This document shows positions 1 to 42,532 of a stretch of 42,532 nucleotides of DNA, one piece after another (position 1 is the first letter of the stretch; every line of letters begins with the position of its first letter). Source of the stretch: Desulfococcaceae bacterium (GTDB lineage Bacteria; Desulfobacterota; Desulfobacteria; Desulfobacterales; Desulfosalsimonadaceae). A program made the position numbers and the translations under genes. The notes beneath the pieces are model-generated. The model did not search any database. It was not told where the DNA came from and was given only the letters and a program-made list of their open reading frames with translations. The DNA lies in contig JAQYVU010000034.1 of NCBI GenBank assembly GCA_030145385.1, forward strand, positions 1 through 42,532. The letters are read 5' to 3'.

Positions 1-41
1 TTTAAAGGACTTTTCAAACTCAACCGGAAAATAAAAATAAA

Positions 42-86
42 AAACGGGAAAAGTGATGATTGAAGAAAATCACACTTTTCCCGTTT
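42..86 (-). terminator. Rho-independent terminator for the minus-strand mini-gene
   Basis: A perfect 14-bp inverted repeat (42-55 against 73-86) encloses a 17-nt loop. Read on the minus strand it is followed by a T-rich tract (complement of 41-30); the plus-strand side lacks a T run, so it terminates minus-strand transcription. The nearest minus-strand gene ends at 272, which leaves a 3' untranslated stretch of about 185 nt with no recognisable ORF. Confidence 0.7.
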
Positions 87-271
87 AAATATTTAAAAAG
101 CCTGCCGAATCATATCGCGTCTGAATGAAATCCTGATTTTTCTTGAGAATTCAAGGTGGACAGCCAAATTTTAAACATGGTTTAACTGCAGAAATACATT
201 TGGTACTCTGCGGATGAAAATTTGAGCCCAGCGGGAATTGAAAAAAATACGGATTTTCAGTCGGGCACTAA

Positions 272-367
272 CTATCTTTTGTTTCTCTGATGCCGTGTTC
301 GAGCTAACAGCTTTCGGTGTTTATGTTTTCGCATTTTTTTTCTTCTTTTTTTGATTACACTACCCAA
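272..367 (-). CDS. AURKAIP1/COX24 domain-containing mini-protein (31 aa)
   Basis: A 31-residue, extremely basic peptide, beginning MGSVIKKRRKKM and ending RHQRNKR. The opening matches the bacterial AURKAIP1/COX24 family as I remember it (related to mitochondrial small-subunit protein mS38), so a ribosome-associated role is likely but not shown here. The start is TTG at 367-365, chosen because a strong Shine-Dalgarno GGAGGTGAT lies at 379-371, four bases upstream. An internal ATG at 334-332 would remove the conserved first 11 residues. The gene is monocistronic, on the minus strand, divergent from the HExxH gene, with a terminator at 86-42. It is too short for ordinary ORF calling. The family call is from sequence pattern only. 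Confidence 0.82.
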   Translation of the reverse strand: MGSVIKKRRKKMRKHKHRKLLARTRHQRNKR

Positions 368-379
368 AGGATCACCTCC

Positions 380-542
380 AAAAAAATGATTTAAATAAAT
401 TAAAAAATATAACTTCATTTAATAACATAAACTAAATTTAAATGTCCATATTTTTTTTCTTTTAAAAAATGATTTTTAATTATATCTATGAGACAGATTC
501 CGTATTCTTTTTTTCGAATCAATGAAAAGTCAATAATTGTTG
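380..542. promoter_or_regulatory. AT-rich divergent intergenic region
   Basis: This very AT-rich stretch separates the minus-strand mini-gene from the plus-strand HExxH gene and must hold both promoters. No convincing -35/-10 pair could be singled out among the many A/T hexamers. Confidence 0.35.
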
Positions 543-1127
543 ATGGTTGATTCGATTTTACCTAATTTTGAAAAATCTTTTGCTTTTATGAAAAAATATC
601 AATATTTCAGTCCAAATGATATTCGTATCGTTAATAACTCAGTGGCCTTAGCCGAAGAGCTGGTCAGCAGTCATTATAAGCTGTCCTTTACTCAGTTGCT
701 ACATTTAAATTATGACGTGAAGACACTGGTTGATTTGACTGAAAATGAGATTGTGGATGATCCTTTTGCCCAGATTATTCGATACGCAGAAAAGACAAAA
801 AATGACTTGCCGGATGCGCCGGTAAAGGATTTTTATAAAGTATGCCTTCAGGATCATTCAATAATTAATGCCATGGAAAAATTCAAATATCTGGATTTAT
901 ATGCCTTTGCAGTATATATTGTCTGTCATGAGCTGATTCATATTATCCGTTTCAGAAGGTTTCTTCAGCATTTTGATGCCCCGTCCAATGAAAAAATGAA
1001 TGAAGAATTCCGTGTACATGTCAAAACGCATGAAATCCTCAGTAAGGTCAATATTAAACAATTGGGGCCTGTGCTGGAATTTTATAAAAACTGGCGACAG
1101 GTGCCTGACGGCCTGGAAAATTCATAA
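543..1127 (+). CDS. Small HExxH zincin-like protein of unknown function
   Basis: A protein of about 194 aa with no recognised family name. It is soluble: no signal peptide or membrane segment is visible. Its clearest feature is a VCHELIH segment, an HExxH zinc-protease signature in a hydrophobic helix, followed about 20-30 residues later by several Glu and His residues that could give a third metal ligand. That makes a small metallopeptidase or a zincin-fold protein plausible. No substrate can be inferred. The first ATG in a clean context is 543; in-frame TTG codons at 537 and 540 are alternatives, and no strong ribosome binding site decides between them. The next gene has its own promoter, so the two need not be co-transcribed. 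Confidence 0.7.
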   Translation: MVDSILPNFEKSFAFMKKYQYFSPNDIRIVNNSVALAEELVSSHYKLSFTQLLHLNYDVKTLVDLTENEIVDDPFAQIIRYAEKTKNDLPDAPVKDFYKVCLQDHSIINAMEKFKYLDLYAFAVYIVCHELIHIIRFRRFLQHFDAPSNEKMNEEFRVHVKTHEILSKVNIKQLGPVLEFYKNWRQVPDGLENS

Positions 1128-1144
1128 AAATTTTTTCCAGACCC

Positions 1145-1172
1145 TTGACAACTTTAAAAAATTAACTATATT
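1145..1172 (+). promoter_or_regulatory. Sigma70-type promoter of the fmdB-like gene
   Basis: A consensus -35 TTGACA (1145-1150) and a -10 TATATT (1167-1172) are separated by 16 bases. The fmdB-like ATG lies about 75 bases downstream. Confidence 0.65.
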
Positions 1173-1246
1173 CTTTGTGATTTTAAATTACTGTGATGTT
1201 AAGCAGTTGCTTGAAATCATTTTAAAAAAACAGGAGATGCTACAAG

Positions 1247-1525
1247 ATGCCGATTTACGAATATGAATGTGCCAAATGTGGACATATTCAGGAAATAATG
1301 CAGAAAATTTCGGACAAACCACTTTCCAAATGCCCCCAGTGTTCGGGGAAGCTTCATAAGCTAATTTCACAAAGTTCATTCCATTTAAAAGGAACCGGCT
1401 GGTATGTAACTGATTATGCTAATAAGACTAACAGTTCTTCTGCCCCGGTTAAAAATAAAGAAACTAAAAAAGCCGAAAAAAAATCATCTGAAAAAACAAC
1501 AACCAGCAAAACGGAAAGTTCTTAG
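1247..1525 (+). CDS. FmdB/CxxC-CxxC family zinc ribbon protein
   Basis: A 92-aa protein starting [12 protein letters not shown], the hallmark of the FmdB-type zinc ribbon family. Two CxxC pairs (CAKC and CPQC, residues about 8-11 and 28-31) form one zinc ribbon. The GTGWY-type motif (residues about 49-53) is also typical, and the tail is a low-complexity Lys/Ser/Thr/Glu stretch. Despite the name 'FmdB regulatory protein', the molecular function of the family is not settled. CAGGAG lies a suitable distance upstream of the ATG. A consensus promoter directly upstream suggests its own transcription unit. Confidence 0.88.
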
Positions 1526-1672
1526 TAATTGTTATCAGATGATGGTTTAAAATATTGCCGACCAGAGTGAATATCACTTTTTACGATGGTTTTAATTATA
1601 TTTAATGATTTATTCAGGCGCAAAGGCGCTTTTCGTTAAATATTTATTTGAATATTGTATTTCATGGATTGT

Positions 1673-1709
1673 GTAACTATATTCTGAGTTACTCAAATCG
1701 CAATATAAT
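1673..1709 (+). promoter_or_regulatory. Candidate groESL promoter/operator region
   Basis: A consensus -10 hexamer TATAAT (1704-1709) lies about 110 bases before groES. Just upstream, in the -35 region, is an inverted repeat GTAACT-N8-AGTTAC (1673-1678 and 1687-1692). No good -35 hexamer is visible. The classical CIRCE/HrcA operator (TTAGCACTC-N9-GAGTGCTAA) is absent from the leader. The repeat is a possible operator, but this is inference. Nothing else stands out in 1526-1817. Confidence 0.35.
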
Positions 1710-1817
1710 AATTCATGATTCAATATTTATTGTATTTTGGAACAACTTTTTAAAGTTATGATTGATTTTACTAAAGAAAGATAAAACTCAAAAAAAGGGA
1801 AAAGGAGAAGAAGTAAA

Positions 1818-2105
1818 ATGAAAATCAGACCATTGCAAGATCGAATTCTGGTTAAACGGGTTGAAGAGGAATCTAAGACCAAGGGGGGAATCATTATTCC
1901 TGATAGCGCAAAAGAAAAGCCGGCCGAAGGCGTTGTTGTAGCAGTCGGATCAGGCAAGCGTGCTGATGACGGAAAGCTGATTGCGCTTGATGTCAAAAAA
2001 GGTGATCGTGTATTATTCGCCAAATATGCCGGCACAGACGTTAAAATTAATGATGAAGAACATTTAATCATGCGTGAAGACGATATCTTAGGAATAATTG
2101 AATAA
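1818..2105 (+). CDS. groES: Co-chaperonin GroES
   Basis: A 95-aa 10-kDa chaperonin of normal length. It caps the GroEL ring and closes the folding chamber. Diagnostic stretches are the N-terminal [13 protein letters not shown], the mobile-loop region with [16 protein letters not shown] (residues about 20-35) and the C-terminal [12 protein letters not shown] purine-rich ribosome binding site (AAAGGAGAAG) precedes the ATG. groEL follows after about 20 nt, so the two form the usual operon. Confidence 0.97.
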
Positions 2106-3782
<1,677 letters not shown>

Positions 3783-3822
3783 TCCATCCCTATCTGTTTT
3801 TTTTGATATATCTGTTCAAATG

Positions 3823-3856
3823 CCTTCACGCAGCAATGCGTGAAGGTATTTTTTTT
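3823..3856 (+). terminator. Rho-independent terminator after groEL
   Basis: A perfect 10-bp stem (3823-3832 against 3837-3846) with a GCAA tetraloop is followed by a run of eight T residues (3849-3856). Confidence 0.93.
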
Positions 3857-4160
3857 GCCGGACGGGAACAGTAATCCAGGTTGAGCGGTTTTCAAGTTAG
3901 CCCCTGATACAAAAAGCAGAATACAAAAAACAGAATACAAGGGAAATGCTGTTTCGCTATAGTCCGCTATGCGATGCGGCATGTCGCATTCAGAGCGTGC
4001 TGCCGAACCCATTTGACTTGACACTTGGCATGTTGTCGGATAGTTTCGATTAAGAATTTTTTATGTGTGTGTGAGCAATGAGGAAAACGTGCCATAAAAA
4101 AAGATTGCGGTTTTCGGGTACGACGGACAATTAATTCAAAGCAATGGGAGACTCCTTCTT
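3857..4160 (+). promoter_or_regulatory. Intergenic region with tol operon promoter candidate
   Basis: These 304 bases hold no gene. A -35 TTGACA (4018-4023) and a weaker -10 TAGTTT (4041-4046) with a 17-base spacer lie about 115 bases before tolQ and are the best promoter for the tol operon. A short direct repeat CAGAATACAA occurs twice near 3917-3940. Nothing else is evident. Confidence 0.45.
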
Positions 4161-4886
4161 ATGGTTTCTGAAAGGCTTGATGTCATTCATATGATATTAA
4201 ACGCCGGTTTAATGGTTCAGTTTGTGATGCTTTTGTTGTTTCTGTTTTCGGTGGCTTCCTGGGCGATTATTCTGATCAAGTATTTTCAAATCCGAAAAGC
4301 GTATAAAGAATCCGCATTTTTTGTTGAGTATTTCTGGAAGTCCAAGGATTTTTCAGATGCGTTTTCCAGAGCAAAAGGACTGGAGTTCAGTCCTATTGCG
4401 CGGGCTTTTCGCATCGCATATCTTGAGTTGAGAAAAATTTATACGGACGGACTCCCGCGTGAAAACAAAAGTAATGAAAAACAGATTTCCCGTGATGAGG
4501 GTGTTAAAGGTTTTGAAAATGTCAAACGGGCACTGCACCGCTCAAGCAATACGGAGAGTATCCGCCTGATCCAGATGGTGCCGTTTTTGGCAACTACCGG
4601 TAATACCGCGCCGTTTATCGGGTTGTTCGGAACCGTATGGGGGATCATGAATTCATTTCACAGCATTGCCTTCCAGAAAGGATCTTCCACGATTGCAGCT
4701 GTTGCCCCGGGAATATCGGAAGCTTTGGTTGCGACAGCCGCAGGGCTCGCCGTGGCCATACCCGCAGTCATTGCGTATAATTATTTTACCCAGAAGATAC
4801 GAATTATTGAATCCGAACTGGACAGTTTCTCTTCTGATTTTCTAAATATCATTGAAAGAGAACTGATCTTTTCCCGGGAGGTTTAA
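4161..4886 (+). CDS. tolQ: Tol-Pal system proton channel subunit TolQ
   Basis: A 241-aa MotA/TolQ/ExbB-family inner membrane protein. With TolR it forms the proton-driven motor that energises the Tol-Pal system for outer-membrane constriction at division. Three membrane segments fall at residues about 14-40, 139-166 and 185-209. The second carries the family signature around GNTAPFIGLFGTVWGI. A GGGAG ribosome binding site lies about 10 bases before the ATG. First gene of the tolQ-tolR-tolA-tolB-pal-cpoB run, which argues for TolQ rather than ExbB. Confidence 0.93.
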   Translation: MVSERLDVIHMILNAGLMVQFVMLLLFLFSVASWAIILIKYFQIRKAYKESAFFVEYFWKSKDFSDAFSRAKGLEFSPIARAFRIAYLELRKIYTDGLPRENKSNEKQISRDEGVKGFENVKRALHRSSNTESIRLIQMVPFLATTGNTAPFIGLFGTVWGIMNSFHSIAFQKGSSTIAAVAPGISEALVATAAGLAVAIPAVIAYNYFTQKIRIIESELDSFSSDFLNIIERELIFSREV

Positions 4887-4888
4887 AA

Positions 4889-5317
4889 ATGGCGCCCGGT
4901 CGTAATAACAATGACTCATTGATGTCCGAGATAAATGTCACCCCGTTTGTTGATGTTATGCTGGTGCTGCTGATTATTTTTATGGTCACGGCCCCGATGA
5001 TGGTTCAGGGTGTTAATGTCACTCTTCCCCAAGCTGAAAATTCAGACAGCATTGCTACTGAAGAGGAACAGCTGATCGTTTCGATTGATAAGGACAATAA
5101 GATCCTGATCAATGATTTTGAAGTGGGAATTGATTTTTTAAACGAAAAGCTGACAACGATTTTTAAAAACCGTACGACAAAAAATGTTTTTTTAAAAGCA
5201 GATACGAATGTTCCTTACGGTACCGTCGTTCGAGTCATGTCTGAAATAAAGGGCGCCGGCGTTGAAAAACTCGGAATGGTGACCTTGCCGCTGGAGCCCA
5301 CTGGATCCAAACTTTAA
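4889..5317 (+). CDS. tolR: Tol-Pal system protein TolR
   Basis: A 142-aa ExbD/TolR-family protein: short cytoplasmic N-terminus, a single membrane helix (residues about 21-39) and a periplasmic domain. The motif NVTPFVDVMLVLLIIFMV contains Asp22, the proton-carrying residue of the TolQR motor. It starts 2 nt after the tolQ stop, with GGGAGG as ribosome binding site inside the end of tolQ, so the two are translationally linked. Confidence 0.94.
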   Translation: MAPGRNNNDSLMSEINVTPFVDVMLVLLIIFMVTAPMMVQGVNVTLPQAENSDSIATEEEQLIVSIDKDNKILINDFEVGIDFLNEKLTTIFKNRTTKNVFLKADTNVPYGTVVRVMSEIKGAGVEKLGMVTLPLEPTGSKL

Positions 5318-5352
5318 GCATGATTGATTCATAAAAAAAAATTTACAAATCA

Positions 5353-6255
5353 ATGATACAGCCTGCTTTAATAGCTTACGATATTGACGATCAAATTCGA
5401 AGTTTTTTGATCTTTGCGCTCATATCGTTTATCTGCCATATAATCATTTTTGCAATGGTCGCGTTTGTTCATTTTCCCGCTTCTTTTGAGCGGCGGATGG
5501 AACTGCCACCTTCTATCGATGTTGATCTGCTGGCGTTTAACCCGGAAACACCGCTGCCGCCGGCAAAAGTTGAAAATTCTGTTGTTCCGCCCCCGGTTTC
5601 CCGGGCTCCGGCATCTCCTGCTGATCAGCTGATGGATAAAATAGCAAAAATGCCTGTTCACAGCGAGCCGGAAATCTTGCCGGTTAAAAAAGGATTGCAG
5701 AAGAAAAAGAACCCCGCAGATTATGTGGTAGAAAAGCCTCAAAAACAAAAAAAAACTAAAAAGCCGCTGACAAAAAAGAAGATTGATACGGAGCAAGTCC
5801 TCAAAAATGCCGTAACAAGAATTGAAAAACAATCAGAAGCATCTCATCCGAAATCGGTTTCGGATCGAATTGAAAGTTTGAAAAAAGAGGTCCGGAAGCA
5901 AACCGGTAAACCCTCAGGGTCAACCTCTGCGGCTGTCACGTCAGGTAACGCGTACCCGAAGGATTTCAGCCAGATTGAAATTTTCCAGGCGGACGTATCG
6001 GTTCGTATGAAAAACAACTGGGTGTTTTCCGAAAAACTGGCCGGAGAAACCAAGGGGCTGGAAAGTCGACTGGTAATAAAAGTTCTGCCGGATGGTACGA
6101 TTACCGATGTGTGGTTTGACAAGCGTTCAGGCAATGAATATTTAGATAATTCCGCTTATAAAACGGTTATGAAATCAAATCCGCTGCCCCCGCTGCCGGC
6201 GGGATTGCCCTATTATCATCTGCTTCTCGGGTTTACGCCTTCCGGCTTGAATTAA
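5353..6255 (+). CDS. tolA: TolA/TonB-like energy transducer
   Basis: A 300-aa protein with one N-terminal membrane anchor (residues about 15-37), a Pro-rich then Lys-rich periplasmic linker (about 55-200) and a C-terminal TonB/TolA-type domain (about 210-300). That domain shows the pattern RLVIKVLPDGTITDVWFDKRSGN...LDNSA. It would carry energy from TolQR to TolB and Pal across the periplasm. The linker is shorter and less helical than in enterobacterial TolA, and the C-terminal domain resembles TonB, so a 'TonB family protein' label would also be fair. Position between tolR and tolB supports the TolA role. Confidence 0.85.
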   Translation: MIQPALIAYDIDDQIRSFLIFALISFICHIIIFAMVAFVHFPASFERRMELPPSIDVDLLAFNPETPLPPAKVENSVVPPPVSRAPASPADQLMDKIAKMPVHSEPEILPVKKGLQKKKNPADYVVEKPQKQKKTKKPLTKKKIDTEQVLKNAVTRIEKQSEASHPKSVSDRIESLKKEVRKQTGKPSGSTSAAVTSGNAYPKDFSQIEIFQADVSVRMKNNWVFSEKLAGETKGLESRLVIKVLPDGTITDVWFDKRSGNEYLDNSAYKTVMKSNPLPPLPAGLPYYHLLLGFTPSGLN

Positions 6256-6285
6256 TAAAAATTTAATCAAAACCATCTTGAGCCC

Positions 6286-7632
6286 ATGTCGCAATTTATG
6301 AAAATGAAATTATCCAATATTCACTTCCTGGTCGCTTATGTGCTGCTGATATCCTTATTTTTAAGCCCGCAATGCTGTTTTGCGGATTATGATTATATTA
6401 AAATCAGTGATCCGTTTTTAAATAAAATCCCGGTTGCCGTTCCTGTCTTTAAAAGCCTGTCCGAAGAATCCGCCGGAAAAGAGATTCCAGTTACGGCGTC
6501 TGACCTGGTCAAAGAATTTCTTGCGTTTACCGGCTATTTCAAAATGATTGATCGGGAGGCATTTTTAGAAGATCTTCAGGTAAAAGGAATTACCGGTCCT
6601 AAAATAAATTTTGATAACTGGAGGGATATTGGTGCTGAGCTGCTGATTACCGGGGGGGTAACCATAAAAGGCGACCAGCTGCAAATCGAATTTCGTTTGT
6701 TTGATACCTTTAAATCCGAACTGCTTTTCGGCAAACGCTACAAGGGCCGCCTTGATGATCAGCGTAAAATTGTGCTTCGATTCTGCAGTGAAATGGTTTA
6801 TCGGTTAACCGGAAAACGAGGCGTCTTTGAAAGCATGATTGCATTTGTCTCCACGGCTACAGGAAACAAAGAAGTCTTTACCTGTGAGTTTGACGGTTAT
6901 GACGTAAAACAGGCGACACAGTCAAAATCCCTGACATTATTCCCGGCCTGGTCTCCGGATGGTTCATCTATCGCTTATACTTCGTACAAGAATGATAAGC
7001 CGGAAATTTTTATCAAACACCTTCGTGATAGAACGGAAAAAAGGATTTCATTTGACGGGATAAACATTACGCCGGTATGGATGTCCGGGAAAAAACAAAT
7101 GGGAGCCACCTTGTCATTTGAAGGTGACGAAGAAATATATCTTTTGACCGAAAGCGGAAAAATTGATAAAAGGTTAACTAAAAATTGGGGCATCGATGTT
7201 TCCCCGACGTTTTCGCCTGACGATAAAATGATGGCGTTTGTTTCCAACAGATTTGGTAGTCCTCAGATTTTTATTCAAAATCTGGATACAGGGGCTGTCA
7301 GACGTCTGACTTATGAAGGGAAATACAATACGCAGCCGGAATGGTCGCCTGCGGGAGATCGGATTGTTTATTCCGGCATGGAAAAAGGCCAGATCAATAT
7401 TTTTGTTATTAATACGGATGGAGGGGACATAAAGCAGTTAACCCGGGATGCGGGTAGCAATGAGTCGCCTTCATGGTCCCCGGATGGGAGTCTGATTGTA
7501 TTTAGTTCAACGCGTACGGGAAAATCCCGAATTTTTGTCATGACCGCATCCGGTACGGATCAGCGGGCTTTGCTCACGCTTTCCGGTGAGCAGACAGACC
7601 CGGCATGGTCGCCTTCGTTCAAGGAGTATTAA
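6286..7632 (+). CDS. tolB: Tol-Pal system beta-propeller protein TolB
   Basis: A 448-aa periplasmic protein that binds Pal and the transducer. A hydrophobic signal peptide covers residues about 8-35, ending near CCFADYD. An N-terminal TolB domain (about 40-180) is followed by a beta-propeller with repeats of the type PAWSPDGSSIAY, PTFSPDDKMMAF, PEWSPAGDRIVY, PSWSPDGSLIVF and PAWSPS. Length is normal. The ATG at 6286 gives a slightly long N-region; ATG codons at 6298 and 6304 are alternatives. Confidence 0.94.
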   Translation: MSQFMKMKLSNIHFLVAYVLLISLFLSPQCCFADYDYIKISDPFLNKIPVAVPVFKSLSEESAGKEIPVTASDLVKEFLAFTGYFKMIDREAFLEDLQVKGITGPKINFDNWRDIGAELLITGGVTIKGDQLQIEFRLFDTFKSELLFGKRYKGRLDDQRKIVLRFCSEMVYRLTGKRGVFESMIAFVSTATGNKEVFTCEFDGYDVKQATQSKSLTLFPAWSPDGSSIAYTSYKNDKPEIFIKHLRDRTEKRISFDGINITPVWMSGKKQMGATLSFEGDEEIYLLTESGKIDKRLTKNWGIDVSPTFSPDDKMMAFVSNRFGSPQIFIQNLDTGAVRRLTYEGKYNTQPEWSPAGDRIVYSGMEKGQINIFVINTDGGDIKQLTRDAGSNESPSWSPDGSLIVFSSTRTGKSRIFVMTASGTDQRALLTLSGEQTDPAWSPSFKEY

Positions 7633-7743
7633 AAGACGGTTTTCATTAACAGTATGGATAAAATGTCTTAAGCCGATACAGAGCGTTTGGACATACGGTA
7701 CTGTGAAAAAATAATGAACTTAATTCTATTTAGGAGAAGCAAC

Positions 7744-8328
7744 ATGAAAAAAAGTAATATTTGTTATAAAATCGGATTGGTTATTCTCATGGTTGGCTTT
7801 TTAGTAACAGTATCGTCATGTTCCAAGAAAAAGTCTCGTCTGGATCCAATGGAGGCGTATCCGTCTGAAACAGAAATTAGTGCTGCCGGTGAACAAGGTG
7901 GCGATGCCGTACAAACTATGACTGAAGAAGAATTGGAAGCTCAACGGATTCAGGAACAGGAAGCGGTAAGGATTAAGGAAGAAGCCCGCATGAATTTCGT
8001 GAATGATGACGTTTATTTCGGCTTTGATGATGTTACGCTCACTTCAAGTGCCCGGATGGTTCTCAAGCAGAAAGTCGCATGGCTTAGAGAAAACCCCGGT
8101 GCTTCGGTTTTGATTGAAGGGCATTGTGATGAAAGAGGTACTGAAGAATATAATATTGCCCTGGGACAAAGACGCGCGCAGAGTGTCAAAGCCTTTTTGA
8201 TTAATGCCGGTATCAGCGCCTCTCGATTAAGCTCAATCAGCTACGGTGAAGAACGGCCGGTTGATTTTGGCAACAATGAAAGCGCCTGGGGTAAAAATCG
8301 GCGGGCACACTTTAAAATTCAAAACTAA
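7744..8328 (+). CDS. pal: Peptidoglycan-associated lipoprotein Pal
   Basis: A 194-aa outer-membrane lipoprotein that ties the outer membrane to peptidoglycan. The start at 7744 is chosen because TAGGAGAAG lies just upstream and the protein then begins with a lipoprotein signal peptide whose lipobox Cys is residue 26 (VSSC); the longer reading from 7687 would bury this signal. A Glu-rich segment (about 60-85) precedes the OmpA C-terminal domain (about 90-194), with the peptidoglycan-binding pattern GHCDERGTEEYN..LGQRRA. Follows tolB as in the canonical cluster. Confidence 0.95.
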   Translation: MKKSNICYKIGLVILMVGFLVTVSSCSKKKSRLDPMEAYPSETEISAAGEQGGDAVQTMTEEELEAQRIQEQEAVRIKEEARMNFVNDDVYFGFDDVTLTSSARMVLKQKVAWLRENPGASVLIEGHCDERGTEEYNIALGQRRAQSVKAFLINAGISASRLSSISYGEERPVDFGNNESAWGKNRRAHFKIQN

Positions 8329-8391
8329 TACGAATGCCGGGGTCTTAAGTGCTGATCCTGTAAAAAAGTCAGAAGTAACGGATAAATCGAC

Positions 8392-8425
8392 ATAACGCTG
8401 CAGCCAATAAAGGCTGCAGCGTTAT
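8392..8425 (+). terminator. Strong hairpin after pal, probable terminator or attenuator
   Basis: A perfect 14-bp stem (8392-8405 against 8412-8425) has a 6-nt loop AATAAA. The following sequence is only moderately T-rich, so it may terminate weakly or stabilise the pal message and lower expression of cpoB downstream. Confidence 0.6.
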
Positions 8426-8529
8426 CCGGTTTGATTTTTACCGTAGTATTTCTTTCATAACCATCACCTTTTCGGTACGTTTTAATTCCCGTCAATATGT
8501 TGCCTCCAATAAAGCGAGAGATGTCAGTC

Positions 8530-9366
8530 ATGCGAATCGAATTTATTTTAGTGATATGTGCCCTGATGATTTTTCCCGGATGTGCGCTGAATCAAGATGT
8601 CAAATACCTTGAACGGCGCATGTCGCAGCTGGAAATTGAAAATCAGTCTCTGCAAAAGAAAATCCAGCAATTAAAAGTTGATATTGAAAGTCAGGAAGCC
8701 ATCGAAAACAGCATACGGGACATGTATGCCGGGCAGGGGGCAGAATTTTTTCAATTTAAAGAGGAGATCAGGCGTTTAAACGGCCGGTTTGATGAGACTG
8801 AACATCGGGCCAATCTCGGAATTCAGGCGCTGACGGATTCTTTGAAAAATAGCGGCAACACCATTGACCATTTTTCACAAACGGTTTTGCAAAATAAAAA
8901 CCGGATTCAGCGTATCGAGAATTATGTCGGGTTTGAGCCCGGCGGGGATAACGCTGAAAAGGACAAAAATGCGCCGGTGACCAAGGATAAAATGTCTGAA
9001 GACGAGTTGTACAAAGTCTCCAAGCAGGCTTATGATCGTGCCGACTATGAGACAGCGCGTCAGGGGTTTGAAAAGTTTTTAGAAATATATCCAAAATCAG
9101 ATAAATCAGATAATGCCCGTTTCTGGATCGGGGAGATTTATTTTAATGAAGGATGGTATCAGAAAGCGATAATTGAATACCAGGAAGTGATTGAAAATTA
9201 TCCAAAGGGCAATAAAATTCAGTCAGCATATTTAAAACAGGGGATTGCCTTTCATAAACTCGGAGAAGATGCTAATGCCCTGCTGGTCTTAAAGGAACTG
9301 ATCAAAAAATATCCGGATGCAAATGAAGCCAAAATTGCCCGGCAGAAGGTTTCTCAGATTGAGTAA
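8530..9366 (+). CDS. cpoB: Tol-Pal accessory protein CpoB/YbgF
   Basis: About 278 aa. In E. coli this protein links septal peptidoglycan synthesis to Tol-Pal constriction. The chosen start (MRIEFILVICALMIFPGC) gives a signal sequence ending in a lipobox-like FPGC with Cys18, so it may be a lipoprotein; E. coli CpoB is not lipidated. ATG 8521 and 8497 are in-frame alternatives. A coiled coil (about 22-65) is followed by C-terminal tetratricopeptide repeats (about 160-275) with Y..A...Y..A..GF..FL..YP patterns. It closes the tol-pal block. Confidence 0.88.
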   Translation: MRIEFILVICALMIFPGCALNQDVKYLERRMSQLEIENQSLQKKIQQLKVDIESQEAIENSIRDMYAGQGAEFFQFKEEIRRLNGRFDETEHRANLGIQALTDSLKNSGNTIDHFSQTVLQNKNRIQRIENYVGFEPGGDNAEKDKNAPVTKDKMSEDELYKVSKQAYDRADYETARQGFEKFLEIYPKSDKSDNARFWIGEIYFNEGWYQKAIIEYQEVIENYPKGNKIQSAYLKQGIAFHKLGEDANALLVLKELIKKYPDANEAKIARQKVSQIE

Positions 9367-9405
9367 AATGTATTTCATATTTTTCTTTCCAGTGGATGAT
9401 TAAGG

Positions 9406-9894
9406 GTGTTGATTAAGGTTGTCGGAATTGATCCTGGCTTAGCCGCAACAGGTATTGCGGTTCTGAAAGGGACCGGATTGTCCGTAAAAAGTTTTTCATA
9501 CGGAACAATCAAGACATCCCCGCTGTATAAACTTTCCGATCGGCTAAATTTGATTTACACCAGGCTTTCATCGTTATTAGACAATGAATCCCCCGATTTT
9601 ATGGTGGTGGAAGATGTGTTTTCCGTTGAGAAATTTCCCCAGTCGGGAATAACGCTAGGCAAAGTCACCGGCGTCATATTGCTTGCCGGATGCCGGAAAA
9701 ATATACCTGTTATGGAGATTCCCGTTCGTGAGGCCAAACAGGTATTGACAGGAAGTGGAAGTGCAGGCAAAAAACAGCTGGAAGAAAGTGTCAGACGTCG
9801 CCTGAACCATCAAAAGCCTATCAAGCCATATCATGCATCGGATGCAATGGCGCTGGCAATGATCGGGCTCTTTCGGTGGGATGGTCAAATATGA
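9406..9894 (+). CDS. ruvC: Holliday junction resolvase RuvC
   Basis: A 162-aa RuvC nuclease, which cuts Holliday junctions symmetrically. Four metal ligands are visible: Asp9 (GIDPG), Glu69 (VVEDVF), His143 and Asp146 (HASDAMALA). His at the third position is a known RuvC variant, as in the Thermus enzyme. There is no ATG: the reading frame opens with GTG at 9406, with TTG at 9409 as alternative, and the ribosome binding site is weak (TAAGG directly before). ruvA follows after 13 nt. Confidence 0.94.
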   Translation: MLIKVVGIDPGLAATGIAVLKGTGLSVKSFSYGTIKTSPLYKLSDRLNLIYTRLSSLLDNESPDFMVVEDVFSVEKFPQSGITLGKVTGVILLAGCRKNIPVMEIPVREAKQVLTGSGSAGKKQLEESVRRRLNHQKPIKPYHASDAMALAMIGLFRWDGQI

Positions 9895-9907
9895 AGAATG
9901 AATCACT

Positions 9908-10528
9908 ATGATCGCATACCTTGAAGGAACCCTTTTAAAAAAAGAAGAGGATCGTATTATTCTGCTGGCCAATCAGGTGGGGTATGAGGTGCTTGTTCCC
10001 TTATTTGTAATGGAGACAATCAACGTAAAGTCTGTCGGTGATACGGTTTCGCTGTTTATCTATTATCACCAGACTGAACGGCAGCCCAAGCCGGTATTAA
10101 TCGGGTTTCACCTTGAGGCGGAACGTGAATTTTTCCAGATGTTTATTTCCGTAGAGGCCATTGGCCCCCTTAAGGCGATCAAGGCGTTGAACCTGTCGGT
10201 TCGTGATATTGCCCGTGCCATTGAATCCAAAAATCTGGAAGCATTGAAGCGCTTAAACGGTATTGGGGACCGTACGGCCAGGAAAATCATTGCAACCCTG
10301 CAGGGTAAAATGGGTAAATTCGGATTGATCCGGGATGAAGAATCTGACACACCATTGCCATCTGAAGACTTTGTTGATCAGGTCATCGGCGTTCTGGTGG
10401 ATCAGCTGGGTCATAAGATGCCGGAAGCCAAACTGATGGTCCGGGCGGCGATGAAACGCAAGCCGTTGATTTCAAATCCGGAAGACCTTTTTGACGAAGT
10501 ATATCGGGGCGAAATGCTAAATGAGTGA
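9908..10528 (+). CDS. ruvA: Holliday junction DNA helicase subunit RuvA
   Basis: A 206-aa RuvA, the tetrameric junction-binding subunit of the branch-migration complex. An OB-fold N-terminal domain ([10 protein letters not shown], residues 1-65) is followed by helix-hairpin-helix segments (about 70-135, with [10 protein letters not shown] and [19 protein letters not shown]) and a C-terminal RuvB-binding domain (about 155-206). Its stop overlaps the ruvB start by 8 nt, so translation is coupled. Confidence 0.96.
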
Positions 10529-11555
10529 TGATATTCTTTCATATTCATCCGAGCAACAGGGGATTCTTACCAGTGCCACGCTCCCTATAGATCAGGAACC
10601 GGAAATTATATCACTCCGTCCGGAACGTCTGCATGAGTATATTGGACAGTCCGAGGTTTTGGAGACGCTGGAGATTGCCATTGAAGCAACCAAACAGCGG
10701 GGGGAGGCGCTCGAGCATGTATTGTTTCACGGGCCGCCGGGACTTGGAAAAACAACCCTTGCCCATATCATAGCCAATGAGATGAATACCAAACTGGTGG
10801 TGACTTCCGGGCCGGCCCTTGAAAAAGGGGGGGATCTTATCGGAATGCTGACCCATCTGGAAACCGGTGACGTCCTGTTTATTGATGAAATCCATCGTAT
10901 CCCCAAAGCGGTCGAAGAATTACTGTATCCGGCCATGGAAGATTTTTCCATAGATTTTATTTTTGACAAAGGGATACATGCAAGAAGCCATCGGTTTCAA
11001 TTAAAGCAATTTACGCTGGTGGGGGCAACCACCCGTGTCGGATTGTTGTCCGCGCCGTTAAGGGATCGATTCGGTCTCTTTCGGAGTCTTGATTTCTACA
11101 ATACCCAAGACCTGGAAACAATTGTCAGACGTTCTGCGGCATTGCTGAACCTGAAAATTGACAGCGGCGGGGCAATGTCACTGGCCAGGCGGTCCCGCGG
11201 GACACCGAGAATCGTAAACCGCTTGTTAAAGCGGGCCAGGGATTATGCCCAGGTGCGTGCTGACGGCAGAATCAGCAAAAAGACGGTTACGGAGGCGCTG
11301 GGCCTGGAGGGGGTTGACGAAGTCGGATTGACGTCCCTTGATCGCCGTTATTTAAGGACGGTCATCAACTATTATAATGGGGGACCGGTCGGAATTGAGG
11401 CTGTTGCTGCAACGCTTCAGGAAGAATCTGATACTTTAGTGGATGTGGTTGAACCCTTTTTATTAAAAATCGGATTTATCATGCGAACTGCGGCCGGCCG
11501 GCGTGCCTCTGATATGGCTTACAATCATCTTGGGCTGGAAAAAACGTCAGCATAA
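10521..11555 (+). CDS. ruvB: Holliday junction DNA helicase motor RuvB
   Basis: A 344-aa AAA+ ATPase that drives branch migration with RuvA. Walker [10 protein letters not shown] is at residues 71-79, Walker B FIDEIHR near 120-126 and the sensor-1 region VGATTRVG near 168. The C-terminal winged helix (about 265-335) includes [16 protein letters not shown]. The start overlaps ruvA. The next gene begins immediately after the stop codon. Confidence 0.97.
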
Positions 11556-12362
11556 ATGATTACCCTTATCTCAGATTTCGGTACTTCCGACCCTTATGTC
11601 GGGATCATGAAGGGCGTGATATTATCAAAGGATCCGTCCGCCGTAATTGTCGATATCACCCATGAAATTGCGCCCCAGGATGTTGCAGAAGCAGCGTATG
11701 CCATTTATTCCGCTTACCGGTATTTCCCGCCGGGTTCAATCCATGTTTTAGTGGTTGACCCGGGGGTGGGGAGTCATCGCGCCATTATAGCGGTATCAAT
11801 GGCAGGATATTACTTTCTGGCACCGGATAACGGCGTGCTGAGTCTTGTTCTGGAGTCAGGCAACGTTGATTTTATCACAACCGTTGAAAATGACAGTTAT
11901 TTTCTCAAGCCTGTCAGCCGGACGTTTCATGGGCGGGATATTTTCGCGCCGGTTGCCGGCCATTTAAGCAACGGATTACCGATTGATCGCTTAGGTTCTG
12001 AAATTAAAACGGATAATGCGGTGCATCTGGAGTTGCCGATGCCGTATCAGTCACAAACCGGCGAAATTGCGGGGACTGTCATTAATGTTGACCGGTTTGG
12101 AAATTTAATAACAAATATTGATCATCCTTTTATTCAAAAAACATTCGGTTTAGTAAGTGAGCGTGATTTGAATATCTCGATTGGCACTCATCAGATTGCC
12201 GGCTTGTCCGCCTGTTACGAGGATGCCGGGTCGCAGTCGTTATTGGCAATTGTCGGAAGCATGGGATTTATTGAAATTTCAGTAAATTGTGGGAGTGCAT
12301 CGGAGTTTTGCAAACAAACAAGAGGAAGCGTTGTCTCAATTACCGCGGTTGACAGGAAGTGA
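11556..12362 (+). CDS. SAM hydroxide adenosyltransferase (DUF62 family)
   Basis: A 268-aa member of the DUF62/chlorinase-fluorinase family, whose typical members hydrolyse S-adenosylmethionine to adenosine and methionine. Diagnostic segments are ITLISDFGTSDPYVGIMKG at the N-terminus, DITHEIAPQDV (about 35-45), VVDPGVGSHR (about 66-75), APDNGVLS, HGRDIFAPVAGHL and NVDRFGNLITNI. It starts at the base after the ruvB stop, so it is co-transcribed with ruvCAB. Its physiological role is unclear and no halogenase-specific feature was identified. Confidence 0.9.
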   Translation: MITLISDFGTSDPYVGIMKGVILSKDPSAVIVDITHEIAPQDVAEAAYAIYSAYRYFPPGSIHVLVVDPGVGSHRAIIAVSMAGYYFLAPDNGVLSLVLESGNVDFITTVENDSYFLKPVSRTFHGRDIFAPVAGHLSNGLPIDRLGSEIKTDNAVHLELPMPYQSQTGEIAGTVINVDRFGNLITNIDHPFIQKTFGLVSERDLNISIGTHQIAGLSACYEDAGSQSLLAIVGSMGFIEISVNCGSASEFCKQTRGSVVSITAVDRK

Positions 12363-12711
12363 TGGATTTTGCCGGATTATTTTACATTTATAAACAGACG
12401 GTTGAATTTGTCAAATGTTGTATGCGCAAAATCAGTGTTGCTTTTTTTGATTTGCCGGCGCATGGTATAAATATCTGTCAGAAAAAACTTGACTTCAACC
12501 TCTAAAAACGTCATGTAATAGTTTTTTTAAGATTGAATTGTCAAATAGGCCAGCATTTAAGAATACCATCTATATTCAAAAACGATATTCGTGCCAATTA
12601 AGATGGACATGCCGGTGATGAACTGTCTGAAAATAATTCAGTTTTCTCTTGACATCCGGATGAATTTTAATTAATTATCACGAATTAAATTTTTGACAGG
12701 AGTTATATACA
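12363..12711 (+). promoter_or_regulatory. rplM leader with promoter
   Basis: These 349 bases contain no gene. A -35 TTGACA (12649-12654) and -10 TAATTA (12672-12677) with a 17-base spacer lie about 35 bases before the rplM start. Further upstream a short motif, TTGAAT(T)TGTCAAAT, occurs twice in direct orientation (12402-12416 and 12533-12546); this may be chance. A ribosomal-protein autoregulatory leader is possible but no known L13 leader was recognised. Confidence 0.5.
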
Positions 12712-13158
12712 GTGAAGAAATATACTTACAGTGCCAAACGGGGCGATATTCAGGAAAAATGGTGGGTTGTGGATGCTGAAGGGATGGTTCTCGGACGTCT
12801 GGCCAGTGTTGTGGCGGCAAGATTAAGAGGAAAACATAATCCCCTGTTCACCCCTCATGTGGATTGCGGTGATTTTATTGTTGTGGTTAATGCGGATAAA
12901 ATTGTTTTAACCGGCAGAAAATTAAAGCAGAAAATGTATTATCACCATAGCGGATATATCGGCGGCTTAAAAGAAATAACTGCTGAAAAGCTGCTTGAAA
13001 AAAGACCTGAAGACCTTATCCGGTTTGCAGTTAAAGGCATGCTTCCTAAAAATTCATTGGGCCGTTCAATGTTCAGCAAGTTGAAGGTATATGCCGGTAG
13101 CGAACACCCGCATAAAGCCCAACAACCACAAGTTTTTGACGTGAAAGCAAGTATTTAA
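12712..13158 (+). CDS. rplM: 50S ribosomal protein L13
   Basis: A 148-aa large-subunit protein, normal length. Recognised from [16 protein letters not shown] near the N-terminus, the central RGKHNP....[12 protein letters not shown] and the C-terminal LRVYAG-like segment [16 protein letters not shown]. The start codon is GTG at 12712, fixed by CAGGAG about 10 bases upstream. rpsI follows 41 nt downstream, the near-universal pairing. Confidence 0.97.
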
Positions 13159-13199
13159 ATATTATTTAATTTAATCATTATATTGGAGCAAAGCGTTTA

Positions 13200-13595
13200 A
13201 TGGGACAAGAAAATATTTACTATGCAACCGGAAGGCGTAAAACTGCTGTTGCACGAACATGGCTGAAACCCGGAAAGGGCGAGATTATTATCAATAACAA
13301 GCCCATGGATGAATATTTCAGAGTGGATTCCGCAAAGCAGATTACAGCACAACCCCTTGAGTTGACCAACACAGTGGGTGAATTTGATATTCGAGTCACT
13401 GTAAAAGGCGGCGGAACAGTGGGACAGGCCGGAGCCGTCCGTCATGGTATTACTCAGGCCCTTTTTCTGCTTAACCCTGATTTTCGAGCAGTTTTGAAAA
13501 GAGCGGGTTTTGTAAAGCGCGATCCGCGAAAGAAAGAACGAAAGAAATACGGTCAAAAAGGCGCCCGCGCAAGATTCCAGTTCTCAAAACGTTAA
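13200..13595 (+). CDS. rpsI: 30S ribosomal protein S9
   Basis: A 131-aa small-subunit protein, full length. Diagnostic are [13 protein letters not shown] near the N-terminus, [17 protein letters not shown] in the middle and the conserved basic tail [16 protein letters not shown], whose final Lys/Arg reach the tRNA sites. TTGGAG is the ribosome binding site. Co-transcribed with rplM. Confidence 0.97.
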
Positions 13596-13620
13596 AATAT
13601 ATTTGTTCAATAAATATTTT

Positions 13621-13667
13621 AAGGGGATCCGGCATTTGCTGCTGCCGGTCCCCTTTTTTATTTTTTT
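13621..13667 (+). terminator. Rho-independent terminator after rpsI
   Basis: The stem pairs GGGGA-t-CCGGCA (13623-13634) with TGCCGG-TCCCC (13643-13653), with one bulged base, and runs into T-rich sequence (13654-13667). Confidence 0.9.
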
Positions 13668-13880
13668 GCTAAAATGACTTTATTCCTGTCCTTGTCGTAA
13701 CTTTTCTGTTTTCCTGCCTCTTCCCCGCCTTTGGTGGATGAAAATCAATGCGCATTCATTTTGGTGTCCTTTTTTCTATTCCTTTTTCCTTTTGCCTTAT
13801 AGTAGCGTCCCTGGATGTTTGTATTGCTGGGCTTATCTTATCAGAACGATCAGAGCAAGTCTGCCGGGAAAATCGTTATC

Positions 13881-16019
13881 TCAATTTTTCATGAATTGAT
13901 TGCCTGAGAGCACTTTATTCCGTCCTGAATTTTTGGCTGCATAAAGGGCATTGTCGGCATCTTTTATAAGTACTTCGGGCGAAAGGCTTTGACTGGGTAC
14001 CATTGTTGATACGCCGAGACTTAATGTGATAAAAGGAGCGGATGCCACGGATGATGCCTTATTTGGGATTTTGAGTTGCTCAATAGCCTTTCGGGCCGAT
14101 TCCGCAATTTTGAGTGCACCATGCAGATCTGTGTTCGGCATGATGATGGCAAATTCTTCTCCTCCGTACCGCGCAACCACATCGACAGATCGCTTTACTG
14201 TTTTTGTGATAGCATCTGCAATGGAACGCAGGCACCTGTCGCCGTTTTGATGTCCATATGTATCATTATATGATTTAAAGCAGTCCACATCGCACATAAT
14301 CAAAGACAATGGCAGGCCTTCACGTTTAAGGCGGTTCCACTCATTATTCAGCTTTTCATTAAACTGCCGTCTGTTTGCCACCTGGGTCAGCTCATCAATG
14401 ACCGCCAAAAGCCTTAAACGTTCATGCGCTTCCTGAAGTGCGGCTTCCGCCTGTTTACGTTTTGTAATGTCAAAAAAGGATACAATGCTGCTTTTCTGGC
14501 CCTGAGGGGTATAAATTTTCATTACAACATGTTTCAGGTTCCGGTCTTTATCGACAAGCAGACATTCGTATTCGGTCGGCAGCGGAAGGCTTCTTTCTTT
14601 CTGTTTAGCATGAAACCGACGGATTCTATATAGATTTTTACGTTCAATGAATTCACTTAAGCGTTTTATACCGGTAATTTTATTTTTTGAAAAACCGGTC
14701 AGTTCACAGAATTTGGAATTGACCATCGAAATGCGCAGGTTCTTTTCAACAAGGATGGTGGCAGTACCTGTATTTTCAAAAAGACTTCGGTATTGTTTTT
14801 GGCTTTGTGTCAGCAGGGAAGCGGTCTGGCGCAGCTTTTTGATGGATCGCATCAGGGCTGATTTCGCTTGCTTTCTTGACGTGATGTCTTCAATTGTGGC
14901 CATGATTCTTTCGTGCCAATGTGTGGTATTGAATCGAATAATGACATGCTTGATATTGTTGGACTTATCAACCAGCTTGCATTCGTATTCAGTAGGCGTT
15001 GTGCCGCCCATTTTCCGTCTTTTGGCATGAAACCGACGAATTCGTTTCAGGTCATCTTTATAAATTAAATCCGACAGCCTTTTTTTGTTGTACAATTCGC
15101 TTTTTAAATATTTAGTGAGGTCTAAAAATTTAGAATTAACCAAAGATATCAGCATATTGTCTTCGATAAGAACCATCGCGACACTGCTGTTGTCAAAAAT
15201 ATTGCGGTACCTTACCTCGCTTTTTTGAAGCGCCATTCCCAGTTGTTTTAATTTATAATTGTTAAGTTCAAGATGGGTGGAACGGTTTTCAGTTTCAGAC
15301 TGAATAGTGTCAATCCGGTGGATGAGAAAGTAAGCGTAAATCAACAGGAATGCGCACAGCAACAGAAAAATAAGTGAAAGTGAGTCAAATCCAAGAAGTC
15401 TTACGCGAATAATAAACACGAGCGGTGCCATCAGAACCGTTGATTGGAGCAGTGAACGGAAAGTGGTAAATCCATGCTGTATTCCGTTTCCGATAGCCGC
15501 GACAATTATCAGTAACATCATCGGGGCAGGAGCCGCCGGATCCAGCAACCATGCCAGGTGGGCGGTGGTTATATCCAGCTGGTTGGCGGATATCATGATT
15601 TTTTTTAAAAATCCGAATCGGTTTGCCATTCGGTAAAGATACAGGTGGTAGAACAGAAACAGCAGGCATGATAGAATAACAATAGAAAGGGGAACCATTA
15701 GCGGTGGCGAGTCGCTTGTGGTAAAGTAAAGGATGCTCATCAACGGCAGGCTTAATCTTGCAATTAACTGTAAATCCGGGGCATTTACACGTATTAAATG
15801 CAGATTGAATCCGGGGCGTTTTTTATTGTCTGCCAGTTCAATACTGCTTAAATCCACCACCGTATCGTGTTCGGGAAAATCTAAAACAATACTTTCAAAG
15901 TCCACTAACGGACTTTCCGGGGAATCATTTATGTTCAGAGGTGTTTGCACTATAGAGCGTATGCCTGCATGTTTAAATATTAATTTTTTAATTTTCCCGA
16001 AAAAACAGGAACTTGTCAA
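13881..16019 (-). CDS. Membrane-bound PAS-PAS diguanylate cyclase
   Basis: A 712-aa predicted cyclic di-GMP synthase. An unrecognised N-terminal stretch (1-80) precedes a membrane module with about six hydrophobic segments (about 85-235). Two PAS domains (about 270-380 and 409-520) follow, then a GGDEF domain (about 535-705) with catalytic GGEEF at 619-623. An RxxD inhibitory site (RSVD, 610-613) suggests product feedback. The two PAS domains share near-identical segments (RIRRFHAK, PTEYEC.LVDK), indicating internal duplication. The start is uncertain: the open frame begins at a TTG (16019) with no clear ribosome binding site, and the first ATG lies far inside the membrane module. Monocistronic and divergent from the transporter genes. 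Confidence 0.86.
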   Translation of the reverse strand: MTSSCFFGKIKKLIFKHAGIRSIVQTPLNINDSPESPLVDFESIVLDFPEHDTVVDLSSIELADNKKRPGFNLHLIRVNAPDLQLIARLSLPLMSILYFTTSDSPPLMVPLSIVILSCLLFLFYHLYLYRMANRFGFLKKIMISANQLDITTAHLAWLLDPAAPAPMMLLIIVAAIGNGIQHGFTTFRSLLQSTVLMAPLVFIIRVRLLGFDSLSLIFLLLCAFLLIYAYFLIHRIDTIQSETENRSTHLELNNYKLKQLGMALQKSEVRYRNIFDNSSVAMVLIEDNMLISLVNSKFLDLTKYLKSELYNKKRLSDLIYKDDLKRIRRFHAKRRKMGGTTPTEYECKLVDKSNNIKHVIIRFNTTHWHERIMATIEDITSRKQAKSALMRSIKKLRQTASLLTQSQKQYRSLFENTGTATILVEKNLRISMVNSKFCELTGFSKNKITGIKRLSEFIERKNLYRIRRFHAKQKERSLPLPTEYECLLVDKDRNLKHVVMKIYTPQGQKSSIVSFFDITKRKQAEAALQEAHERLRLLAVIDELTQVANRRQFNEKLNNEWNRLKREGLPLSLIMCDVDCFKSYNDTYGHQNGDRCLRSIADAITKTVKRSVDVVARYGGEEFAIIMPNTDLHGALKIAESARKAIEQLKIPNKASSVASAPFITLSLGVSTMVPSQSLSPEVLIKDADNALYAAKNSGRNKVLSGNQFMKN

Positions 16020-16124
16020 TAAAAATGATTAATGTGCGCTATGCTGATTCAGCAAAGTATATGAAACAATAGTCTTAACGTACGAGGTATTAAATTTATT
16101 ATTTTTAATTGATTTCCATATTGC

Positions 16125-16151
16125 TTGATAATAAGTGGATTATTATATAAT
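16125..16151 (+). promoter_or_regulatory. Candidate promoter of the Yej-like transporter operon
   Basis: A -35-like TTGATA (16125-16130) and a perfect -10 TATAAT (16146-16151) are separated by 15 bases, shorter than ideal. They lie about 75 bases before the first permease gene in the divergent intergenic region. Confidence 0.4.
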
Positions 16152-16225
16152 AAAAATAGGTAAATCACGTCAAAACTGCCTTTTTTCATAATAACCTGAA
16201 CATTTAATACGATGGTTAAGGAATC

Positions 16226-17269
16226 ATGGAACGGCTGGATTATTTTCTTAAACGTTTATTGTTGATTATTCCAACATTTATCGGAATTACCGTTTTATGT
16301 TTTTTGGTTATTCAGTTTGTCCCGGGCGGACCAGTGGAACAGGCGATCATGCAAATGAAAGGCATCGGAAGCGGTGAAATAAGCACGGGTGCGGGTTCCG
16401 CCCAATCGATTACACAACGGCAGAGAAAACAAATCGAAGCGTATTACGGGTTTGATCAGCCGTTTTACAAACGATACTGGAAATGGCTGGTCAATGATCG
16501 CATCGGCATGAAAATGCCGTCATACAAATTCCCCAATAAAACAGCCTGGCAGCTGATCAAAGAAAGATTTAAAGTATCCTTGATTTTCGGGGTAACCGGT
16601 TTTTTCCTGTCCTATCTTGTATGCATTCCCTTAGGGATTTTCAAGGCTCTTCGTCATAATACAATGTTTGATATGGTTTCAAGCATCATTGTATTCGTAG
16701 GTTATGCAATTCCGGCATTTGCAATGGGCATGGTTCTTAAAATGCTTTTATGCGGAACTGTGGAAGGTATGTGGAATATATTTCCCATATCCGGTTTTCA
16801 TTCCGATGGATACATCGCGTTATCTGCAATGGGAAAGACAAAAGATATTTTCATGCACATGTTTCTGCCGGTTTTGTGCTATGTGATCGGAAATTTTGCC
16901 GTATTGACGCTTCTGATGAAAAATTCATTAATCGAACAGATCAGCAAGGATTATATCCGAACAGTGGTTGCCAAGGGAGGGAGTTTTACACGGGCGGTGT
17001 GGGGGCATGCTTTCAGAAATGCCCTGATTCCCATTGCCACCGGCATGGGGGGGATACTGACCGTTATGTTTGCCGGATCGGTGATTATTGAGCAGGTGTT
17101 TGAAATTCCGGGCATGGGACGGTTGAGCTTAGAGGCGATCGTGGGACGGGATTATCCGGTATTCATGGGCATTCTTTCACTGACGTCCATTCTCGGATTG
17201 CTGGGAAATATTTTTTCCGATTTTTTATATGTGATAATCGATCCCCGGATCAATTTTCAGAAATCCTGA
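16226..17269 (+). CDS. yejB: Peptide ABC transporter permease, YejB-like
   Basis: A 347-aa inner membrane permease of the DppB/OppB family. It matches E. coli YejB in overall layout: the N-terminal membrane segment, the IQFVPGGPVEQAI motif, a long loop with YGFDQPFYKRYWKWL, then five further membrane segments. The EAA-type loop that contacts the ATPase (AKGGSFTRAVWGHAFRNALIP) and the terminal DPRINF are also present. Yej transporters import short peptides and microcin C-type compounds. AAGGA precedes the ATG. The partner permease starts 98 nt downstream. Confidence 0.9.
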   Translation: MERLDYFLKRLLLIIPTFIGITVLCFLVIQFVPGGPVEQAIMQMKGIGSGEISTGAGSAQSITQRQRKQIEAYYGFDQPFYKRYWKWLVNDRIGMKMPSYKFPNKTAWQLIKERFKVSLIFGVTGFFLSYLVCIPLGIFKALRHNTMFDMVSSIIVFVGYAIPAFAMGMVLKMLLCGTVEGMWNIFPISGFHSDGYIALSAMGKTKDIFMHMFLPVLCYVIGNFAVLTLLMKNSLIEQISKDYIRTVVAKGGSFTRAVWGHAFRNALIPIATGMGGILTVMFAGSVIIEQVFEIPGMGRLSLEAIVGRDYPVFMGILSLTSILGLLGNIFSDFLYVIIDPRINFQKS

Positions 17270-17367
17270 TTCCGATTAAAAATTAAAAGCTCTCAATATT
17301 TCATGAAATCCATGATTGATGGCCCGTAAAAAGTATCAGCCTTAACCCATAAATTTTTCATTGTCGA

Positions 17368-18963
17368 ATGAAGTTTAAAATATTTAAAAATCCGGTTGCC
17401 AAAAAGCGTTTTTTACGTTTCAAATCCATGAAGCGGGCTTTTTTTTCCTTGTGGATCATTGCTGTTTTATATGGTCTGAGCCTGTTTTCAGAGGTGTTGT
17501 GCAATAATGTACCGCTGTATGTTAAGTATAAGGGGCGGTCGTATTTTCCGGTGGTTAAATATTACTCGGAAAATGAGTTTACCGGCAGCGGCAGGCAAAC
17601 CCGGCCGGATTACCGGCTGTTAAGTCAATCCGACGCGTTTGCCGGCAATCCTGAAAATTACATGATTTTTCCCCTGATACCTTACAGTCCTTTAGAAAGC
17701 ATCAATCCCAAAGCAATTTATGTGCCGGATGAAGTTGAACTTAAGCTGACACTGGAGCCCCGGATCGGAACCGTTGATATTCAAAAAGACTTTACGGTTG
17801 TGCGGTCTGTGTCCCTGGGATCTTTTCTGACCGATTCCACCGAAACTATCCGGGGCGAAAACCTTGAAACATATTTTATTCTGCCGGATACACTGGAGCA
17901 AGCAATTGCCGTAAGGTTTGAAAACCAGAGTGCCGGATTTTCCGAATTTATGATCCAAACCCGTGCAGGTGAAAAAATTATTGCCTCATTGTCAACTTTT
18001 CGGCCGCGAAATAATCCGCCTCGTAAAATCAGGCTGACTTTAAAGGAAGTGGCCGACAGCAGAGCACCGCCGGAATCGATTGTTTTTGACCGGGCGCTTC
18101 AACCGGTTTTAGCCGGGGAAAGCATCTGGCACCGGATTGATGAAGATGAGGTGCGGATACTTTTGAGTTTTGTACAAACCAGATTTGATCAACCCGTTGA
18201 TGACTATCGTGTCGTCATCGACCATCGCCAATATACGGCTTTATTTCTTAAAGATGAAGTCCGGTTCCCGTACCCGCCGGTTAAAGGGCATCCCATGGGG
18301 ATTGACGGGGCAGGCAGGGATGTCCTTGCCCGTATTCTTTACGGCTTTAGAATATCTTTGACATTTGGGTTGATGCTGGTCGGCTGCTCCATGCTGATCG
18401 GTGTGATGGCCGGAGCGGTTCAGGGATATTATGCCGGTAAGCTGGATATCACGGCTCAGCGGATCATCGAAATCTGGAGTGCGCTTCCCTTTTTGTATGT
18501 GATGATTTTGATGGGATCCATATATGGGAGAAGTTTTATGCTGCTGTTAATCTGTTATGGATTATTTAACTGGGTGGGGATTTCTTATTATATTCGGGCG
18601 GAATTTTTAAGCCTGCGGAAAAGACCGTTTGTCGAGGCCGCCAAATGTATGGGCGTTCCCTCGTTTAAAATTATTTATAAACACATTCTTCCCAATGCCC
18701 TGGTTCCGGTGATAACTTTTTTCCCTTTCTTTCTTGTGGGGGCAATCGGTTCGCTGGCGGCACTTGATTATCTCGGATTCGGTTTGCCGCCGCCCACGCC
18801 GAGCTGGGGTGAACTTTTATTTCAGGCGCAGCAGTACCGCTGGGCCTGGTGGCTGATTCTTTATCCGTCACTGGCGCTGTTTTCCGTGATGCTGCTCGGC
18901 GTTTTTGTCGGAGAAGGAATTCGAAATGCTTATGACCCAAAACAATACAGCAGGCTTCAATAA
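17368..18963 (+). CDS. yejE: Peptide ABC transporter permease, YejE-like with extra periplasmic domain
   Basis: A 531-aa permease of the DppC/OppC family. The first 115 residues (KRAFFSLWIIAVLYGLSLFSE...RSYFPVVKYYSENEFTG) and the part from about residue 300 on (GIDGAGRDVLARILYGFRIS...LDYLGFGLPPPTPSWGELL) align by eye with E. coli YejE, which is about 340 residues. Between them lies an extra segment of about 180 residues (about 118-298) predicted to be periplasmic and rich in beta-like strands. Membrane segments: one near 24-42, five in the C-terminal half. The ATP-binding partner loop is EAAKCMGVPSFKIIYKHILPN. No good ribosome binding site precedes ATG 17368; ATG 17428 is an alternative that would shorten the cytoplasmic tail. 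Confidence 0.88.
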   Translation: MKFKIFKNPVAKKRFLRFKSMKRAFFSLWIIAVLYGLSLFSEVLCNNVPLYVKYKGRSYFPVVKYYSENEFTGSGRQTRPDYRLLSQSDAFAGNPENYMIFPLIPYSPLESINPKAIYVPDEVELKLTLEPRIGTVDIQKDFTVVRSVSLGSFLTDSTETIRGENLETYFILPDTLEQAIAVRFENQSAGFSEFMIQTRAGEKIIASLSTFRPRNNPPRKIRLTLKEVADSRAPPESIVFDRALQPVLAGESIWHRIDEDEVRILLSFVQTRFDQPVDDYRVVIDHRQYTALFLKDEVRFPYPPVKGHPMGIDGAGRDVLARILYGFRISLTFGLMLVGCSMLIGVMAGAVQGYYAGKLDITAQRIIEIWSALPFLYVMILMGSIYGRSFMLLLICYGLFNWVGISYYIRAEFLSLRKRPFVEAAKCMGVPSFKIIYKHILPNALVPVITFFPFFLVGAIGSLAALDYLGFGLPPPTPSWGELLFQAQQYRWAWWLILYPSLALFSVMLLGVFVGEGIRNAYDPKQYSRLQ

Positions 18964-19041
18964 GTCCTAAATCTATAGAACTTGAATGATTTTTTTAAGT
19001 ACGAAGCATGAGATTGATGGTGGCAATAACTTGTTGTGGGT

Positions 19042-19095
19042 TTCAGTGTTCAGGTTTCATTTTTATTTTCTGACACCTGAAACCTGAACACTGAA
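19042..19095. repeat. Perfect 18-bp inverted repeat between permease and ATPase genes
   Basis: An 18-base arm at 19042-19059 is perfectly complementary to 19078-19095, with an 18-nt spacer. It begins TTCAGTGTTCAGG. T-rich sequence follows on the plus strand (19096-19112), so it could also terminate or attenuate transcription, or protect the permease mRNA. It looks like an interspersed palindromic element rather than a gene-specific terminator. Confidence 0.75.
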
Positions 19096-19156
19096 TTTTC
19101 TGATGATTTTTTCATAATGATTCATGTTTTTTGTGAACTACAGTAAGCGGATGCAT

Positions 19157-20161
19157 ATGACTGACCATAAAACGGAAATTCAATCAGAAAGCAGGCTGTT
19201 GACCGTCAGCGACCTGACCGTCAGTTTTACAACCGATGACGGATCTTTCATCGCTGCGGACAGCATTTCTTTTCATATTGAAAAGGGTGAAAATGTCGGC
19301 CTGGTGGGCGAATCCGGGTGTGGAAAGTCGGTGACCGCGCTCTCGATCCCCCGTTTGATTCCTTCACCGCCGGGAACCATTGAATCGGGCGAAATAAGGT
19401 TTGACGGGCTCGATATTATGTCAATGAATTCGCAACAGCTGCAGGACATTCGGGGGCGCGCCATCAGCATGATTTTTCAGGAACCGTTGTCTGCGCTGTC
19501 CCCCCTGCACCGCATCGGCCGGCAGATGGTTGAAACGCTTTTACTGCATCAGGAGATGCCGCAAAAAGAGGCCTGGCAGTTTGCAGAGCAGTGGTTAAGT
19601 AAAGTGGGGATACCGGATGCGGCGGACAGGATGTTTGCTTATCCGTTTCAGCTTTCCGGGGGCATGCAGCAGCGGATTATGATTGCCATGGCCCTGATGC
19701 TTGCGCCGAAGCTGATCATCGCCGATGAGCCGACAACCGCCTTGGATGTTACTACCCAGGCGCAGGTTTTTGAACTGATACAGGCAATGAAACAGAAGGA
19801 TACGTCCATGCTTTTGATCACCCATGACATGGGGGTTGTCTGGGAGATGTGCGAGCGCATCCTGGTCATGTATGCATCCCAAATTGTTGAATCCGGCAGT
19901 CGCGAAGATATTTTCTCAAACCCCAAACATCCTTATACCATCGGGTTGTTAAACGCCATCCCCAGGCTGACGGGCGGGCGGACGGAATTAAAAGACATTC
20001 CGGGGCAGGTGCCGTCACCATTTGATTATCCCAAAGGGTGCCATTTTGTAAAGCGGTGTGCATTTTCAATGGAAAAGTGCATTACGGAATCGCCCCTGTT
20101 TTATGAGTGCGGAAACGGCCATCGGGCTGCCTGTTTTCTGTTGTCAGGCAGTTCCGGGTAG
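19157..20161 (+). CDS. Peptide ABC transporter ATP-binding protein, DppD/OppD-like
   Basis: A 334-aa ABC ATPase of the oligopeptide/dipeptide family. Walker A is GESGCGKS, the signature is LSGGMQQR, Walker B is LIIADEPTTALD, and the switch His lies in LLITHDMG. The C-terminal oligo/dipeptide extension has PKGCHFVKRC with clustered Cys residues (KRCAFSMEKC), where this subfamily often binds an Fe-S cluster. The start is ambiguous among ATG 19124, 19151 and 19157; 19157 is favoured by AAGCGG six bases upstream. It corresponds to the first half of E. coli YejF, which is a fused double ATPase. Confidence 0.9.
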   Translation: MTDHKTEIQSESRLLTVSDLTVSFTTDDGSFIAADSISFHIEKGENVGLVGESGCGKSVTALSIPRLIPSPPGTIESGEIRFDGLDIMSMNSQQLQDIRGRAISMIFQEPLSALSPLHRIGRQMVETLLLHQEMPQKEAWQFAEQWLSKVGIPDAADRMFAYPFQLSGGMQQRIMIAMALMLAPKLIIADEPTTALDVTTQAQVFELIQAMKQKDTSMLLITHDMGVVWEMCERILVMYASQIVESGSREDIFSNPKHPYTIGLLNAIPRLTGGRTELKDIPGQVPSPFDYPKGCHFVKRCAFSMEKCITESPLFYECGNGHRAACFLLSGSSG

Positions 20162-20204
20162 GTAAGAGCGATAAATCATATTAATTTTAAAATAAATAAA
20201 ACTG

Positions 20205-21200
20205 ATGTTAAACGTGATTGATAAAACAGACGAAAAATCGGAACCCTTGATCAGGGTCGTTGATTTAAAAACATGGTTTCCGGTGAAACGGGGTTTTTTT
20301 TCGAAAACCGCTGAATATGTCCGGGCGGTTGACGGTGTCAGCCTGGATATCTATCGCGGCGAGACTCTGGGGCTTGTGGGGGAGTCGGGTTGCGGCAAAA
20401 CTACTCTGGGAAGAACGCTTCTGGGACTTGAAAAATCAAATGGCGGACAGTTGTTTTTTGACAAAATCCCTTTGCATGCGTTGAAACGGCAGGAAATGAA
20501 CCGCTTGCGTGAACGGATCCAGGTGATTTTTCAGGATCCGCTGTCGTCATTAAATCCCCGTATGACGGTGATCGATATCATTACTGAGGGGCTTGTACAG
20601 TTTAAAAAAATTGAAGGATCCAAAAAAGAGCATGCCGGCCGCCTGTTAAAAGAGGTCGGACTGGCGGCTGATTCCGTTTACCGGTTTCCCCATGAGTTTT
20701 CCGGGGGCCAGCGGCAGCGGATCAGTATTGCGCGGGCCATTTCATTGAAACCGGAGTTTATAATATGCGACGAGGCTGTCAGCGCTTTAGATGTTTCGAT
20801 TCAGGCCCAGGTAATCAATTTGCTGATTTCACTCCAGCGCCGGCATCATCTTTCTTATCTGTTTATTTCCCACGACTTGAGCGTGGTCAGTAATATCGCC
20901 GATCGGATAGCGGTCATGTATTTAGGCCAGATCGTTGAATCCGGAATAACTTTTGATATTATAAATAAACCCCTGCATCCTTATACAAAAGCGTTGATTT
21001 CAGCAGTTCCGGTGCCGGGTAAAATCCGCAGTAAGCGCATTTTGTTAAAAGGGGAAATCCCCTCCGCATCCTCACCGCCCCCGGGATGCCGGTTCCACAC
21101 CAGATGCCCCGAGGTGATGAATATATGCAGTCGGAAAGCGCCTGTACGGGAAGAAATTGACGGGCGAAAAGTGTCATGTCATTTGTTTTCCCATGCCTGA
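20205..21200 (+). CDS. Peptide ABC transporter ATP-binding protein, DppF/OppF-like
   Basis: A 331-aa second ABC ATPase of the peptide transporter, equivalent to the second half of YejF. Walker A is GESGCGKTT, the Q-loop region is VIFQDPLSSLNPRM, the signature is FSGGQRQR, Walker B is FIICDEAVSALD, and the switch His lies in FISHDLSV. The C-terminal extension contains PPPGCRFHTRCP with further Cys residues. It ends the operon; its last 22 bases overlap the convergent recX gene. Confidence 0.92.
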   Translation: MLNVIDKTDEKSEPLIRVVDLKTWFPVKRGFFSKTAEYVRAVDGVSLDIYRGETLGLVGESGCGKTTLGRTLLGLEKSNGGQLFFDKIPLHALKRQEMNRLRERIQVIFQDPLSSLNPRMTVIDIITEGLVQFKKIEGSKKEHAGRLLKEVGLAADSVYRFPHEFSGGQRQRISIARAISLKPEFIICDEAVSALDVSIQAQVINLLISLQRRHHLSYLFISHDLSVVSNIADRIAVMYLGQIVESGITFDIINKPLHPYTKALISAVPVPGKIRSKRILLKGEIPSASSPPPGCRFHTRCPEVMNICSRKAPVREEIDGRKVSCHLFSHA

Positions 21201-21796
21201 TCACAGACTTGTTTGCAAATACCGTAGCCGAATCCCCTGTAACTCAAAAAAGAATAAATTTTTTTGTTAAATTCATTTCTTTCAAGTTTTTTCAGCCTGT
21301 TCAGCCTTGGCGCAACCGCTGCCCAAGCAGATTCTGATTCATCAAAATCTTTGAGAATATCTTTTACAATTTGTTCATCAATCCCTTTTTCCCTTAATTC
21401 GCCCGTTAGTGCATAAACTCCTTTAGGTTTGAAGCGGAGTCGGTTTTCGATCCAGAGACGGGCGAATTCAAGGTCATTGATATATCCATTGGTTTCCAAA
21501 CGGGACAGGGCGCTCGTTATTGCTTCCGATGAAAATTCTTTGTCTTTTAAATATCTTTTAGTTTCCATCCGGCTTCGGGATCTGAATTGCAGATAAAAAA
21601 GGGCGCGGGAGTAGGCAGTATCCTGCTCGTCTGTCTGTTTAAGGTCTTCAATTTTGTTTTTGGTGAGATGATCGCCGATATGAAGATTTTCCGCATGCTG
21701 ACAATTCAGTGAAAACGCATACTGTTCGTTGATAAAAATGTTGAAACGATTTTTATTTTTTTTTTGAATCGATATTGAAGTGATGACATTCGGCAT
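21179..21796 (-). CDS. recX: Regulatory protein RecX
   Basis: A 205-aa protein of the RecX family, which caps or inhibits RecA filaments. Recognised from the tandem three-helix repeat pattern: ARALFYLQFRSRSRMETKRYLKDKEF, then LNGYINDLEFA-like NGYINDLEFARLWIENR, then GVYALTGELREKGID, then KKIYSFLSYRGFGYGIC. Normal length. It is not next to recA here. It lies 27 nt downstream of the dynamin-like gene on the same strand, so they are probably co-transcribed, and its 3' end overlaps the end of the convergent ATPase gene by 22 nt. Confidence 0.87.
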   Translation of the reverse strand: MPNVITSISIQKKNKNRFNIFINEQYAFSLNCQHAENLHIGDHLTKNKIEDLKQTDEQDTAYSRALFYLQFRSRSRMETKRYLKDKEFSSEAITSALSRLETNGYINDLEFARLWIENRLRFKPKGVYALTGELREKGIDEQIVKDILKDFDESESAWAAVAPRLNRLKKLERNEFNKKIYSFLSYRGFGYGICKQVCDQAWENK

Positions 21797-21823
21797 ATAT
21801 CAAATCAGAATTTTTCATTATAT

Positions 21824-23311
21824 TTATGATACGGATGTAGGCGTAGAGTGACCGGGGGCCTGGCTTTGCACAGAGTTTTCGATAACCTCTGCCCCGGCAG
21901 GTTCTTCAGCGGGAGCTGTTTCATTGAATTTAAGGTTTGAAAGTTCATTTAGCGCTTTTCGGATTTCACGCGTTCCTTCGATAAAAACCTGGTGAACGTC
22001 TGTGTATTGCTGTTTGACATTTCGCAGAGAGAACCGGCCGTTTGTTTTTTTGATATATTTGTAAGCCAGTTCCCGGACAGCCTGCCAGCTGTCTTTGCGG
22101 GTCTGGGTTTCAATGGATATCAGCCGGTCAATGTTTTTCAAATAGTTTCGATGAAATACGGATTTAAAGTATTTCATGGGCAGGAACATCCAGAAAACCA
22201 TGCACAGGCAGGCCGCAACACTGCCAGCCCCGATTGCCAGGGGATCATAAAAACCGCCAAGGAAACCGGCGGAAACACCCGTAAAAACTGCGGCTGTGCC
22301 GGCGATTAAGCTGATAACAACACCCATCACGCCAAACCGGATGTTAAATCGCCTGAGGCGTTTTCGGTAACTGAGAATGGCTTCTAAAAAGTGATCCAGG
22401 CGTTCGGCATGGGTTTCAACAAATGTTGCCAGGTTATCCAGCCGATATCGGGGCGCATCTAAAACCGAATTTTTTAATTTTTGCCTCTGGTTCTCCAGGT
22501 TATATAAAAAACCGCGATCTTCGTCATGGTTGGTTGAATTTTTTGCCGCTCTTGATGAATAGGTCAGGAGGATGGAAGGAATGTCCTTTCGTCCCGTAAT
22601 CTGAGATAAATTCCAGCATAAAGTGCCGTAAACCTGGAGCAGATCACTTAATGAAGCGCATTCATCGATTCGATTCAAGACAAACAGAACCCGGTCCTCA
22701 AAAGTGCGGGTGGTGATGGTTTCCCTCAAACTGGTATGGGATTCCCTGACAGTTCCAGCCTTATGCGGGTCAAACAGAACAAGAACCAGATCCGCGAGCT
22801 GGGCCAGGTCTCCGATAACTTCCTGATAGTCATAGCCGCGGTCGCGTTCGGTGATGCTGTCGAGCATTCCGGGGGTGTCAATTAACGCCAGATTTTTTAA
22901 AAACGGGGAATTGACTTTTTTCAGCCGAAAATGTGCAGAAAAACGCTGCCCGTGCTTTTTGAGTATTTCAAAGGGATAATCCGGATCATTGAGCAGGAAT
23001 TTGCCGTCGCGTTCCTGGGTAACCTGAATCTCCTGATCGTCATCGGCTGCGTCATCATAGGTGATGATTGTAAAAGAGTCATCCGTGGGCGCCTGGCCGA
23101 TTGCCTGAATGTCCGCACCCAGAAATTCATTAATCAGGGTGGATTTCCCTGAAGAATAATTGCCGAGAATCAGAACCATGGGTCGCCATTTGATAGTGGA
23201 CTCCAAAGGAACTTCGCTGTAGCCGTATTGTTTAGCCACCGGGGTCAGGTTTTTTTCGACCATGGCGACCATTTCAGCCCGAAGCGAATTTATATAGTTT
23301 TCGCGGTACAT
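21824..23311 (-). CDS. Dynamin/EHD-like membrane GTPase
   Basis: A 495-aa large GTPase. G1 P-loop GNYSSGKST is at 50-58, a switch-I region with IGQAPTDDSF follows (71-80), G3 DTPG is at 145-148 and G4 NRID at 213-216 (NKxD variant). The pattern around the P-loop and the PTDDSF segment resembles eukaryotic EHD proteins and bacterial dynamin-like proteins. A hydrophobic, Gly/Ala-rich segment (about 326-384) may form two membrane passes or a hairpin, and the rest of the C-terminal half is helical. Such proteins remodel or repair membranes, but the role here is inferred. GGAGA lies 5 bases before the ATG. recX follows. Confidence 0.85.
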   Translation of the reverse strand: MYRENYINSLRAEMVAMVEKNLTPVAKQYGYSEVPLESTIKWRPMVLILGNYSSGKSTLINEFLGADIQAIGQAPTDDSFTIITYDDAADDDQEIQVTQERDGKFLLNDPDYPFEILKKHGQRFSAHFRLKKVNSPFLKNLALIDTPGMLDSITERDRGYDYQEVIGDLAQLADLVLVLFDPHKAGTVRESHTSLRETITTRTFEDRVLFVLNRIDECASLSDLLQVYGTLCWNLSQITGRKDIPSILLTYSSRAAKNSTNHDEDRGFLYNLENQRQKLKNSVLDAPRYRLDNLATFVETHAERLDHFLEAILSYRKRLRRFNIRFGVMGVVISLIAGTAAVFTGVSAGFLGGFYDPLAIGAGSVAACLCMVFWMFLPMKYFKSVFHRNYLKNIDRLISIETQTRKDSWQAVRELAYKYIKKTNGRFSLRNVKQQYTDVHQVFIEGTREIRKALNELSNLKFNETAPAEEPAGAEVIENSVQSQAPGHSTPTSVS

Positions 23312-23541
23312 AAATGTCTCCTGTTAACAGCCAAGCGATAATCCGAAAGTATATTATTCTTAGCACATAAATCATGCGCAACGGCAAGTGATTTGTATAT
23401 CATCAAAGTCTAATATTCCTAACAATAAAATGCTTAAAGGTCAAGGCGCCTTGCAGGATGTTTTTGTTGTGCATAAAAATATAGCCGAAGCATAATCCAC
23501 CAAAAACAGAAAAATGAAATAGTCAGTATAAAAATTTAGTA

Positions 23542-23644
23542 AGCGTTCACAGGGCACCGCATCTGCTTTGTTCCCGGGCACTTGAAGTACGACAAGTACG
23601 TCTTCGTGCCCGGCGCCTCGCATCTGCGGCACCCTGTAAACGCT
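23542..23644. repeat. 103-bp imperfect palindromic repeat
   Basis: The outer arms AGCGTTCACAGGG (from 23542) and CCCTGTAAACGCT (to 23644) pair, and complementarity continues with mismatches through GGGCACTTGAAGTACG and its partner to a tight centre near 23592-23595. It looks like a REP/MITE-type interspersed element. A similarly organised element lies at 39097-39221. Confidence 0.75.
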
Positions 23645-23814
23645 TGCAGGCCAGTGGTTTATAAAAAATTAATAATTTTGACCCCGTGAACGGGTACAAA
23701 ATTTAATATTTTTTAAAACCGCTTTTTTGCTATGAAGAAGATAGGTTTAATCTATCCTTGGGGGCATGTTTCAATGTCTCTTTAGTCTCTGAACGAAAAG
23801 TCTGAAATTATTTT

Positions 23815-23901
23815 GTCATTACGAGGAGTGAGGAACGAACGACGAAGTAATCCCCTGGCTTTTTAATGAGATTGCTTCGGTCGTATCTTCCTCGCAATGA
23901 C
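23815..23901. repeat. Palindromic GTCATTNCGAGGA repeat
   Basis: The left end GTCATTACGAGGA (23815-23827) pairs with the right end TCCTCGCAATGAC (to 23901); inner parts GACGAAGTAATC and GATTGCTTCGGTC also pair. This is a common type of dispersed bacterial palindrome. No coding function. Confidence 0.75.
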
Positions 23902-23987
23902 TTAAAATTCGTCGTTGAAGGGCTTTCCGTTCAACCACTATTTATCTTATTCCCATTAAGTTGATTTGGTCCGACCGGAATTGTTAA

Positions 23988-24700
23988 TTCTTTACGGATA
24001 GTTATTCTCTACTTTTCTTTGACGGGCAAAGCAAAGTAGCAAAAGAAACCCGTCCTGTAGCACGTTCCCTCGATCCGCAGGTTTCCATGGCGGGATCAAA
24101 AATTCGCTCAATCCCCGGGCCGGGCAGCTTTTTTATTTCTTTATCACCTTTTTGCCTTTCCAAGATATCTGCTTTGTCGCCGCTCAGACAGTTTGCTCCC
24201 TTTTTCCATGGAAACCGGCGTCTCTCGGCTGTGCTGCAATGGGATTCCCCCGGCATTCATATTGTTGCAAAAATGCTGTGAAATCAGAGGAAGTATTCAT
24301 ATCTGTTTTTTATCTTTCCAGAATTTGAAAATTTTAAAAGGGCGTCACTGGCAAATATTGCCTGTTCCACCTGCGAGACCTTGTCGGATGATATCTGGTT
24401 TGCCGAAACACCAAAGAAAAGGATGAAATGCGTTCGCCGGTGGGATGCCCATTGCGATGCGGCCCGGAACCGATGGTTTCCGTGGGACACGGGGGCAAAC
24501 TGTTTGAGCGGGTAAATGGAAATGAACCTGACTGCTTCGATAATCTGAACCGTCAATCCGAATCACGGCATTCCACTTTTAACAGCGACCAAAAAGCTTC
24601 AACTGGCTGCCCATGCCACGGAAGTCTTCAGGGCAGGGAATACCGCAGCGCAGGGCTGGGTTCTTTTGTTACTTTTCTTGCCCATCAAGAAAAGTAAGAG
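23988..24700. repeat. Composite interspersed repeat element, copy A with inverted partner
   Basis: The left end (23988-24057) contains the short palindrome CTTTTCTTTGACGGGCAAAG followed by a GTAGCAAAAGAAA motif. The right end (about 24660-24700) carries the same motif inverted (TTCTTTTGTTACTTTTCTTG, then GCCCATCAAGAAAAGTAA), so the 713-bp unit has terminal inverted repeats. Inside are a self-complementary arm pair (24080-24090 with 24206-24216) and blocks such as CAGTTTGCTCCC, also seen inverted at 24495-24515. Open frames inside are repeat-derived and not convincing genes. No transposase is present. Confidence 0.65.
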
Positions 24701-24821
24701 GAAAAAGCCGATTAATCAGGTATATACCCCGAATATGATTATCACGGATAAATAAGTATGCTGTCCATGGAATTACCAAAAATCAACAATCAGGTCCGAC
24801 CCCATTCTCAATGTTTTAATT

Positions 24822-24842
24822 CAAGATTAAAGATGCGACCCC
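24822..24842. repeat. Half copy of an ATTCAAGATTAAAGAT repeat
   Basis: The sequence ATTCAAGATTAAAGAT followed by a GACCC-type end recurs at 26902-26924, where it forms the right arm of a perfect palindrome. Only one arm is clear here. The surrounding stretch 24701-24865 holds nothing else recognisable. Confidence 0.5.
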
Positions 24843-24865
24843 GATTCACGACCCCGATTCATTAG

Positions 24866-25095
24866 TTCTTTACGGATAGTTATTCTCTACTTTTCTTTGA
24901 CGGGCAAAGAAAAGTAGCAAAAGAAAGCCCGCCCTTCAACTTGGCCTTCGGCTTCCCTCGCAAAACATTTTTTGCAGCGGGATCAAAAACTCGCTCCGCT
25001 CAAACAGTTTGCTCCCTTTATCTGCAAAAAATGTTTTACTCGGCTGCGTTGCAATGGGTAAGCCCCCCGGCGTTCATTCTTTGGCTATAATGCAG
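24866..25095. repeat. Interspersed repeat element, copy B
   Basis: It shares with copy A the TTCTTTACGGATAG start, the CTTTTCTTTGACGGGCAAAG palindrome, the GTAGCAAAAGAAA motif, a GCGGGATCAAAAA block, a CAGTTTGCTCCCTTT block and a final CTCGGCTG..TGCAATGGG block. Between the blocks it has its own 16-bp perfect arm pair (24962-24977 with 25022-25037), different in sequence from the arms in copy A. Confidence 0.65.
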
Positions 25096-25409
25096 TTTTT
25101 GATATCAAAAAGGTAGGTTTAAGTCATTATTGAGCCATGTTCCAGTATATGTTTTCTTTGTTATTCGATAGTGGGCTTGGTCCGACCTGTTTTCCTGTAA
25201 CATCGACTCATAATTTTTTAATAAATTCGGGTCAAATTGAATCATTTGGAAATATCCGATATGCTGTTTATCACTCAAATCCGGGTGTTAAACTGTTAGA
25301 AAATAGCATAACCGAAATCAAAGTTAGTTGTCAGAACTTATTTTTTTTGATACGAACGGAATGTTAATCGACAAATGGAGTTAAACAGAAAAAAACTGTA
25401 GAATACATT
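25096..25409. other. Non-coding spacer before the cassette-like genes
   Basis: About 310 bases between repeat copy B and the cassette-like core site. The only open frame (25137-25367) has no ribosome binding site or recognisable composition and is not accepted. A remnant of an older cassette or an attI-type site could be here, but no matching half-sites were found. Confidence 0.3.
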
Positions 25410-25416
25410 GTTGGGC
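25410..25416 (+). other. Integron-type core site GTTGGGC before the HNH gene
   Basis: GTTGGGC fits the GTTRRRY core-site consensus of integron recombination and lies 10 bases before the ATG at 25427, the spacing normal for gene cassettes. A seven-base match alone is weak; its value comes from the attC-like structure at the other end of the gene. Confidence 0.4.
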
Positions 25417-25426
25417 ATGGTACACA

Positions 25427-26125
25427 ATGGCGAAGAAATCGAAGCAACTTATTGGTGAGTGCGTTCATTGCGGCATCCTCGGGCCGGTCACAAGCGACCA
25501 CATTCCACCAAAAGGCCTGTTCGCGTCACCTCGCCCGAAGCTGAAAAAAGTCCCGAGTTGCGAATCATGCAATGTTGGCGCTTCAAAGGACGACGAGTAC
25601 TTCCGTGCGATGCTTAGCTTCCATGATACTGCCGGTGATCACCCCGATGCGCGGCAAATCAGAGATAAGGTGTTTCGTGGCCTCGACAGGCCAGAGAGCG
25701 CTGGGCTACGGCACAAGATCGCGAATGCGACACGGGAGGTTAACGTTATCAGCTCAAACGGGCTGTTCGTCGGCCGTCGGCTCGCCTACGACGTCGATTT
25801 AATAAGACTCGACCGGGTGGTACGCCGCACCCTTACAGGGCTTTACTATAAGGAGAAGGGCTATCGCCTCCCCGACGGTTATATCGCTGAAGTTTACTCC
25901 GAAGAAGGCCTAAGAGACATGTCTGCAAGCGCCATCGAAAAAATGCATCGCGAACTGATTCGCCCCGCATTGGCTAATGTCCCCCGCACCATTGGCAACA
26001 AAGTATTGCGATACTGGTTCGCACTTGCGAGTGATCATCCTCACGTCTCGGGATGGGTGTTTCAGTTTTATGAGCGCATCAATTTCTTCGGTATTACGCT
26101 GCCTGCTGACCGGGCGAGCGTTTAA
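25427..26125 (+). CDS. HNH-type zinc-finger protein, probable cassette gene
   Basis: A 232-aa protein with an HNH-nuclease-like metal motif at the N-terminus: CVHC (Cys12, Cys15), then SDHIPPKGLF (Asp24-His25) and CESCN (Cys45, Cys48, Asn49). The DHxPPxGLF pattern occurs in a group of HNH-like hypothetical proteins; nuclease activity is inferred, not certain. The remainder (about 60-232) is not recognised. It is clearly richer in GC than its neighbours, which suggests acquisition from elsewhere. The ATG lies directly after a GTTGGGC core site and the stop lies just before an attC-like element, the layout of an integron cassette. Confidence 0.72.
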   Translation: MAKKSKQLIGECVHCGILGPVTSDHIPPKGLFASPRPKLKKVPSCESCNVGASKDDEYFRAMLSFHDTAGDHPDARQIRDKVFRGLDRPESAGLRHKIANATREVNVISSNGLFVGRRLAYDVDLIRLDRVVRRTLTGLYYKEKGYRLPDGYIAEVYSEEGLRDMSASAIEKMHRELIRPALANVPRTIGNKVLRYWFALASDHPHVSGWVFQFYERINFFGITLPADRASV

Positions 26126-26165
26126 CACGTGTTATTTTGCCGGTTTTGGCCGGTAGGCCGACCTA

Positions 26166-26256
26166 TCCCAACCAGGCGGTTCACTTGACGCCGAGAACGT
26201 TTGCGGCGCTGACGCAGCAAGGTTTTTGGCGGCGCAAGTGACCTTAATCGTTAAGG
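26166..26256 (+). other. attC-like recombination site after the HNH gene
   Basis: A 91-base element with attC organisation: an inverse-core-like TCCCAAC (26166-26172), an arm GGTTCACTTG...CGCC (26178-26192), a variable centre, a complementary arm GGCGGCGCAAGTGACC (26228-26243) and a core GTTAAGG (26250-26256). The left arm carries one extra T, resembling the extrahelical bases of attC hairpins. The core differs from GTTRRRY at its last base. An alternative inverse core GTTTAAC (26120-26126) overlaps the stop codon of the preceding gene. Confidence 0.5.
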
Positions 26257-26264
26257 TAACTACT

Positions 26265-26864
26265 ATGATAGATAAACATCAGATGTTTGATATTATACTT
26301 AAGCAAAATATTAGCTGTATTGATCGATTCCATAATCATGTGGACACCGCGTTAAAAGATCGGATCAAAGAAATTGAAGTGAACAATGAGCTGGAAAAAG
26401 CTGATAAAGCATTCTGGAAAAGAGAATATGAAGTTAACTATCCAGAAAAATTGCGAGAATCTTCCTTTTTGTTGATGTTTGGGCATTTGGAAGAGATGTT
26501 ATATCTATTGTTTCGCAGTAATAATCCTAATTCAATACCGCTTGATAGAGGGAATGGGTTTTCAAAATTTAAGTCCTATATCAAAAATATTTTAGGTAAC
26601 CTCGATAACGCAGATTATTGCCACATTGTAGAAGCTCAAAAAATAAGAAATTCGTTTTTACATATCGCAGGTCGTGTATCTCTATCAAGAGACGCTGATA
26701 AACTTAAAAAAATAGCTAAAAAATCAAAATATTATTTAATTGAAAATGATAGAGTTAAAGTCAAGTATGACGGATTAATTGCTTTGCAAAAAGCAATTAG
26801 CCGAATAGCGAGAACGTTACTTAACAAATCAATCCAGCCGACCGCTAACGCGTCGGCTGATTGA
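26265..26864 (+). CDS. HEPN-like protein, probable cassette gene
   Basis: A 199-aa, mostly helical, Lys-rich protein with no close family recognised. Residues 128-133 are RNSFLH, preceded by EAQKI: an RX4H motif with Asn after Arg, the signature of HEPN-domain ribonucleases of toxin and antiphage systems. An upstream conserved-looking helix (SSFLLMFGHLEEMLYLLF, about 66-83) fits the HEPN helical bundle. Function is inferred from this motif only. ATG 26265 is chosen because it lies 8 bases after the core site GTTAAGG; the longer frame from 26226 runs back through the attC-like site. AT-rich, in contrast to the GC-rich HNH gene before it. The last residues (QPTANASAD) are encoded by the next attC-like site. 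Confidence 0.68.
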   Translation: MIDKHQMFDIILKQNISCIDRFHNHVDTALKDRIKEIEVNNELEKADKAFWKREYEVNYPEKLRESSFLLMFGHLEEMLYLLFRSNNPNSIPLDRGNGFSKFKSYIKNILGNLDNADYCHIVEAQKIRNSFLHIAGRVSLSRDADKLKKIAKKSKYYLIENDRVKVKYDGLIALQKAISRIARTLLNKSIQPTANASAD

Positions 26865-26875
26865 AGTCGGAATGG
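26819..26875 (+). other. attC-like site overlapping the end of the HEPN-like gene
   Basis: An inverse core ACTTAAC (26819-26825, fits RYYYAAC) is followed by the arm TCAATCCAGCCGAC (26829-26842), a loop CGCTAACGC and the arm GTCGGCTGATTGA (26852-26864). The left arm has one extra unpaired C, again like an attC extrahelical base. The expected distal core is degenerate (GTCGGAA, 26866-26872) and an unrelated palindrome begins two bases later, so the outer half may have been lost. Confidence 0.55.
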
Positions 26876-26877
26876 GC

Positions 26878-26921
26878 TCAAATCTTTAATCTTGAAAAAT
26901 AATTCAAGATTAAAGATTTGA
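26878..26921. repeat. Perfect 19-bp palindrome
   Basis: The arms at 26878-26896 and 26903-26921 are perfectly complementary with a 6-nt loop, flanked by GGG and CCC. The right arm is repeated at 24822-24842. Confidence 0.8.
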
Positions 26922-26930
26922 CCCTAAATT

Positions 26931-27035
26931 CCGATAGTTATTCTCTAGTTTTTTTTGACGGGCAAAGCAAAGTAGCAAAAGAAACCCGTCCTGCAGCACG
27001 TTCCCTCGATCCGCAGGTTTCCATGAACCGGGACG
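26931..27035. repeat. Interspersed repeat element, truncated copy C
   Basis: About 95 bases nearly identical to the left end of copy A (23998-24090): GATAGTTATTCTCTA, the CTTTGACGGGCAAAG core, GTAGCAAAAGAAACCCG, and on to GGTTTCCATG. It breaks off there and lacks the second half. Confidence 0.7.
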
Positions 27036-27148
27036 TTGTTTACAAATTGTACAAACTTATTCTCTTCAGAACCCGAGCGATTCCGAAAATTGCCCCCGGA
27101 TGAAAGAACAGAGAATTCGACAAGACAGAAGTCAGGAAAAAAGACTAT

Positions 27149-27278
27149 GAACATCGAACGTCCAACATCCAATTTTGAATAAGGAAATCTGCCTGTTTTT
27201 AAAAACTATAAAGTGGCGGAGCGAAGCGGTTTCATCATTCGATGCTCAACGTTGGATGTTCGGTGTTGAACGTTCAAA
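27149..27278. repeat. Inverted repeat of the GAAC/CAACATCCAA type
   Basis: The left part (27149-27180, GAACATCGAACGTCCAACAT...) is complementary, with several mismatches, to the right part (about 27230-27278, ...ATGTTCGGTGTTGAACGTTC). The two flank about 50 bases containing GGCGGAGCGAAGCGG. An interspersed element between the cassette genes and the end of the chemosensory operon. Confidence 0.6.
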
Positions 27279-27301
27279 AAGTGAATGCGTGTCATTACCA
27301 A

Positions 27302-29479
27302 TTACTTTTTGCTTTTCCATGACCATTGTTTGACTTTATCGATCAACTCCTGGGGTTTTACCGGTTTGGCGATATAATCATTCATGCCTGCGGACAGGCA
27401 TTTTTCTTTATCTTCAGCCAGTGCGCTGGCAGTCAGGGCAATAATGGGTAAGTCGTGATCAATCACATTCGATTCAGCAGAGCGTATTTGCCGGGTGGCT
27501 TCATAACCGCCCATTTGGGGCATTAAAATATCCATCAGGATGAGATCGTAACTGTTTGTTTCAAGGACCTGAATTGCCTCAATGCCGTTATTTGCAATAT
27601 CCACCTGATACCCGTTTTTGGATAAAATCTTTTGTGTAACCATCTGGTTTACCCGGTTGTCTTCAACCAGGAGGATGGAAATATTCCGCGACAGTGTTTC
27701 TTCGATGGAATGACTGGTGATAATCGGACTTTTATGCTTTTTAACGGCATTTGTAGGAGATTGCGTCAATTCCGTGAGGCAGTCATAGAGCTGGTCGTGC
27801 CTTACCGGTTTTGTGAGATATGCTGAAAATCCGTTTTCGCAAAGCGTTTCACCGTTTTTTCGTGCCCCTTTTTCTGTGAGCATGATGATATCAATATCTT
27901 TAAAATCTGCTTTGGATTTAATTTTTCGGCCCAGGTTCTTTCCGACATTATCTTTCAGGTGATGATTTATAATGACAATACTGTATGGATTTGAGATGTT
28001 GCGGGCCGAATCAAGTTTTGCGATTGCCTCATCTTCTGTAATCACTTCATCATAAGGCAGCTTAAACGTTTTTAAAAGCTCGCTGATGACCCGCCGCTGC
28101 GTTTCATTGTCTTCGACAATCAGGATTCGTTTTGAACGAAGACTTTCCGACATTTCAGAGCAGATGTCCGGCCGTGATACATCTTTTTCAAAAACAGCGG
28201 TAAACCAGAACGTTGATCCTTTTCCTTCTTTTGTGACAACCCCAATGGAACCTTCCATTAATTCCGCAATACTTTTGCTGATCACAAGCCCCAGTCCGGT
28301 CCCCCCGTGATTCCAGTTCGTGGAATCTTCAAGCTGCGAAAATGACTTAAAAAGAAGGTCGAGTTTCGTTTTCGCAATTCCCGGTCCCGTATCTGTCACA
28401 CTGAATTCTATCGTTACATGGGTCGAACTTGCTTTTTTCAGGTTTGCGGCGATGGTGACGTTTCCTTTGTCAGTGAATTTGATCGCATTTCCGGCAAGAT
28501 TTAACATGATCTGTCGCAGACGTCCGGGGTCGCCCTTCAGAAAGAAAGGGAGCTTATGGTTGACGATACAGGCAAAATCCAGTCCTTTTTCGTATGCTTT
28601 TATGGAAAGCAGTTCGGTGATTTCTTCAACTGCCTCTCTTAGATCAAATACAATTGAATCCAGGGTGAACTTTCCGGCTTCGATTTTTGAAAAATCAAGC
28701 ACGTCGTTGATTATTGACAGCAAAGCGTTGGCGCTGCTTTTTATGGTTTTGGCAAATTCATGCTGTTCAACGGTCAGGTCAGTATCCAGAATAAGGTCTG
28801 TCATGCCGATGATTCCGTTCATCGGTGTTCTGATCTCATGACTCATACTCGCTAAAAATTCACTTTTAGCCTGATTGGCGGCTTCGGCAAGTACTTTTGC
28901 TTTGGATAATTGTTTTTGTGTGTTTAGGATTTCTCTGTTTGCCTGTTCGAGTTCAGAGTTTCTCTGAACTGCATTTTCATATGTTGAAAGCAGCAGGTCG
29001 ATAATCTGGTAGGGATTGTCCGGGACTTGATGCATTTTCCCGTTAAAAAAAATTTCAATACCGTTTGCCGGGGCTAAGTTTTTACGATGCTCCTTGTTCT
29101 GAAAAATTGTCTGGATCCTGGCAATCAGGACGCTTTCATTGTATGGCTTGGTTACAAAGCTGTCCGCACCGCTGGTCAATGCGTTGAAAACATCTTCAGT
29201 ATCGGAAAGGCTGGTCAGCAGGACCACAGGAATATCTTTTAAATGGGGGAGTGCTTTAATCCGGCGGCACAGTCCGTAACCGTCGACCAGCGGCATGACA
29301 ATATCGCTGATGACCATATCCGGTGTATTGGAATTCAAATAATCGACAGCAGACTGGCCGTCATGTTTAACGGTCACTGCAAAACCATTGCGTTCAAGGA
29401 TTTTTTCCAAACGCAATGCCTGGGTGATGCTGTCTTCAACCGCCAGGATATGATATGTATCTTCGATGGGGCTGTCCAA
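27302..29479 (-). CDS. Hybrid histidine kinase REC-HisKA-HATPase-REC-REC
   Basis: A 725-aa soluble hybrid kinase, last gene of the Wsp-like cluster. Domain order: receiver 1 (about 10-125, Asp59), a coiled linker (165-205), HisKA with [12 protein letters not shown] (His214), HATPase (about 315-430, with N box [10 protein letters not shown] and G box GGTGLGL), receiver 2 (about 450-568) and receiver 3 (about 600-722, Asp650). Receiver 2 has Asn505 where the phosphorylated Asp should be (IVIINHH versus LILMDIL), so it cannot be phosphorylated in the usual way. The frame opens with TTG at 29479, 14 nt after the cheB stop, and no better start is available upstream of the conserved YHILAVED. The N-terminal receiver would let CheA or another kinase control this kinase (inference). 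Confidence 0.88.
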
Positions 29480-29493
29480 TCGTATTTTAATAT

Positions 29494-30546
29494 TTACGAA
29501 AGCATTTCGCGCGACACTTTATTTAAAAAGGAAGTAATATCATTCGGATTCAGCGCATAAGTCTCTGCGCTTATCTTGATCGCTTCTCCCGGCATACCGA
29601 AAACAACCGAGCTCTCTTTATCCTGCACTAACGTCATCGCCCCTTGTTCTTTCATTTCTTTGAGCCCGTTAACGCCATCATTGCCCATTCCGGTGAGCAG
29701 GATACCGATCGCATTCTTTTTGTATATTTTTGCAACGGAAGAAAATAAATGGGAGATGGGACGTTTGAAGCTTTCATGCGCATCGATTTTATAAATCTGA
29801 AAGGTCCGGGCAGGGGTGATGTCAATATGATGGTCCTCCGGCGCAAAATACACATGGCCGTTTTTTACCGGTTCACCGGTTTTAGGAATTTTGGGTGTTA
29901 AATCCATTGTTTTGGAAAGCCAGTCGACCATTCCTTCAAGAAATCCGTTGGCAATGTGCTGAACAATCACAATAGGTATGGGAAAGTTACTGTTTAAGTT
30001 CGATAAGATAGTCTGCAGAACCGGGGGGCCGCCGGTAGAGGCCCCGATCGCGATGATGCCGGTCGATGGCCTGGGCTGGCGTAATACTTTTTTTTGCGCG
30101 GGGATTGTTTTCGGTGTTTTTTCCTTTTTTTTTAATAAGCGGACAACCTTTACTTCAGACATTAATTTAACGGTTCTCAGCAGTTTTTCAACGAGCTGTT
30201 TTGATTCAGGATGTCCGAGTCCGGGGGGCTTTTGGGAGACCGCAACCGCACCGACTTTCATTGATTTAAAAATGTTTTCGGTTTGCTCCGGGGACACCAG
30301 CGTGCTGTGGATAATAATCGGCACCGGGTATTTTTCCATTATGGCACGCGTTGCTTCATAACCATTCATGCCGGGCATTTGAATGTCCATTATAATGACA
30401 TCCGGCTTTACCGTCCCGGTCATTTTAATGGCTTCTTCTCCGTTTTTTGCCTCTCCGGCTATTTGCAGCAGTGGATCTGAATCAATAATGTGTTTGAGGT
30501 ATTCCCGGGTTGTTAATGAATCATCGACGATTAATACTTTAATCAT
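29494..30546 (-). CDS. cheB: Chemotaxis protein-glutamate methylesterase CheB (WspF-like)
   Basis: A 350-aa receiver-methylesterase. The receiver has Asp54 (IIMDIQMP) and the esterase domain has the triad Ser170 (GASTGGP), His197 (VQHIANGF) and Asp290 (GMGNDG). It would demethylate the MCP of this cluster. The ATG at 30546 is chosen over the longer frame because it overlaps the TGA of the preceding REC-GGDEF gene (ATGA), a sign of coupled translation, and gives the canonical [10 protein letters not shown] start. A Lys/Pro-rich linker (about 137-160) joins the domains. Confidence 0.94.
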
Positions 30547-31475
30547 ATCGACGCCCCAATGCATTTGTTTCGGCCGCGGTCTTTGGCCTGATAAAGGCAC
30601 CGGTCGGCCGCCTTGATCATATCATCGGTTGTCAGGTAAGACTCATTTGCTTCATGCGATATTGCCGCTATCCCGAAACTGGCGGTCAGCTGAATATCAT
30701 TACCTTCGGCATGGGTAACTAATTTTGCAATTCTGGAACGGAATCTCTCAGCCGCTGCAGTTGCTCCGTTTAAATCCGTTTCAGGCAGAACAATGAGAAA
30801 TTCTTCTCCGCCATATCTCGCCATCCAGTCCAGATCTTTTCTTAATGAGTCGTTTAGCTCCTTTACAAAAGATTTCAGTACAATATCACCCGTTTGATGA
30901 CCGTAATTGTCATTGACTGTTTTAAAGTGGTCGATATCGCAAATAATGATCGATAGCTTCTGGTTATATCGGACGGCGCGTTTAAAGGCTTTTGGAAGGT
31001 TATCATTCAGATAGCCCCGATTAAAGACCTTGGTGAGCGGATCGGTGATTGAAAGCAGGGCAATCTCTTTATTTCTCTGTTTAAGGGATGACTCCAGCCG
31101 GATCACCCTTTCGGCAGTGGTCAATCTGGCAATCAATTCCGCGTCATCCACCGGTTTTGTCAGATAATCATCTGCACCGGCTTCCAGTCCTTCAATAATA
31201 TCATTTTTTGAGTCTTTTGCCGTTAAAAGTATAATATACACGTAGTTGCCGAAATCATGTTTTCGGATGGCGCGGCATAGTTCAGACCCATCCATTTCAG
31301 GCATTATCCAGTCTGATATGACAATTGAAGTCTGGCTGTTCAGAAGCATATTCATTGCTTCCAGTCCGTTTTGAGCGACGGTGACGTGATAACCATGACT
31401 TTCAAGCATAATCTGGAATTTTAATGCCTGGGTCCGGCTGTCTTCAACGAGCATTACTTCAAAGTCTTTTTTCAT
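30543..31475 (-). CDS. Response regulator diguanylate cyclase REC-GGDEF (WspR-like)
   Basis: A 310-aa protein with a receiver (Asp55 in IVISDWIMPEMDG), a short helical linker (about 118-142) and a GGDEF domain with catalytic GGEEF at 222-226. This is the architecture of WspR/PleD-type cyclic di-GMP synthases activated by phosphorylation. The inhibitory-site position reads KDLD, so the Arg of RxxD is replaced by Lys and feedback inhibition may be altered. It sits between cheA and cheB, so the adjacent CheA is the expected kinase. Confidence 0.92.
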   Translation of the reverse strand: MKKDFEVMLVEDSRTQALKFQIMLESHGYHVTVAQNGLEAMNMLLNSQTSIVISDWIMPEMDGSELCRAIRKHDFGNYVYIILLTAKDSKNDIIEGLEAGADDYLTKPVDDAELIARLTTAERVIRLESSLKQRNKEIALLSITDPLTKVFNRGYLNDNLPKAFKRAVRYNQKLSIIICDIDHFKTVNDNYGHQTGDIVLKSFVKELNDSLRKDLDWMARYGGEEFLIVLPETDLNGATAAAERFRSRIAKLVTHAEGNDIQLTASFGIAAISHEANESYLTTDDMIKAADRCLYQAKDRGRNKCIGASI

Positions 31476-31559
31476 CGTATTTTTATCGATTCCTTTTGAT
31501 ATATTTTAAAGGCCCATCAAATTCGCAGGGCATTTTTTATTCAAAGCCAAACTCTGAAT

Positions 31560-33932
31560 CTACACCAATCTTTCTAATACCTCAAGCAGATTACTCTGGT
31601 CAAAGCTGCTTTTTACGATATAGGCATTCGCGCCTGCATCGACTCCTTTTTCCCGGTCTTCACGGGAGTCAAGACTTGTTACCAGGATAACCGGCTTATC
31701 GGAAAGCGTTTCGGTGTCGCGAATGTTACGGGTTAATTCAAACCCGTTCATCTTAGGCATTTCAACATCCGATATCACCGCATCATAATCTCCTGCTTTC
31801 ACCTGCTGAAAACCGTCTTCGCCGTCTATTGCGGTGGTAACCCGGTAGCCTGAAGCTTCAAGGATGTTTTTCAGCAGTGTTCGGGAAGTGAAAGAATCTT
31901 CAACAATTAATAAAGATTTTTGTGTCTCTTTTTGCTTCATATCAATCGTTTTTGCCATGGTAAGTGAAATCGATTTTCCGGAAGAAGTTGATATCAGGTC
32001 ATTTACATTCAAAATCGGAACGACCTGACCGTTTCCAAGAATCGTTGCGCCGCTGATATTGGGGATTCGTTTTAACTGCTTGCCAAGGCTTTTGACAAGC
32101 ACATCCTGTTCATTGGTTACGTTATCAACAATGCATGCGATGCTTTTTTCGCCGCTGCCTAAAATGACCACCGGCATGGTGAATTTTTTGGCTTTTGTAT
32201 CCGCTAACGGCTGATGGGGCAATCCTAATATATCTGACAAGGTGACCAGGGAGACCGGTTGTCCATTTAAAGAAATTATGGATTTGTTTTCAACGGTTTT
32301 AATTTCTCCGGGCTCAATTCGAAGGGTGTGTTCAATATGGGCCACGGGTAAAACATAATTCTGTCCGGAGGCTGACACAATAACTCCCCGGAATGTTGCA
32401 AGGGAAACCGGCAGTTCAATTTTAAATGTTGTGCCGTAACCGGGATCAGTGGAAATAAAAATCAATCCGCTCAGGTTTTCAATATGTTCCTGAACAATCG
32501 CCATACCGAGGCCGCGTCCTGAAATTTCCGTGATTAAGGGACTGGTTGAAATACCGGAATGGAATATCAGGGAAATCGTTTCATCGTCAGTCAATTCCGC
32601 CGCCTGGGCATCCGAGAGCAATCCGGCTTTTATTGCTTTTTTGCGGACGGTTTCAACGTCAATACCTTTCCCGTTATCATAAATTGTAATTTCAACTTTA
32701 TTGCTCTCCGGCTGGGAAACAATGATGCGGATTTCGCCCCAGGGTGATTTCTGTTTCAGTTTACGCGTATCCGGCGTTTCCAGGCCATGGTCAATCGCGT
32801 TTCGGATCAGGTGGATGAGCGGATCTTTGAGGCCTTCGAGAATCCGCTTATCAATTTCAATATCACCGCCGGAGAGTTCGAGATCCACATCTTTTCCCAG
32901 ATCCCTTGAGATTTCACGAACCATTCTGGGCAAGATTGAAAACAACGTTGAAAACGGAAGCAGAGATGTTTTTTTCATCTCATCGAGAAGATCATCAACC
33001 ATTCCGCCGAGCAATCGGTTGCTTTGCTCCATGGAAACGGACACTTCATTGATTTTACAGTCGGTTTCCTCTATTTGATCGTGGTTCATGTCATATAACT
33101 GAAAGAAACGATCCAGAAGACGGCTGTCATGAAGCTGAAGCCTGATTTCCCGAAGTTCTTTTTTGGATTTTTCAGATATTTTTTTCCATTTTTTGATAAA
33201 ATTGCCGGTGTCCTGGATCTGATTAAGATGCTGGTTTAATATTTGTTTTAATGTTATCAGCTCTTCGGCTTTCAACAGCAGGGAGTCGAGTTTGGCCGTG
33301 GATATGCGAACCGTATCTGCAAGCCATGTTTTGGCGGAAGGTTTTGGCGCAAGCCTGAATTGCCCGACATCTTCAACGGGTTTAAAAATTTCGGGTGGTT
33401 CAGATGCCTGAGGCTGAGCCGGCACTGAGGTCTGTTTTTTCGGGGCAGGGGCCGCGGGTCTTTCTTTGGGGGGGGCAGCAGGCACTTTATCTTTTTGCGG
33501 TTCCGGCCCTGAGCGCTCCGGTTCATTCTTCGCCTGTTTATAATCAGACAATGCTTTTGTCAGCTCATCAATCGTATCTTCAAAGATATGTCGCTCCGGT
33601 TCAGGGACTGAAAGATATTTTTCAATGATACCGACAGCATCATGAAGCATGTCAAAAAGGTCCGGCGTGGAGTTGATCTTTTTTTCTTTGAGCTTGCTGA
33701 ACAGACCTTCGATCTCCTGGCAAAGGGTCTCAACAGGGATGATATTAACTGAACGTGCGGCACCTTTCAGGCTGTGGGCTTCACGGTAGACGATTTCGAG
33801 CATTTTGGCGCAGCTTTCCGCATCCGGGCTTTTTTCCAGCTCCGTAAGATTCGTAAACATGCTCGCAATGCGCTCTTCCGCCTCGGTTTTAAAGGCTTCC
33901 AAAAGCTGTTGCTGTAAATCCTGAATATTCAT
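31560..33932 (-). CDS. cheA: Chemosensory histidine kinase CheA fused to a receiver (WspE-like)
   Basis: A 790-aa hybrid CheA. An Hpt domain (1-125) has His53 in AHSLKGAA. A long Pro/Ala/Lys linker (about 135-190) follows with no recognisable CheY-binding P2 domain. Then come the dimerisation and HATPase domains (about 200-520, with LIRNAIDHGLETP and GRGLGMAIV), a CheW-like domain (about 525-655) and a C-terminal receiver (about 668-790, Asp722 in VISDVEMP). A CheA-REC fusion is typical of Wsp-like and other alternative chemosensory systems rather than of flagellar ones. It lies downstream of the MCP gene. Confidence 0.94.
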   Translation of the reverse strand: MNIQDLQQQLLEAFKTEAEERIASMFTNLTELEKSPDAESCAKMLEIVYREAHSLKGAARSVNIIPVETLCQEIEGLFSKLKEKKINSTPDLFDMLHDAVGIIEKYLSVPEPERHIFEDTIDELTKALSDYKQAKNEPERSGPEPQKDKVPAAPPKERPAAPAPKKQTSVPAQPQASEPPEIFKPVEDVGQFRLAPKPSAKTWLADTVRISTAKLDSLLLKAEELITLKQILNQHLNQIQDTGNFIKKWKKISEKSKKELREIRLQLHDSRLLDRFFQLYDMNHDQIEETDCKINEVSVSMEQSNRLLGGMVDDLLDEMKKTSLLPFSTLFSILPRMVREISRDLGKDVDLELSGGDIEIDKRILEGLKDPLIHLIRNAIDHGLETPDTRKLKQKSPWGEIRIIVSQPESNKVEITIYDNGKGIDVETVRKKAIKAGLLSDAQAAELTDDETISLIFHSGISTSPLITEISGRGLGMAIVQEHIENLSGLIFISTDPGYGTTFKIELPVSLATFRGVIVSASGQNYVLPVAHIEHTLRIEPGEIKTVENKSIISLNGQPVSLVTLSDILGLPHQPLADTKAKKFTMPVVILGSGEKSIACIVDNVTNEQDVLVKSLGKQLKRIPNISGATILGNGQVVPILNVNDLISTSSGKSISLTMAKTIDMKQKETQKSLLIVEDSFTSRTLLKNILEASGYRVTTAIDGEDGFQQVKAGDYDAVISDVEMPKMNGFELTRNIRDTETLSDKPVILVTSLDSREDREKGVDAGANAYIVKSSFDQSNLLEVLERLV

Positions 33933-34005
33933 TGAATCTGCTCAATTGAATCGATATATGGTTTAACTCTTCTGTGTTTCGTCTTCGGCGTTCAGGCTGT
34001 CTGCC

Positions 34006-35976
34006 TTAAATCTTATAACTGGAAGTAAAGGATTTCATTGTCTGGGCCATTTCTTCAAGGCCATTAATCGCGTCTTCCAGCTGCTTGACGCCTTCCAGAT
34101 TCTGCTGCGTGGCATCATTGATACTTTCCATAGCCTGTGCGAGCTGATCCATGCCGGATAATTGCTGCCGGTTGGATGCGGTGATCTGCATGGCCGCTTC
34201 CGAGGATTCCGTTACCCTGCTGGACAGACGGTCGATGGCATCACCGGCCTGTTCGGAAAGTTCAACCGCTTCGGCAACCGTTTTCGTGCCCCGTTCAGTT
34301 GCCATAACGGCCGTGCTGGTCGCCTTTTGGATGTCCCCCAGGATCTCTCTGACCTGGTTGGTTGCTTCTTTTGACTGGTTGGCCAGTGTTTTGACTTCCT
34401 GGGCAACAACCGCAAATCCTTTTCCATGTTCTCCGGCCTTTGCCGCTTCAATGGCGGCATTGACGGAAAGAATATTCGACTGATCGGCAATATCCGAAAC
34501 AGTGTTGATGATATCTTCAATGCTTTTGGTTTGACTGCTCAGCTGAACGGTACTTTCGGCAATATAGTTCATTTCCTGGCGTATCCGTTCAATACCGATC
34601 ATCGTGTTTTCTGTTGCCTGTTTGCCGGCATAAGATATCCGGGTGGTTGAATCCGCACTCTTGGAAACGTATTCTGCTTTTTCACTGGCTACCTGGGATG
34701 TCTGTTTAACTTCTTCTGCCGTTGTGGTGACCTCGCTGATGGAACTTGAAGTTTCGGATGCGCTGGTCGCAAGCTGTGACGCTGTAGTTGATATCCGGGT
34801 TATGGAGGATACCAGAAGATTTGTGGAATCCAGGAGGCTTTTCATCTGTTGCCGGAATTTTTTGCTTCCGTCATTGAATGTTCTTAATAACAGTCCGATT
34901 TCATCGGATCGGTTGGGGTGTGTCAGCGGCACCTCGGCGGTAAAATCACCGTCATTTAGCATGATAATTCGGTATGACAGTTCATTGATCGGTTTCGCGA
35001 GCATTCGGGACTGGATAAATCCTACAATCCCTACGAGAAAAATTAAAATTGCTGTGCCCCAGAATGTATTCATTTTTAATTTATTCAACAGGGCAAATGC
35101 TTCTTCCTCATCGATTTTGGTAATAATCGCCCAGTCAAAGTCAGTGCCGATTTTTGCAGACAACCCTAAGTGAGAATAAGCGCTTAGCACTTGGATGCCC
35201 CGATAATCCTTGCCCCTTTCCGTTCCTGTTTCCATTTTAAAAGCCTGTCTTGTCGTCCGGGTATCTACTTTCTGTTTTAAGATGGCTTCATTGTCGAGAA
35301 ATCGGGAACTGGATCTCATCAAATGGTCGGAGCCGACAATATATGTGTCGCCCGTTTCTCCCATGCCGGTTTGTTCCGCGATTAATACATTAATCCGTGC
35401 TGCATTTACCTGGCATATCAAAACAGCATTCAATTCACCGGTATCCGCATGGACAGGGGCGCCCATAAAAAGAGCCGGGGCAGTGTCTTCCTGGTATTTG
35501 ATAATATCCGTCATCGACGGTATCTCTGTTTTTATGATTTTTTCCCAGAGTTCTTTTGTCGCAATTTCTGTTTCCACCCTGATATCGCTGTTCGCTTCAT
35601 ATTCAATATTTTTGGCGGCGGAATATAGTGTCTGGCCATCTTCGTTGAGCAAAATGATATCACTATATCCAAACACTTTCATGTAATACTCAAAAATAGG
35701 ACTCATTTCCCGGTATGTTTTGTTGTTCAGCATGTTTCGGATATGCTGTGTCCTTGAGAGCAGGGTGAGGTTTTTCATGCGGTCTTTTAAAAACTCAAGG
35801 GTTTGAACTTTTTTTATATTGTTGACGGACGCAATATGATTGAATACCTCTTTCTCCATCGCATCCTTGGATAAATAGTAGGTCAGCGTTCCCATTGCAA
35901 TGAGCGGTATTAAGCCAACTACAAAGAATTGGACGATCAGTTTTGCCATGATGCTCTTAGATATGGACCGGAACAT
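34006..35976 (-). CDS. Methyl-accepting chemotaxis protein (WspA-like receptor)
   Basis: A 656-aa transmembrane receptor. TM1 is at about 12-32, a Cache-like periplasmic sensor at about 35-300, TM2 at about 305-322, HAMP at about 323-375 and a cytoplasmic signalling coiled coil at about 390-656. The conserved hairpin tip reads SVNAAIEAAKAGEHGKGFAVVAQEV in short pieces around residues 520-545. No C-terminal pentapeptide tether for CheR/CheB is seen (it ends SYKI). A very good ribosome binding site GGAGG precedes the ATG by 9 bases. The ligand is unknown. Confidence 0.93.
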   Translation of the reverse strand: MFRSISKSIMAKLIVQFFVVGLIPLIAMGTLTYYLSKDAMEKEVFNHIASVNNIKKVQTLEFLKDRMKNLTLLSRTQHIRNMLNNKTYREMSPIFEYYMKVFGYSDIILLNEDGQTLYSAAKNIEYEANSDIRVETEIATKELWEKIIKTEIPSMTDIIKYQEDTAPALFMGAPVHADTGELNAVLICQVNAARINVLIAEQTGMGETGDTYIVGSDHLMRSSSRFLDNEAILKQKVDTRTTRQAFKMETGTERGKDYRGIQVLSAYSHLGLSAKIGTDFDWAIITKIDEEEAFALLNKLKMNTFWGTAILIFLVGIVGFIQSRMLAKPINELSYRIIMLNDGDFTAEVPLTHPNRSDEIGLLLRTFNDGSKKFRQQMKSLLDSTNLLVSSITRISTTASQLATSASETSSSISEVTTTAEEVKQTSQVASEKAEYVSKSADSTTRISYAGKQATENTMIGIERIRQEMNYIAESTVQLSSQTKSIEDIINTVSDIADQSNILSVNAAIEAAKAGEHGKGFAVVAQEVKTLANQSKEATNQVREILGDIQKATSTAVMATERGTKTVAEAVELSEQAGDAIDRLSSRVTESSEAAMQITASNRQQLSGMDQLAQAMESINDATQQNLEGVKQLEDAINGLEEMAQTMKSFTSSYKI

Positions 35977-36080
35977 ATTGATTTTCCTCCTGCCGTGTCA
36001 GAAACATTACGATATGTATCTTATTTTCAATGTTATAAGTAGACATCTATGTAAAAAGTCAGGTTGCGATGGCAAAGTCA

Positions 36081-36614
36081 TCATAAGTTGATGCACATTT
36101 TCTCATCTGTAAGCAGTTTATCTTCATCAAGAACGACCATCCCATTTCCGGTAATCCCTTTGAGATAATCTTCCCTGATGCCGGTTAGGGTCGGCAGTGA
36201 TGGCTGGATATCATTTTTTGATATTTCCGTCACTCCCAGAATCTCATCCGCCAGAATTCCAAATTCCATTTCGTCAGATGTTAAAATGATAACCTGTGAT
36301 AAATTGGTAAATTCCTGATCCGGAAGATCAAAAAAAACTTTCAGATCGACAACAGAGATGATTTCTCCTCGTAAATTGATGACGCCCCTTATAAAGTCAG
36401 GCGTTCCGGGAATAAATGTCAGCTCTTTCAATGGATGAATGATCCGGATCCGGTTTAATTTCAAGGCATAAATTTCATGGGCAATCCGAAACTCAACAAT
36501 AGTAATGTTGTTTGTGTGATATTTATTTGCTGAAGTTTCTTTTGCCAGTTTTTGGGCGCGTTGTTTTAATATTTCTTTTGTATTAAGGTTGTTGTGGAGT
36601 GTTTTTGCATCCAT
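36081..36614 (-). CDS. cheW: CheW-family coupling protein
   Basis: A 177-aa CheW with a basic helical N-terminal extension of about 35 residues before the CheW fold, as in some WspD/WspB-type proteins. Typical segments are IVEFRIAHEIYALKLNRI, FIPGTPDFIRGVINLRGEIISVVDL and DEILGVTEI. It links the MCP to CheA. It starts 2 nt after the cheR stop. Confidence 0.92.
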   Translation of the reverse strand: MDAKTLHNNLNTKEILKQRAQKLAKETSANKYHTNNITIVEFRIAHEIYALKLNRIRIIHPLKELTFIPGTPDFIRGVINLRGEIISVVDLKVFFDLPDQEFTNLSQVIILTSDEMEFGILADEILGVTEISKNDIQPSLPTLTGIREDYLKGITGNGMVVLDEDKLLTDEKMCINL

Positions 36615-36616
36615 TT

Positions 36617-38128
36617 TTAATCTATTTTCATTGATTTAATTGTTTCGATCAATCTGCCGGCCGCCATGCCTTCCGAATACGGCAGGATCTCTTCAGTCTC
36701 TTTTAGCTCCAGTAAGGATAATGCGTTTTGCATGCTTTTTTTGCTTTCATTCGGCATATTCTTTTGAAACAGCAGCATGCCCAGTGTAAAATGGGCCATG
36801 ATAAATTCCGGGTCAAGGTAAATTGATTGTTTAAGTGATTTCACCGAGGCGTCGATATCTCCGGCGGATTGAAAAATTGTAGACAAAAGATAGTATATTT
36901 CAGGGTTTAGCTTTTCCATGTCAATTGCTTTTTCGCACCATGTTTTCGCTTGCGCCAGTTCACCGATATTCGCGTATGATTTTGCCAGAAGTATCATTGA
37001 TTCGGTTTTCATTAAAAAAGAATTATTGTTGTTTGCTCCTTTGGACACAATGGTTGACAGCTTTTTTGCGGATTGTAAATAATCCCCCCGATTATAATCC
37101 GTTAATGCATCCTGATACATATCATACTTTGGTTTTTCAGGCGGACGAGAAACGATACCATCTGAAATTCGACGCACATATTTTTTGTCGGTGAATCTTT
37201 TTCCGGCATGAGAAGGTTCGATAAGGCGTGTGCTGTGATCTTTTCGGCTGATCCTGATCGCTTGCGGATTTTTGATGGGTTTTCTTGGGGGACCTTTTCT
37301 GTAATATTGCGCATTGGGAAAACGGACGGATGTAAATTCGGGAAGATTAACAAATCCGGACTCAGCCGGTCCGGTAATCAGCCATCCATTGTCAATCACT
37401 AATTTGGATAGTTTTTGAAGTGCACGGTTTCTGCCTTGTTCATTAAAGTACATGAGAACATTTCGGCATAAAATGATATCCATGGCTTCATAAAAATTCA
37501 GGGATGCCGGGTAATTATCATCCATAAAGTTCAGCTGGCGAAAATCAACCATTTGCCGGATATGCGGCGCAATTTTAAAATAGTTGGCGGTCGTCGGGGT
37601 AAAGTATTTTTTTATGATTTTTTCTGGTGTTCCCCGCAGGGACCAGTTGGAATAAATGCCTTTTCTGGCTTTATTCAGTGCAACCGGGTTAATATCCGAT
37701 GCGATGATTGTAATGTCCCAGTTTTTTAATAGATAAGACATTTGATCGATTAATATGGCAATGGAATAGGGCTCTTCACCGGTTGCGCAGCCGGCGCTCC
37801 AGAAAATAATTCTTTTTGTGTTTCTTTTCGGATGCTCGATGATTCCGCGAAGAATATGATCCTGCAATATCTGGAAAAAATTTTTATCGCGCAGGAAATA
37901 CGTTTCGCCAATGGTCAGGCGGGTTGTTAACGCGTCTACAATCTCTTTAGAAGGTGAAGAATTAAGACTTTGGAAAAGCTGGTGAATGTCTGTATCAAGG
38001 TCATTGATGACAGATTTAATCCCTTTATTTAATGCATTCCATTTTTTTTCCGGAAAATAAAGACCCGTATGAGTTGTTATTAATCTGCTCAGTTCAATGA
38101 GCATTTTTTCCGGAATATCTTTTATCAT
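36617..38128 (-). CDS. cheR: CheR methyltransferase with C-terminal TPR (WspC-like)
   Basis: A 503-aa protein. The CheR methyltransferase part (about 1-275) shows ETYFLRDKNFF, the SAM-binding SAGCATGEEPYSIAIL, IIASDINPVALNKA and MDIILCRNVLMYF. A linker (about 275-335) leads to tetratricopeptide repeats (about 335-490, e.g. NPEIYYLLSTIFQSAGDIDASVKSLK and EFIMAHFTLGMLLF). CheR-TPR is the WspC arrangement; the TPRs may replace the missing receptor tether. Its ATG overlaps the stop of the upstream cheW gene (ATGA). Confidence 0.94.
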   Translation of the reverse strand: MIKDIPEKMLIELSRLITTHTGLYFPEKKWNALNKGIKSVINDLDTDIHQLFQSLNSSPSKEIVDALTTRLTIGETYFLRDKNFFQILQDHILRGIIEHPKRNTKRIIFWSAGCATGEEPYSIAILIDQMSYLLKNWDITIIASDINPVALNKARKGIYSNWSLRGTPEKIIKKYFTPTTANYFKIAPHIRQMVDFRQLNFMDDNYPASLNFYEAMDIILCRNVLMYFNEQGRNRALQKLSKLVIDNGWLITGPAESGFVNLPEFTSVRFPNAQYYRKGPPRKPIKNPQAIRISRKDHSTRLIEPSHAGKRFTDKKYVRRISDGIVSRPPEKPKYDMYQDALTDYNRGDYLQSAKKLSTIVSKGANNNNSFLMKTESMILLAKSYANIGELAQAKTWCEKAIDMEKLNPEIYYLLSTIFQSAGDIDASVKSLKQSIYLDPEFIMAHFTLGMLLFQKNMPNESKKSMQNALSLLELKETEEILPYSEGMAAGRLIETIKSMKID

Positions 38129-38595
38129 GCAGGCTCTTCGATCTGTTTCAATCCATCGGTTATATGCTTTATTGTTTGTTCCGGGAACAGGGTGTTGATG
38201 TCATATATCAGGACACTACGGCCATTATACCGTGAGATTCCGGTCAGGAATTTTTCTATGCCCGGAAAAATATCAACCGACTGATCCAATGGTTCCTGTT
38301 CAAGTTCCACAACATCTTCGACGGAATCGGCAATAAACGCAATGGTGTATTTTGAAGCCTCTGCAATTATAATTCTGTCTGAAACCCGAATCGTTTTTAG
38401 CGGCAGATTGAATTGTTCCCGGATATTGATGACCGGAATAAATTCCCCCCCCAGATTCAACAGACCAAGCAGTAAATCAGGAGCCTCGGAAAGATAGGTC
38501 AGGGCAACCGATCGGATAATAATTTTGACGGATTTAACCGATAATGCATAGCGTTGGTCGTCAATATCAAAAATTATAAAAGATTTCTTAGTCAT
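38125..38595 (-). CDS. cheW: CheW-family coupling protein, first gene of the cluster
   Basis: A 156-aa CheW-like protein: FIIFDIDDQRYALSVKSV, then SEAPDLLLGLLNLGGEFIPVINI, then FIADSVEDVVEL. The usual RG of the 'GVINLRG' segment reads LNLGG, so contacts with CheA or the MCP may differ from those of the second CheW. It opens the eight-gene cluster and overlaps cheR by 4 bases. The ribosome binding site is weak; a good promoter lies about 55 bases upstream. Confidence 0.9.
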   Translation of the reverse strand: MTKKSFIIFDIDDQRYALSVKSVKIIIRSVALTYLSEAPDLLLGLLNLGGEFIPVINIREQFNLPLKTIRVSDRIIIAEASKYTIAFIADSVEDVVELEQEPLDQSVDIFPGIEKFLTGISRYNGRSVLIYDINTLFPEQTIKHITDGLKQIEEPA

Positions 38596-38649
38596 TAACG
38601 CTTAACAGTCTTCATCTAATGTTTGTATAATATATTGCAAATTTTATAA

Positions 38650-38678
38650 AATATATGTCATTGTTTGATTTTTTTCAA
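38650..38678 (-). promoter_or_regulatory. Promoter of the chemosensory operon
   Basis: On the minus strand, a -35 TTGAAA (38678-38673) and -10 TATATT (38655-38650) are separated by exactly 17 bases, about 55 bases before the first cheW start. It drives the operon away from the riboswitch region. Confidence 0.65.
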
Positions 38679-38810
38679 GAGAAACATTGGTTTACGGAAT
38701 TTAATGTAATTTTTGCAGGCATGGCAGGGTCTAATAATATCTTTGATGTTGACATCAAGGGACAAATTTAGGAATTTATAGGATAAGTTATACAAAAATA
38801 TAAGATATTA

Positions 38811-38978
38811 TTCGCCGGGTGCCGATTCAGGCTCAAAAGGGAAGACGGTGAAAATCCGTCGTGGTCCCGCCGCTGTAAGTGAGGACGAACACCGCATCAT
38901 GCCACTGTTTCACGTTAAGTAAAATGGGAAGGCGCGGTTATTAGGAAGATTCACAAACCAGAAGACCTGCCGGGCGAA
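38811..38978 (+). ncRNA. Cobalamin (vitamin B12) riboswitch aptamer
   Basis: The outer stem pairs TTCGCCGG (38811-38818) with CCGGGCGAA (38970-38978, one bulged G). Inside are the classical conserved pieces: AAAGGGAAGACGGTGAAAATC-type core (written here in part, from 38836), CCGCCGCTGTAAGTGAGGA (38868-38886), GCCACTG (38901-38907), GGGAAGGCGC (38926-38935) and the B12 box with CCAGAAGACCTGCC (38958-38971). It binds adenosylcobalamin or a related cobamide and controls the transporter genes downstream. A TTGACA at 38749-38754 may be the -35 of its promoter, but the -10 is unclear. Confidence 0.93.
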
Positions 38979-39032
38979 TGGGTTTATTTTGCCGTGGTAG
39001 CGAATTAACCACCGAACTGTTAAATCCATATA

Positions 39033-39091
39033 CTAAGGATGAAGAAACCGGGTGCAATCCTTAAGTCATGTAATGGCTTAGGGATTTTTTT
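39033..39091 (+). terminator. Riboswitch expression platform: terminator with competing antiterminator
   Basis: A terminator hairpin forms from CCTTAAGTCAT (39059-39069) and ATGGCTTAGG (39073-39082), allowing G-U pairs and one bulge, followed by seven T residues (39085-39091). The upstream CTAAGGAT (39033-39040) can pair instead with ATCCTTAAG (39057-39065), using the left arm of the terminator. This is a mutually exclusive antiterminator, as expected for a B12-repressed switch. Confidence 0.75.
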
Positions 39092-39096
39092 ATTTG

Positions 39097-39221
39097 ATGG
39101 CTAAGCTGAAAGTCCCATCTGCTGCGTTGCAGCGGTTTTTCAGGCACTCAAGATACTAACTGTATACTTTCGAGCCTGAAAAGCCACTACGCCTTGCATA
39201 TGGAACTTTCAGCATAGCCAT
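39097..39221. repeat. Palindromic repeat between riboswitch and btuF
   Basis: The outer arms ATGGCTAAGCTGAAAGT (from 39097) and ACTTTCAGCATAGCCAT (to 39221) pair with one mismatch. Pairing continues inward imperfectly (GCTTTTCAGGC / GCCTGAAAAGC-type segments, TATACTTTCGAG opposite CTCAAGATACTA). Overall layout resembles the element at 23542-23644. It lies between the terminator and the btuF start, so it is transcribed in the operon leader. Confidence 0.7.
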
Positions 39222-39259
39222 TCTGCAACTTTGCCGGGTATATATTGTCAGGCCAAATA

Positions 39260-40177
39260 ATGTTTAAACAAAAAACTGTGATATTTTTTATCGGGATTTG
39301 TTTTCTGCTTTTGACTGCCGGTGCGGTATCTGCTGAAATCAGAGAAATGGTTGACCAGACCGGACGGGCCGTTAACGTGCCGGTATCACCGAAACGGCTG
39401 GTTTCTCTGGCGCCGAGTATCACGGAAATTATTTTTGATCTGAACTGTGAAGACCGGCTGAAAGGTGCCACGACCTACAGTGATTTTCCTGAAGCAGCGC
39501 AAAAGCTGCCGAAAGTCGGTTCCTATGTCTATCTTGATCTGGAAAAGATTGTTTCTCTAAAACCTGATCTTTGTATCGGTATTAAAGACGGCAACCCCAA
39601 GGCAATTGTCATGCGCCTTGAATCATTAGGGATTCCGGTATATGCGGTCAACCCGAGGAGTCTTGAATCGATCCGGACAACGGTCCTTGAAATCGGGAAA
39701 TTGCTGCAGGCGTCAGAAAGAGCCCTTCAAGTGGCTGGAGAAATGGAATCCCGCATCGATAATATCCGGCAATTGGCTGAAACTGCGGATAATCAGCCAC
39801 GGGTTTTTTTCCAAATCGGGATTTCACCGATTGTGTCGGCCGGATCAGATACATTTATTCATGAATTGATTGAAATCGCCGGAGGCGTCAATTTGGCAGA
39901 GAAGTATACATCATATCCCAGATTCTCAACCGAAGAGATCGTTGTTGCCGAGCCGGATATCATGATCATAACATCTATGGCCAGGGGAAAAGGATTTGAC
40001 CTGATAAAGGCAAAATGGAAGCAGTGGCCGAATATTCCGGCAGTGAAAAATGACCGGATATTTATTGTCGAATCCGATCTGTTTGACCGTCCCACGCCGC
40101 GACTGATTGACGGTCTGGAAGTTCTGCTTCAATTAATCCATCCGGAATTAAAATTTCATTCAAGCAGGCAACATTAA
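39260..40177 (+). CDS. btuF: Cobalamin ABC transporter substrate-binding protein, BtuF-like
   Basis: A 305-aa periplasmic binding protein of the BtuF/FepB class (cluster with helical backbone). The signal peptide is about residues 1-25, ending AVSA before EIREM. The mature start DQTGRAVNVP and PKRLVSLAPSITEIIFDL, then KVGSYVYLDLEKIVSLKPDLC, are typical. ATG 39260 is chosen because AGG lies 7 bases upstream and it gives a clean signal peptide; TTG 39245 is an alternative. The riboswitch upstream argues for B12 or another corrinoid as ligand rather than an iron chelate. The stop codon shares a base with the next start. Confidence 0.87.
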   Translation: MFKQKTVIFFIGICFLLLTAGAVSAEIREMVDQTGRAVNVPVSPKRLVSLAPSITEIIFDLNCEDRLKGATTYSDFPEAAQKLPKVGSYVYLDLEKIVSLKPDLCIGIKDGNPKAIVMRLESLGIPVYAVNPRSLESIRTTVLEIGKLLQASERALQVAGEMESRIDNIRQLAETADNQPRVFFQIGISPIVSAGSDTFIHELIEIAGGVNLAEKYTSYPRFSTEEIVVAEPDIMIITSMARGKGFDLIKAKWKQWPNIPAVKNDRIFIVESDLFDRPTPRLIDGLEVLLQLIHPELKFHSSRQH

Positions 40178-41172
40178 TGTCTTCGGTTGTAAAACAAATA
40201 ATTACAGTTTCCGGCATCATGGTCATTTGTTTGGTCTTCGTGATGCTCCTGGGACTTTGTTTCGGGTCCTCGGGATCAGGAATCCGATCTTTTGCTCAAG
40301 CTGTCGAAAGTTTTTCCAATCCGGACTCCCTGTATTACACGATTATCTGGAAAATCCGTTTTCCCCGTGTCCTGATTGCCGCAATGGTCGGGGCGACCCT
40401 GTCTTTGGGCGGTTTGGTATTTCAGGCATTAATGCGGAACCCGCTTGCCGAACCTTATATATTGGGTATTTCCGGTGGTTCTGCCATCGGGGCCATTATC
40501 GGAATATTATTAAATCTTTCCCGGTTTCCGGGAGTCAGCATTTTTGCTTTTTTAGGCGGCATGGGAACATTGTTTCTGGTGCTGCTGATTTCAACCGGAA
40601 AAACGCTGCTCAAAAAAGAGTCTCTGCTCTTGTCCGGGGTCATGGTAAATGCATTTTGTTCCGCGGTGATCATGTTTTTAATTTCCCTGACCCAGGATGC
40701 CAGAATCCATAATATCATGTTCTGGCTCATGGGCGATCTTTCATCCGGCGGCAAAAGTGAAGCCCTGCTTATGGGAATCATGCTGCTGCCTTGTTTTGTG
40801 GTGATTTTCTGGTTTTCCAATTCAATGAATCTCCTGCTGATGGGCAAGGAGATGGCGCTTTCCATGGGCGTCAATGTCAAATTTATCACTGTGTCTTTGC
40901 TTGTGATCAGCTCTTTTATGGTCAGTGCAACCGTCTGTTACTGCGGTTTGGTGGGTTTTGTCGGGCTGGTTATTCCCCATCTTCTCAGGCTGATGTTTGG
41001 GGCTGACCACCGGGTGCTGGTGCCGGCGTGTATATTCGGGGGTGGGGCTTATCTGGTGCTGTGTGATTTGCTGGCGCGAACGCTTCCTCATCAGGGGGAG
41101 ATGCCGGCTGGTGTTATCACCGCTTTAGTCGGAGCCCCGGTGTTTATATTTCTGTTGAAAAGGTCGGAATAA
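40177..41172 (+). CDS. btuC: Cobalamin ABC transporter permease, BtuC/FecCD family
   Basis: A 331-aa permease with about ten membrane segments. Family patterns are RFPRVLIAAMVGATLSLGGLVFQALMRNPLAEPYILGISGGSAIGA near the N-terminus (in pieces), WLMGDLSSG, and the coupling helix region GFVGLVIPHLLRLMFGADHR followed by LPHQGEMPAGVITALVGAPVFIFLL. Overlaps its neighbours by one base on each side (TAATG junctions), so translation is tightly coupled. The B12 assignment rests on the riboswitch. Confidence 0.9.
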   Translation: MSSVVKQIITVSGIMVICLVFVMLLGLCFGSSGSGIRSFAQAVESFSNPDSLYYTIIWKIRFPRVLIAAMVGATLSLGGLVFQALMRNPLAEPYILGISGGSAIGAIIGILLNLSRFPGVSIFAFLGGMGTLFLVLLISTGKTLLKKESLLLSGVMVNAFCSAVIMFLISLTQDARIHNIMFWLMGDLSSGGKSEALLMGIMLLPCFVVIFWFSNSMNLLLMGKEMALSMGVNVKFITVSLLVISSFMVSATVCYCGLVGFVGLVIPHLLRLMFGADHRVLVPACIFGGGAYLVLCDLLARTLPHQGEMPAGVITALVGAPVFIFLLKRSE

Positions 41173-41984
41173 TGGAAGAAGAATCCATTTGTGCAAAAAA
41201 CCTGTCCTATGCATATGACGGTGCCTCTGTATTGAGTAATCTGTCGTTTACCGTAAACAACGGGGAGTTTTTCATTGTTATTGGTCCCAACGGTTCCGGC
41301 AAAACAACGCTGATGAAGATCATTGCCGGTCTTATAAAACTCAAAAGCGGGGAACTTGAGATCAAAGGCCAATCCGTAAAAAATTATAAACGAAAAATAC
41401 TGGCCCGCAAAATTGCCTTTGTCCCTCAGCAGGTTCCGACTGATTTTCCGTTTGTTGTCGAGGATGTGGTTTTGTTTGGCCGGTCCCCGCACCTTGGGAC
41501 ATTCGGACTGGGGTCTGTTGCAGATATCAACCTGGCAAAACAGGCTATGAAGTTTACGGAAACCAGCCATCTGGCCAGCCGGCGTTTAAACCAGTTGAGC
41601 GGCGGCGAGTGTCAGCGCACTTTTATTGCCCGGGCTATCTGTCAGGACCCGGATATTATTGTGCTGGATGAACCGACCGCTTCTTTAGATATCGCCCATC
41701 AGTTACGGATTATGGATATGATGGAAAAAATGAAGCAGGAGAAAAACATTACGGTGATTATGGTTTCCCATGATGTGAATCTTGCCGCGATGTATGCCGA
41801 TACATTGATGCTGATTAACCGTGGGCAGCAGGTCCGGGTCGGACCGCCGGGGGAGGTGCTGACATACGAAACTCTGGAATCGGTTTACGGATGCCCGCTG
41901 CTCGTGGATGAAAATCCCCTGGATAAACTGCCGCGGGTGACCCCGGTGCCGGGGCGTTATATCAAAGAACTGCCCGATAGATGA
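41172..41984 (+). CDS. btuD: Cobalamin ABC transporter ATP-binding protein, BtuD-like
   Basis: A 270-aa ABC ATPase of the BtuD/FecE/FhuC family. Walker A GPNGSGKTT is at 38-46, the Q-loop region is FVPQQVPTDFPF, the signature is LSGGECQR, Walker B is IIVLDEPTASLD and the switch His lies in VMVSHDVN. Last gene of the riboswitch operon. No terminator is apparent before the repeat region that follows. Confidence 0.92.
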   Translation: MEEESICAKNLSYAYDGASVLSNLSFTVNNGEFFIVIGPNGSGKTTLMKIIAGLIKLKSGELEIKGQSVKNYKRKILARKIAFVPQQVPTDFPFVVEDVVLFGRSPHLGTFGLGSVADINLAKQAMKFTETSHLASRRLNQLSGGECQRTFIARAICQDPDIIVLDEPTASLDIAHQLRIMDMMEKMKQEKNITVIMVSHDVNLAAMYADTLMLINRGQQVRVGPPGEVLTYETLESVYGCPLLVDENPLDKLPRVTPVPGRYIKELPDR

Positions 41985-42089
41985 TGGGAACGAAGCATCT
42001 GTCCTGCTCAACCTTTCCTCTTATTTTAAGTATTTGTCAATTAACCGGTGATCTGTTGAATATGATATTTTGTCATTAACAACCTTAAA

Positions 42090-42532
42090 TTGTTCATTTT
42101 CTTTGACGCCCAAAGAAAACGAACCAAAAGAAAGGTCGCCCAGTCCCTTGTCCCTCCTTCGTCGGGATACCCTGCGCGCCTCAAACCTGCCGGAATTCCG
42201 GCCAGTCTTATGCTTTGGTCGCTGTGCTCAAACAGTCCAGGATTTTTAATGTCAGTTTTTCCGGTGCTCGGCTGCGGAACAATGGGATTCCCATCGGCCA
42301 CAATAATTGAAATATCATAGGGGGTTACTTTCGTTCCTACGGTCCTCCGTGGGAATATACATGTCACTTGGACATTATAATATTATTGGGACTCTTTCCC
42401 ATTGCAACACGACCGAGAGGCACTGGTTTTTATGGGAAACGGGAGCAAACTGTTTGAGCGGTGACGAAGCCGGGTTTGTGGGAATTCAGCAGGATGTTAT
42501 TGAAATCAGTAATCAGGATGTTCTAAACGGTC
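42090..42532. repeat. Interspersed repeat element, copy D, running off the window
   Basis: It contains the core palindrome TTTTCTTTGACGCCCAAAGAAAA (in part, 42097-42119) and ACCAAAAGAAAG, as in copies A-C, then diverged blocks (CTGTGCTCAAACAGTCC, CGGCTGCGGAACAATGGGATTCCC). Near 42446-42461 is GCAAACTGTTTGAGCG, matching the inverted block of copy A at 24496-24511. The open frame 42090-42320 lies wholly in the repeat and is not taken as a gene. The 105 bases from 41985 to 42089 show nothing recognisable. Confidence 0.6.

Follow-up and report, generated by a model that had tools for sequence, protein, structure and literature searches.

The stretch of DNA analysed here (the window; 42,532 nt) is an entire contig (C47) of a 5.24-Mb Desulfococcaceae genome in 209 contigs, and it carries copies A to F of a dispersed repeat (Table 1). 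The first-pass annotation had described copies A and B as sharing the same ordered sequence blocks and as having, at equivalent places, their own perfectly pairing arms. A direct check of the window agrees on each count: the blocks are present in order in both copies, the arms of copy A pair perfectly over 11 bp (93% over 15 nt), and those of copy B are fully paired over 16 bp. That annotation overlooked copy C, with arms of its own (TTTCCGTGG at 24477-24485 and CCACGGAAG at 24616-24624), as well as copies D, E, and F; the first arm of copy D is unpaired, its second half being gone. In copy B, the short stem S1 can be drawn in two 4-bp registers (24901-24904 or 24902-24905).

Table 1. Repeat copies in the window and their structural parts (window positions; strand as assigned to the proposed RNA)
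Feature	Position	Strand	Description
Copy A	24009..24254	-	long form, 74-nt insert in the P4 hairpin
P0 palindrome of A	24009-24039		
P3 arm of A	24080..24090	-	
P3 partner arm of A	24206..24216	-	
Copy C	24448..24697	+	third copy, between A and B, inverted relative to both
Copy B	24887..25072	-	short form, without the insert
S2 hairpin (P0 palindrome) of B	24887..24917	-	CTACTTTTCTTTG-ACGGG-CAAAGAAAAGTAG; duplex portion of the proposed triple helix
S1 pseudoknot strand of B	24901..24905	-	CGGGC, in and beside the hairpin loop
Third strand of B	24919..24926	-	AAAAGAAA on plus, TTTCTTTT on minus; parallel to the S2 purine strand AAAGAAAA
S1 partner strand of B	24927..24931	-	GCCCG
P1 strand of B	24932..24940	-	closes the body with 25048-25058
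P3 copy-specific arm of B	24962..24977	-	pairs with 25022-25037
P4 strand of B	24979..24987	-	GGGATCAAA; pairs with 25008-25016, one conserved T.C mismatch
P4 partner of B	25008..25016	-	TTTGCTCCC
P3 partner arm of B	25022..25037	-	
P1 partner strand of B	25048..25058	-	GTTGCA-AT-GGG
Copy D	26945..27025	-	truncated: P0 module and first arm (plus orientation), no second half
Copy E	about 42092..42290	-	divergent, P0 stem altered
Copy F	42398..42532	+	inverted, cut by the contig end

Several other features lie in the window. A tandem 13-nt direct repeat (CGACCCCGATTCA; 24836-24861) is located directly upstream of copy B, and a different palindromic repeat (TGTCATTACGAGGAGTGAGG...GAGATTGCTTCGG...CCTCGCAATGAC; 23820-23905), which we take to resemble a widespread intergenic repeat, directly upstream of copy A. 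An open reading frame at 25427-26125, the start of which (with CxxC and DHIPP) looks like that of an HNH nuclease, has no Pfam match, and a cobalamin riboswitch (RF00174, 116 bits; 38800-38988) is found upstream of a periplasmic-binding protein and a FecCD permease.

The repeat is abundant in the genome. BLAST with copy B as the query returned 91 matches, many of which are fragments of a single copy, and the P4 block, with up to 3 mismatches allowed, is found at 45 places compared with 1 for the backward control. There are 37 family anchor sites and 33 comparable copies; 31 of the 37 sites were used in a first alignment, 33 in the arm-swap test, and 24 in a separate alignment (A1), and one copy (C56:7873) was not captured by the anchor. 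Between the motifs CTCGCT and CGCTCA, the P4 hairpin of these copies is either minimal (3-4 nt) or carries an insert of 72-76 nt, and three copies (C, L034, and L035) have an extra AGCCAGTT...TTTTTGG segment. Close pairs in this genome are mostly arranged body to body (e.g., on contigs C2, C88, C100, C121, and C133). Another repeat of ~180 nt was observed inside the P0 hairpin loop of five copies (L019, L024, the minus copy of L029, L030, and L031), with different bodies downstream among the five, which suggests either a site-preferring insertion or an exchange of modules between copies.

The copy-specific arms had been interpreted as covariation, to be examined across the collected genomic copies. 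We scored distinct arm pairs from 33 copies in fixed structural registers (5 of them set by hand) and compared the pairing within copies with that obtained when arms are swapped between copies. The Watson-Crick fraction is 0.874 within copies and 0.667 after swapping for P3, 0.858 and 0.716 for P4, and 0.726 and 0.564 for P1, and the observed value was reached in none of 10,000 swaps for any of the three stems. In A1, a MAFFT alignment of 24 copies on the RNA strand with the structure P1+P3+P4+S2+S1 drawn on copy B, 91.0% of the cells are paired, versus 85.1% in shuffled and 46-54% in slid controls; double-sided changes are seen at 17 pairs (shuffled mean, 8.1) and in 74 cells (21.5), values not reached in 500 shuffles each. 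Fifteen of the 17 double-changed pairs fall in P1, P3, and P4, and there is no excess of further pair types in A1 (30 versus 30.7 shuffled). RNAalifold recovers P1, P3, and P4 from A1 unaided, with compensatory changes in 16 of 27 pairs, and does not predict S2, which is 84% paired in this alignment. It should be noted that the shuffle statistics overstate independence, because the copies share ancestry. Arm covariation is thus strong in three nested stems by the swap test, the A1 shuffle, and RNAalifold alike.

The most conserved part of the element is the P0 palindrome together with the AAAAGAAA tract that follows it. The hairpin loop ends in letters complementary to those that follow this A/G tract, forming a potential stem, S1. 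Across 74 distinct combinations of loop and downstream letters, with the window's own genome excluded, the mean best S1 stem is 3.34 bp, compared with 1.70 bp after swapping (reached in 0 of 2,000 swaps); at least 4 bp can form in 43 of the 74 combinations and 2 bp or fewer in 18. The letters themselves are highly variable (e.g., TGTG/CACA, TCGC/GCGA, and TGCC/GGCA), and among the matches listed, those of the loop tend to agree within a genome and to differ between genomes, with several versions in one genome (G308). The element therefore meets the membership test for an H-type pseudoknot, namely, a stem S2 and an S1 complementarity that crosses it. Among the 24 aligned own-genome copies, six, including copy A, have a break at one S2 position. 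At four Xanthomonas loci (L238, L241, L252, and L260), S2 is interrupted, in either arm, by a hairpin-like insert of about 25-30 nt. The original inference that pairing preserved despite sequence change reflects a selected fold and not a decaying repeat is supported by these results, i.e., by three covarying stems and a pseudoknotted fourth found across phyla.

On the strand opposite to P0, the parts follow in the order S1, TTTCTTTT, S2 (TACTTTTCTTTG), S1', S2'. The tract TTTCTTTT runs parallel to the S2 purine strand AAAGAAAA, and each of its letters matches one of that strand in a T.A-T or C.G-C triple; this is how an H-type pseudoknot is arranged when its loop 1 lies in the major groove. 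A strict scan in which a hairpin, a purine tract, and S1 were required, and a mirror relation was not, gave 190 overlapping matches and none in the reversed sequence. Over an enlarged set of loci, it gave 198 elements, 73 of which have a variant stem tract; in 64 of these 73, the stem and its own third strand agree over 7 nt or more, and 27 would agree with the canonical third strand. Across 23 distinct combinations, stem and third strand match at a mean of 5.74 positions, compared with 3.83 after swapping (0 of 5,000). A looser first scan (177 matches, 4 in the reversed control) was set aside because it admitted chance matches; its values were 4.32 observed and 3.86 swapped (0 of 5,000).

The third strand was also left open, with only a variant stem, CAAAGAGAAG, specified in the search pattern, which was run on 97 genomes from the family of one carrier (Dyella; G297) and matched in 33 of them. 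Among 30 loci tested, the predicted third strand AAGAGAAA is present in 24 (26 elements) and the canonical AAAAGAAA in none; the exceptions are near variants with GAG at L209 and L212, and no such strand at L200, L204, L205, and L206. One own-genome copy (L027) is discordant, its third strand being one A longer than the stem. The membership test that the loop strand co-vary with the stem as base triples is thus met, on comparative evidence only. Where the stem varies, the third strand apparently varies with it in a mirror-type manner, which is what base triples demand, and a physical triple helix is inferred from this. The telomerase RNAs, including K. lactis TER, contain H-type pseudoknots with a pyrimidine-motif major-groove triple helix; the present element has the same topology and polarity, in that its loop 1 is rich in U and C and runs alongside the stem 2 purine strand in parallel orientation, but differs in having a short, variable S1 and in being bacterial and multi-copy.

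The element is widely distributed. In a phylum sample of 297 genomes, the exact core pattern occurs in five, one of which is the genome of the window, without any backward match, and a scan of GTDB contigs found at least 119 stretches with the module; the taxa among the matches listed comprise Xanthomonadales, other Gamma- and Betaproteobacteria, Desulfobacterota, Selenomonadaceae, Bacteroidota, and a few Clostridia. Eleven of 12 module-bearing genomes have 2-39 hairpin copies and the twelfth has 1 (backward control, 0). Tandem rows of three P0 hairpins were observed at G305:C46:3996-4445 (213 bp apart) and at G297:C1:1118675-1119493 (about 380-410 bp apart), and in a Selenomonadaceae MAG, a RAGATH-18 RNA (RF03064; L048:2046-2107) lies about 0.8 kb from an element.

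The elements are mostly intergenic; an open reading frame of at least 600 nt spans 14 of 135 parsed elements. There is no recurrent neighbour family among 239 flank proteins (the largest cluster has 6 members, from 3 loci), and by mechanical open reading frame calls, the orientation relative to the neighbours is mixed (34/31/26/17 of the 108 elements for which both neighbours were called). A reading as a riboswitch or cis-regulator was rejected on the grounds of this mixed orientation and the lack of a recurring neighbour family.

A 2.2-kb query with one element gives between 5 and 44 matches per genome in 20 Xanthomonas genomes, and among the matches listed, most of the short ones cover the element itself (query positions about 939-1262). 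At the query's own site, the element is present by BLAST in 17 of the 20 genomes. The exact core is found there in 13 of the 17; in the other four (G410, G411, G412, and G413), the body aligns at 81-86%, and an S2 insert is present in the two that were inspected. The element is missing at this site in G405, G416, and G420, which have 90, 92, and 147 nt between the flanks, compared with 377-684 nt otherwise. Fast-changing, low-complexity flanks mask any target duplication at the site, and one locus (L258) is without one flank. At least 17 close inverted pairs are present in Xanthomonas, and among the matches listed, the P0 ends face each other in all of them. We infer that the element spreads as a non-autonomous element by a route that remains unresolved. 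REP/BIME and MITE-type repeats, for instance the intergenic repeat families of P. fluorescens (PMC2718517), are likewise dispersed in up to tens of copies, often as inverted pairs, and with lineage-specific copy numbers; the present element is distinguished from such repeats by its length (about 170-330 nt), by a multi-stem covarying fold with a pseudoknot, and by the fact that some carriers have no Y1 transposase match.

Two annotated RNAs are relatives of the element or overlap with it. In the accessible part of its description (Weinberg et al., 2010; PMC2864571), TwoAYGGAY RNA (RF01731) is classed as a probable RNA that is unlikely to be cis-regulatory. At loci L070 and L057, RF01731 matches the body of elements with the same P0 module; the full-model match at L070 (348-512) ends before the P0 hairpin and the L057 matches are partial, so the pseudoknot and triple-helix module lies outside RF01731. 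This module is not part of the Rfam definition of the family and is a criterion added in this analysis. In the window, RF01731 has no match at the gathering threshold and none at E<=10 over 23950-25150, and the A[CT]GGA[CT] loops of TwoAYGGAY are not present in the window copies, the bodies of which have an ACTC...TCARACA hairpin instead. The window copies thus share the module found beside RF01731 but are not members of that family.

For the second relative, Bp1_684 (RF02421), five of six matches start 7 nt inside S2 and continue through the next hairpin on the proposed RNA strand, whereas at the sixth (L144), an S2 arm is missing beside the core. The annotated RNA covers only the 3' part of the element and leaves out the body and most of the pseudoknot. 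As far as the accessible text of PMC3521395 goes, Bp1_Cand684 (Bp1_Cand684_SIPHT) is an RT-PCR-validated sRNA found in several bacterial groups with unrelated flanking genes. The openly licensed literature, supplements excluded and so far as its text was available, yielded no description of the element's dispersal, pseudoknot, or triple helix, and judged from titles and the beginnings of abstracts, it contains no relevant paper with the core sequence; an earlier description elsewhere is possible.

Both Rfam families point to the same strand. Three RF01731 matches (in L070 and L057) and six RF02421 matches (in L173, L104, L122, and L144) are found on the opposite strand from P0, and one of two RF01731 matches in L176 fits this strand as well; sub-threshold matches in L162 and L178 show no clear fit to it. 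A GGA is present in the body-hairpin loop of 74 of 200 elements on the proposed RNA strand and of 12 of 200 on the other. Because of the Rfam strands and the GGA loops, we favour an RNA on the strand opposite to that on which the first-pass annotation had read copies A and B; it is likely to be transcribed from the minus strand for A and B and from the plus strand for C, with the body first and the pseudoknot last. A mismatch test for the transcribed strand is not significant (82 A.C versus 64 G.T, p = 0.16; a smaller first test had given p = 0.048). Within the window's own family, P1 has 27 G.T and 3 A.C in the plus orientation, leaning to the other strand; 25 of the 27 G.T sit at inner positions 8-9, and with positions 8-10 excluded, the counts are 2 and 3. 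Strand calls by UNCG/CGNA tetraloops (10 versus 9) and by GNRA-type loops (6 versus 34 on the opposite strand, largely from TCC loops) were rejected. To our knowledge, no transcript is known from the window's genome or class, and the RT-PCR in Burkholderia may not have been strand-specific. RNA on the strand opposite to P0 is favoured over single-stranded DNA by a solid but limited preponderance and is not proved. The original proposal of a selected folded RNA or single-stranded DNA therefore holds as far as the fold is concerned, with the type of strand only partly settled.

The selected fold could instead be that of single-stranded DNA, in which the same pairs and triplex would form, the repeat being a non-autonomous mobile element recognised in folded form by a transposase or relaxase (in the manner of IS200/IS605, RAYT-like, or integron-like systems). 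We regard this as unlikely without dismissing it. The dispersal of the element, its presence and absence at the orthologous Xanthomonas site, the inverted copy pairs, and the occurrence of the module on 9 stretches of 8 viral contigs are all in line with such mobility, the G.U test gives RNA no significant support, and a pyrimidine-motif triplex forms in DNA too. The window's own genome has 13 matches to Y1_Tnp (PF01797) and 1 to RVT_1; however, Y1_Tnp has no match in 4 of 17 element-bearing genomes (G129, G301, G305, and G306) and RVT_1, found in 6 of the 17, has none in the other 11, and G305, with a match to neither, carries 39 hairpin copies. Mobility by a Y1 transposase or a reverse transcriptase acting in trans is not general; several of the carriers lack a match. 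RNA is the better fit for the two Rfam families, both of which lie on the same strand and one of which has been detected by RT-PCR, and likewise for the strand bias of the GGA loops and their link to CsrA, an RNA-binding protein. Alternatively, the repeat could be neutral and without selected function, its arms being perfect only through hairpin-templated (quasipalindrome) repair or gene conversion. Template switching can perfect inverted repeats, and copies do decay and become truncated, as copy D illustrates, but S1 crosses S2 and the third strand is a mirror rather than an inverted repeat of the stem; both co-vary, and neither is expected from a hairpin template. In particular, mirror-type co-change of third strand and stem would not be expected to arise when a decaying inverted repeat is repaired from a hairpin template. 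The layout of the module is, moreover, kept across phyla, and we consider the neutral explanation highly improbable.

If the element is an RNA, it could itself be a CsrA-sequestering sRNA, as proposed for TwoAYGGAY in the accessible part of PMC4333381, where CsrA-like sites are noted in that RNA and its function is given as unknown. Over 66 carrier genomes, many with a single element and with the genome of L073 left out, GGA loops are present in half or more of the parsed elements in 26 of the 37 genomes with CsrA and in 3 of the 29 without a match (Fisher p about 1e-6). This association is confounded with phylogeny, and a missing CsrA may reflect an incomplete MAG. Against a general role of this kind, 29 of the 66 carrier genomes have no CsrA match; the window's own genome has no match to CsrA (PF02599), and only 3 of its 41 parsed elements have a GGA-type loop on the RNA strand. 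The ACTC...TCARACA class, to which the window bodies belong, is not significantly tied to the absence of CsrA (6 of 37 versus 8 of 29, p = 0.36). Since the genome has no CsrA match and the bodies are of another class, CsrA is an unlikely partner there. As an explanation of the whole element, the sponge is improbable; it may apply to the GGA-loop class but would not extend to the family or to the window.

Our preferred explanation, which we consider probable though by no means secure, is that the repeats are a dispersed structured-RNA element with a drifting paired body and a triple-helix H-type pseudoknot on its 3' side. Comparison of the copies and genomes, which is the only kind of evidence at hand, shows the body stems, the short stem S1, and the co-change of the third strand. 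In the proposed structure, a body closed by P1, P3, and P4 would drift in sequence while keeping its pairing, and the conserved pseudoknot to its 3' side would have the pyrimidine strand TTTCTTTT in the major groove of a stem of 9-12 bp, parallel to the purine strand of the stem, with predicted U.A-U and C+.G-C triples. A short stem of about 4 bp, differing in sequence between genomes, would lock the pseudoknot. That the element acts as an RNA is inferred, as are the suggestions that the triple helix may provide a stable, nuclease-resistant platform and that the body would present loops to a partner protein. This putative partner would be CsrA for the GGA-loop class of other bacteria and an as yet unidentified one for bodies of the window's class.

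More tentatively, and with slightly more doubt than belief, we suggest that these elements form a superfamily of mobile structured-RNA genes spread over several phyla and defined by the triple-helix pseudoknot, a lineage-specific 4-bp "lock", and exchangeable bodies, with one body type carrying CsrA sites and occurring mostly in hosts that encode CsrA, and others presumably serving other partners. If this is true, TwoAYGGAY, Bp1_684, and many unannotated intergenic repeats would be united as parts of one kind of element. The present analysis provides a shared core module, with comparative evidence for base triples, for an Rfam family whose function is unknown and for an orphan sRNA of Burkholderia, and it extends the distribution to several phyla. 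If the preferred explanation is right, the element is a triple-helix RNA that occurs naturally in bacteria, in many copies and sequence variants, and with it one could test what role an RNA of this type plays and by what means a structured RNA gene spreads when it has no protein of its own.
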